Assembly: GCA_026002855.1 (NCBI GenBank)
Contig: BPGD01000001.1
Coordinates: forward strand, 1,515,972 to 1,579,971
Length of the DNA: 64,000 bases
Reading direction: 5' to 3'
Origin: Bryobacteraceae bacterium
Lineage (GTDB): Bacteria; Acidobacteriota; Terriglobia; Bryobacterales; Bryobacteraceae
Below are positions 1 to 64,000 of the stretch, piece after piece (positions within the stretch are counted from its first letter, which is position 1; each line of letters opens with the position of its first letter). Below the pieces are notes generated by a model. It worked only from the letters and a program-made list of their open reading frames with translations, made no database searches and was not told where the DNA came from. Both the position numbers and the translations under genes were made by a program.

Positions 1-1
1 G

Positions 2-280
2 CAGTACGTCTCAGTGGACTACACGAAGCAGGAGTGTCTGGCGATTTCCGTAGGCGAGGACCGCCAGGTGCGTTTCGAGCCGCAGCCAGTGGTCAAGGGC
101 GAGCCGCTGCGGCGGCAACTCGAATCGTTCCTCGACTGCGTAACCCACCGCACGCGGCCGGCGGTGGACGGCGAGGCGGGCGCTGCGGCGCTGCGGCTGG
201 CGCGGCGCATTGCCGAGCGCATCGTCGAACACGGCAGGGTGGTAGCCGAGCGGCTGCGCGCCGCGTCAATCTGGTTGTAG
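2..280 (+). CDS. Gfo/Idh/MocA family oxidoreductase, C-terminal end (partial)
   Basis: The frame is open from base 2, so this is the 3' end of a gene that begins before the window. The visible 92 residues begin QYVSVDYTKQE and continue with a pattern typical of the C-terminal alpha/beta domain of Gfo/Idh/MocA NAD(P)-dependent sugar dehydrogenases: a strand with VDY, then 'EPL...QLESFLDCV' and 'RPAVDGEAGAAALRLARRIAERI', the helix that closes this fold. Substrate cannot be read from this fragment. It ends 18 bases before the next start codon, so the two genes may be co-transcribed. Two complete members of the same superfamily lie at 12085-13518 and 13585-14598. Confidence 0.75.
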   Translation, partial: QYVSVDYTKQECLAISVGEDRQVRFEPQPVVKGEPLRRQLESFLDCVTHRTRPAVDGEAGAAALRLARRIAERIVEHGRVVAERLRAASIWL

Positions 281-298
281 AGCCGTTTCACGCTTCCG

Positions 299-1339
299 AT
301 GCAAGAGTCCGCCGGCATCGCCGCTCTCGCTGCGGGCGCTGCGCCGCGCCTGTTGCTGGAGCTGCGCGACGAGGACGCGCCGCGCCGCCACGCCGTGGCC
401 GCCTGCGGCGCATTCCTCGTGCACGCGTCCGTGCTCCTCGCGTTGGCCTGGATGCCCGCCCCGCCCGGGTCCGGCAGGTCTGCCCCGGAGATCGTCGCCG
501 ACGTGCGCCGGTCGACGCCGCTCATCGCGCCGCCCCCATCGTTCCGGCTGACGCAGAAAGAGCCGCAGCGCGGCAAGCCCGCAGCCGAAGTGGACATCAC
601 CGCCCTGATGCCACGCCCCGCCATCCGGCAGCCGGAAACGCGCGGAGCGCCTCGGCCGTTCCAGCCGCCGCCGGGCGTGCCGGAGGTCCGCCGCGGCCGC
701 GAACTGGACTTCGATGTCCCCAACATCGCCATGACCCAGCCGCCGCCCCCCGCCCCGGTGCCTGGCTCAGGCCTGCCTGAGCCACCGAAGCCCGCGCCTC
801 CAAAGCGCGACAGTCCCTTCGAGCCGGTGGGCGGCCCGCAGACGCCGCCGGCGCAGCCACGCATTGCGCTGCCGCCCTCGGGCGTCGCCGAAGCAGTGAA
901 ATCACTGGCCAAAGGCGGCGGCGGCCCGGGCCTTGCCGTGGGCGACGTCCCCGGCCCCGGAGGCGTCAGCGAGGGCGCCCTTCAGACGCCGCGCCCCGGG
1001 CGGCCCGGCAGCACGCTCGAACTGCTCAGCGACCCCAAGGGCGTCGACTTCCGCCCCTACCTGATTCAGGTGCTCGCCGCCGTGCGCCGCAACTGGTACG
1101 CGGTGATGCCGGAGAGCGTCCGGTTCGGGGCGCGCGGGCGGACGGTCATTCAATTCAGCATCAGCCGCAACGGGCAGGTGCCGAAGCTGGTCATTGCTGT
1201 GCCTTCGGGCCTGGAGGCGCTCGACCGCGCCGCCGTCGCCAGCATCAGCGCTTCGAATCCGTTCCCCCCGCTGCCTGGCGAATACCAGGGCTCGGAGATC
1301 CGCCTCCAGCTCGTCTTCTCCTACAACATGCCGAGGTGA
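299..1339 (+). CDS. TonB-like energy transducer protein
   Basis: A 346-residue protein. Residues about 35-52 form one hydrophobic segment (AACGAFLVHASVLLALAW) after a basic stretch, fitting a single N-terminal inner-membrane anchor. Residues about 55-225 are a proline-rich, periplasm-spanning arm. Residues about 250-346 look like a TonB C-terminal domain: 'YLIQVLAAVRRNWYAVMPES' followed by 'GRTVIQFSISRNGQVPKLVI' and 'LDRAAVASISASNPFPPLP'. TonB-family proteins transmit proton-motive energy from ExbB/ExbD to outer-membrane receptors; no ExbB, ExbD or receptor gene is visible here. The start ATG at 299 gives the usual layout of cytoplasmic tail, anchor, linker and C domain. It could serve a role other than transport, as many soil bacteria carry several paralogues. 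Confidence 0.85.
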   Translation: MQESAGIAALAAGAAPRLLLELRDEDAPRRHAVAACGAFLVHASVLLALAWMPAPPGSGRSAPEIVADVRRSTPLIAPPPSFRLTQKEPQRGKPAAEVDITALMPRPAIRQPETRGAPRPFQPPPGVPEVRRGRELDFDVPNIAMTQPPPPAPVPGSGLPEPPKPAPPKRDSPFEPVGGPQTPPAQPRIALPPSGVAEAVKSLAKGGGGPGLAVGDVPGPGGVSEGALQTPRPGRPGSTLELLSDPKGVDFRPYLIQVLAAVRRNWYAVMPESVRFGARGRTVIQFSISRNGQVPKLVIAVPSGLEALDRAAVASISASNPFPPLPGEYQGSEIRLQLVFSYNMPR

Positions 1340-1343
1340 TTCA

Positions 1344-1523
1344 TTGGACTTCGAACCCGCCGCCCTGCGCCGCAAGCTGAAATGGGCGCTCGCCGCCTAC
1401 GCCGCCCTCGCCGGCATGGCCGCGCTCACCCTGGACGGCGTGCTCCTGTACGCCGTGCTGCTGTTCCTCGGCGCGCTGGCCCTCCGGAGCTGGGTAGTGG
1501 TGAAGCGCGAAGAGATGGATTGA
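1344..1523 (+). CDS. Small two-helix membrane protein (hypothetical)
   Basis: A 59-residue protein starting at a TTG codon only 4 bases after the tonB-like stop; the sequence GAGGTGAT that overlaps that stop serves as a good ribosome-binding site, so translation is probably coupled. The protein has two hydrophobic segments (residues about 13-29 and 33-50, the latter rich in Leu/Ala) joined by a short turn with Asp, and a basic/acidic tail VVVKREEMD. No family is recognised. Its position suggests it accompanies the TonB-like protein in the inner membrane (inference). It is easily missed because there is no ATG start. Confidence 0.55.
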   Translation: MDFEPAALRRKLKWALAAYAALAGMAALTLDGVLLYAVLLFLGALALRSWVVVKREEMD

Positions 1524-1535
1524 CGGGCGTCCGGT

Positions 1536-3179
1536 TCACGGGCCCAGCCGCCGCGCGGCCGCTTCGCGGTTGTGGCGTGCATTTTCGTAACGCGGGTTCA
1601 GCTCGAGCGCGCGGTCAAAGTCGGCCAGCGCCTCCCTGTAGCGGCCCAGCCGAAGGAGCGCGTATCCGCGCGCGTTCCAGGCCAGTGCCAGGGACGGGTC
1701 TTTTTCCACCGCGCAGGTGAGCGGCGCGAGCGCCTCCTCGAATCGCTCCTGTTGAATCAGCCGCCGCCCTTCCGCATGGCAGGCGGCGGCGGTCTTGTCT
1801 GGAGGGGTCCTGACGGACTCGAGCTGCGCCGGCACTGGCGCGGTCCGTGGCGCGGGCGGCGGCGACTCCGTTTGGGTCCTGGCCTCGGCTCGCGCAGCCT
1901 GCACCGGAGACAGCGCTGCCTGCCGCCCTGCTGTTGGTGGACCCGCATCCTGCGCCGCACCCGCCGCTGCGGCCGCAGCCGCTTCACGCTCTTTGCGCTG
2001 GGCCGCCGCCTCAGCGCGCGCCCGCTCCACCAGCCGCTGAAGCTCCGCATCCTGCGGGGCCAGTTGCAGCGCCTTCTCAAGATCAGCGACCGCTTCTTCA
2101 TACCGGCCCAGCAGGAAATACGCGGCGCCGCGCGCGTGCCAGCCGAGCGGATTTTGCGGGTCCAGCTCGATGGCGCGCGTCCTGTCCTGGAGTCCCAGCT
2201 CGTGCATGCCCAGCGCGTGGAGCGAGCCCCCTCGGCCTATCAGCGCCGCCGGATTGCGCGGTTCGAGTTCTACCGCTCGATTCCGGTCCGCCAGCGCCTC
2301 CTCATGCCGGCCGAGGCGGGCCAGCAGCTCCGCCCGAACGAGCAACGCCCGCACAAAGTCAGGCCGCGCTTCCAGCGCCGCCGTGTAATCGCGTAGCGCC
2401 TGTTCCGTGCGTCCCAGTTCGGCCCGCGCGGCGCCGCGGTACATCAGTGCGTCCGCGCGCAGCGTCCACCCGGGCGGCGCCGTGTGCAAGGCGGCGTCCA
2501 GGTCTGTCTCAGCGCGGTCGAAACGGCCCACCTGCCCGTGCGCGTGGCCGCGGTAATAGAGCGCATCGGCGAGCCCTGGATCGAGCGCCAGCGCCCGGTC
2601 GAAATCCTCAATGGCATCGTGGTAACGCTTGAGCGAAGCCAGCAGCTTGCCACGCTCCAGCCACGGCCTTGGATCGTCCAGCCGCAGCCGGACGGCGCGG
2701 CCGAACGCCTCAAGCGCTTCCTCATTGCGGCCGAGCCGCGCGAGTGCTTCACCTCGGCCGCGCTGCACGGCCGAGGTTTCATACTGCATCGAAAGACAGC
2801 GCTCGAACGATTCGAGCGCCGCCTGGGGTTCGCCCCGTGCGAGCTGGAGCTCTCCGCGAAGCCGCCAGCCCTCCGGGTCGGAACGGTTCAGCGCAAACAC
2901 GCGCTCGAGTTCGGCGCCAGCTTCATCCAGCCTTCCCAGTTGCACCAGCAGCCCGGCGCGCCGCCGCAGCGCTGCGGAAGAGCGCGGGTTGTGCTCCAGC
3001 ACTTCGGCATAGGCCGTCAGCGCCTGCTCGAGCTGCCCTTCCTGCTCCAGGCGCATGCCGCGCTCATAGGCGAGCTGTGCCGCCCGGGGGCCGCCCTGAC
3101 CGAAGATGAGTGCGGAGGCGAGGCCCAGAATGCAGAGCGCGTGGACAGCGCGCACAGGCAACGCCCTCCTTGCGGGCAT
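1536..3179 (-). CDS. Exported tetratricopeptide-repeat (TPR) protein
   Basis: A 547-residue protein. The start is placed at the ATG giving MPARRALPVRAVHALCILGLASALIFGQ, a good signal peptide; an upstream in-frame ATG would overlap the preceding gene and hide the signal. Residues about 30-400 are about ten 34-residue TPR units with the W/G/Y/A/P pattern (for example 'AALRRRAGLLVQLGRLDEAGAELERVFALNRSDP'). An Ala/Glu-rich low-complexity linker follows, including a run of Ala, then one last pair of TPR units at the C terminus with a CHAEG/LTCAVE cysteine pair. TPR proteins are scaffolds for protein-protein contacts; no specific partner is indicated. It begins 4 bases after the stop of the acyl-ligase gene, so both are likely one operon. 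Confidence 0.85.
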   Translation of the reverse strand: MPARRALPVRAVHALCILGLASALIFGQGGPRAAQLAYERGMRLEQEGQLEQALTAYAEVLEHNPRSSAALRRRAGLLVQLGRLDEAGAELERVFALNRSDPEGWRLRGELQLARGEPQAALESFERCLSMQYETSAVQRGRGEALARLGRNEEALEAFGRAVRLRLDDPRPWLERGKLLASLKRYHDAIEDFDRALALDPGLADALYYRGHAHGQVGRFDRAETDLDAALHTAPPGWTLRADALMYRGAARAELGRTEQALRDYTAALEARPDFVRALLVRAELLARLGRHEEALADRNRAVELEPRNPAALIGRGGSLHALGMHELGLQDRTRAIELDPQNPLGWHARGAAYFLLGRYEEAVADLEKALQLAPQDAELQRLVERARAEAAAQRKEREAAAAAAAGAAQDAGPPTAGRQAALSPVQAARAEARTQTESPPPAPRTAPVPAQLESVRTPPDKTAAACHAEGRRLIQQERFEEALAPLTCAVEKDPSLALAWNARGYALLRLGRYREALADFDRALELNPRYENARHNREAAARRLGP

Positions 3180-3183
3180 CTTA

Positions 3184-5667
3184 CTACAGGGCCCGGATGA
3201 TCTCTTCCAGTTGGCGCGCCAGCGCGGCATGGTCCTCGCCTTCCAGCCGCACCGGCCGGCCGATTTTCACGCGCACGATGCCCGGTCTCGGGAACCGCCA
3301 GTCCGGGTGAAGCACGCGGTTCGAGCCGCGGATCCGGATGGGAACCACGGGAATCCGCAGCCGGGCCGCCATCATGCCGATGCCGGGCAGGAAGGGCAGC
3401 ACCGTTTCGTCGCGGCTGTGCTTGCCCTCCGGAAAGATCAGCGGGCACCAGCCCTCGGCGGCGAGCTCGCCCAGATACCGCAGCGCCTCGCGCGCGCCCG
3501 CCTCCCGCTGCGGGATGGGGACGGCGTTGAAGATCAGGCAGGCAAGATAATAATTCAGCGAGTTGGTGAGCCGCTTCCACCACGGGAACCGCTCCGGGTG
3601 AAAGTGTGCGTCGAAGAACTCCTTGCGCATGGCCGGAGCCAGGCGGTGCCGCCACTTAAAGGGCATCGCGATGAACAGGATGGGCGTGTCGAAGTAGCCC
3701 TGGTGGTTTGATGCAAACAGCACCGGCGGCTCCAGCCCCTCAAGATTTTCCCGTCCTTCCACTCGCACCCACGCAAAGACCCGCGCCAGCCACAGCACCC
3801 AGGCGTTCAAATGAAACACGCGATGCCAGTGGGCCCAGCGGGTGCGGCTCCAGCGCGGGAATTCGAACGGCTCGGCGGGCGGCGCCGGCGGCGCTTTTTC
3901 GAGCTGCCGCAATTCGGCCACCGTACGAGCACTTGAAAAGGCCGCCTCATCCAGCGTGCGTCCGAGCTGCTGCTCAAGCGCCACCATCAGCTCAATGCGG
4001 TCGAGCGAACTCAGGCCGAGCTCGTCGAGCGAGGTCTCCGGCGCGACGGTCCGCCCGCCCGCATACCGGGCGAGAATCGCCGCCACCGGATCCTCGGCCG
4101 GACGCGCCGCCGGCTGCGCGGCGCCGCCCGACAGACGCTGCCGGATAAGCCGCCGCTTCAGTTTGCGTGTGCCTTCCGTGCGCGGTAGCTCCGGCTCCGG
4201 CCACACCGTGTAGCCGCGGATCCGCTGATGTTCCTCCAGCCGCGCGTTGGCCTGCCGCACCACGGACTCTGCATCGGCGCCCTCATCCAGCACAAGCGCG
4301 GCATGCACGCTTTCCCCGCCCGCGCCCGGCAGGCCCACCACCGCCGCTTCGCGCACGCCGCCAATCGACTGCAACACTTTCTCGACATCTTCTGGGAAGA
4401 CGTTCCGCCCGTCCGGCAGGACGATCATCTCCTTCTTGCGGCCCTTGATGTAGAGCCGGCCTTCGGCGTCGAGCTCGCCGATGTCGCCCGTGTGGAGCCA
4501 GCCGTCTTCAAACGCTTCGGCTGTGGCCTCCGGGTCATTGTAATAACCGGACGTGATGTTCGGCCCGCGCACCAGCACTTCGCCGTCGGGCGCAATGCGG
4601 ATCTCGACGCCCGCAATCGGCTTGCCCACCGAGCCGCGCCGCGCATGGAACGGATGGTTCAGCGCAACGATGGGCGCCGCCTCGGTGAGCCCGTATCCCT
4701 GGATCACCGCAAATCCCAGATTGCCCCAGAACTCTTCGAGCGCCGCATCCAGCGCCGCGCCGCCGACGATGAAGCTCCAGAACTTCCAACCGAACAGCGA
4801 GTGCACGCGCCGGTAGCGCCACCACCGCCGCCAGAATCTTTCGCCCGCCGGCGCCGGTTGCCCCGCCTCCGGCGCCACCGCGAGGATGTATTCGCGCAGC
4901 AGCTCGAGGATCCGCGGCACCGACACCATCACGCTGATGCGCCGCGTGCGGATCTGCCGCACGATTTCGCGCGGATCTTGCGTGCGCAGGAAAACGACCG
5001 TGCCGCCGAGAATCGGCGGAATGAAGGCCGCCATCGCCTGCCCGAACATGTGGCTCAGCGGCAGCAGGTTGAGAAACCGGATCGGGCGGAAGGGCCGCGC
5101 GTAATGGAGATATTTCCGGATCTCCCGCTCCACCGGAACAATATTGGCGAGAATGTTTCGGTGCGTGATCACCACGCCCTTCGGGTCGGCGGTGGCGCCG
5201 GACGTGAACAGGATCTGGACAATGTCCGAGGCGTCGATCTCCACGGGCGGCGGCGGCGGTGCGGGCGTGCGCCAGTCCAGATCTTCCAGCCGCCAGACCG
5301 GAACGGCCGGCGGCAGCGCGCGCGGCTGCGGCGCTTCGCCAAGCAGTATCGCCTTGGGCTGCGTGATGCGCACCACCCGCGCAAAGAAGTCCTCCGAGTG
5401 GCGCTCGTCGATCGGCACCACCGCCACGCCGCGAAGCAGACATCCCCAAAAGGCCGCCACCCACTCCGGGCGATTCTCGCTCCACAGGACGACGCGGTCG
5501 CCGCGGCCGGCGCCCGCCTCCGCCAGACGCGCGGCGAACCGACGCGCGGCGGCCTCCAGTTGCGCGTAGGTGTGGGAGCGCGGGCGCAGGCCGTCGTCGT
5601 AGGCCAGGGCCGCGCCCTCCTGCCGCACGATCGATTCAAAGAAATCGACGAGCGTATCGCGCTTCAT
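3184..5667 (-). CDS. AMP-dependent acyl ligase - acyl carrier - PlsC-type acyltransferase fusion
   Basis: An 827-residue three-part protein. Residues 1-500 are an ANL adenylating enzyme: the P-loop TSGATADPKG is at 155-164, followed by GYGLTEAAP, WLHTGDIG and the C-terminal lysine region GTRKLKRR. Residues about 525-595 resemble an acyl-carrier domain, with LGLSSLDRIE around the serine that would carry phosphopantetheine. Residues about 620-827 are a PlsC/LPLAT acyltransferase with NHQGYFD (HX4D, about 654-660) and FPEGKHS (about 745). The protein could activate a fatty acid, hold it on its own carrier and pass it to a lyso-lipid or other acceptor, like the acyltransferase/acyl-ACP synthetase (Aas) family but in the reverse domain order and with an added carrier. 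The acceptor is unknown. It is followed closely by the TPR gene. Confidence 0.9.
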   Translation of the reverse strand: MKRDTLVDFFESIVRQEGAALAYDDGLRPRSHTYAQLEAAARRFAARLAEAGAGRGDRVVLWSENRPEWVAAFWGCLLRGVAVVPIDERHSEDFFARVVRITQPKAILLGEAPQPRALPPAVPVWRLEDLDWRTPAPPPPPVEIDASDIVQILFTSGATADPKGVVITHRNILANIVPVEREIRKYLHYARPFRPIRFLNLLPLSHMFGQAMAAFIPPILGGTVVFLRTQDPREIVRQIRTRRISVMVSVPRILELLREYILAVAPEAGQPAPAGERFWRRWWRYRRVHSLFGWKFWSFIVGGAALDAALEEFWGNLGFAVIQGYGLTEAAPIVALNHPFHARRGSVGKPIAGVEIRIAPDGEVLVRGPNITSGYYNDPEATAEAFEDGWLHTGDIGELDAEGRLYIKGRKKEMIVLPDGRNVFPEDVEKVLQSIGGVREAAVVGLPGAGGESVHAALVLDEGADAESVVRQANARLEEHQRIRGYTVWPEPELPRTEGTRKLKRRLIRQRLSGGAAQPAARPAEDPVAAILARYAGGRTVAPETSLDELGLSSLDRIELMVALEQQLGRTLDEAAFSSARTVAELRQLEKAPPAPPAEPFEFPRWSRTRWAHWHRVFHLNAWVLWLARVFAWVRVEGRENLEGLEPPVLFASNHQGYFDTPILFIAMPFKWRHRLAPAMRKEFFDAHFHPERFPWWKRLTNSLNYYLACLIFNAVPIPQREAGAREALRYLGELAAEGWCPLIFPEGKHSRDETVLPFLPGIGMMAARLRIPVVPIRIRGSNRVLHPDWRFPRPGIVRVKIGRPVRLEGEDHAALARQLEEIIRAL

Positions 5668-5688
5668 CGCCTGCCCGCCGGCGCCGGC

Positions 5689-6285
5689 CTACTGAACGGT
5701 GCTCGACCCTTCCACGCCCATCGTCAGGTCGGGCACGTTCCGGTTGATGTAGTTGTCGAGGTTGATCACATAGGTCTCCGGCGCCTCGATGAGCACCGGC
5801 GAGTGCGTCGCACAGATGATGCGGAACTTCTTCTGGTCCACCAGCTCGAGCAGCATCTTCAGGATCCGCCGCTGGTTGGAGACCGAAAGCGCCATCTCCG
5901 GCTCGTCGAGCAGCAGCATCGTGCCTTCGGGCAGCGATGGAAACGTCTCGCGGAACAGCGACAGCATCACCTGCCCGTGCGACGCCATCTGAATGAACTC
6001 CTGCATCTGCGGGTTGTTCGCAAACAGCTCCAGATGCATGCGCGGGTTGTGATGCTCGGCGTCAAACAGGAACACCTGCGGCGTCTCGATCCGGTTTTCG
6101 ACCCGGTAAATGTAGCCCTCAATCTGGTCGCCGCGCATCGCGTAATAGATCGAATGCAGCAGCGTGGACTTGCCACAGCCGTTCTCTCCGGTCAGCAGGA
6201 TCAGCGGATGCCGCAGATCCACAAGGATCGGCATGTGAAAGTTCAGATTGACCAGAATCGGGTGGGCCAGAATTTTCAGCAGCAT
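5689..6285 (-). CDS. Small ABC-type ATPase (AAA_21/RecF-like)
   Basis: A 198-residue single-domain ATPase. Walker A is GENGCGKST at 33-41, the Walker B is MLLLDEPE at about 123-130, and a switch histidine lies in CATHSP near residue 160. The domain lacks a long coiled coil and any membrane segment, so it resembles the compact AAA_21-type predicted ATPases related to RecF/SMC and OLD proteins rather than a transporter subunit. Members of this group are often of unknown role or are paired with nuclease or toxin genes; no such partner is adjacent. It lies 21 bases after the stop side of nothing obvious upstream and just before the acyl-ligase gene, which starts 21 bases downstream. Confidence 0.8.
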   Translation of the reverse strand: MLLKILAHPILVNLNFHMPILVDLRHPLILLTGENGCGKSTLLHSIYYAMRGDQIEGYIYRVENRIETPQVFLFDAEHHNPRMHLELFANNPQMQEFIQMASHGQVMLSLFRETFPSLPEGTMLLLDEPEMALSVSNQRRILKMLLELVDQKKFRIICATHSPVLIEAPETYVINLDNYINRNVPDLTMGVEGSSTVQ

Positions 6286-6333
6286 TCCAGAGTGCCTGCT
6301 TTCAGCATAGCAGCCGGATGCGCGCGCCCCCGC

Positions 6334-6963
6334 TCAGCCGCGCCGCAGGCGGAAATGGCGGAAAGACGCGGTGTTAAAGAAGCTTCCCAGCCCGATTCGC
6401 CCCGCGCCGAGGCTCAGATCCACCGCCTTGAGCGATGGCGATGTTCTCCCGTCGACCCACGCCTCCACCATCCCCGTGGCCGCGTCGTACTGCATCCGCA
6501 CGGCGTGCCAGTCCGCCGTGGGCAGCGCGCCCGGTCCTTCCAGCGGGCTGATGCGCACGCGGTCTCCGCCGAAGCAGTGAAAGACGCCATTGTGGACCTC
6601 CACCTGCGAGGCGGCATCGTCGGACAGGTGCACGTAGTTGAAGTAGCCGTCCTTCTGCCACGCGTAGACGAGGATCAGCGATCCCTTCGGCGCGGCGCGC
6701 CGCACTTCCACTTCGAGCGTGAACCGCCCCAGCGGCTCCGTGCGCGCCAGCGCGAACTGAATGGGCCGGCGCGGGTTGGCCTGCTGCGGACGCGCCGTCA
6801 CCAGATGCAGCGTATCGGGCTCCACGCGCCAATCCGCCGCCGAGATCACCTGCCACTTCAGGCCGAACGCCTCAATCTCCTCATCCATCGGCGGTGTGCC
6901 CGGCTTGCCGGACTGCGCCCAGGCCAACAGCGGCGCGGCGCCCAACAAGGCTCTTCGATTCAT
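6334..6963 (-). CDS. Exported laminin-G/concanavalin-like domain protein
   Basis: A 209-residue protein with a short signal-like N terminus (MNRRALLGAAPLLAWAQ). The rest is a beta-sandwich pattern: 'FTLEVEVRRAAPKGSLILVYAWQKDGYFNYVHLSDD', 'WHAVRMQYDAATGMVEAWVDGR' and 'GRIGLGSFFNTASFRHFRLR', as in the DUF1080/LamG-like domains of secreted proteins from planctomycetes and acidobacteria. A carbohydrate-binding or hydrolytic role is possible, but no catalytic residues are recognised. A TAAGAT box lies 6 bases before the ATG with no ribosome-binding site, so the transcript may be leaderless. Confidence 0.75.
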   Translation of the reverse strand: MNRRALLGAAPLLAWAQSGKPGTPPMDEEIEAFGLKWQVISAADWRVEPDTLHLVTARPQQANPRRPIQFALARTEPLGRFTLEVEVRRAAPKGSLILVYAWQKDGYFNYVHLSDDAASQVEVHNGVFHCFGGDRVRISPLEGPGALPTADWHAVRMQYDAATGMVEAWVDGRTSPSLKAVDLSLGAGRIGLGSFFNTASFRHFRLRRG

Positions 6964-6969
6964 GCGTCC

Positions 6970-6975
6970 ATCTTA
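6970..6975 (-). promoter_or_regulatory. -10-like box (TAAGAT) 6 bases before a start codon
   Basis: On the minus strand TAAGAT is followed by GGACGC and the ATG at 6963. No purine-rich Shine-Dalgarno sequence lies between. The distance would place the transcription start at or near the A of the ATG. Identical arrangement is seen at 56929-56934. Confidence 0.4.
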
Positions 6976-7008
6976 CGGCGCTTCAGCCGAGCACCGCGCA
7001 GGCAGGAA

Positions 7009-8079
7009 TCAGTTCTTGCTCGCGCGCGCGGCCCTGGCGGGCTCGGCGGCCGGCTGCGGTTCGGCCTTCGGCTCCGGTTTGGCAAGCCCAAGCGCCGCCC
7101 GAACCTGCGCATCGAGCTGCGCCATCACGTCCGGATGGTCCTTCAGGAACTGCTTCGCGTTCTCCCGGCCCTGCCCGATCCGTTCTCCGTTGTAGCTGTA
7201 CCACGAGCCGCTCTTGTCGACGATGTTCAGATTCACCGCCGTGTCGAGCAGGTCGCCGGTGACGCTGATGCCTTCGCCGTAAAGGATGTCAAACTCGGCC
7301 TCGCGGAACGGCGGAGCCAGCTTGTTCTTCACCACCTTGACCTTGGTGCGGTTGCCAGTGACGTTCTCGCCGTCCTTGATGGCCGCGATGCGCCGGATGT
7401 CAAGCCGGACGCTCGAATAGAACTTCAGCGCCCGCCCGCCAGTGGTCGTCTCCGGGTTGCCAAACATGACGCCGATCTTTTCGCGGATCTGGTTGATGAA
7501 GATCAGGCACGTGTTCGACTTGGCCACGATGCCGGTGAGCTTGCGCATCGCCTGCGACATCAGCCGCGCCTGCACGCCGACAAACGAATCGCCCATCTCT
7601 CCGTCGAGCTCCGCCTTGGGAACCAGCGCCGCCACCGAGTCCACCACCACCACGTCAATGGCGTTCGAGCTGATCAGCGCCGCCGTGATCTCCAGGGCCT
7701 GCTCGGCATAGTCGGGCTGCGAGACCAGCAGGTTGTCCACGTCGACGCCCAGCTTCTTCGCATAAATCGGGTCGAGCGCATGCTCCACGTCGACAAAAGC
7801 CGCCATGCCCCCGGCCTTCTGCGCCTGCGCGACCACCTGAAGCGCAATCGTCGTCTTGCCGGAAGACTCCGGGCCGAAAATCTCGATGATGCGCCCCCGC
7901 GGGAATCCGCCGACGCCGAGCGCGTAATCCAGCGATATCGATCCCGACGGGATCACGCTCACCGGCACCACGGCTTCGTGCGAGCCCAGCCGCTGGATGA
8001 CGCCCTTGCCATACTGCTTTTCGATGTTGCCAAGCGTGACCGCCAGCAGCCGCTGCTTCTCTTTGTCGTCGAGGGGCAT
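7009..8079 (-). CDS. recA: Recombinase A (RecA)
   Basis: A 356-residue protein, the normal RecA length. Walker [10 protein letters not shown] lies at residues 69-77, the Walker B strand is [17 protein letters not shown] near 140-150, and the signature region [17 protein letters not shown] and the following [22 protein letters not shown] are intact. The last about 25 residues are rich in Lys/Glu/Ala/Pro, as in other RecA tails. RecA forms filaments on single-stranded DNA, drives strand exchange and activates LexA self-cleavage. AGGAG (8086-8090) gives a good ribosome-binding site. It is monocistronic as far as can be seen. No lexA or recX gene is in the window. Confidence 0.98.
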
Positions 8080-8106
8080 GGGAATCTCCTAAGTGTAATT
8101 TCTTAC

Positions 8107-8165
8107 AGTATAACAGACTTCTTGCGCATTCGCCCGCCCGGACTGATTCCTCAGTGTACACAGTG
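8107..8165 (-). promoter_or_regulatory. recA upstream region: TATACT -10 box and palindrome
   Basis: Reading on the minus strand, TATACT (8107-8112) lies about 17 bases before the recA ribosome-binding site and is a good -10 candidate; no clear -35 hexamer is seen at the right distance. Further upstream, CAGTGTACACAGTG (8152-8165) contains the perfect palindrome GTGTACAC (8154-8161). Its position about 40 bases upstream of the -10 box would suit an operator or activator site. It does not match the E. coli or Gram-positive SOS boxes. Confidence 0.4.
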
Positions 8166-8340
8166 CCCGGCTCCAGCGGAAGTTCTCATGCGATCTGCGT
8201 CCTCCTGCTGAGCGCTTGCTGTGGCGAACTGCGGTGGGACAGCGGGTGCTTGCAGTCCCGAAAATTGCTTCCATCAGAGCCGTGACTGGTGCTCGCCCAC
8301 AGGGCGAGCAGAAGGGACGGACACCGGCCGCCGCGCGCCT
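8166..8340. other. Gene-free stretch downstream of a decayed gene
   Basis: No open frame here is convincing on either strand. The stretch contains one palindrome, GCTCGCCC-aca-GGGCGAGC at 8291-8309, listed separately, and otherwise no recognised tRNA, small RNA or promoter. Confidence 0.4.
8291..8309. repeat. Palindromic repeat GCTCGCCC-N3-GGGCGAGC
   Basis: A 19-base near-perfect palindrome with 8-base arms and a three-base loop. The same arms recur at 24535-24553, with partial copies at 24465-24480, 24693-24714 and 24766-24787. All copies are intergenic, as expected for a REP-like element. Confidence 0.6.
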
Positions 8341-9255
8341 TCATTCGCGTTCCGGTAGCGGCAAGCAAGAAGCGTCGCCTGACGACTGTTTCCGCACTTG
8401 CAGGCGCCGGTGCGGAACCTTTCCAGCCGTGGAAAGCTCCTGAATTCGATGCGTCCACCCCAGCTCATCCTGCTGTTTCAGCGCCGCCAGTTCGGCTTGC
8501 AGCGGCTGTCTGCCTTCGGCCCGGGCGGCGCGGACGAGCTGTTCGGAGGAGCTGACGTGTTGATACTGCAACCGGACGACAAAGAGGTCCGCGTCCGGCT
8601 CGCCCACGGTCAGCGACACGGTCACCAGTTCGCGCGTGTCCGTGAGTCGGCCAGCGGCGTCCTGGAACTCGGTCAGACTTCGGAGCTCCACGCAGCCGAG
8701 TTCAGGGCTGACCCATGTCGTGATTCGCCGCGGCCCCGCCTGCCGCGTCTCGGCCACGACGCGGTGGCCGAGAGGCCGTTTCTACGGGTCGATGCAGGCG
8801 TGCAGACGGCGGCCGGTGAAGTCTTCCGGACAGTTGCGGCGCGCCGTCAGCCGCGGCAGGTCCTCGGAGAATGCAAAAGGCCTACGGGCGGCAGTTCCAG
8901 CGAAAGCCGCTCGCCGATACCGACGCGGTCGCCCTTGGATAGGGCAATTTCCCGTATCTGGCTGCTGATCCCGTTTCCAGCGTGAAAGTCCACGCCGGTC
9001 ACGGCAAATATGGAAGATCACATCGAATGGCAAAGGTCCGGCGCAAGCCGATCATTGCTGCCTCTCCGGGGAGAGAGCGCCGTTCTTCCTAGTACTGCTC
9101 CGTGACCGGGCGCGCATCGAGCCGGATCGGCAACAGCGCGGCGCGCTGTGCTTCCTGCCGCGGCAGACCATGACAGAGCAGGCCGCTTGCGGCGATCCAG
9201 AAAACGGCAAACACGGCCCCGTTCCTGTCGTCCTTGTTCCCTCTTTCTGCGGCAA
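8341..9255 (-). pseudogene. Decayed exported-protein gene
   Basis: Several adjoining pieces of coding sequence read in the same direction but in different frames. Near 9255-9089 there is a signal-like segment (FAVFWIAASGLLCHGLP) that ends at a stop. The frame from 9033 runs to an in-frame TAG at 8782-8784, then continues in the same frame to 8341 with a more protein-like sequence: GHRVVAETRQAGPRRITTWVSPELGCVELRS..., then VTVSLTVGEPDADLFVV. The 'tWvsPeLGCveLr ... GEPda.LF.v' pattern resembles the C-terminal part of a family of exported hypothetical proteins in Acidobacteria (recalled resemblance, not searched). Because the reading frame breaks at least twice, I regard it as a pseudogene. The exact upstream limit is uncertain. 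Confidence 0.45.
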
Positions 9256-9593
9256 TCAGAGAAGAGCGAAATGACGACCCTTCCATAAAAAGGCGGCATT
9301 CTTCAAGCCGGCCCGCCGGGTCGTTTCCGAATGCATTGAATATCCTGCCCGACGCAGGGAGGGCTGCTCTGCCGCACGGCCCTGACGTCAAGACCGCGCG
9401 ATGCTGCCTGGTTGCCCGCGCTTCGCAGCGAAGGCGCAGGGTTCGCACAACCGCCGGACGAAATGCTTCAGGTTGGATGCCCTGAGGCCGCCGCTTTGCA
9501 CCCTGTTTTTCGTCCGACGCGAGGTTTACAGGATGTCCGCCCTCTTTCGGGCGCAAAGGGACGGGAGGGCGGTGCCGGGTGAATTGCCGAGGC
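9256..9593. other. Gene-free stretch
   Basis: Base composition is less biased than in the flanking genes and open frames on both strands are short or have implausible residue composition. No RNA gene, terminator with a T-run or repeated element was recognised. It may be residual sequence from the decayed gene next to it. Confidence 0.35.
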
Positions 9594-10481
9594 CTATTCA
9601 CCCATCGTCGAAAGAAAAGCGAGGAATGCTCCGGCGCACCGGTCGAGATTTTCCACCGATCCGCCGCCGCGCAACGGGCTGCACATTTCGTAGGCGACCG
9701 GGCCGCGGTATCCGCCTTCATACAGCGCCGTAAGAAAAGCGCGGTAGTTGATGATTCCCTCCCCCATGGGCACGGCCAGGGTGGCGGGCGGCAGCGGCTC
9801 GAAGTTCACCTGCGCGGGCCGGTAACGGAAGCGCGGCCGCATCTGGTAATCCGCCGCCGTCGTATGCACCGTGTACGGGGCCATGATGCGCGCGGCGGCT
9901 TCGAGATTGTCGCCCTGCAAGGCAGGCGTCCAGGCGTCAAAACAGGCCCTGCAATGCGGATGATTCACGGCGTCGAGCAGATCGCGCAGGGAGAGGTAGT
10001 GGGAGGCGCAGTCGTGGTGGTTCTGCACGCCGAGAATCACGTCGTATTTCGCCGCCCGGTCGGCGGCCTCGCGGAGAATGTCCACGAGCCGATGCTGGGG
10101 AAAATCGGGATGCTCATAGGCGGTGAAGATGCGCACGACGGGCGCGCCCAGGTCGGCGGCGCGGCGGCACAGCGCTTCGACATGGCTCAACTGGATCTCC
10201 TCGAGCGGAATATCCGGCCGTTCCGCGCCGGCGGAGAAATTGTTATAGCCGGCGAGCACGGCGCAATGCAGGCCGAGCGATTCCATGCGCTCGCGCAGCC
10301 GGAGGCATTCTTCGCGGCCATAGTCCAGCACGGACAGGTGCGGCCGCTTTGCCATCAGCATCACGCCACGGAAGCCGAGCTCGGCGGCCTTGAGGAGAAA
10401 TTCATCCAGCGTGAGCCTCGCCTGGCCGGGCCAGACGCCGGCATAGGAAACGGAGTGGAGAACGGGCTCGAAGAGGGACAT
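9594..10481 (-). CDS. Sugar phosphate isomerase/epimerase-like TIM-barrel protein
   Basis: A 295-residue protein of the xylose-isomerase-like (AP endonuclease 2) TIM-barrel superfamily. Visible metal-site strands include 'VVRIFTAYE', 'ILGVQNHHDCA' (a Gln-Asn-His-His motif), 'CRACFDAWTPA' and 'GPVAYEMCSPL', which supply the Glu/His/Asp ligands used by sugar isomerases and related enzymes. It has no signal peptide. Such genes are very common beside Gfo/Idh/MocA oxidoreductases, as here (12085, 13585), and may act on a sugar or inositol derivative; the substrate is not known. It is divergent from the YihY gene with only 29 bases between starts; GAGGA before the ATG is a ribosome-binding site. 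Confidence 0.85.
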   Translation of the reverse strand: MSLFEPVLHSVSYAGVWPGQARLTLDEFLLKAAELGFRGVMLMAKRPHLSVLDYGREECLRLRERMESLGLHCAVLAGYNNFSAGAERPDIPLEEIQLSHVEALCRRAADLGAPVVRIFTAYEHPDFPQHRLVDILREAADRAAKYDVILGVQNHHDCASHYLSLRDLLDAVNHPHCRACFDAWTPALQGDNLEAAARIMAPYTVHTTAADYQMRPRFRYRPAQVNFEPLPPATLAVPMGEGIINYRAFLTALYEGGYRGPVAYEMCSPLRGGGSVENLDRCAGAFLAFLSTMGE

Positions 10482-10496
10482 GGGTGTTCCTCGATG

Positions 10497-10506
10497 GATA
10501 GTATCG
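10497..10506. promoter_or_regulatory. Shared divergent promoter element (GATAGTATC)
   Basis: The 29 bases between two divergent genes (starts 10481 minus and 10511 plus) contain the palindrome GATA-g-TATC. It offers TAGTAT (10499-10504) as a -10 box for the plus gene, 6 bases before its GTG, and TACTAT on the other strand for the minus gene. The two promoters would overlap, so expression is likely mutually linked. Confidence 0.4.
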
Positions 10507-10510
10507 AATC

Positions 10511-11419
10511 GTGGCCGAATTTTTCCGGCGCTTCCTGGCCGACGTACGCCGCGCCGCCGGCGAGCTGAAGGAGGACGCGCGGCAGATCGGGCGCTATGTG
10601 CTCTCGACGGAATCGCACGTCTACGCCTTTGCGGTGGCGGCCAATGTGCTGCTCTCGTTCTGGCCGTTCATGCTGGTGCTGATCGCCGTCTTCCGCAACG
10701 TGTTCGGATGGCCGGCGGCGGTGACGGCGCTGTATGCCACCATCCAGGACTTCTTCGCCGGGGAGACGGGCCGTTTTCTGGCTTACAACCTCGAAGTGGT
10801 GACGCAGTGGCGGAGGCAGGTGGAGTGGCTGTCGCTGCTGTTGCTGCTGTTTACGGCCAACGGCGTCTTCCTGCCCCTGGAGGTGGCGCTCAACCGCGCC
10901 TGGGGCGTGAAAGAAAACCGCAGCCTGCTGAAGAACCAGGCGGTGAGCATGGGGCTGATCTTTGTTTGCGGCACGCTGGCGCTGCTATCGGCGGCCCTGA
11001 CCGGGGCGGGCGTGCAGGTCTGGGAAGCGTTGGTCGGGCATGCCGGAACGAGCGCGCCTTTTGTGATCAAGATGATCGCCAAGGCGGCCTCGCTGCCGGT
11101 GACGATCCTGGTGCTGTTCCTGATCTACGCCTATCTGCCCAACACGGCGGTGCCGAAGATGGCCATTCTGCCGCGCGTGGTCGTCGTCGGGCTGGTGCTC
11201 GAACTGTTGAAATGGATCAACCTGGCCATCTGGCCCTGGCTATTCCGGAAGTTTGATCGCGAGTTCGGGGTGTTCAAACATTCAGTGACGATCCTGACGT
11301 GGAGCTTTTTTGCGGCGATGGTCGTGCTGGCGGGCGCGGAATGGATCGCCTGGCGCGTGCGGCCGGAGCTGGAGCCGAACAGGCTTGATCCCGGCGGGGA
11401 TTCGTGCTTGAATGAGTAA
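10511..11419 (+). CDS. YihY/BrkB-family inner-membrane protein
   Basis: A 302-residue protein beginning at GTG. It has about six membrane segments (roughly residues 38-58, 90-125, 138-160, 185-208, 220-240, 258-280) and the characteristic 'VYAFAVAANVLLSFWPFMLVLIAVFR' and 'VFLPLEVALNRAWGVKENRSLLKNQAVSM' patterns of the YihY (once called ribonuclease BN) family. 'IYAYLPNTAVP' near 205 is another family hallmark. The biochemical role of this family is not established; an earlier RNase assignment has been withdrawn for E. coli YihY. No ribosome-binding site is present between the promoter box and the GTG. Confidence 0.85.
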   Translation: MAEFFRRFLADVRRAAGELKEDARQIGRYVLSTESHVYAFAVAANVLLSFWPFMLVLIAVFRNVFGWPAAVTALYATIQDFFAGETGRFLAYNLEVVTQWRRQVEWLSLLLLLFTANGVFLPLEVALNRAWGVKENRSLLKNQAVSMGLIFVCGTLALLSAALTGAGVQVWEALVGHAGTSAPFVIKMIAKAASLPVTILVLFLIYAYLPNTAVPKMAILPRVVVVGLVLELLKWINLAIWPWLFRKFDREFGVFKHSVTILTWSFFAAMVVLAGAEWIAWRVRPELEPNRLDPGGDSCLNE

Positions 11420-11422
11420 ACC

Positions 11423-11938
11423 ATGCCGTATTGTGCCAACTGTGGTTCGCCTGTCGAGGGGGCGTTCTGCCCAAACTGCGGCCGCCCCGTGGGTCAGGCT
11501 ACTGGAGGAGCTTATCCGCCGCCGGCAGGCGGCGCGCCGCAAGGACAATACTACCAGCAGGGCGGTTACCCGCCGCCGGCAGCTGCCGGCCTGACGGAGA
11601 ATGTGGCCGGCGCGCTTTGCTATCTGGCGGGGCTGATCACCGGAATCATTTTCCTGGTGGTGGCACCCTATAACACGAACCGGACGGTCCGTTTCCACGC
11701 CTTCCAGTCGATCTTCTTCAGCATCGCGTGGATCGCCATCTGGATCGTGGAGATGATCGTCAGCGCCGTGCTGACGGGGATCCCGGTGCTCGGCTGGATG
11801 CTGAGCATGCTGCTGTGGGCCGCCATCGCACTGGGCGGGTTCATTCTCTGGCTGCTGCTGATGTGGAAGGCCTACCAGGGCGACCGGCTGATGCTGCCGG
11901 TCATCGGCCCCCTGGCCGAAAAGCAGGCCGCAGGCTGA
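11423..11938 (+). CDS. Zinc-ribbon and DUF4870-like membrane protein
   Basis: A 171-residue protein. The N terminus is a two-CxxC zinc ribbon (CANCG at 4-8 and CPNCG at 16-20). A Gly/Pro/Gln/Tyr-rich linker follows (about 25-55). The last 115 residues are a three- to four-helix membrane domain with NRTVRFHAFQSIFF, the signature of the DUF4870/TIC20-like family, and a final WKAYQGDRLMLPVIGPLAEK. The role is unknown; such proteins are widespread small membrane proteins. It begins 3 bases after the YihY stop and is likely in the same operon. Confidence 0.8.
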   Translation: MPYCANCGSPVEGAFCPNCGRPVGQATGGAYPPPAGGAPQGQYYQQGGYPPPAAAGLTENVAGALCYLAGLITGIIFLVVAPYNTNRTVRFHAFQSIFFSIAWIAIWIVEMIVSAVLTGIPVLGWMLSMLLWAAIALGGFILWLLLMWKAYQGDRLMLPVIGPLAEKQAAG

Positions 11939-12084
11939 ACCGCACCGACCCGCGTTTCGTCCCTCGCTTGACAGCGGCCAACGCCGGAGTGCGAAGTGCG
12001 TCCAATCTAGTAGAATGTTGGCGGGATCCTTGCCGCCAGTTCCAGGCAGGCAGCATTCCTTCATCCAGAGGACGAGACTGAATC

Positions 12085-13518
12085 ATGGCTGAACCCAAAG
12101 AGATGACCCGCCGCGACGCAATGAAAACCGCTGGCGCCGCTGCCGCAATGGCCGGCGTGGCGATGACGAAACTGGAAGGGGCGCCCGCCATCCTGAAGGC
12201 GCGCGCCGCCGTGGATCCCGTCAAGTATGGCATGGTGGGCACGGGCAGCCGCGGTACCTATCTACTGAAGCATCTGAAAGGCATTGACACCGGCACATGC
12301 GTCGCCATCTGCGACATCAACGAAGAGGCGATGGACAAGGCGCAGCAGACCATCGGCGGCAAGCCGCGCCGGTACAAGGACTACCGAGAGCTCCTGGCGG
12401 ACAAGGAAGTGGAGGCGGTCTTCGTCACCACGCCGCTGTTCCTGCACTTCCCGGTGACGCGGGACGCTCTCGAGGCGGGCAAGCATGTCTTCTGCGAGAA
12501 GAGCCTCGTGTTCAAGCCGGAAGAAGTCCACGCGCTGAAGGCGCTGGCGCTGTCGCGCCCGAAGCAGGTTCTTCAGGTGGGCCTCCAGCGCCGTTACAGC
12601 GCGATGTACCAGGCCGCGCGGCAGATGATTGAGAAAGGCCTGCTCGGCGAGGTCGGCTATGTGCAGGCCCAATGGCACCGCAACCCCGGCTGGCGGATGA
12701 AGAAGGGCGTGCCGAATGAGCGGCTGGCCAACTGGCGCCTGTTCCGCGAATATTCCGGCGGCCTGGTGGCCGAGCTGGCATCGCACCAGATCGACGTCGC
12801 CGACTGGATGCTCGGCATGACGCCAGAAGCCGTGATGGGCCTCGGGTCGCTGGATTATATGAAAGACGGCCGTGACGTCTACGATAATGTCCAGCTCATA
12901 TTCAAGTATCCGAAGGGCCGGCGGCTTGTGTGGACGAGCGTGCCGTGCTCGACGCACTGGCCCGGCGTCTGCGGCGCGCGCACCGAAATGGGCGAGATCA
13001 TCGAGGGAACGCAGGGAACCATCCACATCACCATCGGTGATGACAACAACCGCCCGATCGGCATGTGGTTCCGTGAGCCCAATCCGCCATCCAGGGCCCA
13101 GGAAGCCAAGAAGACCGGCAAGAAGGAGGAGTTCAAGGCCGGCGCGACGATGGTGGCCGCGGCCGGCTCCCGCCCGCTGCCCATCCTGCTCAGCAAGGAC
13201 CTCATGACCGGCAAAGAGAGCTTCCTGGAAAGGGAACTCAAATATGCCCGGTTGTGGCTCTACCAAAAAGGCATTCTTGTTCCGGAAGAAGAGAAGAACC
13301 CGGTGGACACCGAGCTGGAGAGCTTCTTCCATGACGTTCGCACCGGCGGGCACCCGAAGGCGGACCTGGAAGTGGGCTTGCAGGATTCGATCGCGGTGAT
13401 CCTGTCGAACCTCGCGCTCGACGAGGGCCGGATGGTCTACTTCAACGAGATCGAAAACATGGGCAAACCGGGCAGGCCCGGCGCGCCGGCGCGTCCGGCG
13501 CCCGCACGCCGGAGCTGA
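12085..13518 (+). CDS. Tat-exported Gfo/Idh/MocA family oxidoreductase
   Basis: A 477-residue protein. The N terminus MAEPKEMTRRDAMKTAG...AAAMAGVAM has a twin-arginine motif (TRRDAMK) and a hydrophobic stretch, fitting Tat export of a folded, cofactor-bound enzyme. The Rossmann motif GMVGTGSRG is near residue 50 and the catalytic lysine motif is CEKS (instead of the usual EKP) near 138. The C domain ends with ELESFFHDVRTGGHPKADLEVGLQDSIAVILSNLAL. Length is typical of the planctomycete/acidobacterial exported branch. It likely oxidises or rearranges a sugar derivative outside the cytoplasm; the substrate is unknown. A strong terminator follows. Confidence 0.9.
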   Translation: MAEPKEMTRRDAMKTAGAAAAMAGVAMTKLEGAPAILKARAAVDPVKYGMVGTGSRGTYLLKHLKGIDTGTCVAICDINEEAMDKAQQTIGGKPRRYKDYRELLADKEVEAVFVTTPLFLHFPVTRDALEAGKHVFCEKSLVFKPEEVHALKALALSRPKQVLQVGLQRRYSAMYQAARQMIEKGLLGEVGYVQAQWHRNPGWRMKKGVPNERLANWRLFREYSGGLVAELASHQIDVADWMLGMTPEAVMGLGSLDYMKDGRDVYDNVQLIFKYPKGRRLVWTSVPCSTHWPGVCGARTEMGEIIEGTQGTIHITIGDDNNRPIGMWFREPNPPSRAQEAKKTGKKEEFKAGATMVAAAGSRPLPILLSKDLMTGKESFLERELKYARLWLYQKGILVPEEEKNPVDTELESFFHDVRTGGHPKADLEVGLQDSIAVILSNLALDEGRMVYFNEIENMGKPGRPGAPARPAPARRS

Positions 13519-13537
13519 GCGGATTCTCTGTGCCGCA

Positions 13538-13585
13538 GAAGAGGGCCGCGCCCCCGCTGAGAGGGGCGGGCCCTCTTCCGTTTTT
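13538..13585 (+). terminator. Rho-independent terminator
   Basis: A long GC-rich stem built from GAAGAGGGCC (from 13538) and GGGCCCTCTTC (to 13578), with an inner CGCCCC/GGGGCG pairing, is followed by CG and five T (13581-13585). It terminates the plus-strand oxidoreductase gene and overlaps by one base the stop codon of the convergent gene. Confidence 0.85.
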
Positions 13586-14598
13586 CAGACCTCCGCGACC
13601 GGTTCCTTCCGACCTGAGGCGGCCGCTGCGCGCACGGCCTCGATGACGGCCATCGTGCGGAGGCTGTCTTCGAGAGGCACGGGTACGCTGCGCTGCCCGA
13701 GCACGGCGCGGGAGAATTCGTCCGCCTGAATCGTGTACTGGTCGCAGACTTCGACATCCTCGATGCGCCGCGAGGCCCCAAAGAGATCGCTGCCATCGTC
13801 GATCACCAGCCGGCACGGGCGGTCATTCGGGGCGTTGAAGGGGATCTCCACTTCGATGCGCGCCTTTTCGCCAAAAACGACCACACGCTGCGCCGGCGCA
13901 AGCTGGGTCGCGCAGGTGAAGGCGCAGGCGCCGAAAGGGTATTCGAGCGCGGCCGCGCAGTAGCGGTCCACGCCGAACTCCGGATCGATGTCGAGCCAGG
14001 CGGCCGCGCGCAGTGGCTCAGCGCCGAACAGGAAGCGGGAAAGGAAGATCGGATAGCAGCCGATGTCCATCAATCCGCCCCCTCCGTAAGCGGACACATT
14101 GCGGACATTGGACGGGTCGCGGTTGAAGTAGCTGAACCAGGCCTGCACCAGCCGCAGCGGGCCGATGGCGCCCGTGTCGACGAGTTCCTTCACGCGCAGC
14201 CATTGCGGGTGCGTGCGCACCATGAAAGCTTCACCGGCGCAGAGCCCCGTGCGGTCCCGTGCGGCAATGAGCGCACGGACTTCCCCCGTCGACAGGCCAA
14301 GCGGTTTCTCGCACAGCACGTGTTTGCCCGCCTCGAGCGTGCGAATCGACCACGGAACATGGAGATGATTCGGCAGCGGATTGTAAATGACGTCGATATC
14401 CGGATCGGCCAGCAGATCTTCGTAGGACCCGTAGGCGCGGGCGAGCCCGAGCGCGGCGGCCGCGGCCTGCGCCTTTGCCGCGTCCCGCGAGGCGATGGCC
14501 ACAGGCTCGCACCACTGGCAGCGGCGCATGGCGGGAATCACTTTCAGGACGGCGATGCGAGCTGCGCCCAGAATGCCCCAACGGAGTTTTCGTCCCAC
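13585..14598 (-). CDS. Gfo/Idh/MocA family oxidoreductase (cytoplasmic)
   Basis: A 337-residue protein with no signal peptide. The Rossmann segment WGILGAARIA is at residues 7-16, followed by VIYNPLPNHLHVPWSIRTLEAGKHVLCEKPL with the EKP lysine near 98. 'GGGLMDIGCYPIFLSRFLFG' near 180 is a typical substrate/cofactor-loop region of this superfamily, with the D-I-G-C-Y-P pattern found in trans-1,2-dihydrobenzene-1,2-diol dehydrogenase-like and glucose-fructose oxidoreductase-like members. It starts 7 bases after the stop of the second transporter half, so it is the third gene of that operon. Substrate unknown. Confidence 0.88.
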   Translation of the reverse strand: MGRKLRWGILGAARIAVLKVIPAMRRCQWCEPVAIASRDAAKAQAAAAALGLARAYGSYEDLLADPDIDVIYNPLPNHLHVPWSIRTLEAGKHVLCEKPLGLSTGEVRALIAARDRTGLCAGEAFMVRTHPQWLRVKELVDTGAIGPLRLVQAWFSYFNRDPSNVRNVSAYGGGGLMDIGCYPIFLSRFLFGAEPLRAAAWLDIDPEFGVDRYCAAALEYPFGACAFTCATQLAPAQRVVVFGEKARIEVEIPFNAPNDRPCRLVIDDGSDLFGASRRIEDVEVCDQYTIQADEFSRAVLGQRSVPVPLEDSLRTMAVIEAVRAAAASGRKEPVAEV

Positions 14599-14605
14599 GA
14601 GCCCC

Positions 14606-15145
14606 TCAGGCGGCAGTGCGAGAGTCGATCCAGCGGAAAAACAGCACCGCGAAAATCACCAGGCCGGCGAACCACACGTAAGCAGGGATGCCAGTGAGCG
14701 CGGGCAGCGTGGCCGGCCCGAGGTCGACCATCGAGCGCAGCCGGCCGCAGGCGGTGTCAAACTCGGCGTACACCGCCGCCCCAACCGTCATGCCCAGCAG
14801 GCCCCACCAGGCATCGGGCTTGCCTTCGCCGGCGGCGGCGACTGCGGTGCCGGGGCAGTAGCCGAGCAGCACCATCGCCGGGCCGAAGATCAGGCCGCCG
14901 GCGATGATCGACACCAGATGCGCGGGCTTGACGGCAAGCTGCACCCAGCCGGCCGCATGCATGGCGTAGACGCCCACGCCGCCAACGAGGATCGCCGTCA
15001 TCATGATCTTCATCACGGTGAAATCGCGCAGAAGAAACTGCCCAAGGATGACGCGGCGGTCCGACACGCGGCCTTTCTGCAGGAAGAAGCCGAACAGGAA
15101 CCCGGTGAAAAGCCCCAGCAGAAGGCGCGGCAGCGGTTCCCACAT
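14606..15145 (-). CDS. YeeE/YedE-family sulfur-compound transporter, second half
   Basis: A 179-residue protein; the start at 15145 gives MWEPLPRLLLGLFTGFLFGFFLQKGRVSD and has a ribosome-binding site (GGAGGT). Four hydrophobic segments are visible, and the conserved GYCPGTAVAAAGEG loop holds the cysteine that binds thiosulfate in TsuA (YeeE). It starts 2 bases after the stop of its partner at 15148, so the two are translationally linked and probably form one transporter from two polypeptides, as in DUF6691/YedE pairs. Imported sulfur compound not determined. Confidence 0.85.
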   Translation of the reverse strand: MWEPLPRLLLGLFTGFLFGFFLQKGRVSDRRVILGQFLLRDFTVMKIMMTAILVGGVGVYAMHAAGWVQLAVKPAHLVSIIAGGLIFGPAMVLLGYCPGTAVAAAGEGKPDAWWGLLGMTVGAAVYAEFDTACGRLRSMVDLGPATLPALTGIPAYVWFAGLVIFAVLFFRWIDSRTAA

Positions 15146-15147
15146 CG

Positions 15148-15633
15148 TCAGCGGACCTCCTTCCGGAACAGCAGGGCGGCGGCGACGCCCGACACGAAGA
15201 TCGTGAGGAAGAACACCCACCCGGACAGCGCAAGCTGGAGCGAGCCCGAGATGCCGTTGCCGCTCGTGCAGCCGTTGGCCAGCCGCGCGCCGATCATCAG
15301 GAAGAAACCGCCCAGGACAGCCTCCGCAATGCGTGTGATGGATGGCCGCTCCTGGCCGCGCACGCCGCCCAGCCGCGACGCGGCCAGCGCTCCGAGGGCG
15401 ATGCCAACAACCAGGAAGAACTCCCAGTCGAAGACCGGCCTGAGCTTCGCCAGATAGGGCGTCGCCTCCACATGAGCCGGAGCCAGAAGGCCTTCCAGCC
15501 AGGCCACCAGCCGCACGAAGGCGGAAGAGACGCCCAGCGGGCGGCCGACGGTGAGAAAGGCGAACCAGCTCAGGATGCCGATGGCGGCTCCCGCAGCATA
15601 GGGTGTCCAATGCGGGCGTTGGAGTGGATTCAC
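15148..15633 (-). CDS. YeeE/YedE-family sulfur-compound transporter, first half
   Basis: A 161-residue protein starting at GTG (15633): VNPLQRPHWTPYAAGAAIGILSWFAFLTVGRPLGVSSAF. It has four hydrophobic segments and the ANGCTSGNGISGSLQLALSG loop near residues 115-135, the counterpart of the cysteine loop in its partner. Full-length YeeE/YedE proteins carry both loops in one chain; here they are separate genes. No rhodanese, TusA or sulfurtransferase gene is adjacent, which usually helps assign the substrate. The start could be further upstream but no better codon is visible. Confidence 0.82.
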   Translation of the reverse strand: MNPLQRPHWTPYAAGAAIGILSWFAFLTVGRPLGVSSAFVRLVAWLEGLLAPAHVEATPYLAKLRPVFDWEFFLVVGIALGALAASRLGGVRGQERPSITRIAEAVLGGFFLMIGARLANGCTSGNGISGSLQLALSGWVFFLTIFVSGVAAALLFRKEVR

Positions 15634-15763
15634 ATGGACGATTCTACTGGAACTTCGGGGGGAACAGAGAGGTCCCGGAACAGAAGCCGACCGTACCGAG
15701 GCGCGCGAAAGGCCCGCACAGACGAAGCCCTTCGGGCCGCCAAACCGGGACCGGCCAACACAG

Positions 15764-15790
15764 AAAAGGCGGCCTCGCCGGGAGGCCGCC
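15764..15790 (-). terminator. Terminator of rpsT
   Basis: On the minus strand GGCGGCCTC and GAGGCCGCC pair around a short loop and are followed by TTTTCT. It lies 26 bases after the rpsT stop. Confidence 0.8.
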
Positions 15791-15815
15791 TGAACGGGAT
15801 ACGGAATTGCGATAG

Positions 15816-16097
15816 TCAGGCCTGGGGCGTGGCGCCCTCGAGGGCCTTCAGCCGCTTGTGGAGGCGGCTCTTGTAGCGGGAGGCGGTGTTGTCCTTGATG
15901 ATGCCCCACTTGGCAGCGCGGTCGATCAGCGAGAAGGCTTTCGGCATCAACTGCGTGGCCAGCGCCACGTCCTTCTTTTCGAGCGCACGGCGCAGGTTCC
16001 GGATGGCGTGCCGCATCCGCGACTTGCGGATCTTGTTGATCGCCGTGCGCCGCTTGGTGATGCGCACGCGCTTGAGCGAAGAATAATGATTAGCCAT
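15816..16097 (-). CDS. rpsT: 30S ribosomal protein S20
   Basis: A 93-residue, lysine/arginine-rich, all-helical protein, the usual length for bS20. It starts [33 protein letters not shown] and contains the middle motif [35 protein letters not shown], which matches the conserved 'id.aa.kGvihkN.AaR.ksrl' pattern. It binds 16S rRNA in the body of the small subunit. The start is chosen at MANHY because this is the conserved N terminus; a longer frame begins upstream but lies over the promoter. Confidence 0.97.
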
Positions 16098-16142
16098 GAG
16101 TCTTTCGAGACAGCCTTCTTCCGGCGAACTGAAACTTCTCTC

Positions 16143-16172
16143 ATGATAGCCGAAACCGGGGCGGCGGGTCAA
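16143..16172 (-). promoter_or_regulatory. Sigma-70-type promoter of rpsT
   Basis: On the minus strand TTGACC (16167-16172), an 18-base spacer, and TATCAT (16143-16148) form a near-consensus promoter. It gives a leader of about 40 bases before the S20 start codon. Confidence 0.7.
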
Positions 16173-16280
16173 AACCCGTGTTAGCACGGGAGGCCGGCCG
16201 CCCTGTGCCGGTCGATCCCAGCCCCCGGACGCTCGATTGTCAGGACCGCTGGGGCGGCAAGATATAAAGATTTCTGTGCC

Positions 16281-16298
16281 ATCACATGCGGATGTGAT
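16281..16298. promoter_or_regulatory. Operator-like inverted repeat ATCACAT-N4-ATGTGAT
   Basis: Two perfect 7-base arms separated by GCGG lie about 70 bases before the start at 16368, next to a possible -10 box (GATATG) that overlaps the right arm. The symmetry is that of a dimeric helix-turn-helix regulator site. The regulator is not identified. Confidence 0.5.
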
Positions 16299-16367
16299 AT
16301 GTTCGGGTTGTCAACATGCGCCGGACCAGGCGCTTGTCACGACAGATCTTGCCCGAGGGAGGATCGA

Positions 16368-16862
16368 ATGAGAGCCCGTGTTTTGGCGGCGCTTTCCGTG
16401 TTCAGCATCATGCCTCTCCGGCCGCAGGGCCCGGCAGCCGTGGACGTGGAAGGCATCCCTGGTCAGATTGAAGTGCGCACCGTGAAAGATGGAAGCGGCA
16501 CTTTCATTCAATTGAAGCCCGCGGATCGACGCCATCCGATGGTGTTCATTCTCCAATACGCGGAGAGAGCGAAGTTCCTGCCCGATTGGAGCGGAAATGG
16601 CACGCTTTACTTAAGCAAGGGACTGGTTGCTATCGTGGGCCAGGACGGAACCAGAAGAATGGCCAAATTCCCGGAGTCTCCCGTCCCTGCTTCGCTGGCC
16701 CGATTCCCCTTTGATCGCTTTGAAATTGTGGGGATCGCACGGTACGGAGAATCCGCGCCCCTGTCGGAATCACAATTGTTGAATCTGCGGACCTACGGCT
16801 TTGGTGGCCCGGCATCCCGCGGGGCTGATCCACCGCAGGCGATTCAACCGCATCGAAATTGA
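16368..16862 (+). CDS. Hypothetical exported protein
   Basis: A 164-residue protein with an excellent ribosome-binding site (GAGGGAGGA) before ATG 16368 and an N-terminal signal-like stretch (MRARVLAALSVFSIMPLRPQGPA, a rather polar signal). The mature part has alternating beta-type segments ('GQIEVRTVKDGSGTFIQLKP', 'HPMVFILQYAERAKFLPDW', 'DRFEIVGIARYGES'). No family is recognised. The last about 20 residues after 'LRTYGFGGPA' look like out-of-frame sequence, because another frame over the same bases reads into a cysteine-rich tail (16801-17001), so the natural gene may be frameshifted here. Confidence 0.6.
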   Translation: MRARVLAALSVFSIMPLRPQGPAAVDVEGIPGQIEVRTVKDGSGTFIQLKPADRRHPMVFILQYAERAKFLPDWSGNGTLYLSKGLVAIVGQDGTRRMAKFPESPVPASLARFPFDRFEIVGIARYGESAPLSESQLLNLRTYGFGGPASRGADPPQAIQPHRN

Positions 16863-17001
16863 AGGCTGCAACGGGACAGCCCTCACTTCCGGCGGGGAAG
16901 TGGCCAGCAGTTGTAGTGCGGGCCGCGGCGGCTGCACCGTTTCCTGTTCGGCCAGCGATGCTGCTTGCTGCACCGTGCATACGAACCATCGCCGCTGCTG
17001 A
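16801..17001 (+). CDS. Cysteine-rich C-terminal segment, possibly frameshifted continuation
   Basis: In a frame different from the preceding gene a 66-residue open stretch begins TTG GTG and ends TGA. Its second half reads IEGCNGTALTSGG, then SSCSAGRGGCTVSCSASDAACC, with eight cysteines in total. The 'C..GGC.VSC....ACC' spacing looks like a disulfide-stabilised tail of a small exported protein. It overlaps the preceding gene by 62 bases, so it is either an independent small gene or the true C terminus joined by a frameshift. I cannot decide from sequence alone. Confidence 0.35.
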   Translation: MVARHPAGLIHRRRFNRIEIEGCNGTALTSGGEVASSCSAGRGGCTVSCSASDAACCTVHTNHRRC

Positions 17002-17084
17002 AAATCGGCTCCGTGAACAAACGGCCCGTGTAACTGTCGCTGCCGGTGCAGCATAAGACCGGGCGCAGGCCGGAGAGGCCCGGC

Positions 17085-18611
17085 TCATTCCTCTGCAAGT
17101 TCCCGGGTCGCTTCGACAAGTCTCGCGGTCGTGAACGGCTTGTGCAGGAACCGGGTCTTCGCATCGAGCCCTGCCAGGACCGTTGCCAGTCCCGGCTCGT
17201 CCGTGTAGCCGGAGATGAACAGCACGCGCAGCTCGGGGAACCGCATGCGCAGGCGCTCGGCCAGCTCACGCCCGCTCGCCCCGGGCAGCGTCAGGTCCGT
17301 GATCAGCACGCGCGGCGGCGCCTGCCGCGCCTGCCACGCATCCAGCGCCTCCTGGGCCGACCCGGCCTGAACCACGGAAAAACCCGCCCTCTCCAGCGCG
17401 CGCGCCACCAGGCTGCGGATGCCCGGCTCGTCTTCCACCAGCAGCAGCGGACTCTCTTCGGCCGCCGCGTCCGCCGCGCGCGGGCATTCCAGAACCAGCG
17501 CGTCGCCTTCCAGCCGCATCGTCCCGCCGAGCTGCTCCCAGCTTTTCACGAGCCCCGCCAGGCCAAGCGGCGGATCCGTACCCGCCTTTTCTCCGGCGAA
17601 CGGCTCGAAAAAGCGCTCCCGCGCCTCGTCGCTCACTTCTGCATCCAGCCATTCCAGGCGCAGCTCGACCCGCTCAGCATCGAGCGCACGGGCAGACAGG
17701 CGCAGATGGCCGCGTTCACCAAGCATCGGCTTCAGATACCGGGCTGCCTCGAACACAATCCCGTTGAGCAGCTCAGCCGAAGAGAGCGCGCACAGCCCCT
17801 GCGCCGGCGGCTCGGCCTCCACGCGGAACTCCTCCAGCCGCGCCGCCGCCTCGCGCATCCATTCCGCCAGGACAACCGGCGCCGCCTCATAGGCGCGGGC
17901 AGCCGTGAGTGCGCTTAGATCCTTTGTCAGGCGCCCCAGCCGCTCCGCGGCGCGCAGGATCTCGGCCATGCCGGCACGCCACACATCGCCCTCCGGCAGG
18001 CTTTCCAGGATCTCCTCCCCGTAGCCCCCGATGATCATGAGCAGGTTGTTGGCGACGTGCGCCACCCGCGCCGCCAGCCGCTCCACCGCGCCCCGCTTGG
18101 CGCGTTCCACCTGCTGCGCGATGTCGGCCGGCGCGCCCGGCGCCTCCTCCCTCCGCGGCTCCTCGCGCGATGGCGAGGAAGCGGCTTCGCCGCTCTCTTC
18201 CATCACGGACTCGAGCACCGTCAGCAGCACCTCGCGCCGTTCCGCGTGCATCCACTCCGGCGCCGGATCCATTCTCAGGATGAAGTGGCGCGCCGCGTCT
18301 CCTTCGCCGACGAGCACCTCGCATTCGCCGAGCGGGGCGCCCGTTTCGGCCACCTCGCGCGTCCAGTCGGGCACGGGAGCTCCCGGAAACAGCTTCTCCA
18401 CGCTCGTGCGCGGCACGTCCCCGGCGGCCAGATGGAACGTGTCCCGGAACGCCCGGTTCGCCGCGCGCAGCTCGCCTGCGCCGCTCACCACCGCCACCGC
18501 CACCGGCAGCCGGGCCAGCAGTTCCTGGAAGTACCGCCGCTCCGCCTCAACCAGCGCCAACAGACGGGACACCTCGAGCGGTTTCCAGGATTCGTACTCA
18601 GCGCGCTGCAT
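17085..18611 (-). CDS. PAS-domain hybrid histidine kinase with receiver, degenerate catalytic core
   Basis: A 508-residue cytoplasmic protein. Residues about 22-125 are a PAS-type sensor domain. Residues about 170-235 form a HisKA-like helical pair with RVAHVANNLLMIIGGYGEEIL, in which the histidine lies in the H-box. Residues about 240-385 occupy the place of the ATPase domain, but the N-box is replaced by ELLNGIVFEAARYLKPML and the glycine-rich loops are missing: only RFFEPFAGEKAGTDPPLGLAGL remains. Residues about 390-505 are a full receiver domain with VEDE, TDLTLP (phospho-Asp), ISGYT and HKPF. It may act as a phosphotransfer or sensory scaffold rather than an active kinase (inference). 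No operon partner is close. Confidence 0.8.
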   Translation of the reverse strand: MQRAEYESWKPLEVSRLLALVEAERRYFQELLARLPVAVAVVSGAGELRAANRAFRDTFHLAAGDVPRTSVEKLFPGAPVPDWTREVAETGAPLGECEVLVGEGDAARHFILRMDPAPEWMHAERREVLLTVLESVMEESGEAASSPSREEPRREEAPGAPADIAQQVERAKRGAVERLAARVAHVANNLLMIIGGYGEEILESLPEGDVWRAGMAEILRAAERLGRLTKDLSALTAARAYEAAPVVLAEWMREAAARLEEFRVEAEPPAQGLCALSSAELLNGIVFEAARYLKPMLGERGHLRLSARALDAERVELRLEWLDAEVSDEARERFFEPFAGEKAGTDPPLGLAGLVKSWEQLGGTMRLEGDALVLECPRAADAAAEESPLLLVEDEPGIRSLVARALERAGFSVVQAGSAQEALDAWQARQAPPRVLITDLTLPGASGRELAERLRMRFPELRVLFISGYTDEPGLATVLAGLDAKTRFLHKPFTTARLVEATRELAEE

Positions 18612-18719
18612 CGCGATCCTGCCTTTAGTCTCCGCTGCGGCGAAGAAACCGGCAACGGAACGGAATGCCCAATTCTACTTCGGCCGGTACTGGGACTCGG
18701 GTTCTAAGGCGAACGCCTG

Positions 18720-19616
18720 TCAGGCCCGCGGGTGGGCCTTGTCGTAGACTTCCATCAGCTCCCGCAGCGAGACCTGCGTGTATTTCTGCGTGGTGGAGAG
18801 GGAGGCGTGGCCGAGCAGCTCCTGGATGGCGCGCAGATCCGCGCCCGCGTTCAGCAGGTGCGTGGCGTAGGCATGGCGCAGCGAATGGGGATGGATGGAG
18901 GAGTCGCCGGCCAGCGCGATGGCGTACAGCCGCAGGATCTTGTGCACGCCGCGCGCGCTCAGCCTCCGCCCGCGGCAGTTGACGAAAAGCGCCTTTTCGC
19001 CCGGCGCCGCGCGGCGGCATTCCACATACTTCCGCACCGCATCGAGCGCGCGCCCGGGGATCGGCACCTGCCGTTCCTTCTTCCGCTTGCCCCGCACGCG
19101 CACCCAGCCTTCGCGCAGGTCCAGGTCATCCAGGTTCATCCCCTCCAGCTCGCTGATGCGCACGCCGCAGCCGTAGAGCACCTCAAGCAGGGCAAGGTCG
19201 CGTTCCGGGTAAGGCCGCTCCAGCCTGCGAGCCGCCACGCCGTCGATGAGTGCGTTGGTCTGCTCTTCGGTCGGGACCGCGGGAAGCCGCCTGGGCAGGC
19301 GCGGCGTGGCCAGCAGCTTCGCCCTGTTCACCGTCACCGCGCCGCGGCGCAGGCAGTGCTCGAACAGGCTCCGCACGGCGGCCAGCTTGCGCCGGATGGT
19401 GGTCCTGTCCAGCCCGAGTTCGTAGAGATGCCCGAGCCATTCGCGCAGCTCCAGGACGTCGATCTCGGCCGGGGCCGGCGGCACGAGCCCCCCGCGGGAG
19501 AAATATTCGAGAAATTGCCGCAGATCCACGCCGTAGGTGACGATGGTCTGATCGCTGGCGCTCTGCCGCCGCAGCTCGGCCAGATAGTCTTCAATCCAGC
19601 GTTCCAGCTCGCTCAT
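18720..19616 (-). CDS. xerC: Tyrosine recombinase XerC/XerD
   Basis: A 298-residue protein, normal Xer length. The N-terminal SAM-like domain covers about 1-95. The catalytic residues are present: Arg in YGCGVRISELEGMNL, Lys in RGKRKKERQVPI, HPHSLRH, GHASLSTTQKYTQ with the nucleophile Tyr. Xer recombinases resolve chromosome dimers at dif. Its 5' end overlaps the 3' end of trmFO by 26 bases, as in other bacteria where trmFO and xerC are neighbours. Whether this is the C or D paralogue is not certain from sequence; the trmFO context favours xerC. Confidence 0.93.
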   Translation of the reverse strand: MSELERWIEDYLAELRRQSASDQTIVTYGVDLRQFLEYFSRGGLVPPAPAEIDVLELREWLGHLYELGLDRTTIRRKLAAVRSLFEHCLRRGAVTVNRAKLLATPRLPRRLPAVPTEEQTNALIDGVAARRLERPYPERDLALLEVLYGCGVRISELEGMNLDDLDLREGWVRVRGKRKKERQVPIPGRALDAVRKYVECRRAAPGEKALFVNCRGRRLSARGVHKILRLYAIALAGDSSIHPHSLRHAYATHLLNAGADLRAIQELLGHASLSTTQKYTQVSLRELMEVYDKAHPRA

Positions 19617-20958
19617 ATCGTTCGAGCGCCTCCAGCGCGCGGCGGCACAGTTCGGCGTGGCGGGACCTGCGGTCGCGGCCGAGCCGCCGGCGCGTCTCTT
19701 CGTCGAGCTCCGGCAGCAGGTCGAAGGCGATGTTGGCCGGCTGATAGTTGCCGCCGCGTGCGTGCGTCACATAGTGGACCAGCGACCCCAGCGCCGTCTC
19801 GCGGGGCACGGGCCGCGGCTCTTCTCCCCGCGCCATCGCCGCCGCCGCGCGGCCCGCCAGCAGGCCCGTGGCCATGGACTCGACATAACCTTCGACGCCG
19901 GAGATCTGGCCCGCAAACAAAATCCGCGGTTCCCGTTTCAGGCGCAGGCAGCCGTCCAGCAGCGCCGGCGCGTTGATATACGTGTTGCGGTGAATCTGCC
20001 CGAAGCGGAGAAATTCGGCCCGTTCCAGGCCGGGAATCATCCGGAAAATCCGCTTCTGTTCGCTGAATTTCATGTAATTCTGAAAGCCCACCATGTTGTA
20101 GCTGCCCGCGCGGAGATCCTCCTGCCGGAGCTGCACCACCGCCCACGGCCGTTTCCCCGTGCGCGGGTCAATGAGACCCACGGGCTTCATTGGACCGAAG
20201 CGGAGCGTGTCGCGGCCGCGGCGCGCCAGCTCCTCAATGGGCAGGCAGGCCTCGAAGAACGGCACTTTCCCCTCGCGCAGCAGCCGGTCTTCCTCAATGT
20301 GAGCGTCGGCGGGCTCGGCAGCAAGAACCGCGTCAACAAAGGCCTCGTACTCGTCTCGGTTCATCGGGCAATTCAGATAATCGCCGCCCCCATCCAGCGA
20401 TTTCCCATAGCGCGAGGCGGCAAACACCTTTTCCATGTCGATGGTGGCCGCGTCGACAATCGGGCTGATCGAATCGTAGAAGTACAGTCCCCCGCTGCCG
20501 GTAAGCCGCGCGATATCGGCGGCCAGCGCGTCCGACGTGAGCGGCCCGGTGGCGATGATGACGATTCCCCCGGTCGGCACTTCGGTGACTTCCTCGCGCA
20601 CGACGCGGATGCGCCGCTCGCCAAGAATGGCCTGCGTCACTTCCCGCGCGAAAACCTCGCGGTCCACGGTGAGTGCGTGGCCTCCAGGCACACGGGCCCT
20701 CGCCGCCGCCTGCATGCAGAGCGAGCCCAGGAGGCGCAGCTCCTGCTTGAGCAGCCAGGGCGCCGTCCCTTCGGCGTCGCTCTTGAGCGAGTTTGAACAG
20801 ACGAGCTCGGCCAGCTCGCCGGTCCGGTGTGCCGCCGTCTGCCGCACCGGCCGCATTTCGTATAGGATGCATTCCAGACCGGCGCGCGCGATCTGCCAGG
20901 CCGCCTCGGTGCCGGCCAGCCCGCCGCCCAGAACATGAATCACGGCTTTTGATTTCAA
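19591..20958 (-). CDS. trmFO: tRNA (uracil-54-C5)-methyltransferase, folate- and FAD-dependent (TrmFO)
   Basis: A protein of about 455 residues (TTG start at 20958; a GTG at 20943 is the alternative). The N-terminal FAD motif is VIHVLGGGLAGTEAAW. Further hallmarks are YEMRP, HRTGELAELVCSNSLKSD, the middle segment GGGDYLNCPMNRDEYEAF, MKPVGLIDPRTGKRPWAVVQLRQED, and the C-terminal TPR-like LLPELDEETRRRLGRDRR. TrmFO makes ribothymidine in the T-loop of tRNA using methylene-tetrahydrofolate. It is in the same direction as xerC with which it overlaps, and it is divergent from the M61 peptidase gene whose start lies 24 bases from the TTG. No ribosome-binding site is clear for either start. Confidence 0.95.
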   Translation of the reverse strand: MKSKAVIHVLGGGLAGTEAAWQIARAGLECILYEMRPVRQTAAHRTGELAELVCSNSLKSDAEGTAPWLLKQELRLLGSLCMQAAARARVPGGHALTVDREVFAREVTQAILGERRIRVVREEVTEVPTGGIVIIATGPLTSDALAADIARLTGSGGLYFYDSISPIVDAATIDMEKVFAASRYGKSLDGGGDYLNCPMNRDEYEAFVDAVLAAEPADAHIEEDRLLREGKVPFFEACLPIEELARRGRDTLRFGPMKPVGLIDPRTGKRPWAVVQLRQEDLRAGSYNMVGFQNYMKFSEQKRIFRMIPGLERAEFLRFGQIHRNTYINAPALLDGCLRLKREPRILFAGQISGVEGYVESMATGLLAGRAAAAMARGEEPRPVPRETALGSLVHYVTHARGGNYQPANIAFDLLPELDEETRRRLGRDRRSRHAELCRRALEALERYERAGTLD

Positions 20959-20981
20959 GCTAATCCCATTGTAGGACCGAC

Positions 20982-22802
20982 ATGACCCGACGCCTGCTTC
21001 TTTTTCTCGCCCTTTCACTGGTTGCCGCAGCGCAGCCCTCCGTCCGTTACACGCTGCGGTTCCCCCAGCCCCACACGCATTACGTCGAGGTGACCGCGAC
21101 GGCGCCGGCCGGCCGCCAGGAAGTCCAGCTCTACATGCCGGTGTGGACGCCCGGCTCGTATCTCGTGCGCGAGTACTCGCGTTTCGTCGAAGACTTCCGG
21201 GCGCAGGATCCGCAGGGCCGCCCGCTCGCCTGGGAGAAGACGCGCAAGAATCGCTGGAAAGTTCATGCCGGCGGCGCGCCGGAGATCATCGTTTCCTACC
21301 GTGTCTACGCCCGCGACATGGCCGTCCAGGGCAACTGGGTGGACGCCTCCTTCGCGATGCTCAACGGCGCGCCAACGTTCATCACGCTGGCCGGAGCGGG
21401 CAGGATGCGTCACGAAGTCCGGCTGGAGCTGCCGCCGGCCTGGTCGAAATCGATCAGCGGCATGCGCGAAGGGCCGGTGCCGCATTCCTGGATCGCCGAA
21501 GACTACGATGAGCTGGTCGACTGCCCCATCTACGCCGGCAACGCGCCCATCCATGAATTCACTGTGGCCGGAAAGAAGCATTTTCTGGTGAATGAGGGCG
21601 AAGGGCCGTGGTGGGACGGCCCGTCTTCGGCCCGCGACGTGGCGAAAATCGTCGAGGTTTACGCCCGCATGTTCGGCGGATTGCCATACGAAAAATATGT
21701 CTTCTTCAACCTGCTCAACGGCGCGGGCGGCGGCCTCGAGCACCGTAATTCCACCTGGATGAACACAAGCCGCTGGGCCTATGGCAACACTCAGGACATC
21801 GAGCCCGGCCCGCCGGACCCTTCCGCTCCGCGCGTGCGGCGGCCCACGCGGCTCGGCTGGCTGGGCCTGGTCAGCCATGAATATTTCCACCTGTGGAACG
21901 TGAAGCGCCTGCGCCCGGTGGAGCTGGGGCCTTTCGATTACGAAAACGAAAATTACACGCGCAGCCTCTGGCTGGCTGAAGGCGTGACGTCGTATTACGG
22001 CCCGCTGGCGCTGGTCCGGGCAAGGCTCTCAAACGAACGGCAGTTCCTTCAGGCCATGTCGCAGGCCATCGGCCAGCTCCAGTCGACGCCCGGAAGGCTG
22101 GTGACGCCGGTCGAACAGGCGAGCTTCGATGCATGGATCGGCCTGTACCGAACAACGGAAAACTCTCCCAATACGACCATCAGCTATTACACGAAAGGGC
22201 AGGTCATTGGGCTGCTGCTCGACGCGAAGATCCGCCGCCTGACCAGCAACCGGCGCTCGCTCGATGATGTGATGCGTGCGGCCTACGAGCGCTACAGCGG
22301 CCCGCGGGGCTACACGCCGCAGGAGTTCCGCGCGCTGGCCAGCGAGATCGCCGGCGCGGACCTTTCAGACTGGTTCCGCCGCGTGCTCGAAACGACCGAA
22401 GAGCTGGACTATTCGGAAATGCTCGACTGGTTTGGCCTGCGCTTCCGGCCTCCGCAGGGCCGTCCGCAGATCCTCACCGGCATCTCGGTGGCGGCAAACA
22501 CGCCAGGCCGTATCGTCGTCTCCGGCCTGCGCCGCTCGACGCCCGCCTACGAGGCCGGGTTCAACGTCGACGATGAGATCCTCGCGGTGAACGGCTTCCG
22601 GGTCCGCCCCGAACTGTGGCCGTCGTTTCTCGAGAACTTCCGGGCCGGTCCTTCAGTGGATGTACTGATTGCCCGCCGCGACCAGCTGATGACGCTGAAA
22701 CTGCCGATCGAGACGCGCCAGCCCGAATCCTGGACGCTCGAGGTCCGCCCGGATGCCACGGCGGAGCAGAAAGCACACCTTGCCGCCTGGCTGAATCCGT
22801 GA
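20982..22802 (+). CDS. M61 family peptidase with PDZ domain
   Basis: A 606-residue protein beginning with a signal peptide (MTRRLLLFLALSLVAAAQ). Residues about 20-200 form an N-terminal beta domain. The zinc-binding motif HEYFH lies at 299-303 in LVSHEYFHLWNVKRLRP, and the third ligand glutamate is in LWLAEGVTSYYGPL. Residues about 490-590 are a PDZ domain with GFNVDDEILAVNGFRV. This layout is that of glycyl-aminopeptidase-like M61 peptidases, which are periplasmic. It is followed 56 bases later by the VWFA gene. Confidence 0.92.
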   Translation: MTRRLLLFLALSLVAAAQPSVRYTLRFPQPHTHYVEVTATAPAGRQEVQLYMPVWTPGSYLVREYSRFVEDFRAQDPQGRPLAWEKTRKNRWKVHAGGAPEIIVSYRVYARDMAVQGNWVDASFAMLNGAPTFITLAGAGRMRHEVRLELPPAWSKSISGMREGPVPHSWIAEDYDELVDCPIYAGNAPIHEFTVAGKKHFLVNEGEGPWWDGPSSARDVAKIVEVYARMFGGLPYEKYVFFNLLNGAGGGLEHRNSTWMNTSRWAYGNTQDIEPGPPDPSAPRVRRPTRLGWLGLVSHEYFHLWNVKRLRPVELGPFDYENENYTRSLWLAEGVTSYYGPLALVRARLSNERQFLQAMSQAIGQLQSTPGRLVTPVEQASFDAWIGLYRTTENSPNTTISYYTKGQVIGLLLDAKIRRLTSNRRSLDDVMRAAYERYSGPRGYTPQEFRALASEIAGADLSDWFRRVLETTEELDYSEMLDWFGLRFRPPQGRPQILTGISVAANTPGRIVVSGLRRSTPAYEAGFNVDDEILAVNGFRVRPELWPSFLENFRAGPSVDVLIARRDQLMTLKLPIETRQPESWTLEVRPDATAEQKAHLAAWLNP

Positions 22803-22858
22803 GATTCTGAAGGCGGCCGCAACGCCCTCCCGGACGGCGGCGTCGGAAAGGAGGAGGG

Positions 22859-24181
22859 ATGATCTTCCGTCCGATTTTCTGGCTGACCCTCGCTGCCGCA
22901 GCCGCCGCATTCGGCCAGGAGCCGCCAGTCTTCCGCTCCGACGTCAGTCTGGTGCGGGTGGACGTGCTGGTCTCTTCGCCCGACCGCCGCCCCGTCACCG
23001 GGCTCTCGGCCGCGGACTTTGTGCTCTACGAAAACCAGCGCGAGCAGCCGATCCGCGGCTTCGCCTCCGACGAGATGCCGCTGGACGTGCTGTTTCTGAT
23101 TGATGTCAGCGTCAGCATGCGGCCCCATGTGGAGCGGATCGCCCGCGCCTCGCGGCAGGCGCTTTCAAGCCTCGCGCCCGGCGACCGGGGTGCCATCATG
23201 GTCTTTGACCGCCAGTCGAGGCTGCGTCTGCCGTGGACGGATTCCCTCGAATCCGTCGCCGCAGGCCTCGATGCCGTAGTCGAACAGGAACAGTTCAACG
23301 GAGGCACGGACATCACCCGAGCCATGCTCGACGCCGCACGCTACGTGCGCTCTTCCTCGCGCAGGGACGGCCGGCGGGCCATCGTGATCCTGACCGACGA
23401 CCAGACCGAACGCGACCGGAACGTGGACCGGGTGCTGCGAGCCCTGGAAGATGCCGATGCCGTCCTGAGCGCGCTCATCGCGCCAGACGCGCTGGGCACG
23501 GGCCGCCCGATGCGCCGGCCCGGCTGGGGCGACATCATCCTGGGCCCCCGCTTCCCTGGCCGGTATCCGGGAACCATTCAGCGGCCGCACACCCGATCCG
23601 CTGGAACCGCGGAAATTGCCCGCGCCTCCGGCGGCGACAGTCTCCCGGTGGAACACGCCGGCGCACTCCGCGAAACCCTTGAGGCACTCCGGCAACGGTA
23701 CTCCCTCTTCTTCTCGGTGCCCGCCGATGCCCGGGTCGGCCAGCGGCGATCCATCTCCGTGGCCCTGGCCCGCGACGCGGCCCGGCGGTATCCCGGAGCC
23801 CAGCTCAAGTATCGGGCTGAATACGTGGTACCGGCCGACTGGACGCCACCGCCTCCTGGAGAGGTCTCCGCTGCGGCAGCCTCGGCGTCAGTGGGACACC
23901 CGGACCAGAATGCGCCAGTGGAAGCGCAGGCGCCCCCAGACGACAGGAGAACCGCAGCGAATGAGCACGCGCTTCCCTCCCGCCGCCGCGCGGCCGGAGA
24001 AAATTACGGGACGCGCGGCCCGGACCCGCGCCTCGGCGTTCCAGCGCCGGCGGAGCCCGTGAACTCCGGGACGAAACCCGCGTCAGACAAAGGCGGATGG
24101 CGCCCGGCGACGCCGCAGGACTATGAGTCTGCCCGCTCGGCCGAAGAGCCAGGCAAGTCTGGCAAGAAGAAGAAAGATTGA
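22859..24181 (+). CDS. Exported VWFA-domain protein of acidobacterial type
   Basis: A 440-residue protein with a strong ribosome-binding site (GGAAAGGAGGG) and a signal peptide (MIFRPIFWLTLAAAAAAFGQ). The segment FRSDVSLVRVDVLVSSPDRRPVTGLSAADFVLYENQREQPIRGF followed by a VWA domain with the MIDAS motif DVSVS (near residue 80) matches the VWFA-related family abundant in Acidobacteria. After the domain (about residue 310) there is a Pro/Ala/Gln-rich low-complexity tail of about 130 residues that ends KKKKD. VWA domains bind ligands through a metal ion; the target is not known. The gene may be co-transcribed with the M61 peptidase. Confidence 0.9.
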   Translation: MIFRPIFWLTLAAAAAAFGQEPPVFRSDVSLVRVDVLVSSPDRRPVTGLSAADFVLYENQREQPIRGFASDEMPLDVLFLIDVSVSMRPHVERIARASRQALSSLAPGDRGAIMVFDRQSRLRLPWTDSLESVAAGLDAVVEQEQFNGGTDITRAMLDAARYVRSSSRRDGRRAIVILTDDQTERDRNVDRVLRALEDADAVLSALIAPDALGTGRPMRRPGWGDIILGPRFPGRYPGTIQRPHTRSAGTAEIARASGGDSLPVEHAGALRETLEALRQRYSLFFSVPADARVGQRRSISVALARDAARRYPGAQLKYRAEYVVPADWTPPPPGEVSAAAASASVGHPDQNAPVEAQAPPDDRRTAANEHALPSRRRAAGENYGTRGPDPRLGVPAPAEPVNSGTKPASDKGGWRPATPQDYESARSAEEPGKSGKKKKD

Positions 24182-24464
24182 GCGCTGGAAAAGGTGTCCA
24201 CGCCTTGCCTTGCGGCAAACACCCGAGCCCAGCCCGAGCGCTGCCGCCTGCGCAGGTCATCGTGTGCGGCCGTGCGCTTCCCTCTTCACGGCCGATTCCT
24301 GGCCGCGTGCATTTTCCGGTTGAGCCACCGCCGACAACAAGCCATCGTTCATCGGCATCGATCATCTTCAACTCGCGAGCCGCCATTCGTGAAGGCGTAC
24401 ACGCACGCGCGGCGCATCAGCACGGCACGCTTGAAAATCACCCTCTTGGGATCCGCGAGTTAAA

Positions 24465-24480
24465 CTCGCCCGAAGGGCGC
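24465..24480. repeat. Palindromic repeat, partial copy
   Basis: CTCGCCC-gaa-GGGCGC, a shorter form of the palindrome at 24535, directly followed by a TTCCATG stretch. Confidence 0.5.
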
Positions 24481-24534
24481 TTCCATGCCTCGACTGGAGC
24501 GAGCTCGCAAGGCGGGTTCTGAGCCGCGACTGAA

Positions 24535-24553
24535 GCTCGCCCGAAGGGCGAGC
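24535..24553. repeat. Palindromic repeat GCTCGCCC-N3-GGGCGAGC
   Basis: Perfect 8-base arms around GAA, identical in arms to the copy at 8291-8309. Confidence 0.6.
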
Positions 24554-24692
24554 GGATGGAGCGGACACTCGAGCTGGAGCAGCGTCCGCGCACTCTTCCG
24601 GGCGGCGCGCCTTGGCCCCTCGTTCCCGCAGCGCTCCGTGCTGCTGGATTCGCGGCTCTGAAGCGAGAACCGCAACAGAGCCGCCACTGGGG

Positions 24693-24714
24693 GCTCGCCC
24701 GCCAGGGTCCGAGC
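24693..24714. repeat. Palindromic repeat variant
   Basis: GCTCGCCC and GAGC arms with GGG internal and a longer loop; part of a directly repeated unit with 24766-24787. Confidence 0.45.
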
Positions 24715-24765
24715 GGAGTTCGAATTATTGTCGAGGGATTCCTCAATTAATCCCTGCAACCGGGG

Positions 24766-24787
24766 GCTCGCCCGCCCGGGCCCGAGC
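24766..24787. repeat. Palindromic repeat variant
   Basis: GCTCGCCC-gccc-GGGcccGAGC, preceded by GGGG as is the copy at 24693, 73 bases upstream. Confidence 0.45.
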
Positions 24788-24903
24788 GGAGGGTGCGGTC
24801 ACCGGCGCGCCCCGCGCGTTCAGGAACCGGCGGCTCTCGGAGCCAGCATTCGCTCCAGAGCTCAGCACGGCTGCTGCCACCGCGATTTTGGGCAGGGCTG
24901 TCC

Positions 24904-26520
24904 TCAGCTCTTCAATCCGAAGTATTGCTCGGCGAGCTCCGGTTTCACCTCCATGGCCCTGGCCCAGCACTGGCGCGCCTCGTCGGCCCGGCCCGTGCTT
25001 TCGAGCACATAACCGAGTCCAACCAGGGCTTCGGCAAAGTCGGGCTTCCACTCGAGCACCTGGCGGTATAGCAGTTCGGCCTCTTCCTTCTGGCCGAGCT
25101 GCTCGTTGAGCACGGCGGCGTTGTAAAGGATCTCCGGATCGCCGTGGCCGGTCTCAATCAACCGCCGGTGATACTGCAGCGCCGCTTCGAGCAGGTTCTG
25201 CCGGAGCGCATTGACGGCGGCTGCCCGGAGAGCCGGCTCCCAGTCCGGGCGCAGCTCCAGTGCCCTTTCAAACGCCTGCGAGGCCGCCTCGTACTGGCCC
25301 GCCTCATAGCAGGCGAGACCCAGGTTCAGCCACGCTTCGGGCCAGTCCGGGCGGGCGCCGACCGCGGCGCGGTACGACTCCGCCGACTCGCCGTAGGCCT
25401 GGCGGTCGTACCTGAGGTTCCCCAGGCGGAACCAGGCGTCGGCGTTGCCCGGCTGGCGCATCGCAAGCACCTCGAGCAGCGCCTCGGCGTCCTCGCGCCG
25501 GCCGGCTTTCTCGTGAATTCCTACGGCCAGCAGGTAGAGGTCCGCCGCGTCCGGGCAGGCTTCGATGCCAGCTCGGCATGCCTCCAGCGCCTCGTCCTGC
25601 CGGCCGAGTTCGATCAGGATCTCCGCCACGCGGATGTGCGCTTCGGTCAAATCAGGCTGTCGGTGGAGCGCCTCGCGGTAGGCGTCCAGAGCCAACTCCA
25701 GTTGGCCCTGCCTGCGCAGGCACAGGCCGAGATTCATCCAGCGCTCCGGCGGACGGCCGTTACGCTCCACCAGCCAACGCAGGTGCTCCGCGGCCGCAGC
25801 GAAGTCCTCCCGCAGATAGGCGGCGTAAGCGGCAGCCTCGTGCGCCGGCTCAGAATCAGGGTGAAGTTCGAGAAGTCGGCGGCTGCATTCTTCGAGCCGA
25901 TCCCCATTCTTCTGCTGACGGTAGATCTGAATCAGGTTGATGAGCGCATCGGGGCCATGGAGCGCGTCAGAGACGAGCGTCTCGTAAATCTCCACGGCCT
26001 GGTCAAGCTCCCCGGTCAGTTGGAGCCCAACGGCCCTGCCGAAGCGCGCCGTAGCGTCCCCGGGATGCCGCTCCAGATAGCGTTCGAGCAGTTCGAGCGC
26101 CTCCTCCGCCCGGTGGAGCCGAAGTTGAGACAGACCCAGCCCAAGCAACGCGGAGTCATTCGAAGGATCGGAAGTCAGAATCGCCTGAAACTGTTCTGCG
26201 GCTTCGGCCCAGCGGCCGGCCTGTTGCATGCACTGCGCCCAGGCCAGGCGGGTCTTCACGTCCCCGCTCGCCAGTTCGTGGAAACGGTCCCAGTCGGACA
26301 GCGCGCCAGCCGCATCGCCCAGCTCGCTGCGTAACATGGCGCGCACCCGCCAGGCCGGAGCATAGTCCGGACGCTTCTCCAGCAGGCGCGTGAGCTCGGC
26401 GACGGCCTCCTCCTTCCTCCCGAGCAGGTGCAGCGCACCCGCCCGGCCAAATTCCGCGGGGATGGCACCTGGGGTGCTCTCCACCGGCTTTGTCTCAATC
26501 TGTTCGTTCCATTCCGACAT
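24904..26520 (-). CDS. TPR-repeat protein (cytoplasmic)
   Basis: A 538-residue protein with no signal peptide. From about residue 30 to the end it is built of about fourteen 34-residue TPR units (for example ARFGRAVGLQLTGELDQAVEIYETLVSDALHGPD and AWLNLGLACYEAGQYEAASQAFERALELRPDWEP). TPR arrays of this size hold protein complexes or dock to enzymes such as glycosyltransferases and chaperones. It lies 22 bases downstream of the double zinc-finger gene and is probably in one operon with it, which makes a functional pairing likely. No enzymatic domain is seen. Confidence 0.88.
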   Translation of the reverse strand: MSEWNEQIETKPVESTPGAIPAEFGRAGALHLLGRKEEAVAELTRLLEKRPDYAPAWRVRAMLRSELGDAAGALSDWDRFHELASGDVKTRLAWAQCMQQAGRWAEAAEQFQAILTSDPSNDSALLGLGLSQLRLHRAEEALELLERYLERHPGDATARFGRAVGLQLTGELDQAVEIYETLVSDALHGPDALINLIQIYRQQKNGDRLEECSRRLLELHPDSEPAHEAAAYAAYLREDFAAAAEHLRWLVERNGRPPERWMNLGLCLRRQGQLELALDAYREALHRQPDLTEAHIRVAEILIELGRQDEALEACRAGIEACPDAADLYLLAVGIHEKAGRREDAEALLEVLAMRQPGNADAWFRLGNLRYDRQAYGESAESYRAAVGARPDWPEAWLNLGLACYEAGQYEAASQAFERALELRPDWEPALRAAAVNALRQNLLEAALQYHRRLIETGHGDPEILYNAAVLNEQLGQKEEAELLYRQVLEWKPDFAEALVGLGYVLESTGRADEARQCWARAMEVKPELAEQYFGLKS

Positions 26521-26542
26521 CGCTCTTCACTCCGATCCTGAT

Positions 26543-28828
26543 TCAACGGTGTTCTGGTGTCTCATCCGGCCCTGCACGAAACAGCCGGGCCTCATCCACC
26601 TGGCTGCCCAAGCCCGTCTTCTGAAACGCCGCCTCCGGAAATCGGCAATACAGGGCTGGCAGCCGGAGCCGCTGTGGCCGCCCCGCCACCGATCCATCAG
26701 ACTGGCGCGGCGGAATCCGTGGAGAAACAGGGGCATGCTCCCCAATCACCCCGTGCAGTGAGCCGAACTCTGGTACGGGGCCCACGGCCACGGCCGACGC
26801 TGGCTCCACGGCCCACAAACCATGCAGTGCCTTCCCGACCCAACCGGCCAGTCCAGGCCGATGCCGGGCAATGGTCAGAACCCTCGGTATGCGCCAGCCG
26901 AGATCCCGTCCGCAGGCGATCGAAGGGCCTGCCGTCGCAAGAGCCGGTTCCGGGATCCATCTGTCACCCGCCTCCGGCCTGACCATGATGACCGCCGTCT
27001 CACACGACCCATGGAAAACCGGCACCTTCAGTCCGCCCCGCTCGGGCAGACGGAGTCCCTGACCCTGCTTTCTCTTCCACCACGCCGCCAAAATGGCGTC
27101 CTCTGGCCGGGCCAACTCCGTCACTTGTTCGGCCTGGACACCGGTTCGCCACACCTCTTCTTCCCGGAGCCGCCTCTCTGGCACAGCCGAACCAGCAGCT
27201 GCCCCGGCGCGCGGCACGGAGCAGGGAAGCAATACATGCGTTTCCCAGGACATCGTTCCACCTGTCAACACCGGGCCCGCGAGGGGCGCCAGCCGAACCT
27301 GCCACGGATTTGCACTCCACAACCAACCGCCGGCCTGCACTGAGAGTCCAGCCCTCGAAGCCTGGGCAGCCGAACGGGAGACAGCGGATGCATAAGCGGG
27401 CCTCAGGTCCCACACATGCTTTCCCTGGCACGGCCATTCCGATCCAACAGGGCCGGCAGGATCTCCACAGAAAGAGATGATGGCATCGGGAAGAACCGGT
27501 TCCGGCCCCGCCTCCGTCATCAGGGCCAACGCTGGACGGCTCACGCACCCAGGCAGCCACCTCGACCCGGTCGTCTGACCAGAGCCCACCACTGGGCGGG
27601 CGGCAGAGACAACATGCACGCTCCCTCGCCTGACTGCCGGGGTGCAAGCAGCCAGGGGAGCCACAAAGGCCAACTTCACCCAACTCGGCCGGACACCTGC
27701 CGCTTCAGCCAGAACCGGACGGTCCTGCCACGCGGTGGCCGTCCGCACCGGACCGGAGGCCAGCGGGCCGGTCAGGGCCCGTAGCGGCTGAAGGAGGTGC
27801 ACGAAAAGCGTCAACAGCGGACGGCTGGTCCATCGCCTCGAACGGGCCATGGGTGAACGCAGGTCCTCACCAGGAACCTTCCCGAACCAGCGCCCCGCCG
27901 CAGCTCCTGGGGGCACGGCATCCTCGGCGCGAACCGGATGGTGAGTGGCCACAGGGACGACGGCGCGCCACCACGCCGTACTCACTTGGCCTGACTTCGT
28001 GCCAGAGAGCCCCGGCAGTCGCGGAGGCACCCACAACACGGACGACATCCAGCAGGACGAGAGCGGCGAGACCTGTCCGGTCAAAGTCAGGCCGGGAATC
28101 TTTCCACGAATCGAAAGCATGAATGCGTTCCGGCGCAGCCCGGTCGGAACAGAAGCTCTTCCGGAAGCCGGGAAGGCCTGGGCCACTTCCTCCGCCTGGA
28201 CCCACTTCTCGCTGGAGCCTACGCGATCTCCGCCAGTACGCACCGGGGCAGGAACGGATCTCAGCGCCGGGCGAGAGGCCGGCTCACCGCAGGCCAACGG
28301 TGCGGCCACGGAAGGGAAAGCCGCCCACAGGAGCGCCGCATCACGCCATGTTTCGGGCAGCGCACTCCGCGTGGCGCCTTCGCCGGTCGGACGAGTCTCT
28401 TCTTTCCCGCGGTTGGACGGAGAGGGCCGGATGATCACCTTGGCCGATTCAGACCGCAGGCGGGATCCGCCGCCCACTCGCCGGTACTTCTTTACCCTTT
28501 CCAGAAACTGCTCGGACTGCTGCCGCCGGTATTGGCGCTCATGCCAGTCCGAACAGAAACGCGCCCCGCGGAGCCGCGCCAGCAGCGGCAGAGGTTGCCC
28601 GCACCAGCGGCACTGCCCGCTCGACTCCCGCCGCCGGTTCTCCCCCTCCTCGGAGACTCCCGCTTCCTCTGGGGCTGGATCCGCCACCGGAGGCGCCATG
28701 CCAAATCGCTCCTGCAACCGGAACGCGTCAGCGTGATCGCTCGAGCAGAATCCGCCGTGGCGCCGGAGAACCTCCTCGGGAAACTCCCTCCGGCACCACT
28801 GGCAGCGATTTGGAGCCCGTTCCGTCAC
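26543..28828 (-). CDS. Double zinc-finger protein with long Trp/Pro/Ala-rich extension (unknown)
   Basis: A 761-residue protein. Two similar metal-binding fingers are at the N terminus: CQWCRREFPEEVLRRHGGFCSSDH (about 9-32) and CRWCGQPLPLLARLRGARFCSDWH (about 73-96), each with a CxxC...C..H pattern, and then a basic helix (ERVKKYRR). The remaining 600 residues have no recognisable domain. They are rich in Ala, Gly, Pro, Arg and Val with many Trp, and show no signal peptide and no coiled coil. The frame is fully open and in phase with its neighbour, and the zinc fingers are well formed, so I take it as a real gene. A zinc ribbon of this 'CxxC...l.rRl.G..fCs..H' style is common at the N terminus of acidobacterial proteins. 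Function unknown. Confidence 0.65.
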   Translation of the reverse strand: MTERAPNRCQWCRREFPEEVLRRHGGFCSSDHADAFRLQERFGMAPPVADPAPEEAGVSEEGENRRRESSGQCRWCGQPLPLLARLRGARFCSDWHERQYRRQQSEQFLERVKKYRRVGGGSRLRSESAKVIIRPSPSNRGKEETRPTGEGATRSALPETWRDAALLWAAFPSVAAPLACGEPASRPALRSVPAPVRTGGDRVGSSEKWVQAEEVAQAFPASGRASVPTGLRRNAFMLSIRGKIPGLTLTGQVSPLSSCWMSSVLWVPPRLPGLSGTKSGQVSTAWWRAVVPVATHHPVRAEDAVPPGAAAGRWFGKVPGEDLRSPMARSRRWTSRPLLTLFVHLLQPLRALTGPLASGPVRTATAWQDRPVLAEAAGVRPSWVKLAFVAPLAACTPAVRRGSVHVVSAARPVVGSGQTTGSRWLPGCVSRPALALMTEAGPEPVLPDAIISFCGDPAGPVGSEWPCQGKHVWDLRPAYASAVSRSAAQASRAGLSVQAGGWLWSANPWQVRLAPLAGPVLTGGTMSWETHVLLPCSVPRAGAAAGSAVPERRLREEEVWRTGVQAEQVTELARPEDAILAAWWKRKQGQGLRLPERGGLKVPVFHGSCETAVIMVRPEAGDRWIPEPALATAGPSIACGRDLGWRIPRVLTIARHRPGLAGWVGKALHGLWAVEPASAVAVGPVPEFGSLHGVIGEHAPVSPRIPPRQSDGSVAGRPQRLRLPALYCRFPEAAFQKTGLGSQVDEARLFRAGPDETPEHR

Positions 28829-28931
28829 GGCTACCTGAATCTTCGGCGGATTCCTGCCCGAAGATTAGCCCGATTCTCGGGAAAAATCCAGACCAGCCTG
28901 AGGTGAGACACTTACCTGCCCCGCTCCCGGG

Positions 28932-28937
28932 TTAGAA
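28932..28937 (+). promoter_or_regulatory. -10-like box (TAGAAT) 7 bases before a start codon
   Basis: TAGAAT is followed by GCCAGC and the ATG at 28945; a weak -35 candidate TTACCT (28911-28916) is 15 bases upstream. No ribosome-binding site lies between the box and the ATG. Confidence 0.4.
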
Positions 28938-28944
28938 TGCCAGC

Positions 28945-30495
<1,551 letters not shown>

Positions 30496-30519
30496 GCCGC
30501 GGCGGCGCATCAGAAGAGC

Positions 30520-31245
30520 ATGAGCAGGCTTTCGGGAAAGACGGCGCTGGTTACCGGCGCCGCGCGCGGCATCGGCCGCGCCATCGCGGAAAGACTCGCC
30601 GCCGATGGCGCGCGCGTCGCGGTGAACTACTCGCGTTCGGCCGCCGCGGCGGAAGAGGTGGCGCGTCGCATCGGCGGCATTGCCCTCCGGGCCGACGTCT
30701 CGCAAAAACACGAAGTACTGGAAATGTTTGACCGGACCGAGGCCGCATTCGGCGGCCTCGACATCGTTGTCAACAACGCCGGAATTGCTCTCATGGGACC
30801 GCTCGGCGATTTCTCCGATGAGGACTTCGAGCGCGTCTTCGCCGTGAACACCCGGGGCGTCTTTTACTGCTGCCGCGAGGCCGCGCGCCGCCTCCGTGAC
30901 GGCGGCCGCATCGTGAATATTTCCACTGGCGCCACCGTGGGCGGCACCGCCGGCGGCGGCGTCTATTGCGCCAGTAAGGCGGCCGTCGAACAGTTCACCC
31001 GGGCGCTGGCGCGCGAGCTCGCCCCGCGCCGCATCACCGTCAACACGGTCTCTCCGGGCTTTACCGAGACGGACATGTTCCACGCGCTGCCCCATCTGGT
31101 GGAGCTGGCGCCAAAGCTGACGCCCCTCGGGCGGGCGGGCCGGCCGGAAGAGATCGCCGCCGTGGTCGCCTGGCTCTGTACGGAGGATGCCGCCTGGATC
31201 ACGGGGCAGAACATTCAGGCCGGTGGCGGGCTCACGATGGTCTGA
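30520..31245 (+). CDS. Short-chain dehydrogenase/reductase (FabG-like)
   Basis: A 241-residue classical SDR. The cofactor motif TGAARGIG lies at residues 11-18, NNAG near 87, and the catalytic YCASK near 150, with a serine about 14 residues earlier (NISTGA). The C terminus WITGQNIQAGGGLTMV matches the FabG branch (3-oxoacyl-ACP reductase-like, NADP(H)-dependent). Many such proteins reduce other substrates, so the fatty-acid role is not assured. Downstream, 9 bases separate it from a convergent gene. Confidence 0.88.
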   Translation: MSRLSGKTALVTGAARGIGRAIAERLAADGARVAVNYSRSAAAAEEVARRIGGIALRADVSQKHEVLEMFDRTEAAFGGLDIVVNNAGIALMGPLGDFSDEDFERVFAVNTRGVFYCCREAARRLRDGGRIVNISTGATVGGTAGGGVYCASKAAVEQFTRALARELAPRRITVNTVSPGFTETDMFHALPHLVELAPKLTPLGRAGRPEEIAAVVAWLCTEDAAWITGQNIQAGGGLTMV

Positions 31246-31254
31246 GGCGGAGCG

Positions 31255-32109
31255 TCAGCGCTGCTCCGGCTCGGCGCGCAGCAGCCCGTCGGCCACCAGC
31301 GCGACGGGACGCAATGAGGCCGGGTCGGTCGTCCGGACAATGTGGGCCCCGCGGACGATGCAGAGCGCGGTGACTGCGGCGGCGGTCATCGGCGACGGCT
31401 CTACGCGGATCTCGGCGTCAAATGGCTGGCCGTCCGGGCTGACGCACACAGGCAGCCGCATCCGTTGGAATTCATCAAGCGCCGCCAGCAGTTCGGTGTT
31501 GGTCTCCTTGCGCTTGCCCATCCCGAAACCGGGGTCGATGGCCAGCCGCGTTCGCTCGATGCCCAGCCGGTTGGCGCGGTTGAGCGCCGCCGTCAGCTCG
31601 GCGGCCACCAGCGAGACCGGATTCTTCCAGGCCCCGAGGCGGGCCCATTTGTCTGGCGTGCCGCGCATGTGCTGAAGCACAAGGGCCGCGTCATGCCGGA
31701 GCACAATGCGGCCAAGGTCCTGGTCGAGAGTGAGTCCGCTGGGATCGCGGATGATGCGCGCCCCGTATCCGATGGCCTTTTCCGCCACGGCCGGCTTCCA
31801 GGTCTGAACCGAGACAGGCACCGGAAGCTTTCCGCGCAGGCGTTTGAGGATCGGCACCAGGCGCCGCAGCTCCTCGGCCTCGCTGAGCAGCGCGATGCCG
31901 GGCGAGTAGCGCTCGGCGGCGATCTCGATGAAATCGGCGCCCGCGTCGACCAGCTCATGGGCGCGGACGAAGGCCCGGTCCGGCTCCTCGTAGGTGCGCA
32001 CGCCGCGCTCGGGCGGCGGCCACGCTTCGATGACGCCGCACACCAGCGTGCGCTCGCCCAGCCGCCACACTTCCTGGCCGATTTTCCACTCGACGCGATT
32101 CCGGGGCAT
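31255..32109 (-). CDS. Dihydropteroate-synthase-like protein lacking catalytic residues
   Basis: A 284-residue TIM-barrel protein whose fold and length follow dihydropteroate synthase. The family's core segment is kept: LAIDPGFGMGKRKETNTELL. But nearly all pterin and pABA contacts known in FolP differ: the GILNVTPDSFSDGG loop is replaced by GVIEAWPPPERG; IDVGGESTRPG by IEIAAERYSPG; SVDTSKPEV by SVQTWKPAV (the key Asp is Gln); and the SRKSMIG lysine and RVHD motifs by CVSPDGQPF and VRTTDP. I infer it cannot catalyse the DHPS reaction in the usual way and may bind a different ligand. It starts 11 bases after mcrC stop. A true folP is not in the window. Confidence 0.75.
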   Translation of the reverse strand: MPRNRVEWKIGQEVWRLGERTLVCGVIEAWPPPERGVRTYEEPDRAFVRAHELVDAGADFIEIAAERYSPGIALLSEAEELRRLVPILKRLRGKLPVPVSVQTWKPAVAEKAIGYGARIIRDPSGLTLDQDLGRIVLRHDAALVLQHMRGTPDKWARLGAWKNPVSLVAAELTAALNRANRLGIERTRLAIDPGFGMGKRKETNTELLAALDEFQRMRLPVCVSPDGQPFDAEIRVEPSPMTAAAVTALCIVRGAHIVRTTDPASLRPVALVADGLLRAEPEQR

Positions 32110-32120
32110 CTATCTCCATC

Positions 32121-33602
32121 CTACGCGGCCTCACTGCGAAGCTCACGAAGCGCGTCAATGAGCGGTTCGGCGGCCTCCTCCACGCGGGCCTCCATCGGCA
32201 ATACGCTCAGCCACAGTTCACAGCTCCTCCCACTGGCGGGTACGGACGCCCTCTGGATCAGCAGACGCCGCCGCTTCAACGAGTCCCATGTCTCCTTTCG
32301 GCAGGGATAAACCAGCAGGGCAACGATTCTTTTCGACCAAAACAGTGAGGAATAAGCAAGCACCTGATGAACGTCGGCCCGATGACTTTCCCGCGTTTTC
32401 TCTGCCACTTCACGGTGGGAATAGGTGGCGAATTCTTCCAGGTGGCGCTTGTATTTTGCATCCGCCACCAGCGTAAAATCAGGTGCTTCCATCACGAAAT
32501 CAGGAACCAAGCTGAGCTGCGTGCCTGCTGACGGAGGATCCCACCGCAGCGGCACCTGGGTTTTCCGCGTTCTTCCACAACGAAGGATTCCACCCGTGTA
32601 TCGGTTCACATATGCCAGGACACACTCCACCCAGGCCTCGAAGAACTGATTCATGTCCATGACCCACGGGATGCCTTCCAGGTCGCAGAGCCCCGCCAGG
32701 CCGCGCTCGTCAGCGGTCCATTCGATGGCCTCCAGGCCCTGATACAACGCCTCACCGCGCAAAGGCAGGCGGGCGACCGCCTGTGTGAGCACACTCGTGG
32801 GACGAACGGCCGCTGCGTCTCGTACCGAATGCAGCAGAGCGTGGGCACGTTCGAGAAGCTGATGCACAAACGCTCCATGTTCCAGCTGTGAAGTCAGGCT
32901 GCGCGCCTGGGCCTCCAGGGTCCAGCGGATCATGCCCTTCAGCAGCCGGTCGTCGCGCAGGTCCGGATACCTGCACGGAACGTGGTGAAGATTCCCGCGT
33001 GCAAGCTGATGCGCGATATACCGCTGCCAGCGGATCGTCCCCCGCGGAGACGCCAGAACGTCCTCGGTCAGCTCAAACCGGCGCACCAACTGGTGGATCA
33101 GCCGTTCGAGCCGTTCCACTACCATCAGCGAAATCACCCACGGCGGGACGCGACGCTCGGATCGGCGCAGAAGTGGCAGGCGCAATGGACGCGGGGCAAC
33201 TCGCCAACCCATCTGTCCCAGCATCGGCCCTAGGCCTTTCCACGGAAATCGGGGCTGGATTATCAGCCCGTAATCCATCTTTCCGCTGAGCGGGGAGACC
33301 AGCGGAACCGCACCCACTGGCGAAGACGTCTGCACCGTCAAATACACACGATGGCCGTCAAACTCTGAGGCAACACGCAGGCCCAGGACGTCAAAGATGC
33401 GGCGGTTCTGCTCCTGAAACTGTTCCGCCAGCCGACCGTGGCTGGTAGCCGCAGTTCGCCGATCACCGGCAGGAAAAAGCCTCTCGCAGGGGAACCGCCC
33501 TTCCGAGTGATCTTCGAGTTCAAGACAGACGGTTTCCGCAGGCGTGGCCCGCAACAGCGGAACACGCGCGCCGCTGTCCGCCTTGGTCTTCGCCTTGCTC
33601 AT
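32121..33602 (-). CDS. mcrC: McrC-like subunit of a McrBC-type restriction system
   Basis: A 493-residue protein whose ATG (33602) overlaps the mcrB stop by 4 bases (ATGA). The N-terminal half resembles McrC, and the C-terminal half contains a PD-(D/E)XK nuclease core: SLVPDFVMEAPDFTLVADAKYK with Asp...Asp-Ala-Lys. McrBC cleaves DNA with modified cytosine, or foreign DNA, with GTP hydrolysis by McrB. A longer in-frame extension upstream would overlap mcrB and is rejected. No DNA methyltransferase or third subunit accompanies it. Confidence 0.82.
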   Translation of the reverse strand: MSKAKTKADSGARVPLLRATPAETVCLELEDHSEGRFPCERLFPAGDRRTAATSHGRLAEQFQEQNRRIFDVLGLRVASEFDGHRVYLTVQTSSPVGAVPLVSPLSGKMDYGLIIQPRFPWKGLGPMLGQMGWRVAPRPLRLPLLRRSERRVPPWVISLMVVERLERLIHQLVRRFELTEDVLASPRGTIRWQRYIAHQLARGNLHHVPCRYPDLRDDRLLKGMIRWTLEAQARSLTSQLEHGAFVHQLLERAHALLHSVRDAAAVRPTSVLTQAVARLPLRGEALYQGLEAIEWTADERGLAGLCDLEGIPWVMDMNQFFEAWVECVLAYVNRYTGGILRCGRTRKTQVPLRWDPPSAGTQLSLVPDFVMEAPDFTLVADAKYKRHLEEFATYSHREVAEKTRESHRADVHQVLAYSSLFWSKRIVALLVYPCRKETWDSLKRRRLLIQRASVPASGRSCELWLSVLPMEARVEEAAEPLIDALRELRSEAA

Positions 33603-35056
33603 CCGAGGGCCTCGATCTCCTGGATCAAAGCACGGATGTTTTCGGCAAAACCTGCCACAAAACCCTGGGCCAGGTATTCGTTCAGCAGCGGGACCAGCTC
33701 CCGCTTCAACCTCAGCCGTGCTTCGCTGTCGTTCAATGCCAGGAAATAGGAGTGTCCAGGCACCAGGGGCATGGCTTCCTCCGACGCGTGTTCGACAAAA
33801 ACGGACACCACTTTTTGAAAGAACTCTACTGCCAGGGGACACGATGTTTCGTTCACTACACGATAGTCCGGCCAGAGGTCGACGAAGGCGAACCTGCGCC
33901 GAACGGCCACATCCACCAGAGCAATACTGCGATCGGCCGTATTCATTGTCCCCAGAATGTGAAGCTTCTCCGGAAGCCGGAGCCGATCCCCGGTCGGCGG
34001 GCCAAAATCGTACGCCAGCTTCACCTCCCGTACCGGGTCCCCAGCCTCAAGCAGAACGATCGCCTCACCCAGCACCTTCGCCAGATCGGCCCGGTTGATC
34101 TCGTCGATCACCAGCAGATATCTGTCGTCTCCCGCCTCCGCAGCCGCCTCGATCAGGTGTCCGCGGCGAGGAGCGAACCGAAGGCCCGTCGCATCCCCGT
34201 CCGGCACGGGGGCCAGGCCGCCGATGAAATTTTCATAGGTGGTATTGGCGTGAAATTGAACAAAGCGGCCGCGGCCTCGATAGCTTTGTTCAAGCAGGCG
34301 CTTCGCCATTCTCGTCTTGCCTGTCCCCGGAGGCCCCTGGAGGATCACAAATCGTCTCTGATCGAGCAGTTGCTCCACCATGCTCTCTTCAACCGTTGGC
34401 AGTATGTGGGCAAACCACTGCGATCGAATCCGCTCCGCACTCTCAGACCCCGCCTTGAGCGGCCTGTAACCGCGCTCCTCCATGAGTAGATCGAGAAAGG
34501 CCAGCACCGCGTCCCCGGTGATCTCGACGTCTTCGGGCGAAGCGGGGCGGAACACCGCGTACATCTCCCTGCCATAGCGGTTGAAAGCAGCCTTCATCTC
34601 GGGCCAACGGCTGGCAACCCCTGACGGCAGGTTGAGATCAATCCGCGTCGGGTCCTGTTTGGCCCAGGCCGATCCCCGTTGTCGCCGGTTCAGCCACGCG
34701 CAGATGGCACGAGTCTTCCGGGCATGCCCTGGACGGCTGAGAACGCCCTCATCGGGACTCAACCCCTGAGTCCCCACCACCATTCCGATCAGACAGGGCC
34801 GTTCCCATCCTTCAGCCGGGAAAAACACCAGCGAGGTTCCGCCGTAAGCCCCACTGTCCGGGTTGATCGGATGAATGTAGGCCGCATAGGGGACGTCGAT
34901 GTCTTCAGGTGCACGAAGCTTGACCGAATTTTTCGCTTCGGCCGGATAACGGCCCCTCCCTGACCCGAAAAATCCCTCGAGGATTTCCTGATGTTTCTTG
35001 GCCCACTCCGACTTCTTTGGCCGAAGGATCAGCTCCACGAGCTCGTCGATCGCCAT
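33599..35056 (-). CDS. mcrB: McrB-like AAA+ GTPase of a McrBC-type restriction system
   Basis: A 485-residue protein. The AAA+ motor is clear: GPPGTGKT at about 239-246, LLVIDEINRAD near 317, and MNTADRS near 375, the McrB signature. The N-terminal 220 residues do not look like E. coli McrB's DNA-binding domain: they carry VPYAAYIHPINPDSGAYGGTSLVFFP and LIGMVVGTQGLSPDEGVLSRPGHARKTRA and probably recognise the modified base or another signal. The gene lies 3 bases after the ABC permease stop and overlaps mcrC, so it is embedded in a long operon. Its GC content appears lower than that of flanking genes, consistent with transfer. Confidence 0.87.
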   Translation of the reverse strand: MAIDELVELILRPKKSEWAKKHQEILEGFFGSGRGRYPAEAKNSVKLRAPEDIDVPYAAYIHPINPDSGAYGGTSLVFFPAEGWERPCLIGMVVGTQGLSPDEGVLSRPGHARKTRAICAWLNRRQRGSAWAKQDPTRIDLNLPSGVASRWPEMKAAFNRYGREMYAVFRPASPEDVEITGDAVLAFLDLLMEERGYRPLKAGSESAERIRSQWFAHILPTVEESMVEQLLDQRRFVILQGPPGTGKTRMAKRLLEQSYRGRGRFVQFHANTTYENFIGGLAPVPDGDATGLRFAPRRGHLIEAAAEAGDDRYLLVIDEINRADLAKVLGEAIVLLEAGDPVREVKLAYDFGPPTGDRLRLPEKLHILGTMNTADRSIALVDVAVRRRFAFVDLWPDYRVVNETSCPLAVEFFQKVVSVFVEHASEEAMPLVPGHSYFLALNDSEARLRLKRELVPLLNEYLAQGFVAGFAENIRALIQEIEALG

Positions 35057-35059
35057 TCC

Positions 35060-36316
35060 TTATTCATATCGCAGACACACCACGGGATCGAGGCGCGCGG
35101 CGCGGTCGGCCGGCCAGTAGCCGAACACGAGTCCGGTCAGCGCCGAAAGCGCCACGCCCATCGCCGTCCAGAAGACGCTCACATAGGCCGGAATGGTCGG
35201 AAACACGGAACGCACCGCAAACGCAATCGCATAGCCGGCGGCCAGCCCCATCAGCCCGCCCAGCATTGTCTGCGTCACCGCCTCCAGCAGGAACTGCGCC
35301 CGGATGTCGGCCGCCCGCGCTCCCACGGCCCGCCGGATGCCGATCTCCCGCGTACGCTCGGTTACCGAAATCAGCATGATATTCATCACGCCCACGCCAC
35401 CGATCAGCAGTCCGATGGAGGAAATCACCGTCGTCAGAATCACAATGGCGCCAGTGAGCTGGTTCCACAAATTCGTCAGAAAATCCGAGCTGAACAACTC
35501 AAAATCGTTTTCCGCACTGTGCGGGACTTTCCGGATCCGCCGCAGCGCCTCGGTCACCTGGTCCATGGCCGCCTCCGGCGCCACGTCGCGGTAGATGGTG
35601 AACGCCAGGAAGACCTCCTTCATGTCCGGGTTGTGCTTGCGAAACGTGTTCAGCGGCACCAGCACGAACTGGTCCACGCCAGGCCCGCCAAGAAACCCCT
35701 CGTCGGGCGCGAATACCCCAATCACTTCATAGGGCGCGCCGTTGACAAGGATCATCTTGCCGACCGGATCCGCCCGCCCGAACAGACTGTTGGCGATGCC
35801 CGCTCCAATCACCGCCACCTGCGCCGAGCGCGCGTCCTCGGCTGCCGTGAACATTCGGCCCTGCTCGACCGTGAACAGCGGAATGATCTCGCAGTAGTCG
35901 GCGTTGGCGCCGCGGACGATGACGTTTTCCACGCGCTGACCGCCGTAGCGCACCTCGTTCGCCGCCCCAAAAAAGAACGCCCGCGTTCCCAGCGCCGTAA
36001 TCTTCTCCACCGCCGGCGCCAGCTCCTTCACCTTTTGCGCGTCCTCGTATTCGAGATATCTCCGGCGGCGGATCCGCTCCGGCAGACGCCCGGGATCCAT
36101 GCCGAAGCCCATGCGCCCGACGAAGTACGTCCTCGATCCCAGCCGCTCGATCCGGTCGGACACGAACCGGTTCAGCCCGTTGATGATGGCCGCCACGCCG
36201 ATCACCGAGGACACGCCGATGACGATCCCCAACAGCGTCAGCGACGAGCGCACCTTGTGCTCCCACAGCGTGTCGAGCGCCACCCGCAGGTTTTCGGCCA
36301 GCTCCGCCCGCCTCAT
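35060..36316 (-). CDS. ABC transporter permease, MacB/FtsX type (second copy)
   Basis: A 418-residue protein. An N-terminal membrane helix (about 19-42), a large extracytoplasmic MacB-PCD domain (about 45-275), and three C-terminal helices (about 290-400) are visible. 'ISVTERTREIGIRRAVGARAADIRAQFLLEAVTQTM' is the conserved cytoplasmic loop of MacB-type permeases and 'YWPADRAARLDPVVCLRYE' the C terminus. Such permeases work with a separate or fused ATPase in export or mechanotransmission. No ATPase gene is nearby. It starts 3 bases after its neighbour's stop. Confidence 0.9.
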   Translation of the reverse strand: MRRAELAENLRVALDTLWEHKVRSSLTLLGIVIGVSSVIGVAAIINGLNRFVSDRIERLGSRTYFVGRMGFGMDPGRLPERIRRRRYLEYEDAQKVKELAPAVEKITALGTRAFFFGAANEVRYGGQRVENVIVRGANADYCEIIPLFTVEQGRMFTAAEDARSAQVAVIGAGIANSLFGRADPVGKMILVNGAPYEVIGVFAPDEGFLGGPGVDQFVLVPLNTFRKHNPDMKEVFLAFTIYRDVAPEAAMDQVTEALRRIRKVPHSAENDFELFSSDFLTNLWNQLTGAIVILTTVISSIGLLIGGVGVMNIMLISVTERTREIGIRRAVGARAADIRAQFLLEAVTQTMLGGLMGLAAGYAIAFAVRSVFPTIPAYVSVFWTAMGVALSALTGLVFGYWPADRAARLDPVVCLRYE

Positions 36317-36319
36317 CGG

Positions 36320-37546
36320 CTACTCCGCCCGCAACGCTTCCACCGGGTCGAGCCGCGCCGCCCGCGTGGCCGGATAAATGCCGAAAAACAGCCCGATCGA
36401 CGACGCGAGCACAACGCCAAGCACCGCCACACGGCCTTGCACCGCGGCGGGGAACGACGTGAACCGGTCCAGCAGCTCCGCACAGAGAAATCCCAGCCCG
36501 ATGCCCAGCAGCCCGCCCAACAGGCACTGAAGCACGCTCTCGGCGAGGAATTGCCGCAGAATGTCGCCCGCCGACGCGCCCACGGCCCGGCGGATGCCGA
36601 TCTCGCTGGTCCGCTGCGTCACGCTCACCAGCATGACATTCATGATCACGATGCCGCCCACCACCGCGCTGATGGAACTGACCAGGATGAAAACGGCAAA
36701 AAACGCACCCGAGATCTGGTTCCACAGCCGGATGTAGGAGTCCTTGGTGCCGATGAAGAAGTCCTCCTCCTGGTTCGGGCCGATGTGCCTCCGGGCGCGC
36801 AGGATCTGCCGGGCCTGATCCATGGCCCGCTCGAAGCGCGCCGGATCGCCAGGCACCTTGACGTTGATGACAAGCGAGGCCCGCCGGCCGCGGATATCGA
36901 GAAACGTATTCAGGGGAATGACCGCAAAATTGTCGGCGTCCTGCCCAAGAATCGCGCCGTTTTTTTCATACAGTCCGATGACGGTGAATTCTCTGCCGGC
37001 CAGTTTAATGACACGCCCCAAGGGATCCTGATCCGGGAAAAAACGGTCTCGCAAAGTGTATCCGATCAGGCACACCGGACGGCTCAGATTGTTTTCGATT
37101 TCGGTGAAATACCGCCCCAGCTCAACCTTCGAGGAATCGATCCGCTCCATCGAGGGCGTCTGGCCGGTCAGCGTGACGTCCGGCACCTCCTGGTCCCGGT
37201 ATTGCGCCCGCGTCGTCATCCGTCCGGTCGCGCCCGTGATCGTGCACTCATAACAGAGGTCGCGCACCGCCAGGTAGTCCTCGTAATAGATCCGCTTGTA
37301 CCGCTGCGCCTTGCGGATCACCTCGAAATCGGTCACGGCGAACGGCATCCGGGACAACTGAAACACGTCGCTGCCGAGGTTGGCGATTTTCGTCTCGACG
37401 TAGACGTTGGCGCCCTGGACGATGGTCACCACCGTGATCAGCGTCGCCACGCCCATCATCAGGCCGAGCACCGTGAGGGCGCTTCTCAGGCGGTGGGCGC
37501 GGATCGCGTCCACCGCCAGCGCCAACGTGTCGACAGGCCGCATCAT
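36320..37546 (-). CDS. ABC transporter permease, MacB/FtsX type (first copy)
   Basis: A 408-residue protein with the same architecture as the following gene: a membrane helix, a large periplasmic domain, and three C-terminal helices with 'VTQRTSEIGIRRAVGASAGDILRQFLAESVLQCL' and 'IYPATRAARLDPVEALRAE'. The two permeases are clearly paralogous, but differ in the periplasmic domain. They probably form a heterodimer. The tyrS stop is 40 bases upstream. Confidence 0.9.
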   Translation of the reverse strand: MMRPVDTLALAVDAIRAHRLRSALTVLGLMMGVATLITVVTIVQGANVYVETKIANLGSDVFQLSRMPFAVTDFEVIRKAQRYKRIYYEDYLAVRDLCYECTITGATGRMTTRAQYRDQEVPDVTLTGQTPSMERIDSSKVELGRYFTEIENNLSRPVCLIGYTLRDRFFPDQDPLGRVIKLAGREFTVIGLYEKNGAILGQDADNFAVIPLNTFLDIRGRRASLVINVKVPGDPARFERAMDQARQILRARRHIGPNQEEDFFIGTKDSYIRLWNQISGAFFAVFILVSSISAVVGGIVIMNVMLVSVTQRTSEIGIRRAVGASAGDILRQFLAESVLQCLLGGLLGIGLGFLCAELLDRFTSFPAAVQGRVAVLGVVLASSIGLFFGIYPATRAARLDPVEALRAE

Positions 37547-37586
37547 GGCTGCGTGTTCAGACGCCCGCAGGGGCGGAGCCGGTGTC

Positions 37587-38807
37587 TCAAAGGTTGGGCA
37601 AGGCGTCCGCCTGGATCCGCACCCGGGCCCACTTCTTTCCGGCGCGGATCACATGCTCGCCCGCCCGCAGCCGCTGCGCCGGCGCGCGGACAACCTCGCC
37701 GTTGACCTCCACCGCGCCCGCCTTCACCAGCCGGTCCGCCTCGGCGCCCGAAGGCGCGAGCCCTGCCTTCAGAAGGCATTGCCGGAGCCGCGGGTCATCG
37801 CATGGGATCAGCGGCAGGTCCGCCGGCGCCTGGCCCTGGCTGACGTCGTGCAGCCACTGCTCGCGCGCCGCGCGGGCCACATGGGCAGGGTAAAAGTCGG
37901 CAACGATTCTCTCGGCCAGGTCGAGTTTCAGGTCGCGCGGGTTGCGCCCGCTGCGCTTCAGCGCGGCAATCTCGGCCGACGGCAGGTCAGTGAGCAGCTC
38001 ATAATAGCGCCACATCAGGTCGTCGGAAATCGACATGAGCTTCTTCACCATCACATCCGGCGGCTCGGTAATGCCCACGTAATTCCCTTTCGACTTCGAC
38101 ATCTTTTCGACGCCGTCCAGCCCTTCCAGCAGCGGCGTGGTGGCGATGATCTGGGGCCGCTGGCCGTATTCGCGCTGGATGTCGCGCCCGACGAGCAGAT
38201 TGAACTTCTGGTCCGAGCCTCCCAGCTCGACGTCCGCCTTGAGCGCCACCGAGTCATAGGCCTGCGCCAGCGGGTACAGAAACTCATGAATCGCAATGGG
38301 CGTGCCCGTCTGGAACCGCTTCGTAAAATCGTCCCGCTCGAGCATCCGCGCCACCGTGTAGCGCGAAGCCAGCCGGATGATGTCCTCAAAGCCGAGCTTC
38401 CCCAGCCATTCGGAATTGAACCGGATCTCCGTCTTGTCCGGATCAAGAATTTTGAAGACCTGCTCCTTGTAAGTCTCCGCGTTGCGGTTGATCTCCTCGC
38501 GCGTCATCGGCGGCCGCAGCGTGTTGCGGCCCGTCGGGTCGCCGATCAGTCCGGTGGCGTCGCCGATGACGAAGATCACCCGGTGGCCCATGTCCTCGAA
38601 GTGCTTCATCTTGCGCAGCAGCACCGTATGGCCCAGATGCAGGTCCGGCGCCGTCGGATCGAAGCCCACTTTCACCCGCAGGGGCCGGCCGTCGTGGATG
38701 GACTCGGCCAGCCGCTCCTTCAGCTCTTCTTCGCGGATGATCTCTTCGAAGCCCTTCCGAAGGTATTCAAATTGCTGCTCAACGGGTAAAAATGCCACGA
38801 AGACCAT
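37587..38807 (-). CDS. tyrS: Tyrosyl-tRNA synthetase
   Basis: A 406-residue class I aminoacyl-tRNA synthetase. The signatures are HLGH in [12 protein letters not shown] (HIGH box), [13 protein letters not shown], and KMSKS in [13 protein letters not shown]. The C-terminal S4-like RNA-binding domain has [25 protein letters not shown]. It charges tRNA-Tyr and is essential. The start is uncertain: ATG 38807 ([11 protein letters not shown]) overlaps a TACAAT -10-like box, so translation may begin at the GTG three codons later (38798). It is the first gene of the co-directional run that continues to the DHPS-like gene. Confidence 0.95.
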
Positions 38808-39473
38808 TGTATCGGCCGGGAGCGCTGAACCCGTGGCGACGGGGCGGCATGGAGTCCGGGACAAACCCACTTGAAGCCGGTGTGGCGCGATTCGACCGTC
38901 GGAGAGATCGGCCGCGCACTCAACGCGTCGATATTGAGGATGGTCCTCGAAAACGCTTTCCCTGACTGACTCTCCTGTTGCCCGGCAGGAAGCCGTCCGC
39001 CGGATCGCCGCTTCGCTAGGGCCGCTTCTTTCCGGGGCCAGGCAGCGTTGAGGCGGCGTTCAATGTTCGCCATTTCTCGTCACCCGGACGGGGATGTGTG
39101 AGGATCTCCACAGCCGTGACCTCAAAGCTGCCGCCTGGATGCGAGCCTGAGCAAACGAGGCCGCCACCCATCTGGACGTTACCGAAAGAACCGTCTGGAA
39201 TTGGGAGCGCGAACGCGGCCTTCCGGTCCAACCGCCAGCCTGACGTCGAGCACGCAGACTCAGCGGCGGGGGGCCGCGCCCGACTCAGAAAGAATGCCCA
39301 GGGATTTTCGATGATCCATCCGCCTCCCATTCGCGGCAAAATCAAAGGGGACGCGATCGAAACGGTGAAGCGCGACGGCCTTCCGGCGCCCTGTGCGCCG
39401 GCTCGGTCGTCAGCCCGGGACGCCTCCGGGCAGCCCGGCCGAACCTCCGCAGGCCGCGCCGCAGAAAGGAACA
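38808..39473. other. Intergenic stretch with remnant of a helix-turn-helix gene
   Basis: No intact gene. A 30-residue open stretch on the plus strand (39151-39243) reads like an HTH-type DNA-binding segment and is listed separately. A minus-strand open frame of 152 residues spans 39016-39474 but its composition is not clearly protein-like. No RNA gene was recognised. Confidence 0.4.
39151..39243 (+). pseudogene. Fragment of a helix-turn-helix regulator
   Basis: Between stop codons the plus strand encodes EAATHLDVTERTVWNWERE, then RGLPVQPPA and a TGA. The 'hL.VteRTVwnWEReRGLPV' pattern strongly resembles the N-terminal HTH (Xre/MerR-like, excisionase-type) motif of acidobacterial regulators with C-terminal TPR repeats. 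No start codon or remainder of the gene is present, so it is a remnant. Confidence 0.45.
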
Positions 39474-39839
39474 ATGATGGCCTGGACTCGTCATGAATGG
39501 ATCGTCTGGACGCCCCGGATCCTGTCCCTTCTCCTGATCGGCTTCATATCCCTGTTCGCCCTTGATGTCTTTGTCGAGGTCCGTCCGTGGACAGAGACCC
39601 TTGCGGCTCTGCTCGTTCACCTCATCCCCGGCTTTGTGCTGCTTGTGATCCTCGCCCTGGCCTGGCGCCGACCATGGATCGGCGCCGCGGGCCACGCGGC
39701 GCTGGCCATGGCCTACGCCGTGTTTGCCCGGAAGCACCCCGACTGGATCGCCATCATCTCGGGCCCGCTCGTCGTGACGGCGTGTCTATTCTGGATCTCG
39801 TGGCGCCTGCGGCGGAGGGCGAATCAGACCGCTGCCTGA
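39474..39839 (+). CDS. Small four-helix membrane protein (hypothetical)
   Basis: A 121-residue protein with ribosome-binding site AAAGGA before ATG 39474 (or the next ATG). Four hydrophobic segments are visible: about 13-33 (ILSLLLIGFISLFALDVF), 38-57 (TETLAALLVHLIPGFVLLVIL), 62-80 and 88-108. Conserved-looking features are FISLFALDVF and LLVHLIPGFVLLVILALAWRRPWIG, which recall a widespread small-membrane-protein family; its name and function are not certain to me. A hairpin and a repeat-like CGACTGGAGCGAG element follow the stop. Confidence 0.65.
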   Translation: MMAWTRHEWIVWTPRILSLLLIGFISLFALDVFVEVRPWTETLAALLVHLIPGFVLLVILALAWRRPWIGAAGHAALAMAYAVFARKHPDWIAIISGPLVVTACLFWISWRLRRRANQTAA

Positions 39840-39840
39840 G

Positions 39841-39858
39841 GCAGCCCGACGGGCCTGC
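39841..39858. terminator. Hairpin between convergent genes
   Basis: GCAGCCC and GGGCCTGC form a short imperfect stem between the stop codons of two convergent genes. No T-run follows on either strand, so its role as terminator is uncertain. Confidence 0.3.
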
Positions 39859-39898
39859 GGCTGAAGCCCATGCGGGGCCGCGACTGGAGCGAGTCCGC

Positions 39899-42800
39899 CT
39901 ATCCGGCGGCGAGGCGGTCTCCGCGCCGTGAATCGATCGAGTTCCGCAGCTCCGCCACCAGCAGCTCGTCGGGACACGGTTTGATCAGATAGCGGTCCAC
40001 ACCCAGCCGAAGCGCCTTCTGCCGGTGCTTGTCCCCGGCGCGCGAGGTCAGCATCAGGATCGGCACTCGTTCGAACTCCGGCCTCGCCCGCAGGGTCGAG
40101 GCCAGCTCATAGCCGTCCATGCGGGGCATCTCGATGTCCATGATGATAGCGTCGGGCGGCCGCGCGGCGCGCTCAAGCAGCTCGAGCGCCTCCATCCCGT
40201 CACGCGCCTGGAGCGGTCGCCAGCCGGCGGCGCGAAGCAGGTTGGTGAGAGACCGCCGGATGGAGATCGAATCGTCGACAATGAGCACGGTCTCCTCGCG
40301 GGCCGCGCGGCGCGGCGCCGGCGCCAGGGCGAGGGTTCCTTGAGAGGACAGATCAAGCGCCGACGGGTTCAGGATGAGTACGACGCTGCCGTCGCCGAGG
40401 ATGGTGGCCCCGGAGAAACGCGTCATGCGCCCCAGCAGCCCGGTGAGCGGCTTGATGACCACCTCGCGGGCCTCGATGACGCGGTCGGCGATGAGCGCAA
40501 TCTCCCGCTCGCCGTTGTGCAGATGGATCAGCGCAGCGCGCCGCGGGCGGCCGTCCTCGCCCGCCAGTCCCAGCCACTCGGACAACCAAATGGCCGGCGC
40601 CCAGTCAGCGCCCTCGCCGACGCCCGGGCGCCCGTCGCGAATCACGGGCGGCTGATCCAGCACCGACATCGGCCGCGTGAGCGCCTGCATCGGCAGGGCG
40701 AATCTCTCTCCGCCGGCCTGCACAATGACCACACGGTCCACCGCCATGGAAAGCGGCAGGACCACCGTGAACGTCGTGCCGCGCCCGCGCACGGAATGCA
40801 CCGCGAGGCGGCCCCGCAGGGCATCCACCGTGCTCCGCACGATGTCCATGCCGACGCCGCGGCCGGAGATCTCGCTCACCCGGTCCGACGTCGAAAAGCC
40901 CGGCTCGAAGATCAGCCGGGCCAGCGCCTCTTCGCTGGCCGCCTGGGCCTGGGCGGGGCTCAGCCACTCGAGTTCGACCGCGCGGCGGGCAATCTTGCGG
41001 TAGTCCAGCCCGGCCCCGTCATCGCTGAGCTGGAGCGTGACGTGCGCGCCCTGCCGGCTCGCCATCAACCGCACGACGCCCGTCTCCGGCTTGCCCGCGG
41101 CGAGCCGGGCGGCGGGCGCCTCGATTCCGTGGTCGATCGCATTGCGCAACAGGTGCTCCAGCGCCGGAGCCAGCTGTTCGACCACCGTCTTGTCGAACTC
41201 CGTGTCGAGCCCGGCCGTCTCCAGCCGCACCAGCTTGCCGGTCTTGGACGCGGTCACGCGCACGGTGCGGTCCAGCCGACTCGAGAGGCTGGCCAGCGGC
41301 ACCATGCGGAGCCGCATCAATTGGTCCTGGGCCTCGCCGCTCAGACCTCGCTGGCGTGCCGCCCACATGTCGAACTGGGCGCGCATCGACTGAAACTGTG
41401 CGCTCAGCGCCGACAGGTCCGTGGTCGCTTCCGCTAAATCGCGGGCGATGAGGTTCAGCCGCGTGTAGCGGTCGAACTCAAGCACGTCGAATTCCGAAGC
41501 GGACGAGGTGGCCTCATGGCGGACCAAGGCCCCGTCCGCTCCGGTTGCACCGCTCTCCTGGGTCTCGACAAGCTGGTTGGAAATCCTGCGGATGCGCGCC
41601 AGGTTGAGCGAAAGTTCGTCGAGCTCGCGCCGGAAGGCTTCGATCTGCTGTTCGAAGCCCGAGGCGTTCATGAAGATCTCGCTCAGGGTGCGCGCGATGG
41701 CCGTCAGCCGTTCCACCGGCACGCGCACGCTCGTCTGGTACTCCTGCGCCGCGGGCGTCTCGCCCGCACGCACCGCCGTGGCCGCAGCGGCTGCCGATGG
41801 CCGCTTGGGCTGCGCCTGCCTCGCCTCCGCCGCCCAGGCGATTTCATCCAGCACATGCCGCGCCCGGTCGAGCAACGGCTCGTTGGCGCCCTGCGCCGCC
41901 ACCAGGTCCGACAGCAGGTCGAAGCCGGACGACATCGCACCGAGGCAGGCCTCGGTGAACGGCGTCGAACCGTTCAGAATGCCGTCCATCAGGCCTTGCA
42001 GCTTGCGGGCAACCGTGCTGGCCGCCGTCAGCCCCACCATGCCCGCCGAGCCCTTGATCGTGTGCACCGCCCGGCGGAAGGCGAGAAGCTGGGGGCCGGG
42101 ATCGGCCGGCCGCGCCGCCAGTTCGCGCAACGCGCCTTCCGCGGTCGCCAGGTTGCTTTCGGCCTCTGCCAGGAACGTCTCCAGCAGGAACGGGTCCGTC
42201 TCCTCCCGGGCCGGAAGCTCCCCGCCATCGTCGGCCTCGGCCGCGCTCTGCGGGTGGGGCTGCTCCTCGGCGCACAGGGCCAGCAGCCCGCCAACCTGCT
42301 CTATCAGCTCGGCCACGCGCGGCTTTAGCGCGCGGTTGTCGCCGCGGGCGGCGGCGAGATCCGCCAGCAGGTCATGGCCGGCCTGGAGAAGTTCCAGCAC
42401 TTCGCTCGCGGCCGGCAGCCGGCCGGCAATCAGCAGGTCGAGCAGGTCCTCCATTCGGTGCGCCACCAAAGAGGCCGTTTCAAGTCCGGCCATGCCGGCG
42501 GCGCCTTTCAGCGTGTGTGCGTGATGGCGCAGCTCGCCCAGCATCTGCGCGGCCACGGCAGGCTTCTCGCGCATCGCCCCAAGCGAGCGGTCCATCCGCT
42601 CAAGCAGGTGCTCGGCCTCGGAGAGGAACGTATCGATCAGCTCTTCCGCCACCGGATCCTGGTCGGCAATCTCGACCGGCTCGCCCGTGGCCGGAAGCGC
42701 GACCGGCGACGCGTGGGCGGACTGCGAGGCGGCTGAACCGCCCTCCACCGGTCCGGATCCGCCGAGACCGCGGCGCAGATTTTCGAGCGCCGTTTCCAGC

Positions 42801-43072
42801 CGCGCCTGGGCCGCTTCATCCAAATGGTGTCGTCCGAACATCGAGGGCGCAGCCAGCTCCTCCATCTCCCGCGCCGGTCCGGCCAGGGCGTCCAGGCCGA
42901 TCAGTTCGCAGGCGCTGCGCACCGAATGTGCCAGCCGGTGGATCTCGGCCACCGCCTCGGGCGGCTGAGGGCTCTGCCGGAGCCGCGCGGCTTCCTGCTC
43001 AAGCGCCGGGAGGTAACTGCGCACCTCTTCCAGAAAGCTGTGAAGAACCGCAGGATCCAGCGAGTGGCTCAT
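39899..43072 (-). CDS. ChpA/PilL-like hybrid CheA kinase with three HPt domains and a receiver
   Basis: A 1057-residue cytoplasmic protein. Three histidine phosphotransfer domains are at about 1-110, 150-265 and 300-410; the last two have the canonical HTLKGAAGMAGL and HTIKGSAGMVGL sites, and the first a weaker HSVRSACELIG. A dimerisation and catalytic core follows: N-box EHLLRNAIDHGIE, G1 SDDGAGLD, and ISGRGVGMDIVRSTVDALRGRL. A CheW-like domain occupies about 775-905 and a receiver with VDDSISIRR, MDIEMPRMDGYE and KPCPDE about 925-1045. The layout is that of ChpA, the kinase that controls twitching motility. It is the last of five co-directional genes; its partners are the MCP, CheW and two response regulators upstream. 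Confidence 0.93.
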   Translation of the reverse strand: MSHSLDPAVLHSFLEEVRSYLPALEQEAARLRQSPQPPEAVAEIHRLAHSVRSACELIGLDALAGPAREMEELAAPSMFGRHHLDEAAQARLETALENLRRGLGGSGPVEGGSAASQSAHASPVALPATGEPVEIADQDPVAEELIDTFLSEAEHLLERMDRSLGAMREKPAVAAQMLGELRHHAHTLKGAAGMAGLETASLVAHRMEDLLDLLIAGRLPAASEVLELLQAGHDLLADLAAARGDNRALKPRVAELIEQVGGLLALCAEEQPHPQSAAEADDGGELPAREETDPFLLETFLAEAESNLATAEGALRELAARPADPGPQLLAFRRAVHTIKGSAGMVGLTAASTVARKLQGLMDGILNGSTPFTEACLGAMSSGFDLLSDLVAAQGANEPLLDRARHVLDEIAWAAEARQAQPKRPSAAAAATAVRAGETPAAQEYQTSVRVPVERLTAIARTLSEIFMNASGFEQQIEAFRRELDELSLNLARIRRISNQLVETQESGATGADGALVRHEATSSASEFDVLEFDRYTRLNLIARDLAEATTDLSALSAQFQSMRAQFDMWAARQRGLSGEAQDQLMRLRMVPLASLSSRLDRTVRVTASKTGKLVRLETAGLDTEFDKTVVEQLAPALEHLLRNAIDHGIEAPAARLAAGKPETGVVRLMASRQGAHVTLQLSDDGAGLDYRKIARRAVELEWLSPAQAQAASEEALARLIFEPGFSTSDRVSEISGRGVGMDIVRSTVDALRGRLAVHSVRGRGTTFTVVLPLSMAVDRVVIVQAGGERFALPMQALTRPMSVLDQPPVIRDGRPGVGEGADWAPAIWLSEWLGLAGEDGRPRRAALIHLHNGEREIALIADRVIEAREVVIKPLTGLLGRMTRFSGATILGDGSVVLILNPSALDLSSQGTLALAPAPRRAAREETVLIVDDSISIRRSLTNLLRAAGWRPLQARDGMEALELLERAARPPDAIIMDIEMPRMDGYELASTLRARPEFERVPILMLTSRAGDKHRQKALRLGVDRYLIKPCPDELLVAELRNSIDSRRGDRLAAG

Positions 43073-43094
43073 GGCAATCCCTCCCGGGGCGGCA

Positions 43095-45314
43095 TCACGC
43101 GGCCTCCACCTGCTCCGGCGTCTGCGGGTCCGGACTGGTCTCGCGCGGCGGCACCCGGAAGCGCGACAGCGACTCGTTCAGCCGCGTGACCATCGAGGCC
43201 AGCCGCCGGATGTCTTCCGCCGCCTGGAGCGCACCGGCCGCGGTGGTCTGCGTGGCCCGGCTCACGTCGGCCACCGCCGTCGCCACCTGCTCCGAGCTGT
43301 CGGCCTGACGGCGGGCGACCTCGGAAATCCCGCGCACCAGGTCAGAGATGTGCTGTGACACGGTCTCAATCAGGCTGAGCCGTTCGCCCGCCTCGCTGGC
43401 CACCGCCGACCCCTCCACCACCTCCCGGGTCGTCGCCTCCATCGCCGAGATCGCCTCGTTGGTCTCTTTCTGCACGGACTGGATCAGCACGGTGATGCGC
43501 TGCGCCGCCTCGGCAGCGCGCTCGGCCAGCCGCTCCACTTCCTCGGCTACGATGGCAAAGCCCTTGCCGGACTCGCCCGCCGCGGCCGCCTGAATGGACG
43601 CGTTCAACGCCAGAATCGACGTGCGGTCGCTGATCTCCGAAATGAGCTGCACGATCTCGCCGATCTCCTGCGAGCTCTCGCCCAGCCGCTTCATCCGGCG
43701 CGCCGTCTCCTGCACGTGGCGGCGGATGTTCTCCATGCCGGCCACCGTGCGGCGCACCGAATCGCCGCCGGCCAGCGCCGCCGCCAGCGCGTCCTCGGCC
43801 ACCTTGGCCGCCGCATTGGCCTGCTCGGCCACCTTGCGGATGGACTGCGCCATCGCCTGCAACGCATTCGAGGCCATCAACACGCGCTGCGACTGCTGCT
43901 GGCTGCTTTCGGCCAGCGACTCGGTCGCCTCTCGCACATGCAGCGCGCTGCGGTTGACGCTCGCCGTCGTGTCCTGCACCGCGCCGATGATCGTGCGCAG
44001 CTCGGAAAGCATGTAGTTGAACGCGTCGGCGATGGCACCCGTCATCTCCGCCGTCACTTCGGCTTCCTTGGTCAGGTCGCCGGCGGCCACGCCGCTGACG
44101 TCATCCAGCAGCTTCAGAATGCTCTGCTGGATGCGGTCGCGTTCCTCCTTCGACTGGATCAGCGACAGCGTGTTGGCCAGCATCACGTTAGTCGTCTGCG
44201 CCATCATGCCCAGTTCGTCACGGCTGTAAACCTCGGCGCGCGCGTCGTAGTTGCCGACGCTGATCTGTTCGAACGTCTCGCGCATCGAGCGAATCTGGCG
44301 CGTGATGCCACGCTGGATCAGGAAGGCCAGCGCGGCCGATGCGGCCAACAGCAGCAGCGCCGTCTGGAGCTGGGAGTTCTTCTGCGCCGCCAGCCGCTGA
44401 AGGCGCCGCTCGAACAGGCCGCGCACGCTCGAAGCCGTCTCGTCGTGCAACGCAAACAGCTTCTGCACCGCCGAGGTCCCGTTCTCGATATAGGCCACCG
44501 GCTGCACCGAAATCGACTTCGACTCAAGCAGCTCTTTCTGCGTCAGATTCCTCAGAAACCCGGCTGCATTCATCGCCGTGGCCAGCGTCTCATCCAGCTT
44601 CTCGCGAACCTCGTCGTTATAGCCGAACGCCGAGCGGTAGTTGCGTTGCAGCAACTCGATCGAGGAACTCACCTGGCGCACCAGATACCGGATCTGGGCC
44701 TCTTCGGCGGCCGTCATCGACTGCCGGGCGGCCACGCCCGACCCATAGCTGGCCAACTGGCCCAGATACTCCACCGTCCACGGAATCTGCTGGAGCAGGG
44801 AATCGACCAGATAATACGTGTCCAGTTCCGGGTCCGTTGTCAGCCCGGTCTTGTCCCCCACCAGCCGGATGTGCTGGATGATCTGGCCAATCAGTTGCGT
44901 GTGCCGCTGGAAACTGTCGTCGCTCTTCAGCCGGGCGTAATTTTCACGGAGGTCATTCCAGGAAGCGCGCACCGCCTCCCAGCTCTGCGTCGTGCCCAGC
45001 CGCCGGCCCATCCGTGCGTCTACCTTGTTTACGGCCTCGATCGCTTCGGCGATCTGCGCCTCGGTGCGCTCGATGATCGGCTGCACCGTCGTATCACCGT
45101 TCAGCAGCGCCGTGGCCGCCGCGCGGTGGTAGGGGACGCGCTCCAGCAGTTGGCGCAGAGACGATACATATTCGAGGCCCTCGCGCTCGGATGCCGTGCG
45201 GGCGATCTGCTCATTCTGGGTTTGCAGGAACAGATACAGCAGGGTTCCTACCGGGATCGCGGCCAGCAGTCCGGCCAGCAGCAGCTTCTGCCAAATCTTC
45301 AGGCTCCCCAACAT
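43095..45314 (-). CDS. Methyl-accepting chemotaxis protein, PilJ-like
   Basis: A 739-residue transmembrane receptor. One membrane helix is near the N terminus ([21 protein letters not shown]), a large periplasmic region covers about 30-310, a second helix ([14 protein letters not shown]) is at about 315-335, and then HAMP-like helices ([25 protein letters not shown]). The cytoplasmic hairpin tip is [50 protein letters not shown], where standard MCPs have EQTNLLALNAAIEAARAGE. The start is set at ATG 45314; a TTG 33 bases upstream is less likely. It sits between CheW and CheA genes. Confidence 0.92.
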
Positions 45315-45375
45315 CTCTTTCGAACCTCCCCTGCCGGGCTCCGGCAATCGTCTCCCTCTGCGTCCTCCATCCAGT

Positions 45376-47136
45376 TCACGGCTGCCCGGCCAGTTCTTCG
45401 AGCGCGGCCTGCCCCAGCACGGCGCCAGGGTCCAGCCACCAGACGCGATGCCCGCGGTGCTCCAGGCTCCCCCGAATGCCCCGGCCCGGTCTTTCCCCCT
45501 CGGCGCCGACGCTCTCCGGCGCCTCGTCCACCGGAGCGAGTCCGTTCAGCTCCTCTACCATCAGCGCCAGCGGCGCTTCCTCCGCGTGCGCCTGGGCCAC
45601 GATCAGCCGCGCCGAACCCGGCATCTCGCCGCCCTCGCCCCCCAGCAGCAGGCGCATGTCCACCAGCGGCAGAATCTCGCCGCGCAGATTGATCAGGCCG
45701 CGGACGAAGGCCGGCGCGCCCGGCACGGGCGTCAGCCGGTCGACGCGATCCACTTCACGCACGTGTTCGACCGGAAGCCCGTAATATTCGGCCCCAACGC
45801 GGAACACCAGCAGCCGGCGGCGCTGATCCATGGCCTTGGCCGGCGCCGCTGCCGCCATTTCCGCCAGCACTCTCTCGACGTTCCCCAAGGACTCGAGCCG
45901 CGCCCGCAGACGCTCGGGCAGCCCCATGCCGATCAGCGCTACGGCTGGCGGCAACGGCGGCGGCTCCTCGCCCAGCTCACCGGCCTCCGGCACTGAAAAC
46001 GGACGAACCCCGCGAGACTCGAACACAGGCCGGCTCTCCCTGGCGGCGGTTGCCGCCTGATTCGGCAACGACCCGACGGGCGGTTCAGGCTCCCGGCCTG
46101 GCGCGGGCTGCAACTGCGAATTGCCGGCCTCGGCAGGCGCCGCTTCGACCATGGCCGCATGGCCGGACCCGTGCAGCGAGCCCTGAATGGCGGACCGGGC
46201 CGCGTCAATCAATTGATCCAGGAACCGGCCCGCCGTCTCCGCGTCCACCAGCTCGAACTCGTCTTCTTCGACCTCGGAACCGGCAAGCGCCGGCAAATCG
46301 GCCAGCGCCAGGCGGCCCCGCATCTCGGATCCCGCCGCGGCCGCAGGCTCCGGCTCCGCAACACCCCGACCCGCCCGTGGCGCCGCGGCGGACTCAGGCT
46401 CCGCGGGCAAGCGGCGCTCATCCCCAGGCTCGCCTTCCACCGTCTTCGCCAGAGCGTCGGCCTCTGGCGCGCAGGCCGCCTGCGGCACATCAACGGCAGC
46501 CAGCCACGCCGGCTCTGCCAGGGCACCGAGTACCTGAGGTTCGCTTCCGGCCACCGGCCCGGCTGCCTGCAAGGGAAGCATCGCGGACGACCCCGGAGGC
46601 TCCTTCGCCGCCTGCGCGAGCGGGAGCGGAACCGCCGGCTCGCTGGCGTTTGCCCCGGCCTCGCCCGTCGATGGAGAAATGCCTTCATCGGCAGCGTCCG
46701 ACAGCTCCGAATCCGCGATCCGGCTCGGGGGAGCAACGAATTCGTGCGCGCCCTCGCCCGCCACCAGGGGAGCGGCGCTTTCCGCCTCATCAACCTGCTT
46801 CCCGCTCTCCCGTTCCAGCCCACCGCCTTCCTCGTCGAGCAGCCGGGCCAGCAACTGACTGGAAGTGCCAGACAAATCCTCTCTGGTCTCCTCGACTTGC
46901 GCCTCGCCAAGCGCTCGCAGCAGATCCGGGGCCTCCAGCGGACCCGGCTGTGTCTCCACCCAGAGCGACACGGGTGTATCCGGCAGCTCCTGGGGGTCCG
47001 GCGCCGTGGAGGCAGCCGCCTGCGGCTGGTTCACCGTGTCGGCTCCGGCCAGAAGCTCGGCCAGCAGACCCGCCAACGGAAGGCGCTCTTCGGCCCCCTC
47101 GAACGGTTCGGAAGGCTCATCCCAGGGCTGCGGCAT
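45376..47136 (-). CDS. CheW-domain adaptor with very long disordered N-terminal arm
   Basis: A protein of about 586 residues. The last about 145 residues form a CheW domain: [58 protein letters not shown] and LVDMRLLL, which couples receptors to CheA. The preceding about 440 residues are acidic and Ala/Pro/Glu-rich without recognisable folds. Normal CheW proteins are about 160 residues. The start at ATG 47136 is preferred because AAGGAG lies 8 bases upstream of it; an in-frame ATG at 47154 is the alternative. It lies in the PilI position of the chemosensory operon. Confidence 0.88.
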
Positions 47137-47168
47137 CGGCGCGTCTCCTTCCATCAGGCTTTGCGGGC

Positions 47169-47534
47169 TTAGTGCAGCCGGGCCTCCACCTCCGCTGCCA
47201 GTTCCTCGGGGCGGAACGGCTTGGTGATGTAGCCGTCGGCGCCCTGCTTCAGTCCCCAGTAGCGGTCGAACTCCTGCGTCTTGCTGCTGACGAAGATCAC
47301 CGGAATCGACCGCAGCTCGGCGTCGTTCTTGATCTGGCGGCAGACCTGGAATCCGCTCACCTTGGGAAGAACGACGTCCAGCAGGATCAGGTCCGGCTTG
47401 TGCAGGCGCGCCTGCGCCAGCGCCCGTTCGCCGTCCTCGGCCACCAGCAGGTCGTAGCCGCGATTGGCGAGCGCGGCCTGCATGAGCTGAAGGTGAGCCG
47501 GGCTGTCTTCCACCAGCAGAATTCGCTTTGCCAT
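47169..47534 (-). CDS. Single-domain response regulator (PilH/CheY-like)
   Basis: A 121-residue receiver. It has the acidic pair in LLVEDS, the phosphorylatable aspartate in LILLDVVLPKVSGFQV, a conserved FVSS threonine/serine site and KPF lysine. It has no output domain. In ChpA-type systems such proteins modulate pilus motors through phosphotransfer. It lies between the TPR-zinc-ribbon-receiver gene and the CheW gene with 29 and 32 bases on either side. Confidence 0.93.
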   Translation of the reverse strand: MAKRILLVEDSPAHLQLMQAALANRGYDLLVAEDGERALAQARLHKPDLILLDVVLPKVSGFQVCRQIKNDAELRSIPVIFVSSKTQEFDRYWGLKQGADGYITKPFRPEELAAEVEARLH

Positions 47535-47563
47535 CTTCGCTTCAACCTCTCCACGCCGCCAGC

Positions 47564-48640
47564 CTAGCTGGTCCGTGCGGCGACGTACTTCTCCACAACC
47601 TCGGCCAGCGTGGCCTCCCGGAATGGCTTCGTGATGTAGTCGGTGGCGCCGGCCAGGCGCCCCTTCACCTTGTCGAAAAACCCGTCCTTGCCGCTGAGCA
47701 TCACCACCGGAATCGACTTCGTCAGCGGCGCCTGTTTGATGACCTTGCAAACCTGGTAGCCGTCCATGCGCGGCATGGTGATGTCGAGCAGCACCAGATC
47801 CGGCGTCTCCTCGCTGAGCCGCGCCAGCGCCTGCATGCCGTCGGCAGCGGTCAGCACGCGGTAGCCGAGCCGCTCGAGCGTGATCGAGACGATCTTGCGC
47901 ACTGTCACGCTGTCATCGACGGCGAGAATCAGCCGCCGCGAGCGGAGCGCCTCGAGCAGCCGCTGCACGCCGGCGTGGCCCGGCTGAAGTTCGACCGCTT
48001 TCTTCAGGTGAGGCACCGCCTCGGCCGAGCGGTTCAGGTTCAGCAGGCACAACGCCGCCACCAGCCGGTCGGCAAAGCTCTCCTGTTTGGCCAGCCGCAT
48101 TTGGGCGCGCTGGAGCCCCTCGTGCACGGCGTCTTCATGGACTCCCTTGTTCTGCGCGTATTCCTCCGGCGAGGCCAGCACCGCCAGCACGCCGCATCGC
48201 GGGCAGCGGCGCTCGGCCCGGGCCGAGGAGGCCAGACACACCGGACATGTCCACGCCACCGCCGGCGTTCCGACCCCTTCGGCCGAAGCGCTCGCCGCCG
48301 CCGGCTGATGTCCGTTGCCCTCGGCCGGCCGGGCCGCCGGCCTGCGCCCGTACCGCAGACCGCTTTCCTGAAGCCGCGCCAGGGCCAGCGCGTTCATCGC
48401 CTGCTGGTTGTTGGGATTGATCTCGAGGACCCGGTTCAGGGCCTCCATCGCCTTCTGCTTGTCCTCGCTGAGCGCGGCAATCCAGAGCCAGGCGTTTTCG
48501 TTGTTGGGGTCCCGTTCCACCAGCTCGGCCAGCAGCCGGCGCGCCAGTTGCAGTTGTCCCAGTTTGGCCGCCGTGATCGCCTCTGCCAGTGCGACCTGGG
48601 GCTTCACCCACGCCGCATCCGCCATGCTCCGGTTCTCCAT
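47564..48640 (-). CDS. TPR - zinc ribbon - receiver fusion (PilG-like response regulator)
   Basis: A 358-residue protein. Residues about 10-95 contain TPR-type repeats (ARRLLAELVERDPNNENAWLWIAALSEDKQKAMEALNRVLEINPNNQQAM), and about 130-160 form a zinc ribbon (CPVCLASSARAERRCPRCG). Another short TPR pair follows (about 200-235), and residues about 240-355 are a receiver with AVDDSVTVRK, LLDITMPRMDGYQV and MLSGKDGF...KPFRE. The receiver resembles PilG. It is the first gene of the chemosensory operon. The ATG at 48640 gives the longest product; a better-spaced ribosome-binding site favours ATG 48625. Confidence 0.85.
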   Translation of the reverse strand: MENRSMADAAWVKPQVALAEAITAAKLGQLQLARRLLAELVERDPNNENAWLWIAALSEDKQKAMEALNRVLEINPNNQQAMNALALARLQESGLRYGRRPAARPAEGNGHQPAAASASAEGVGTPAVAWTCPVCLASSARAERRCPRCGVLAVLASPEEYAQNKGVHEDAVHEGLQRAQMRLAKQESFADRLVAALCLLNLNRSAEAVPHLKKAVELQPGHAGVQRLLEALRSRRLILAVDDSVTVRKIVSITLERLGYRVLTAADGMQALARLSEETPDLVLLDITMPRMDGYQVCKVIKQAPLTKSIPVVMLSGKDGFFDKVKGRLAGATDYITKPFREATLAEVVEKYVAARTS

Positions 48641-48797
48641 GAATCAGGTCGCACTCGCGCTTCTGCCGTACGCGCGGAGGTTTCACCCCCATCTTGCGTA
48701 CCAGTCTTCCTTCGGTACAATCAGCGAAACACTTTAGGGCGTTTCGCCAATTCGCCGGGTGCGGGGTTTCAGCCCGGTTCAGGCGTGCATGCGGGGC

Positions 48798-50609
48798 CTA
48801 GGGCCGCTCGGGGAAACGCTCGATGCGGACGGATTCGAGGATCAGACTCAGCTCCCGCTGATCCCCTGGAGGAGAGAACGAACGGTCCGCCTCGAGTACG
48901 ATCTCCAACCTGCCGCTGGCAGCAGGCAAGGCGGCGGTGCGAAGTGTCTGCAACCCTGGCTGAAGACTGTATTGTCCGATCACCGTTCCATTGACGGCCA
49001 CCGTGAGCCGCCGCGCCGGCGACGCCTCAGGCACAAACAGGGTCAGCGCCAGCACGCCTCGCGCCGCCCTGAGCACGAGCTCGGCGCGGCGCGCCATCCA
49101 GCGGTAGCGGTTCCCCTCCAGGCCATACACGCCGCTGACGATGTAGACATCCGCGTCCTCTGCGCTCATCGGCAGCTCGGTCCGCTCGATGGGCACAGGC
49201 ACGACGCGCGTGACGGTGACGCGGTCCAGCACCGCGCGGCTGATGTCAAAGGGGCGCAGCCCGAAGGCGCAGGTCATCCAGGCAGACTTCGCATGCAGGC
49301 CCATGAGCTGAAGCGGCAGCGCGGGCTGAATGTCGTAGGTCGCCACCAACCGGGCGCGCCCGCCGCCGATCGAATAGTGCACCGGAAAGCCCAGCTCGCT
49401 GCGGACAACCACGCTGTCCGGCCCAATGCGCTCGCCGGCCATCACGGGAACCGCGCCGCGCTGCTCGAGGTAATAGCGCAGGCTCCATTCGCCGGCGACG
49501 TACGTCTTCGCGCCCATCTCCACCCGTCCAGCAATGTCCTTGTAGCCCTGCCAGTGCTCCATCGCCGCCCACGCCAGCGCGAAGGCAAGTGCGGACTGCA
49601 ACAGGACCGCCGCCGCCAGCCGCCGCCGGCCGAGCCGGTCCGCCGCGAGGATCGCCAGCGGAGCCGCCACCGGCAGCAGATACCGGGCGGCGCCGGCGAA
49701 AAACAGCACGAGCGAGGCGGCAAAGAAGATCCTCACCCACCACCCAAGCCACCCCTCCACGCGCCACAGGATCACCAGGCCGAGCGCAAACGAGCCCCAG
49801 AACAGCGGACTCGCGTCCAGCCACGCCGCGGGCAGTCCGCCGAGCAGCGGCCAGGCGAGACGCCATTCCGCCACCGGTCCGGTGAGCCAGGCCAGATGCG
49901 CTGTCAGCGCCGCGGCGCTCGCCAGCTTGTTCGACATCCGCTGAAGCCCGTAGTCGCTGAAGTACTGTGCGCTCATCAGCACCGGCCACACTCCGGCCGA
50001 AACGCGCTCGAAGATCTGATAGGCGGCCACGGCGGCCGCCGGAGCGAGCGCCGCCAGGCGGCCGCGGCCCAGCAGCCAGAGAATCGGAATGAAAACCACG
50101 GCCTGATACGCTGCCAGCCCGGCCAGAAACAGCGGAATCGCGGCCAGCCACTCATGTCCGTGCACAAAGAGGGCGATGCCGGTGAGTGTGCAGGCAACGA
50201 AGAGGACGTCGGAGTCGAACGTGTTGCCGGAGACCCACAGCACGGGCGTCGCCGCGAACAGCAGCGCCGCAGCCAGCGGCCTCTGCGTGAAGCGCCGCGC
50301 CAGCGCGTAACAGGCCAGCACGGCCACAAGCATCAGCCAGCCGTACCACAGCCGCTGCACGGGGAGCGAGTCCGGCAGCATCCCGAGCAGAAATGCATTC
50401 AACGGCGGGTGCGGATGGCCGAGCATCGACACCAGCCGCCCATGAAAAACGTACTGCGCCTGGTGCGGATGCAGCGGGTCCTGGCGGGCGTGCTCGGCGC
50501 CTTTCAGATAGTAAATGTCATCGCCCTGGAGCGGGTGATGCCAGAAGGGCGCCCGCGCCGCAGCAACGAACAGCACCAGCAGGGCGATGTCGCGGAGGAT
50601 GGTCTTCAT
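48798..50609 (-). CDS. GT-C-type membrane glycosyltransferase (predicted)
   Basis: A 603-residue protein starting at ATG 50609 with MKTILRDIALLVLFVAAARAPF. About ten hydrophobic segments occupy residues 1-380, and the first extracytoplasmic loop has LQGDDIYYLKGAEHA, with the acidic pair characteristic of GT-C glycosyltransferases (GT39/GT83-like). The last about 210 residues are a soluble region with beta-rich pattern. It probably transfers a sugar from a polyprenyl-phosphate donor to a lipid or protein outside the membrane. It begins 76 bases after the GT9 stop, so they may act on the same surface glycan. Confidence 0.75.
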   Translation of the reverse strand: MKTILRDIALLVLFVAAARAPFWHHPLQGDDIYYLKGAEHARQDPLHPHQAQYVFHGRLVSMLGHPHPPLNAFLLGMLPDSLPVQRLWYGWLMLVAVLACYALARRFTQRPLAAALLFAATPVLWVSGNTFDSDVLFVACTLTGIALFVHGHEWLAAIPLFLAGLAAYQAVVFIPILWLLGRGRLAALAPAAAVAAYQIFERVSAGVWPVLMSAQYFSDYGLQRMSNKLASAAALTAHLAWLTGPVAEWRLAWPLLGGLPAAWLDASPLFWGSFALGLVILWRVEGWLGWWVRIFFAASLVLFFAGAARYLLPVAAPLAILAADRLGRRRLAAAVLLQSALAFALAWAAMEHWQGYKDIAGRVEMGAKTYVAGEWSLRYYLEQRGAVPVMAGERIGPDSVVVRSELGFPVHYSIGGGRARLVATYDIQPALPLQLMGLHAKSAWMTCAFGLRPFDISRAVLDRVTVTRVVPVPIERTELPMSAEDADVYIVSGVYGLEGNRYRWMARRAELVLRAARGVLALTLFVPEASPARRLTVAVNGTVIGQYSLQPGLQTLRTAALPAASGRLEIVLEADRSFSPPGDQRELSLILESVRIERFPERP

Positions 50610-50685
50610 CGCGGGGCGCCCGGGCCCGGACGGCGGATGCGCAAACGTCAGTGTACGACCGCCGCCAGCGGGCCGTCCAGCGCGC

Positions 50686-51489
50686 TCATCGCGCCAGCTC
50701 GAACGCCACCCGGGCCACGTCCTCCGGCGGACTCTCAAATGGCAGCACGCAGACCCTTCCCCGCGGGGCCCAGACGCGCGGATCAGTCGGGCCAAAGAGC
50801 GCCACGGCCGGCACGCCACAGGCCGCCGCCAGATGGCTGATCCCGGAGTCATTGCCAATATAAACCGCCGCGGCCGCCAGCCAGCGGGCGAGACCGCCAA
50901 GGTCCGGCCAACGCACCGCCTCATCGAGCTCTTCTTCCGGCCCCGCGCACCAGTAGACCGGTATCCGGCGGGCGAGCCGCTCGGCCACGGCGCGGAAATT
51001 CCCGAGCGGCCAGTTCTTCCGCGGACTTCCGCTAAAGGGGTGAATGACGGCGTAGCCGGCGCTGGGCGCGCGGAATGGAAGCCGCGGAACTCCGCCCGGC
51101 GGAGCGCCCACCTGGGCCAGGTAATAGTCCACGGCATGCATCGGGCAACCTTCCGGCGGAATGGCGCGGTGGAACTCGAACGGCAGCCCCTCGACCTGCG
51201 CGCGAAAATCCCCCCGTTGCGCACCGTACCAGGAAACGATGCGCTGGAAGCGGCACAGCCGTTCCAGGACCTCCTCTCCCAGGCAGAGGTTGTCGAGTCC
51301 CACAGCGTACAGGGAACGCGCCGGAGCCAGATGCTGAAACAGCGGAATGTTCTGCTCCGGGCACCAGATTTCGGCCGGGCGGAGAAATTCCACCGCCGGC
51401 AGACTGACGATGGCATCGCCAATGGCCCCGGGCCGGATGACCAACGTTCCGGCCGGGGCCGAGGGAACGGCCTGACCTGACACTTTCAT
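50686..51489 (-). CDS. Glycosyltransferase family 9 (heptosyltransferase-like)
   Basis: A 267-residue GT-B enzyme, somewhat short. Family motifs are LVIRPGAIGDAIVSLPAVEFLRP at the N terminus, YAVIHPFSGSPRKNWPLGNF in the middle and YIGNDSGISHLAAACGVPAVALFGPTDPRVWAP near the end; the GNDSG-H motif contacts the nucleotide sugar. GT9 enzymes add heptoses to LPS inner core or related sugars. It precedes the GT-C gene by 76 bases. The ATG at 51489 is chosen over downstream start codons because the N-terminal beta strand of the fold would be lost otherwise. Confidence 0.88.
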   Translation of the reverse strand: MKVSGQAVPSAPAGTLVIRPGAIGDAIVSLPAVEFLRPAEIWCPEQNIPLFQHLAPARSLYAVGLDNLCLGEEVLERLCRFQRIVSWYGAQRGDFRAQVEGLPFEFHRAIPPEGCPMHAVDYYLAQVGAPPGGVPRLPFRAPSAGYAVIHPFSGSPRKNWPLGNFRAVAERLARRIPVYWCAGPEEELDEAVRWPDLGGLARWLAAAAVYIGNDSGISHLAAACGVPAVALFGPTDPRVWAPRGRVCVLPFESPPEDVARVAFELAR

Positions 51490-51601
51490 CGGCTTCCAAG
51501 AAGGGCGCTTTATGAATATGACTCTTGCCGCCTCCCGGAAACAAATTCGCAGGCCTAGCCCGGGCGTCCAGTCCGCGAATGGAGCCCGCGCGAGTGGGAA
51601 G

Positions 51602-52432
51602 TCAAAAGCAGGAATCGGGTTCAGTGCTGCGAATGAAGCGAGCCCAGGGAGCGAGTCTCATTCGCAGGCCCTCAAGGGCTCGGTTTTCGAGGGAGCAGCC
51701 ATGGGCCTTCCTCCTCCGCGCACCGGAGAAAACCCAGCATCGCGCCGTCTTTCTCCTCAACTGCTGTCTGACCCCAGGGTCGATGCTTTCGTCGCCATCA
51801 ATGTCAGCGAAGTCGCTCTCATGCGCGAACTTGTCCCGGAGGGGCATCCGCCCGGCGGTCTGCTCGGCGAGCCGGCCGTCCGGGGTCTGGATGAAGACGC
51901 GGTTCCGGGCAGGGGCTGGCTTGCAGCAGAAGTAGTCCGACCCCGAATCCGTCAGGATCAGGTCGGCCCGCCCGTCCTGATTGATGTCGCCGGTTGCCGC
52001 TCTGCGGGCACTGAGGACCACGATCGGATTTTCGCCGAAAACGTCTTTCGTCGCCTCTGTGAAATGGCCCTTCCCATCGTTGCGGTAGGCATGCAATGTG
52101 CAGGGTGGCGCCCTTGGATTATAAAAGGCAGAGCCGACCAGGTCCAGGTCGCCGTCACCATCGAAGTCGATGGGGATGAGCGTCGAGAACGCCGCTTCGA
52201 AGGCGGACTGACGCTGCCCGGACCATTGAAACGGGTTGGCGTTCCAAAGGCCAGGCCGGAACCAGACGGGCCAATACTGGTCGATGACCGCGTTGTTGGC
52301 ATTGCCGTTGGTCAGCTTCACGCGGGAGGCGTAAACGAGCGTAGCGGACTTGCCCGAGACGAGATCATGGAACGTGTAGCCAGGATCGTCATCCTGCGGC
52401 CCGAAAGCTCCACCCGGATCACTACGCGCCAC
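51602..52432 (-). pseudogene. Truncated FG-GAP/VCBS repeat gene
   Basis: A 276-residue open frame with a GTG start at 52432 encodes calcium-binding FG-GAP/VCBS repeats: IDFDGDGDLDLVGS, GDINQDGRADLILTDSG and a third copy that breaks off after DFADIDGDESID, followed by Arg/Cys-rich nonsense. There is no signal peptide at the beginning, although such beta-propeller proteins are exported. Both ends are therefore probably missing. The broken end lies in a stretch with inverted and directly repeated segments (51628-51664, listed separately). Confidence 0.6.
51628..51664. repeat. Inverted repeat GCGAATGA...TCATTCGC
   Basis: Arms of eight bases (51628 and 51657) enclose AGCGAGCCCAGGGAGCGAG, itself rich in GAGCGAG units. 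It sits at the broken end of the FG-GAP pseudogene. The GGAGCGAG unit also occurs near 24500 and 39880. Confidence 0.4.
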
Positions 52433-52509
52433 ACACCGGCGCCCGAGTCAGCATACGGGCGGCCCATGGCGGGCGGCGGCACTGAAAGAGCGATACCGCG
52501 GTTTTCTGA

Positions 52510-53619
<1,110 letters not shown>

Positions 53620-53836
53620 TGGGGACGAAAGGGACGGCCCGACCCGGCGCTTTCGAAAGTGGTCAGGGCCGCTCATCTCGCTCGCCCTCCGGGCCAGCTT
53701 CATTCTCGACGCCACGGCCCGTCAGCGGCGAGCGAACGGCGCGAAGTGTGCAGATACGAGCGGCTTGGTCAGGCGCGGTTGGCTGGCGCAGGACTACAGC
53801 CGCGCCGTTGAACCGTGCGCGTCTCCGAAAGTAGGT
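53620..53836. other. Gap between convergent genes
   Basis: A 217-base stretch with no gene. It contains a CTCGCTCGCCCTCCGGGCCAGC segment resembling a divergent copy of the GCTCGCCC palindrome, and no clear terminator. Confidence 0.35.
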
Positions 53837-55636
53837 CTATCGAAACAGCGGGCCCAGCCACTTCATCACCGGCCAGTCCTCCGGCCGCTCCACCACCTGC
53901 ACCCACTGCCGCGGCCACTCGGACGCCTGGCTGCGGCCGCCGCCGGGCGTTCGCGGATCCACCAGCCACAGCGGCCGCGGCGCAATCAGGTTCACCAGGT
54001 CGGGCAGGTCGAAGTCCAGCAGAACGCCCGGCACGACAATCTCCGCCACCCCCTCGTGCAACTTCGCCTGGGTGATGGCGTACCAGCTCGTCACGGTCTG
54101 CTCGGCCGCCACTCCGGCCACGTGGTCGTCCAGGGCCGCCGCCAGCAGCGCCGCCACCCCGGCCGCGCCGCGCCCCCAGATCCAGATCTTTTTCTGATTC
54201 ACATGAGGCCGGGCGCGCAGCTCATTCACTGCCCGGAGCACCGCCTCCGTATGCCGAGCCACCAGACTGCGCCCGTACAGCCACTCCCGCGCCGCGGCCT
54301 GGTAGGCGGCGGAATAGCCGCCCCGTCCCTCCGGAATGGTGCCCAGATTGGCGGCCAGCACTTCATAGCCGGCCTGCTGTAACTGTTCGGCATCGGCCCT
54401 CGGGACGCCCGCCACCACGACGCCCGCCTTTCCGCCTTCCGCAGCCGCCGGAGCGCATTCCACACTCAACCCCAGCCGCGCGCGGACCAGCGCCCGCAGC
54501 TCCTCCCGCCGGCGCAGGGCCAGCGCCCCGCGTTTCGGATACAGCTCTTGCGCCACAGCCCGGTTCAGCGTGAACACGGTCTCGCTGCCGAACGAGGTCG
54601 CCAGATACCCGGTGGGCGTCGCCCACAGCCGCGACTCCGGCTCCGTCTCGATCTCGCCCTCCTCCACCGGACCCTCCACGCCGCGCAGGTGGCGGTTGAA
54701 AAATCGCACCATCGCCTCACGCCGCGGCCGGGACCAGCCGTGCGCATCATCATACTCGAAAAATTCCACACGGCCGGGCGCGTCCATTTTCTCGTAGAAT
54801 TCCCGCACCGCCTGATAAGTCGCCCGTGTCCCCAAAATCGGAAAATAATCGCGAATTGCCGATGAAATCAGAAACGGTTTCGGGGCGAATGCGCGGATGA
54901 AATCGGCGAAATCCAGCCCGGCCGCCAGAAAGCCCGGCCACACCTGCTCGGCGTCCTGCGGCCCCGGCCCTTCCAGAAGCTCCTTCCACCGGGTGATGTA
55001 ACAGGAGGAGACCGCCGCCGCCAGCCGCGGCTCAAAAACGGCAAGGTAGGCCGCCTGCGTGCCGCCGCCGGAGTTGCCGGCCACTCCGATCCGCCGCGCG
55101 TCCACTTCCGGCCGCGTCGTCAGATAGTCGAACGCGCGGACTCCGTCCCAGATGAAATAGCGCGCAATGGAATGCCCCACCAGCAAACATTGCAGCCCCG
55201 CCATGATGTGCTCTTCCACTCCCCCGGGCCGCAGCCGGGGACGGCCCATTTCGGCGTCGAAATACTCGATGCGTTCCCCCTGCCCGGGCGGATCGTAGGC
55301 GAGCACGACATAACCCTGGCGGACCAGCAGGATCCAGGCCCGCTGATATGTGGCCGCTGCCTTGCCCGCCTGGCTGTGGCCGGCCGCGCCAATCACGGCC
55401 GGAAATGGGCCCTGCTTTCCCAGCGGTACGTAGAGATTCGCGGTGACGTGAAACCCCGGCAGCGCGTCAAAAATCAGTTTTTCTACCCGATATCCCGGAC
55501 GCTCAAAGACGCCCGTAACCCGTGCATTCAGCGGTGTGCGCGTCTCCGGCAGCCCGCCGATCAGCGCGGCCATCTTCGCGCGCAGCTCCTCCGGCGCCTG
55601 AAGCAGAGCCAGCAGAAAGAGCAGACCCGCCATCAT
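53837..55636 (-). CDS. Exported tandem alpha/beta hydrolase (acetylxylan esterase-like)
   Basis: A 599-residue protein with a short signal (MMAGLLFLLALLQ). The first alpha/beta hydrolase domain (about 40-330) has GAAGHSQAGK, YDPPGQGERIEYF and the nucleophile elbow GNSGGG (Ser about 196), and the family-typical DDAHGWSRPRREAMV histidine. A second, shorter alpha/beta region (about 380-599) has a degenerate elbow GRGAAGVAAL where no serine is present. The family is related to acetylxylan esterase (AXE1/CE7), which deacetylates xylan or oligosaccharides. It is followed by the nitrilase gene upstream on the same strand, 29 bases away. Confidence 0.8.
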   Translation of the reverse strand: MMAGLLFLLALLQAPEELRAKMAALIGGLPETRTPLNARVTGVFERPGYRVEKLIFDALPGFHVTANLYVPLGKQGPFPAVIGAAGHSQAGKAAATYQRAWILLVRQGYVVLAYDPPGQGERIEYFDAEMGRPRLRPGGVEEHIMAGLQCLLVGHSIARYFIWDGVRAFDYLTTRPEVDARRIGVAGNSGGGTQAAYLAVFEPRLAAAVSSCYITRWKELLEGPGPQDAEQVWPGFLAAGLDFADFIRAFAPKPFLISSAIRDYFPILGTRATYQAVREFYEKMDAPGRVEFFEYDDAHGWSRPRREAMVRFFNRHLRGVEGPVEEGEIETEPESRLWATPTGYLATSFGSETVFTLNRAVAQELYPKRGALALRRREELRALVRARLGLSVECAPAAAEGGKAGVVVAGVPRADAEQLQQAGYEVLAANLGTIPEGRGGYSAAYQAAAREWLYGRSLVARHTEAVLRAVNELRARPHVNQKKIWIWGRGAAGVAALLAAALDDHVAGVAAEQTVTSWYAITQAKLHEGVAEIVVPGVLLDFDLPDLVNLIAPRPLWLVDPRTPGGGRSQASEWPRQWVQVVERPEDWPVMKWLGPLFR

Positions 55637-55645
55637 GACGTGCCG

Positions 55646-55651
55646 ATTCTA
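55646..55651 (-). promoter_or_regulatory. -10-like box (TAGAAT) 9 bases before a start codon
   Basis: On the minus strand TAGAAT is followed by CGGCACGTC and the ATG at 55636. No Shine-Dalgarno sequence is present. The box lies in the 29-base gap after the upstream nitrilase-like gene. Confidence 0.4.
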
Positions 55652-55665
55652 CCGCCCCGCGGCCT

Positions 55666-56922
55666 CTACCGCAGCCGCCCGGGCATTGGGATTGATACGT
55701 CCATCCGGATCTCTTTCAGCCGCCGCGTCCGCATGTCGCCGAGCCACGCATCCACATACCTCCGCCCCAGATCGATCTCGGCCACCGCAATTTCGCCGCG
55801 CTGCGGCGCCTGCGCCACGCGCCGGCCGTCGGGATCCATGATGTAGGTCGGATGATCATAGCCGGACGCCGCCAGGAATACCTTGTTCTCAATGGCGCGC
55901 GCCGCGGCCAGCGTTTCATCCCCGCCCCAGATGGGCAGCAGGATCAGCTCGGCCCCCTGCGCCGCCAGCGCCCGCGCCGGATCCGGGAAAAAGACGTCGT
56001 AACAGATCATCACGCCGACGCGGCCAAAGTCGGTCTCAAACACCGGATACGAGCTGCCGGGCGTCAGCCCGCCCTCCACCTCCTCGCGCGGCAGATACAC
56101 CTTCCGATACCGGCCCGCCAGACGCCCCTCGCGGTTGATCAGCACCGCCGTGTTGTAAATGGCGCGGTCCTCCCGCTCGTACAAGCCCGCGGCGACCCAC
56201 GCCCGGTGGCGCCGCGCCAGTTCGCCCAGCTTCGCCGTCGTCGGGCCCGGCACGCTTTCCGCCACATCGGCATATCGCAGCCGCGTTCCCACCAGGGGAA
56301 TCCCTTCCGGCAGCAGGATCACGTCCGCCGGAAGGCGCAGCCGCTCATTCACCAGGCGGATGAATTCGTCCACGCTCTCCTGCGCGCTCCGTTTTCCTTC
56401 CGGCCGCAGATTCACGCTGGCAACGCGAATGCGCCGGGGCGGCGGCGCGGGCGCTTCGTCAAGCCGCGCGTTGCGCCAGCGCACTTCGCCCGAGGGCGCA
56501 TTGGCCAGCAGCAGCTCGAGCCTCGCCGCGGCCGCATTGGCCGGCGCCGGCGCGCTGAGGAACACATGAATCACGTCGCCGCGGCGTTCGCTCCAGGCGG
56601 CGTATTCGGGCTGCCCGGCGCGGCGTCCGCCCGAATCGAGCCAGTCGACGCGCGCCACCACCTGCCAGTTCTCCGCCGCCACCCCGCGCGCCTGATACTC
56701 GGCCGAGAAACGGTACCACGCGCCGCCGCGCACGCCTCCGACGCGGCGCACCCATCCCCCGTATGCCTCCGGACGCCCGCCGCCGCGCACCACCAGCCAC
56801 TCGCCCTCGCGCGCCGTTTCGGGCCGCAGCTCCTCGCGCGCGCTCCAGACGCTCCAGTCTTCGGCTGTCTGCCCCGCCGCCACGGCGCACAGCCAGGCTG
56901 CCATGAAAAGCCCGCGCATCAT
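55666..56922 (-). CDS. Exported nitrilase-superfamily protein with N-terminal beta-sandwich domain
   Basis: A 418-residue protein with signal peptide MMRGLFMAAWLCAVAAGQ. Residues about 20-165 form a beta-sandwich (carbohydrate-binding-like) domain. Residues about 170-400 are a carbon-nitrogen hydrolase: Glu in LLPEGIP, Lys in RYRKVYLPRE, and Cys (about 306) in VGVMICYDVFFPDPA. This Glu-Lys-Cys triad cleaves amides or nitriles. Most nitrilases are cytoplasmic and lack such a domain, so export and fusion are unusual. TAAGAT lies 6 bases upstream of its ATG. Confidence 0.88.
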   Translation of the reverse strand: MMRGLFMAAWLCAVAAGQTAEDWSVWSAREELRPETAREGEWLVVRGGGRPEAYGGWVRRVGGVRGGAWYRFSAEYQARGVAAENWQVVARVDWLDSGGRRAGQPEYAAWSERRGDVIHVFLSAPAPANAAAARLELLLANAPSGEVRWRNARLDEAPAPPPRRIRVASVNLRPEGKRSAQESVDEFIRLVNERLRLPADVILLPEGIPLVGTRLRYADVAESVPGPTTAKLGELARRHRAWVAAGLYEREDRAIYNTAVLINREGRLAGRYRKVYLPREEVEGGLTPGSSYPVFETDFGRVGVMICYDVFFPDPARALAAQGAELILLPIWGGDETLAAARAIENKVFLAASGYDHPTYIMDPDGRRVAQAPQRGEIAVAEIDLGRRYVDAWLGDMRTRRLKEIRMDVSIPMPGRLR

Positions 56923-56928
56923 GGCGGC

Positions 56929-56934
56929 ATCTTA
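56929..56934 (-). promoter_or_regulatory. -10-like box (TAAGAT) 6 bases before a start codon
   Basis: TAAGAT on the minus strand is followed by GCCGCC and the ATG at 56922, with no ribosome-binding site, exactly as at 6970-6975. Confidence 0.4.
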
Positions 56935-56968
56935 TCAGCAGCCGCAGGCCCGCGGCGTGTGGAAGGCT

Positions 56969-56992
56969 GCGCGGCAGCGCTCGCTGCCGCGC
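56969..56992. terminator. Strong hairpin between two minus-strand genes
   Basis: GCGCGGCAGC and GCTGCCGCGC are perfect 10-base complementary arms around GCTC. It lies 17 bases beyond the stop of the gene at 57009. No T-run follows on the minus strand, so it may terminate poorly or stabilise the 3' end. Confidence 0.45.
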
Positions 56993-57008
56993 TCCCCCGC
57001 GGCGCCGG

Positions 57009-57518
57009 TCAGGGATTCACATTCAGCTTTTTCGCAATCGCGCGCAGCAGCTCGCGGTCCGCCACGGTGAAGCCCACCACCTCCTGGCTGGCAAAGTTCC
57101 TGTTCCGCACCACGACGATGCCGCCGAAATCGAAGGCGAGCTCTTCGTCTTCGTCCAGTTCGCGGCATGGCGGCTGGATGTCGGGCAGGCCCTCCTTCTG
57201 CTCGTTGGCCGCCTGTTTCGGCGGAATGTTCACGGTGGCCGCTTCCTGCTTCGGCAGGGCCAATGGCTCGAAATAGGGCTTGCCATCGGGGCCCGCCTTC
57301 GGATAGCCGCGCTCGTCGGTGGCCAGCACCCGGTCGTAAATGATCACGCGCCGCGTTGATTTCATCGCTTCGGGGTCGCGCCAGTACTGCGCTGGACGGT
57401 TCGGATCGAACGGCGGCGGCTCCTCGCCCGTCATCTCGCGGTATTTCTCGCGCGTCGGATAGACGGGGAATAGAAACAGATGTTCGAGCCCGTATTTGGG
57501 CAGTGGCAAAGCTGCCAT
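57009..57518 (-). CDS. Hypothetical protein
   Basis: A 169-residue soluble protein with a strong ribosome-binding site (GGAGGTGATCCC before ATG). The sequence begins MAALPLPKYGLEHLFLFPVYPTREKYREMTGEEPPPFDPNRPAQYWRDPEAM, and ends with DFGGIVVVRNRNFASQEVVGFTVADRELLRAIAKKLNVNP. The proline-rich start and the hydrophobic C-terminal half suggest a single small domain, but no family is recognised. It is flanked by a hairpin downstream; upstream, the M20 gene ends 128 bases away in the same direction. Confidence 0.65.
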   Translation of the reverse strand: MAALPLPKYGLEHLFLFPVYPTREKYREMTGEEPPPFDPNRPAQYWRDPEAMKSTRRVIIYDRVLATDERGYPKAGPDGKPYFEPLALPKQEAATVNIPPKQAANEQKEGLPDIQPPCRELDEDEELAFDFGGIVVVRNRNFASQEVVGFTVADRELLRAIAKKLNVNP

Positions 57519-57646
57519 GGGATCACCTCCGCCCCCGAATTGCCACTGCCGCGCGCCTGCATCGCCAGGGGGACCGCGCTACTCGCCTGAATCGGAAGTG
57601 AGATATTTCTCAAAAACTGGAGTGACGCCCCGCATATGGCAGCGCC

Positions 57647-59071
57647 TCAGTGACCCGTCTGTCCCGGCCGCCGCTCGGCGGGCAGCAGCGAACGATATTC
57701 GCGGCCGCGCATCTGCTCCTCGTACGCCGCGCGCGCCTGCCGGACCAGCTCCGGCTTCTCAAACAGCTCAAGCGCCGCCAGCGTCAGCGTCTTCGCTGCC
57801 ACCATCATGCCCTTGCGGCCGATCTCCGTGCCCGCGCACGCCGTCGATTGCCACGTGTGTAGCGGCACGCCCGGCGGCATCGTCGCCGCCGTGAAGTGTC
57901 CTACCGGAACCACCCAACTGACGTCGCCGACGTCGGTGGAGACCGACGACAGCGACGTCTTTGGCGGCAGCACCTCGGCCGCGCGCTCCAGTGGCGGCAG
58001 CTCGCGCGCGCCCAGCGTCGCGCGGATTCTCTCGATAAACGCACGCTCCTCGTCGCTGTAGCGGACGCCGCCCGCCGCCCGCAGGCTCCGGTCGAGCAGG
58101 TCGCGCAGCACCGCGTTGCGCCGGAAGTTGGCATATGCCGACGAGATCTCGATTTCCACCTTCGTCTCCGTGGCCAGCGCACCCGCTTCGGCGCACTTCT
58201 TCACCCGCTCCCAGATGCGGGCGAGCTCCTCGAGATCGGGGTGGCGCACGATGATCGACAGCTCCGCGAACTCGGGCACAATGTTGGCGGCCGCGCCGCC
58301 GTTGGTGACGATGTAGTGCATGCGCGTCTCCTGCGGGACGTGCTCCCGCAGCAGGTTCACCGCGTGCGTCATCACTTCAAGCGCGTCCAGCGCGCTGCGG
58401 CCCGCCTCGGGCGCGCCGGCCGCATGCGCCGGCGTTCCCCGGAACCGCACCCGCGCGCTGATGTTGGCCAGGTACGGATTATCGTCAGCGGCGTTGAAGT
58501 CGCCCGGATGCCAGGCCAGCACCACATCGGCGTCGCGGAACGCTCCGGCGCGGATCAGGAAAATCTTTCCGCCGCCGCCTTCCTCGGCGGGCGTCCCGTA
58601 GAAGCGGATCGTCCCCTTCAGCCCCAGCGCCTGCATGCGCTCCTTCACCGCCGCCGCCGCCAGCGCCGAGCCCGCGCCAAACAGGTTGTGGCCGCATCCG
58701 TGGCCAGGCGCACCGGCCACGCGCGGCCTGCGCTCCGGCGCGTCTTCCTGCGACAGGCCCGGCAAGGCATCGTATTCGCCCAGGATGCCGATCACCGGCC
58801 GGCCTTCGCCCCACTCGGCGACGAACGCCGTCGGCATGCCGTCGAAGCCCCGCGTGCGGAAGCCGTGCTTTTCCAGCTCGGCGCGCAGCAGCGCCGAGCT
58901 CTGCTTTTCCTGCCAGCCCACCTCCGGGTTTTCCCAGATCCGACGCGAGATCTGCCGGAACGGTTCCGCCTGCTTTTCCACCACCTCGAGAGCCGCCCGT
59001 TGCGCGGGCGTCTGCGCCGCGGCCAGCAGACCCGCCAGGGCCAGTCCCGGGAGGGCACGAAGGTAGGTCAT
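57647..59071 (-). CDS. Exported M20-family amidohydrolase (AbgB-like)
   Basis: A 474-residue protein with signal peptide (MTYLRALPGLALAGLLAAAQ). The metal-binding motifs are GEYDALPG, GHGCGHN and TPAEEGGGGK, as in aminoacylase/aminobenzoyl-glutamate hydrolase B-like M20D peptidases. The later part has DVGDVSWVVPVGHFTAATMPPGVPLHTWQSTACAG, typical of AbgB. These enzymes remove amide-linked groups. It is divergent from the ppx gene with 35 bases between start codons, and a TAGGCT box precedes its ATG by 7 bases. Confidence 0.92.
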   Translation of the reverse strand: MTYLRALPGLALAGLLAAAQTPAQRAALEVVEKQAEPFRQISRRIWENPEVGWQEKQSSALLRAELEKHGFRTRGFDGMPTAFVAEWGEGRPVIGILGEYDALPGLSQEDAPERRPRVAGAPGHGCGHNLFGAGSALAAAAVKERMQALGLKGTIRFYGTPAEEGGGGKIFLIRAGAFRDADVVLAWHPGDFNAADDNPYLANISARVRFRGTPAHAAGAPEAGRSALDALEVMTHAVNLLREHVPQETRMHYIVTNGGAAANIVPEFAELSIIVRHPDLEELARIWERVKKCAEAGALATETKVEIEISSAYANFRRNAVLRDLLDRSLRAAGGVRYSDEERAFIERIRATLGARELPPLERAAEVLPPKTSLSSVSTDVGDVSWVVPVGHFTAATMPPGVPLHTWQSTACAGTEIGRKGMMVAAKTLTLAALELFEKPELVRQARAAYEEQMRGREYRSLLPAERRPGQTGH

Positions 59072-59078
59072 AATCAGA

Positions 59079-59084
59079 AGCCTA
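59079..59084 (-). promoter_or_regulatory. -10-like box (TAGGCT) 7 bases before a start codon
   Basis: On the minus strand TAGGCT precedes the M20 ATG by TCTGATT. It is the weakest match among the boxes listed, and TTGAGC upstream is too close to be a -35 element. Confidence 0.3.
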
Positions 59085-59106
59085 GCCGAACTCTGCTCAA
59101 CCCGCC

Positions 59107-60639
59107 ATGCCCCGCTACGCCGCCATTGACATCGGAAGCAACTCGGTCCGCATGATGGCCGCCGACGTCGACCGCAACGGGCGGTTCGAAATCCTGGCCG
59201 AGGACCGCCAGGTGACGCGGCTCGGCGAAAGCGTCTTCCGCACCGGCAGCATCGACGAGGCCGCCGCGCGCCAGGTGCTCGAAGTGCTCGCCCGGATGAA
59301 AAAGGCCTACAGCGGCCTCGGCGTGCTGGCCGTGCGGGCGGTGGCGACGGCGGCCGTGCGCGACGCCTCCAACAGCGACGAGTTCCTGCGGCGCGCCTCC
59401 GACGTGCTCGGCGAGCCGGTGGAGATGATCTCGGGCCTCGAAGAGGCGCGCCTCATCCATCTCGGCGTCGAGACGCGCTGGCCGCATCCGGACAGCCGCA
59501 TCCTGATCCTCGATATCGGCGGCGGCAGCGCCGAAGTCATCGACGCCGACAACGGCCGCATGCGCGCCGCCCTGTCGCGCCCCCTCGGCGCGGTGCGGCT
59601 GAAAGAAGTGTTCCTCCGGCACGACCCGCCGCTCGAAGAAGAGCTCCTGCGGATGAACGAGTTCATCCAGGAGAAGCTCCATCCGGTGCGGCAGAAGATC
59701 CCGCCGGCCGCCTTCGCGCGTCTCATCGGAACTTCCGCCTCGGCCTCGGCCATCGTCTGCGCCGCCAACCGCATCCCGCGCCAGCGCCGGCAGGAAGCCG
59801 ACCGCCGCCGCATCACCGCCCCCCAGTTGCGCCGGCTGTACCGGGAGATGGCGCGCATGAGCCTGGACGAGCGGCGCCGCGTCACCGGCATCGGCCCGCG
59901 GCGCGCCGAAATCATCGTGCCCGGCGTGGCCGTGATGCTGGCCGTGGTCGAGATGTACCAGGCGCCGCGCCTCTACTACAGCGCGGCGGGCGTGCGCGAC
60001 GGCATTCTGCGCGACCTCGCCGAACGCGGCGCCGGCGTCGAGCGCGTCCTGCTCGATGCCGAGCAGCGCCGCATGGTCGAACAATATGCGCGCCGCTTTG
60101 GCGTCGATCTCCACCACGCCCGCAGGGTGGCCCATTTTGCCCGCGAACTATTCACCGCGCTCACTCCCTGGCACCGGCTTCAGCCCGAGAAGGGCCGCCT
60201 GCTGAAGGCGGCCGCCTACCTGCGGGACACGGGCCATGCGATCAACGACATGGCCCATCACAAGCACTCGCAGTACATCGTCGCCAACGCCGACCTCGGC
60301 GGCTTTACCGACGAGGAGCGCCACCTGGTGGCGATGCTGTGCCGCTACCACCGCAAGGCGCCTCCCTCCGCCCGCCACGCCGACTACGCCGCCCTCAGCC
60401 CGGAACAGCAGCAGCTCATCCAGTACCTGTATCCGCTGCTGCGGGTGGCCGACGCGCTCGACCGCAGCCGCGACCAGCGCGTCGAGTCGATCTCCTGCAC
60501 GCTCGACGACGGCGCGCTCACGGTTACGATGGAATCGGACAGCGACCTGAGCCTGGAGCTGTGGGCGGTCGAGCGCGCCGCCGCGGCGTTCCGCCAGGTC
60601 TACGGAAAGCAGCTCCGGGCCGTGGTGAAAAGGCGATGA
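59107..60639 (+). CDS. ppx: Exopolyphosphatase / Ppx-GppA family phosphatase
   Basis: A 510-residue protein. The N-terminal ASKHA-fold motifs are IDIGSNSVRMM, ISGLEEARLI and LDIGGGSAEV. The C-terminal part (about 320-505) is an HD-like domain with RVAHFARELFTAL and YLRDTGHAINDMAHHKHSQYIV. Ppx/GppA enzymes release phosphate from polyphosphate or hydrolyse pppGpp. The start is ATG 59107. The last four bases overlap the start of the CHAD gene, showing translational coupling. Confidence 0.92.
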   Translation: MPRYAAIDIGSNSVRMMAADVDRNGRFEILAEDRQVTRLGESVFRTGSIDEAAARQVLEVLARMKKAYSGLGVLAVRAVATAAVRDASNSDEFLRRASDVLGEPVEMISGLEEARLIHLGVETRWPHPDSRILILDIGGGSAEVIDADNGRMRAALSRPLGAVRLKEVFLRHDPPLEEELLRMNEFIQEKLHPVRQKIPPAAFARLIGTSASASAIVCAANRIPRQRRQEADRRRITAPQLRRLYREMARMSLDERRRVTGIGPRRAEIIVPGVAVMLAVVEMYQAPRLYYSAAGVRDGILRDLAERGAGVERVLLDAEQRRMVEQYARRFGVDLHHARRVAHFARELFTALTPWHRLQPEKGRLLKAAAYLRDTGHAINDMAHHKHSQYIVANADLGGFTDEERHLVAMLCRYHRKAPPSARHADYAALSPEQQQLIQYLYPLLRVADALDRSRDQRVESISCTLDDGALTVTMESDSDLSLELWAVERAAAAFRQVYGKQLRAVVKRR

Positions 60640-61499
60640 CGCTGACCGAGCACGCGCGCGAGTCGCTCAGGGAGCGCATCGAAACGCTGGACGCGCAGAT
60701 GGCGCTCGCGCTTGGCCACTGCGGCGAAGACGAGGTGCACGATTTCCGCGTCGCCGTGCGGCGCATCTCGCAGGCGTTGCGCGTGTTCGGGCATCTCCTG
60801 CCCGGCAAGGAGGCCAGGCGGATGCGCAAGGCGCTCAAGCCCGCCCTCGACGCCGCGGCGCATGTCCGCGACCTCGATGTGGACGGCGAGCTGCTCATCC
60901 GGCTGGGACTGCGTGCCGATCACCCGCTGCTTGGGAAACTGAAAACCGACCGCGAGCGCGGGGCGCTGGCCTTCATCGGGCATCTCTACCTGCTGCGTTC
61001 GCAGGACATTCCGCGCGGCTGGCTCGAACGGCTCGCAATGTTGCGCGAAGTGGCCGAAGACGCGGGCAGCTTCGCGCGGCGCACGCTGCCGCCGATGGCG
61101 GCGGAGTTCTTCCGCGCCGGCCGCAAGGCGGCCCTGCACCCCGCGGCGGCGGCGCAACTGCACGCCTTCCGGCTCGAAGCCAAACGCTTCCGCTACACGC
61201 TCGAGCTGTTCACGCGATTTTACGGGCCAACGCTCGACAAGCGCATCGCGCAGGTTCGCGAGATCCAGGGGATTCTTGGACGGCGGCAGGACTGCGCCGC
61301 CACGGAGGCGCTGCTTGAACCGGCGGCACGGTTCGATCCCGAGGCGCAGGAGGTGATGCGCGCGCTCGAGCGGCGCGCACGGAAGCTCGAAGACGAGTTC
61401 GCGCGCTACTGGAAAGACTCGTTTGACCGCGACGGCGAAGAGCGGCGCTGGCTGCGGTATCTGGTGCGACGACTCCCTGCGCCACGCGCGGCTCGATAG
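60636..61499 (+). CDS. CHAD-domain protein
   Basis: A 287-residue, helix-rich, basic protein. Conserved CHAD features are EVHDFRVAVRRISQALRVFGHLL near residue 30, AAHVRDLDVDGELL and LHAFRLEAKRFRYTLELF: the histidines and lysine/arginine pairs that bind polyphosphate. CHAD domains are known to bind polyphosphate granules. The ATG overlaps the ppx stop (ATGA), so the products are made together, and a shared function in polyphosphate turnover is likely. A longer frame in the upstream shadow is rejected. Confidence 0.88.
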   Translation: MTLTEHARESLRERIETLDAQMALALGHCGEDEVHDFRVAVRRISQALRVFGHLLPGKEARRMRKALKPALDAAAHVRDLDVDGELLIRLGLRADHPLLGKLKTDRERGALAFIGHLYLLRSQDIPRGWLERLAMLREVAEDAGSFARRTLPPMAAEFFRAGRKAALHPAAAAQLHAFRLEAKRFRYTLELFTRFYGPTLDKRIAQVREIQGILGRRQDCAATEALLEPAARFDPEAQEVMRALERRARKLEDEFARYWKDSFDRDGEERRWLRYLVRRLPAPRAAR

Positions 61500-61502
61500 A
61501 AT
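61497..61502 (+). promoter_or_regulatory. -10-like box (TAGAAT) 8 bases before a start codon
   Basis: TAGAAT overlaps the CHAD stop codon and precedes the lactate permease ATG by AGCGCTCC. It lacks a ribosome-binding site. Confidence 0.4.
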
Positions 61503-61510
61503 AGCGCTCC

Positions 61511-63139
61511 ATGTGGGAGCAGACCTATGCGCCGCTGGGAGGCAGCCTCGCGCTTTCCGCGCTCGCGGCGGCGCTGCCGCTGTTCACGCTTCTCTATCTG
61601 CTGGGCGTGCGGCGCACGGCCGCCTGGGCGGCGGCCCTCAGCGGGCTGGGCGCGGCAGCGGCAGTGGCGCTCGCCGCCTACCGGATGCCGGTCGCGATGG
61701 CGCTGAGCGCGGCGCTCTACGGGGCCGCGTTCGGGCTGTTTCCCATCTGTTGGATTCTGTTCTGGGCGATCTTCCTCTACCGGCTGTGCGTCGAGACGGG
61801 ACAGTTTGAAATCATCAAGGACTCGATCGGCTCGGTCACGCCGGACCGGCGCCTTCAGGCGCTGCTGATCGCCTTCGCTTTCGGGGCGTTTGTGGAAGGT
61901 GCGGCCGGCTTTGGCGCGCCGGTGGCGGTGGCAGCGGCGATGCTGGCCGGACTGGGCTTTTCGCCCTTCTACGCGGCCGGCATCTGCCTGCTGGCGAACA
62001 CGGCGCCGGTGGCGTTCGGCTCGATCGGCATCCCGGTGCTGACGCTGGGGGCGATCACCGGGCTGCCGGTGGAAAAGCTCAGCGCGGCGGTGGGACGGAT
62101 CTGCGCGCCGGTGTCGTTGATCGTGCCGGCATACCTCGTGATGGTGATGGGCGGCTGGCGCGCGCTGTCCGGAGTCCTGCCGGCGGCGCTGGCCTGCGGC
62201 GTGGCGTTTGCGGGCGCGCAGTTTTATGCGTCGAATTATATCGGCCCGGAGCTGACCGACATCCTCAGCTCGCTGGCCGCCATCGGCGCCTGCCTGGCGG
62301 CGGCGCGGCTCTGGCGGCCGCGCAACGAATTCGTCTTCGACGGCGCCGCGGCCGGGCCGGTGCTGCGCCCGCGCCATGAGGCGCGGGCGGTGCTGAAGGC
62401 GTGGTCGCCCTACCTGCTGCTGGTGGTGTGCGTGCTCGCCTGGGGACGGGCCGACATCAAGGCGGCGCTGAATTCGGCCACAGTGATCATCGACTGGCCA
62501 TGGCTGCACGGCCGCGTGGTGCAGACGCCGCCGGTCGTGCCGGCGGCGGCGCCGTATGCGGCGCGCTATTCATTGCAGTGGCTGGCGGCGGCCGGCACGG
62601 CCTGCATGCTGGCCTGTCTGCTGGCGGGCCTGCTGCTGCGCACGCCCGCCGCGCTGTTGGCGAAGGTGCTGAAGGACACGGCGGCGCAGATGGCCAAGCC
62701 GGTGCTGACGGTGGCGAGCGTGCTGGCGCTCGCCTTCCTGATGAACTACTCGGGCGCCACGGCGACGCTCGGGCTGGCGATGGCGGCCACGGGCGCGGCC
62801 TTCCCCTTCTTCAGCGCGATCCTCGGCTGGCTGGGCGTGTTTCTCACCGGGAGCGACACGAGCGCGAACGCGCTGTTCGGCAACCTGCAACGGGTGACGG
62901 CGCAAAGCCTGGGGCTGAACCCGGTGCTGATGGCGGCGTCGAACTCGTCGGGCGGGGTGATGGGCAAGATGATCTCGCTGCAATCGATCGCGGTGGCGGC
63001 GGCGGCCACGGGCATGCCCGCGGCCGACGAGAGCCGGCTGTTCCGGTTCACGCTGCGGCACAGCCTGCTGCTGGCGGCGCTGATCGGGCTGCTGGTGACG
63101 GCCTACGCCTACCTGGCGCCGGGGTGGATGCCCGGCTGA
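61511..63139 (+). CDS. lctP: L-lactate permease family transporter
   Basis: A 542-residue membrane protein with about twelve or more hydrophobic helices. Hallmarks of LctP are FVEGAAGFGAPVAVAAAMLAGLGFSPF, VAFGSIGIPV and FTGSDTSANALFGNLQRVTAQSLGLNPVLMAASNSSGGVMGKMISLQSIAVA. It imports lactate (or glycolate) with protons. No lactate dehydrogenase genes are near. The terminal segment is very rich in Gly/Leu/Ala. Confidence 0.93.
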   Translation: MWEQTYAPLGGSLALSALAAALPLFTLLYLLGVRRTAAWAAALSGLGAAAAVALAAYRMPVAMALSAALYGAAFGLFPICWILFWAIFLYRLCVETGQFEIIKDSIGSVTPDRRLQALLIAFAFGAFVEGAAGFGAPVAVAAAMLAGLGFSPFYAAGICLLANTAPVAFGSIGIPVLTLGAITGLPVEKLSAAVGRICAPVSLIVPAYLVMVMGGWRALSGVLPAALACGVAFAGAQFYASNYIGPELTDILSSLAAIGACLAAARLWRPRNEFVFDGAAAGPVLRPRHEARAVLKAWSPYLLLVVCVLAWGRADIKAALNSATVIIDWPWLHGRVVQTPPVVPAAAPYAARYSLQWLAAAGTACMLACLLAGLLLRTPAALLAKVLKDTAAQMAKPVLTVASVLALAFLMNYSGATATLGLAMAATGAAFPFFSAILGWLGVFLTGSDTSANALFGNLQRVTAQSLGLNPVLMAASNSSGGVMGKMISLQSIAVAAAATGMPAADESRLFRFTLRHSLLLAALIGLLVTAYAYLAPGWMPG

Positions 63140-63183
63140 GGGCGGGCGATTTGCTGTTCCGGCCGTTCCGACGCGGTTCTGTC

Positions 63184-63212
63184 TTGACGCAGACTTCAAG
63201 CGAACGTATGAT
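63184..63212 (+). promoter_or_regulatory. Near-consensus promoter of the TetR gene
   Basis: TTGACG (63184-63189), a 17-base spacer, and TATGAT (63207-63212) form a strong sigma-70-type promoter. The predicted start is about 63219, giving only about 6 bases of leader before the ATG at 63225. Confidence 0.75.
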
Positions 63213-63228
63213 TGAAACAAACGAATGA
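63208..63228 (+). CDS. Possible six-codon leader (MIETNE)
   Basis: ATG ATT GAA ACA AAC GAA TGA overlaps the ATG of the TetR gene by ATGA and repeats its first codons (M-I-E-T). It lies within the -10 region, so if the promoter at 63207 is used the mRNA would start after its ATG. It more likely reflects duplication of the start region. Confidence 0.2.
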   Translation: MIETNE

Positions 63229-63243
63229 TTGAAACATCGTTTG
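63218..63243. promoter_or_regulatory. TetR-type operator: inverted repeat CAAACGA-N12-TCGTTTG
   Basis: Two perfect 7-base arms flank the 12 bases that begin with the start codon itself. The left arm lies just downstream of the -10 box at the predicted transcription start. TetR proteins of this type often bind AAAC...GTTT palindromes, so autoregulation is likely. A direct repeat of ATGATTGAAACA (63208 and 63225) overlaps it. Confidence 0.6.
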
Positions 63244-63974
63244 AGATGCTGCCCGACCTGGAAACCGGCGCCGGGCCCCGGGCGCGCGCCGACACGACGC
63301 GCACGCGCATCCTCGACGCGGCCGAGCGGCTGTTTGCCGAGCGCGGCTTCGCCGGGGCCTCGCTGCGCGACATCACCGCGGAAGCGCACGTGAACCTGGC
63401 GGCGGTGAATTATCACTTCGGCTCGAAAGACGAGCTCTTCCTCCAGGTGGTGCTGCGGCGGCTGGAGCCGGTGAACCGGCGCCGGCTGGAGCTGCTGGAA
63501 GAGGCCGAGCAGCGGCCGGGCGGGGCGCGGCTGGAGGACGTGGCGCGGGCCTTTGTCAGGCCGGTGATCGAAGTGCGGCACGCGGAGGGCGAATCGGGCG
63601 CGCTGTCGAAGCTGATGGCGCGGGTGGTCGGCGAGCCGGGCGGCTGGGCGGAGAAGCTGCTGCCGGTGGCGTTTGCCGGCGTGGCGGCGCGGTTTCTGGC
63701 GGCGATCGAGAGGGCGATGCCGGGTGCGAGGCGGGAGGACCTGGTGTGGGGGCTTGTGTTCAGCGCGGGCGTGCTGTCGTATTACCTGCTGCTGACGGAT
63801 GTGATCCCGCAAGTAGTAGGCGGGCAGCCAGGCCTGAAGGAGACGGGCGAGACGGTGGAGCGGATGGTGGCATATATTGTGGCCGGCCTGCGGGGGCTCG
63901 CCGATCCGTCCAGGGGAGAAAAGCGGAAAAAGGCGGGCGGCGGGAAGCGGAAGAAGAAGGGGAAACAGGCATGA
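63225..63974 (+). CDS. TetR family transcriptional regulator
   Basis: A 249-residue protein. The N-terminal HTH (about 25-75) reads TRTRILDAAERLFAERGFAGASLRDITAEAHVNLAAVNYHFGSKDELFLQVVLRRL, the typical TetR pattern with a second helix 'NLAAVNYHFGSK'. The ligand-binding part resembles the CerR/DUF1956-type branch. The last about 25 residues are Gly/Lys-rich (GEKRKKAGGGKRKKKGKQA), which is unusual. Its stop overlaps the start of the next gene by ATGA, which it presumably controls. An operator covers its own start. Confidence 0.92.
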   Translation: MIETSFEMLPDLETGAGPRARADTTRTRILDAAERLFAERGFAGASLRDITAEAHVNLAAVNYHFGSKDELFLQVVLRRLEPVNRRRLELLEEAEQRPGGARLEDVARAFVRPVIEVRHAEGESGALSKLMARVVGEPGGWAEKLLPVAFAGVAARFLAAIERAMPGARREDLVWGLVFSAGVLSYYLLLTDVIPQVVGGQPGLKETGETVERMVAYIVAGLRGLADPSRGEKRKKAGGGKRKKKGKQA

Positions 63975-64000
63975 GGCGGGGCATGGTGTGGCTGCTGGCA
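63971..64000 (+). CDS. Start of an unidentified gene (partial)
   Basis: ATG at 63971 overlaps the TetR stop and opens MRRGMVWLLA, which looks like the start of a signal peptide. Genes co-transcribed behind a TetR regulator often encode efflux membrane-fusion proteins or outer-membrane channels, but only ten codons are visible. Confidence 0.45.
   Translation, partial: MRRGMVWLLA

Follow-up and report, generated by a model that had tools for sequence, protein, structure and literature searches.

Here we present a two-gene system of the Bryobacteraceae, a large family of Acidobacteriota, in which a gene for a protein with N-terminal zinc-finger-like motifs is paired with a gene for a TPR protein. 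The pair is conserved in this family, often in multiple copies, and the pair in the window (the whole stretch of 64,000 nucleotides that was analysed) is one branch of the larger system. Between conserved ends, the window finger protein has a long tail that keeps its reading frame, length class and Trp content, but not its sequence. We propose that the window operon encodes a two-protein cytoplasmic scaffold made up of binding ends, a Trp-rich tether and a TPR clamp, a reading whose chances we judge to be evenly balanced.

The finger protein of this family-wide pair is unnamed by Pfam, NCBIfam and PADLOC models, and no prior description of the finger-TPR pair was found in the openly accessible literature, judged by the titles among the matches listed. 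Across the family, tethers of near-neutral evolutionary rate lie between fixed ends, a natural series in which one can test which properties a disordered linker has to retain; the system also suggests that Acidobacteriota have envelope or cytoplasm organisers of their own.

The finger-TPR locus

An earlier note on this DNA had described a finger ORF of 761 residues with a TPR ORF 22 bases downstream. Both ORFs were found at the positions given there (Table 1), on the same strand, with 22 bases between the stop of the finger gene and the ATG of the TPR gene. The finger ORF starts with GTG, preceded by a possible SD (AGGT, 5-8 nt upstream), and a Val (GTG) start is also present in the finger-gene orthologues of genomes G001-G004. 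The TPR gene has GGAG 10-13 nt upstream of its ATG. By reading, G001-G004 also carry the divergent alpha-L-arabinofuranosidase neighbour, and the region between the two divergent units is likely to contain the promoter for both.

Table 1. Features of the finger-TPR locus (positions in the window)
Feature	Position	Strand	Basis
TPR protein, 538 aa	24904..26520	-	ORF list, Pfam
Double zinc-finger protein, 761 aa	26543..28828	-	ORF list, upstream bases, orthologues
Conserved C-terminal block RPQRLRLPALYCRFP, residues 717-731	26636..26680	-	aligned in five genus members
Hypervariable tail, residues 141-716, Ala/Pro/Arg/Gly- and Trp-rich	26681..28408	-	alignments, composition
Conserved basic/Gln-rich segment after finger 2, residues 97-119, predicted helix	28472..28540	-	alignment and AF2
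Finger 2, residues 73-96, C-x2-C...FCS-x2-H	28541..28612	-	finger profile
Finger 1, residues 9-32, C-x2-C...C-x3-H	28733..28804	-	alignment; profile match weak, 17 bits
Intergenic region, finger-TPR operon / divergent alpha-L-arabinofuranosidase gene	28829..28944	.	ORF list
Alpha-L-arabinofuranosidase gene, divergent	28945-30495	+	Pfam Alpha-L-AF_C

Many Pfam and NCBIfam TPR families score above cut-off in the downstream protein (TPR_2, 153 bits, 9 stretches), which confirms its identity; the 14 repeats originally reported became about 15 when the units were counted by eye. NCBIfam LcrH_SycD also exceeds its cut-off (120.1 vs 104.8), a match that we read as repeat cross-matching and not as the identity of the protein. 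The PADLOC matches to PrimPol (E 2.4e-16) and PDC-M71B (E 5.1e-4) were likewise read as TPR cross-matches, and, with no PADLOC model matching the finger protein, a defence system was rejected. Like generic TPR scaffold proteins, the window partner scores above Pfam cut-offs as a TPR solenoid, but it differs from them in being tied to a finger gene. TRF detected one 19-bp array inside the TPR gene.

The two CxxC...C..H fingers reported in the long protein were located with all their ligands, C9-x2-C12...C28-x3-H32 in finger 1 and C73-x2-C76...C92-x3-H96 in finger 2. Finger 2 is the one common to the wider family: the family finger profile matches the window at 89 bits in one search and 94.9 bits in another, the window itself being a row of that profile, and the window protein as sole query found finger relatives in five genomes (G017, G027, G028, G032 and G035) at E 2e-7 to 6e-3. 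The C, C, C and H ligands are invariant in all 12 aligned fingers. From their sequence, the N-terminal fingers appear treble-clef-like and would be expected to bind zinc. The best Pfam resemblance, seen in five of the 12 fingers (best E 0.0064), is to DUF2116 (PF09889), a "probable treble clef"; at 13.0 bits against a gathering cut-off of 26.8, the window finger is not a member by score. As had been claimed, the long protein contains no known domain, with no Pfam or NCBIfam family at E<=1.

AF2 blocks near residues 91-120 of the window protein, around the basic segment, have pLDDT 54-74. The C-terminal block, with the consensus P-[EQL]-R-L-[RK]-L, is in frame in all five members of the genus (g1) that were compared, across which the frame, the GTG start and both fingers are also kept. 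Locus L201 carries a C-terminal PERLRLP.

Distribution and relatives of the pair

Finger-profile matches occur in 167 of 237 Bryobacteraceae genomes. Co-occurrence in Acidobacteriota had been proposed as a check on the pairing, and it was borne out: among 48 chosen loci with room, meaning at least 600 bp downstream of the finger ORF, a TPR ORF follows directly in 44, one of them (L200) a 112-aa fragment at 34 bits, and four finger ORFs have no adjoining TPR. The lectin-fold ORF described below is likewise followed by a TPR ORF at every one of the named loci with room (70 of 70); a single peptide pattern from that domain had served to find all of these loci. The undescribed complex suggested at the outset is thus supported at the gene level, with family-wide pairing and with both finger protein and tail unnamed by Pfam and NCBIfam; binding between the two proteins is putative.

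The usual form of the finger protein, type I, consists of a finger, a hypervariable linker, a TM helix and a CBM66-like lectin-fold domain; a CarD gene is often close by. Identities among five type I proteins are 51-83% in the finger, 27-50% in the linker and 71-86% over TM helix and lectin domain. AF2 models of type I relatives have a block of pLDDT 88-98 over residues 91-260, plus a helix at 26-46. The predicted fold of the C-terminal domain resembles CBM66 and other concanavalin/galectin-like lectin folds (Z 19.0 and rmsd 2.2 over 151 residues against CBM66 4azz), but it has 19% identity to CBM66, matches the CBM66 profile at E 0.17 and no Pfam family at trusted score, and was not found in the window protein. 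Hydropathy before the domain reaches 1.6 in 65 of 89 finger+lectin ORFs, lies at 1.2-1.6 in 15 and is lower in 9, some low values arising because the fixed stretch missed the helix. Leaving aside lectin ORFs truncated by a contig start, six of the remaining 73 have no finger match.

The lectin-type domain is present in 168 of 257 genomes of the order, including 5 of 20 outside Bryobacteraceae. Among 396 genomes drawn from the phylum, there were three matching genomes in the family and 14 others with weak matches (best E 1.6e-12), two of which (L206, L207) proved on reading to be other proteins. Within the window's own genome, the domain matches solely at 2071099 and 500546, both outside the window.

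The window copy, judged by its sequence, belongs to a soluble branch (type III) that lacks the lectin domain and has no clear TM segment. Profile searches gave no lectin-domain match in this branch, and a six-frame search of its own genome detected no hidden lectin domain in the window tail. By hydropathy alone, the best 19-residue mean in the window protein is 1.30, with no segment flagged at 1.7; maxima across the branch range from 0.94 to 1.64 (L018), a TM difference from type I that is graded. In a quick TPR tree with long branches, the window branch groups with SH-aLRT 94, and the lectin-less loci L098, L184 and L198 and the second pair in L119 fall outside it.

A scaffold model and its alternatives

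In the proposed scaffold, binding ends would be provided by the fingers with the basic helix that follows, and by the short C-terminal block. The Trp-rich, weakly constrained segment of about 580 residues would form a disordered tether that keeps its frame and chemistry, and the TPR solenoid from the next gene could act as a regular partner, clamping one end or Trp-containing stretches of the tether. Type I proteins would have the same design in anchored form: a single TM helix would separate the cytoplasmic finger and tether from the CBM66/galectin-like domain in the periplasm, so that an envelope or glycan signal would be linked to the inner TPR protein. The window copy would represent the soluble branch without this anchor.

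More tentatively, the system may be a lineage-specific organiser with no described counterpart, combining conserved ends, a fast tether and a TPR clamp in anchored, pilus-cluster and soluble duplicates. The amino-acid sites of such a tether would change at least as fast as the third codon positions of the neighbouring gene, with frame and Trp chemistry kept, and the soluble version could be a cytoplasmic condensate of the Trp/Arg sticker type.

The nearest described proteins are ZitP of Caulobacter, a bitopic zinc-finger polarity protein with CpaM, and likewise AgmX of Myxococcus (PMC5182063, PMC5182065). The layout predicted for type I is that of ZitP, namely an N-terminal cytoplasmic finger joined by a linker to one TM and a periplasmic domain at the C-terminus; a further likeness would be the finger as a protein-docking module with a separate effector protein. 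Binding of the polar matrix protein PopZ by the finger also belongs to the definition of ZitP-type proteins. However, ZitP has a zinc_ribbon_5 (PF13719) finger and a C-terminal DUF3426, and neither was found in the finger-TPR family: PF13719 was not among the Pfam matches of 12 fingers at E<=10, nor DUF3426 among those of 17 type I C-terminal domains, and there was no Pfam match in the window protein. Furthermore, the finger-TPR proteins have a hypervariable linker of much greater length, their gene is followed by a TPR gene, and the window protein has neither the lectin-type domain nor a clear TM. By this analogy, the finger-TPR proteins appear somewhat ZitP/AgmX-like but are not members.

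The role of ZitP for polar pili in Caulobacter (PMC5182063, PMC5182065) is a precedent for pilus or surface-structure assembly, in which the finger protein would localise an envelope machine and the TPR protein recruit its parts. Finger-TPR pairs do stand among Tad genes in three loci from two genera. In L190 and L200 they precede TadE, TadE and Tad-VWA genes; in L019 the pair is flanked by TadE-type genes, one TadE scoring above cut-off and the other just under it. Nevertheless, the Tad association is seen in these three loci only, the likeness to ZitP is one of layout alone, and no Tad gene was recognised by eye among the window ORFs at 20000-34000 or in 16 type I neighbour clusters; we consider this role unlikely.

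Less likely still is a gene-expression module, with fingers that would bind nucleic acid or RNA polymerase and a TPR protein that, with the nearby CarD, would control transcription. Of 51 loci with room, 25 have a CarD-like gene no more than 2.5 kb upstream of their lectin-type operon, as do 18 of 32 long loci; in the window's own genome, the type I copy L089 adjoins a CarD gene identified by Pfam. In part of the type I loci, though, CarD is more than 1 kb away, and a three-sequence CarD profile had no match in a 16-kb slice of the window or in the loci of the other ten soluble-branch rows. The type I TM helix and lectin-fold domain also fit an envelope role better than transcription control.

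The hypervariable tail

Between two species with 88% identity in their TPR partners, identity in the middle of the finger protein is 36%. Identity at codon positions 1/2/3 is 0.57/0.57/0.50 in the tail, compared with 0.90/0.96/0.67 in the TPR gene of the same species pair, and tail GC is nearly uniform over the three positions (0.70/0.62/0.69). Such nearly equal divergence, with positions 1 and 2 scarcely above 3, is consistent with real fingers followed by a frame that is decaying or open by chance, in which case the fingers and the TPR gene alone would matter. The stop counts argue against this: the window tail has none in 621 codons in the true frame, whereas the other two forward frames have 17 and 9 and the three reverse frames 5-6 each, and shuffled tail sequences average 14.3 (minimum 7). 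Each of eight tails examined is free of stops over 452-871 codons, and all five genus members compared keep an open frame, with the C-terminal block in frame behind it. Trp is enriched in the true frame only (125 observed vs 63 expected from base composition, 2.0-fold; 0.86- and 1.08-fold in the two other forward frames). Comparable conserved ends with a variable middle occur in other genera, in three g53 species and three g25 species.

We rejected a random ORF because of the stop counts, the C-terminal block and the Trp content, and we regard a meaningless tail as very improbable. The earlier note had held that a lack of conservation outside the fingers would imply a random frame; here that rule misleads, since the tail sequence is hardly conserved, yet frame, length class, Trp and C-terminal block are kept. 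Its idea of a repetitive surface-exposed or structural tail, taken as a secreted or surface-exposed structural protein, fits the length and the Pro/Trp/Gly-rich composition but is the least probable of all, given a zinc finger at the N-terminus with no leader by eye, no clear TM segment and no tandem array in the finger gene by TRF at score 30.

For the tether of the scaffold model, Trp followed by Arg is modestly enriched (26 of 125 vs 12 expected). No clean repeated binding motif was found in the tail, and Trp spacing is irregular. The pattern [RK][LMVFI]P occurs 6-9 times in each of the five g1 tails, compared with about two by shuffle; three type I linkers show no such excess over shuffles, and several other patterns were also tried, for which reasons nothing is claimed from it here. 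The AF2 model of the window protein has a mean pLDDT of 34, a value that does not prove disorder because the model was built without an alignment. The G001 tail, which looks repeated by eye, contains no tandem array by TRF. Additionally, a 297-base tandem array is present in the unusually long G017 linker.

The long reading frame and its TPR partner

Both ORFs described in the earlier note, encoding proteins of 761 and 538 residues, are present in the window. The 761-residue double zinc-finger protein belongs to no Pfam or NCBIfam family (E ≤ 1), and the 538-residue product is TPR along most of its length (Pfam, NCBIfam); its tandem units were borne out, their number being 15 by eye rather than the 14 first given.

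That the 761-codon frame might be random is countered by five members of the window's genus, window included (G000-G004), all of which carry the ORF with a GTG start, at 761 to 921 residues, and conserve the finger region and C-terminal block. In the intervening tail, counted from codon 141, in-frame stops number 0 in each genome; the other forward frames hold 10-17 and 4-13, and the reverse frames 3-15. Trp is about twofold enriched in the true frame of the five tails (125 observed vs 63 expected from position-specific base composition), with no enrichment in frames 2 (86 vs 100) and 3 (61 vs 57), although these counts are not independent because the tails are related.

Fixed ends and a hypervariable middle

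Pairwise identity among the five is 54-76% in the finger region, 65-88% in the TPR partner and, by alignment, 27-36% in the tail; the C-terminal block is kept as P-[EQL]-R-L-[RK]-L-x2-L-x2-R-F. Between G003 and G002, the identical fractions at codon positions 1/2/3 are 0.57/0.57/0.50 in the tail and 0.90/0.96/0.67 in the TPR gene; amino-acid sites of the tail differ more than the neighbouring gene's third positions, a difference to which alignment error may contribute. Five type I proteins, which combine finger, linker, TM helix and lectin-fold domain (three from the window's genus, two named records), are 27-50% identical in the linker, 51-83% in the finger and 71-86% in the TM plus lectin part. 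Across three species of another genus, g53, the first ~175 and last ~40 residues are nearly fixed and the middle far less so. Hypervariability characterises the finger-TPR system.

Distribution and TPR pairing

A profile built from 12 fingers (E ≤ 0.01) matched in 167 of the 237 genomes of the window's family, often several times per genome. In many of these proteins a single finger is followed by a linker, a TM segment and then a conserved domain of ~200 residues, whose own profile matched in 161 of the 237. One peptide pattern from this domain retrieved 74 loci in named genomes, the records being mainly Bryobacteraceae, Bryobacterales, Acidobacteria or Terriglobia; among the 73 with a domain ORF, the finger was found in 61, cut off by the contig start in 6 and without a match in 6 (two of them short ORFs). 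Four loci with a Bryobacteraceae-type domain are recorded as Arcobacter (L111), Armatimonadetes (L112), Acetobacteraceae (L131) and Acidimicrobiia (L153), titles that are probably wrong. Remote relatives of the domain lie C-terminally in other proteins elsewhere in the phylum (L206, L207), which by eye carry PEGA-like repeats.

A TPR ORF followed the domain ORF within -120 to +400 bases in all 70 pattern-found loci with more than 600 bases downstream, most commonly with a 4-base overlap. In a second, partly overlapping set (52 finger ORFs from the window slice and 50 loci chosen from the matches; TPR threshold at least 30 bits), 48 had room downstream and a TPR ORF adjoined 44, including a weak match in L200 (112 aa, 34 bits); it followed 17 of the 20 finger ORFs without the lectin-type domain. 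No TPR ORF adjoined a small tandem finger ORF (L021), a split gene (L101), the short protein of L183 or the finger ORF of L188, close to a contig end.

Predicted fold of the type I domain

An AF2 model of the type I TM segment and domain, made from 44 alignment rows, gave a helix at residues 26-46 and block pLDDT values of 88-98 across residues 91-260. Foldseek and VIA-align placed it first with the levanase module CBM66 (E 1.1e-8; Z 19.0 and rmsd 2.2 across 151 residues at 19% identity), followed by many galectin- and concanavalin-like domains. This predicted likeness is a fold resemblance and does not imply sugar binding. The window protein, modelled without an alignment, reached a mean pLDDT of 34, which says little.

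Placement of the window copy

In a quickly built tree of 55 TPR rows, the window groups with G001-G004 (support 99) and next joins L201 of another genus (support 100), which has two fingers, a PERLRLP end and no lectin domain; L018/L185/L186 and the three-finger loci L100/L196 complete an 11-row soluble branch (support 94). None of the eleven rows matched the lectin domain or was flagged for a TM segment, best hydropathy being 0.94-1.64 (window 1.30). L098, L184, L198 and the second pair of L119 also lack the lectin domain and lie elsewhere on long branches. A family search (E ≤ 1e-6) found the full-length double-finger protein outside the genus only at L201 (genome G231), with shorter matches in G233 and G235 and the three-finger form in four g53 genomes (G120, G121, G122, G124). 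Two further finger-TPR pairs lie in the window's own genome: the type I pair L089, beside a CarD gene, and L184, near a large BatA/VWA-domain protein (Pfam). The genome also encodes a short finger-TM-lectin protein at L183, where no TPR match lies within the 10-kb locus.

Proposed mechanism and known systems

Fixed ends, a middle that varies with its frame kept and a regular TPR neighbour together suggest a tethered scaffold clamped by the TPR protein. Type I proteins would join periplasm to cytoplasm; for the window branch the site of action would be the cytoplasm. The layout recalls the zinc-finger polarity proteins ZitP and AgmX (PMC5182063, PMC5182065); unlike these, the finger-TPR system has a different finger family and C-terminal domain, and the window copy has no clear TM helix. 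It is doubtful that the system deserves a class of its own.

Genomic neighbourhoods

For some lineages, TadE/Tad neighbours at three loci suggest a connection with surface machines, and CarD neighbours suggest a transcription link in others; beside the window copy, neither TadE/Tad genes nor CarD were recognised.

Coordinates of finger-TPR loci and neighbouring features
Feature	Locus	Position	Strand	Remark
Double zinc-finger ORF	window	26543-28828	-	761 aa
TPR ORF	window	24904-26520	-	538 aa
VWA-domain protein	window	22859-24181	+	Pfam VWA_2; convergent with TPR gene
McrB/McrC-like pair	window	32121-35056	-	Pfam AAA_5, McrBC
Related McrB/McrC-like pair	L018	7641-10588		54%/48% identity
Intergenic repeat region	window	24450-24791		after TPR gene
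Direct repeat, 36 nt	window	24683/24756		89%
Direct repeat, 30 nt	window	24450/24521		87%
Finger-TPR pair among TadE/Tad-VWA genes (two genera in all)	L190	7318-9998
As above	L200	1300-4333
As above	L019	204-728 and 3409-3909
Short finger-TM-lectin protein	L183	4175-5152		own genome; partial finger
Third finger-TPR pair and BatA/VWA-domain protein	L184	365-9047		own genome

An McrB/McrC-like pair lies near the window operon and a related one near the soluble finger-TPR pair of genome G028. A search of 212 loci, most of them short, matched such pairs in only 2, both from G028, and the shared neighbour may be chance. The intergenic region after the TPR gene contains two imperfect direct-repeat pairs, REP-like in look; the 15-mer GGGGGCTCGCCCGCC (at most 1 mismatch) occurs within the window only in this region.
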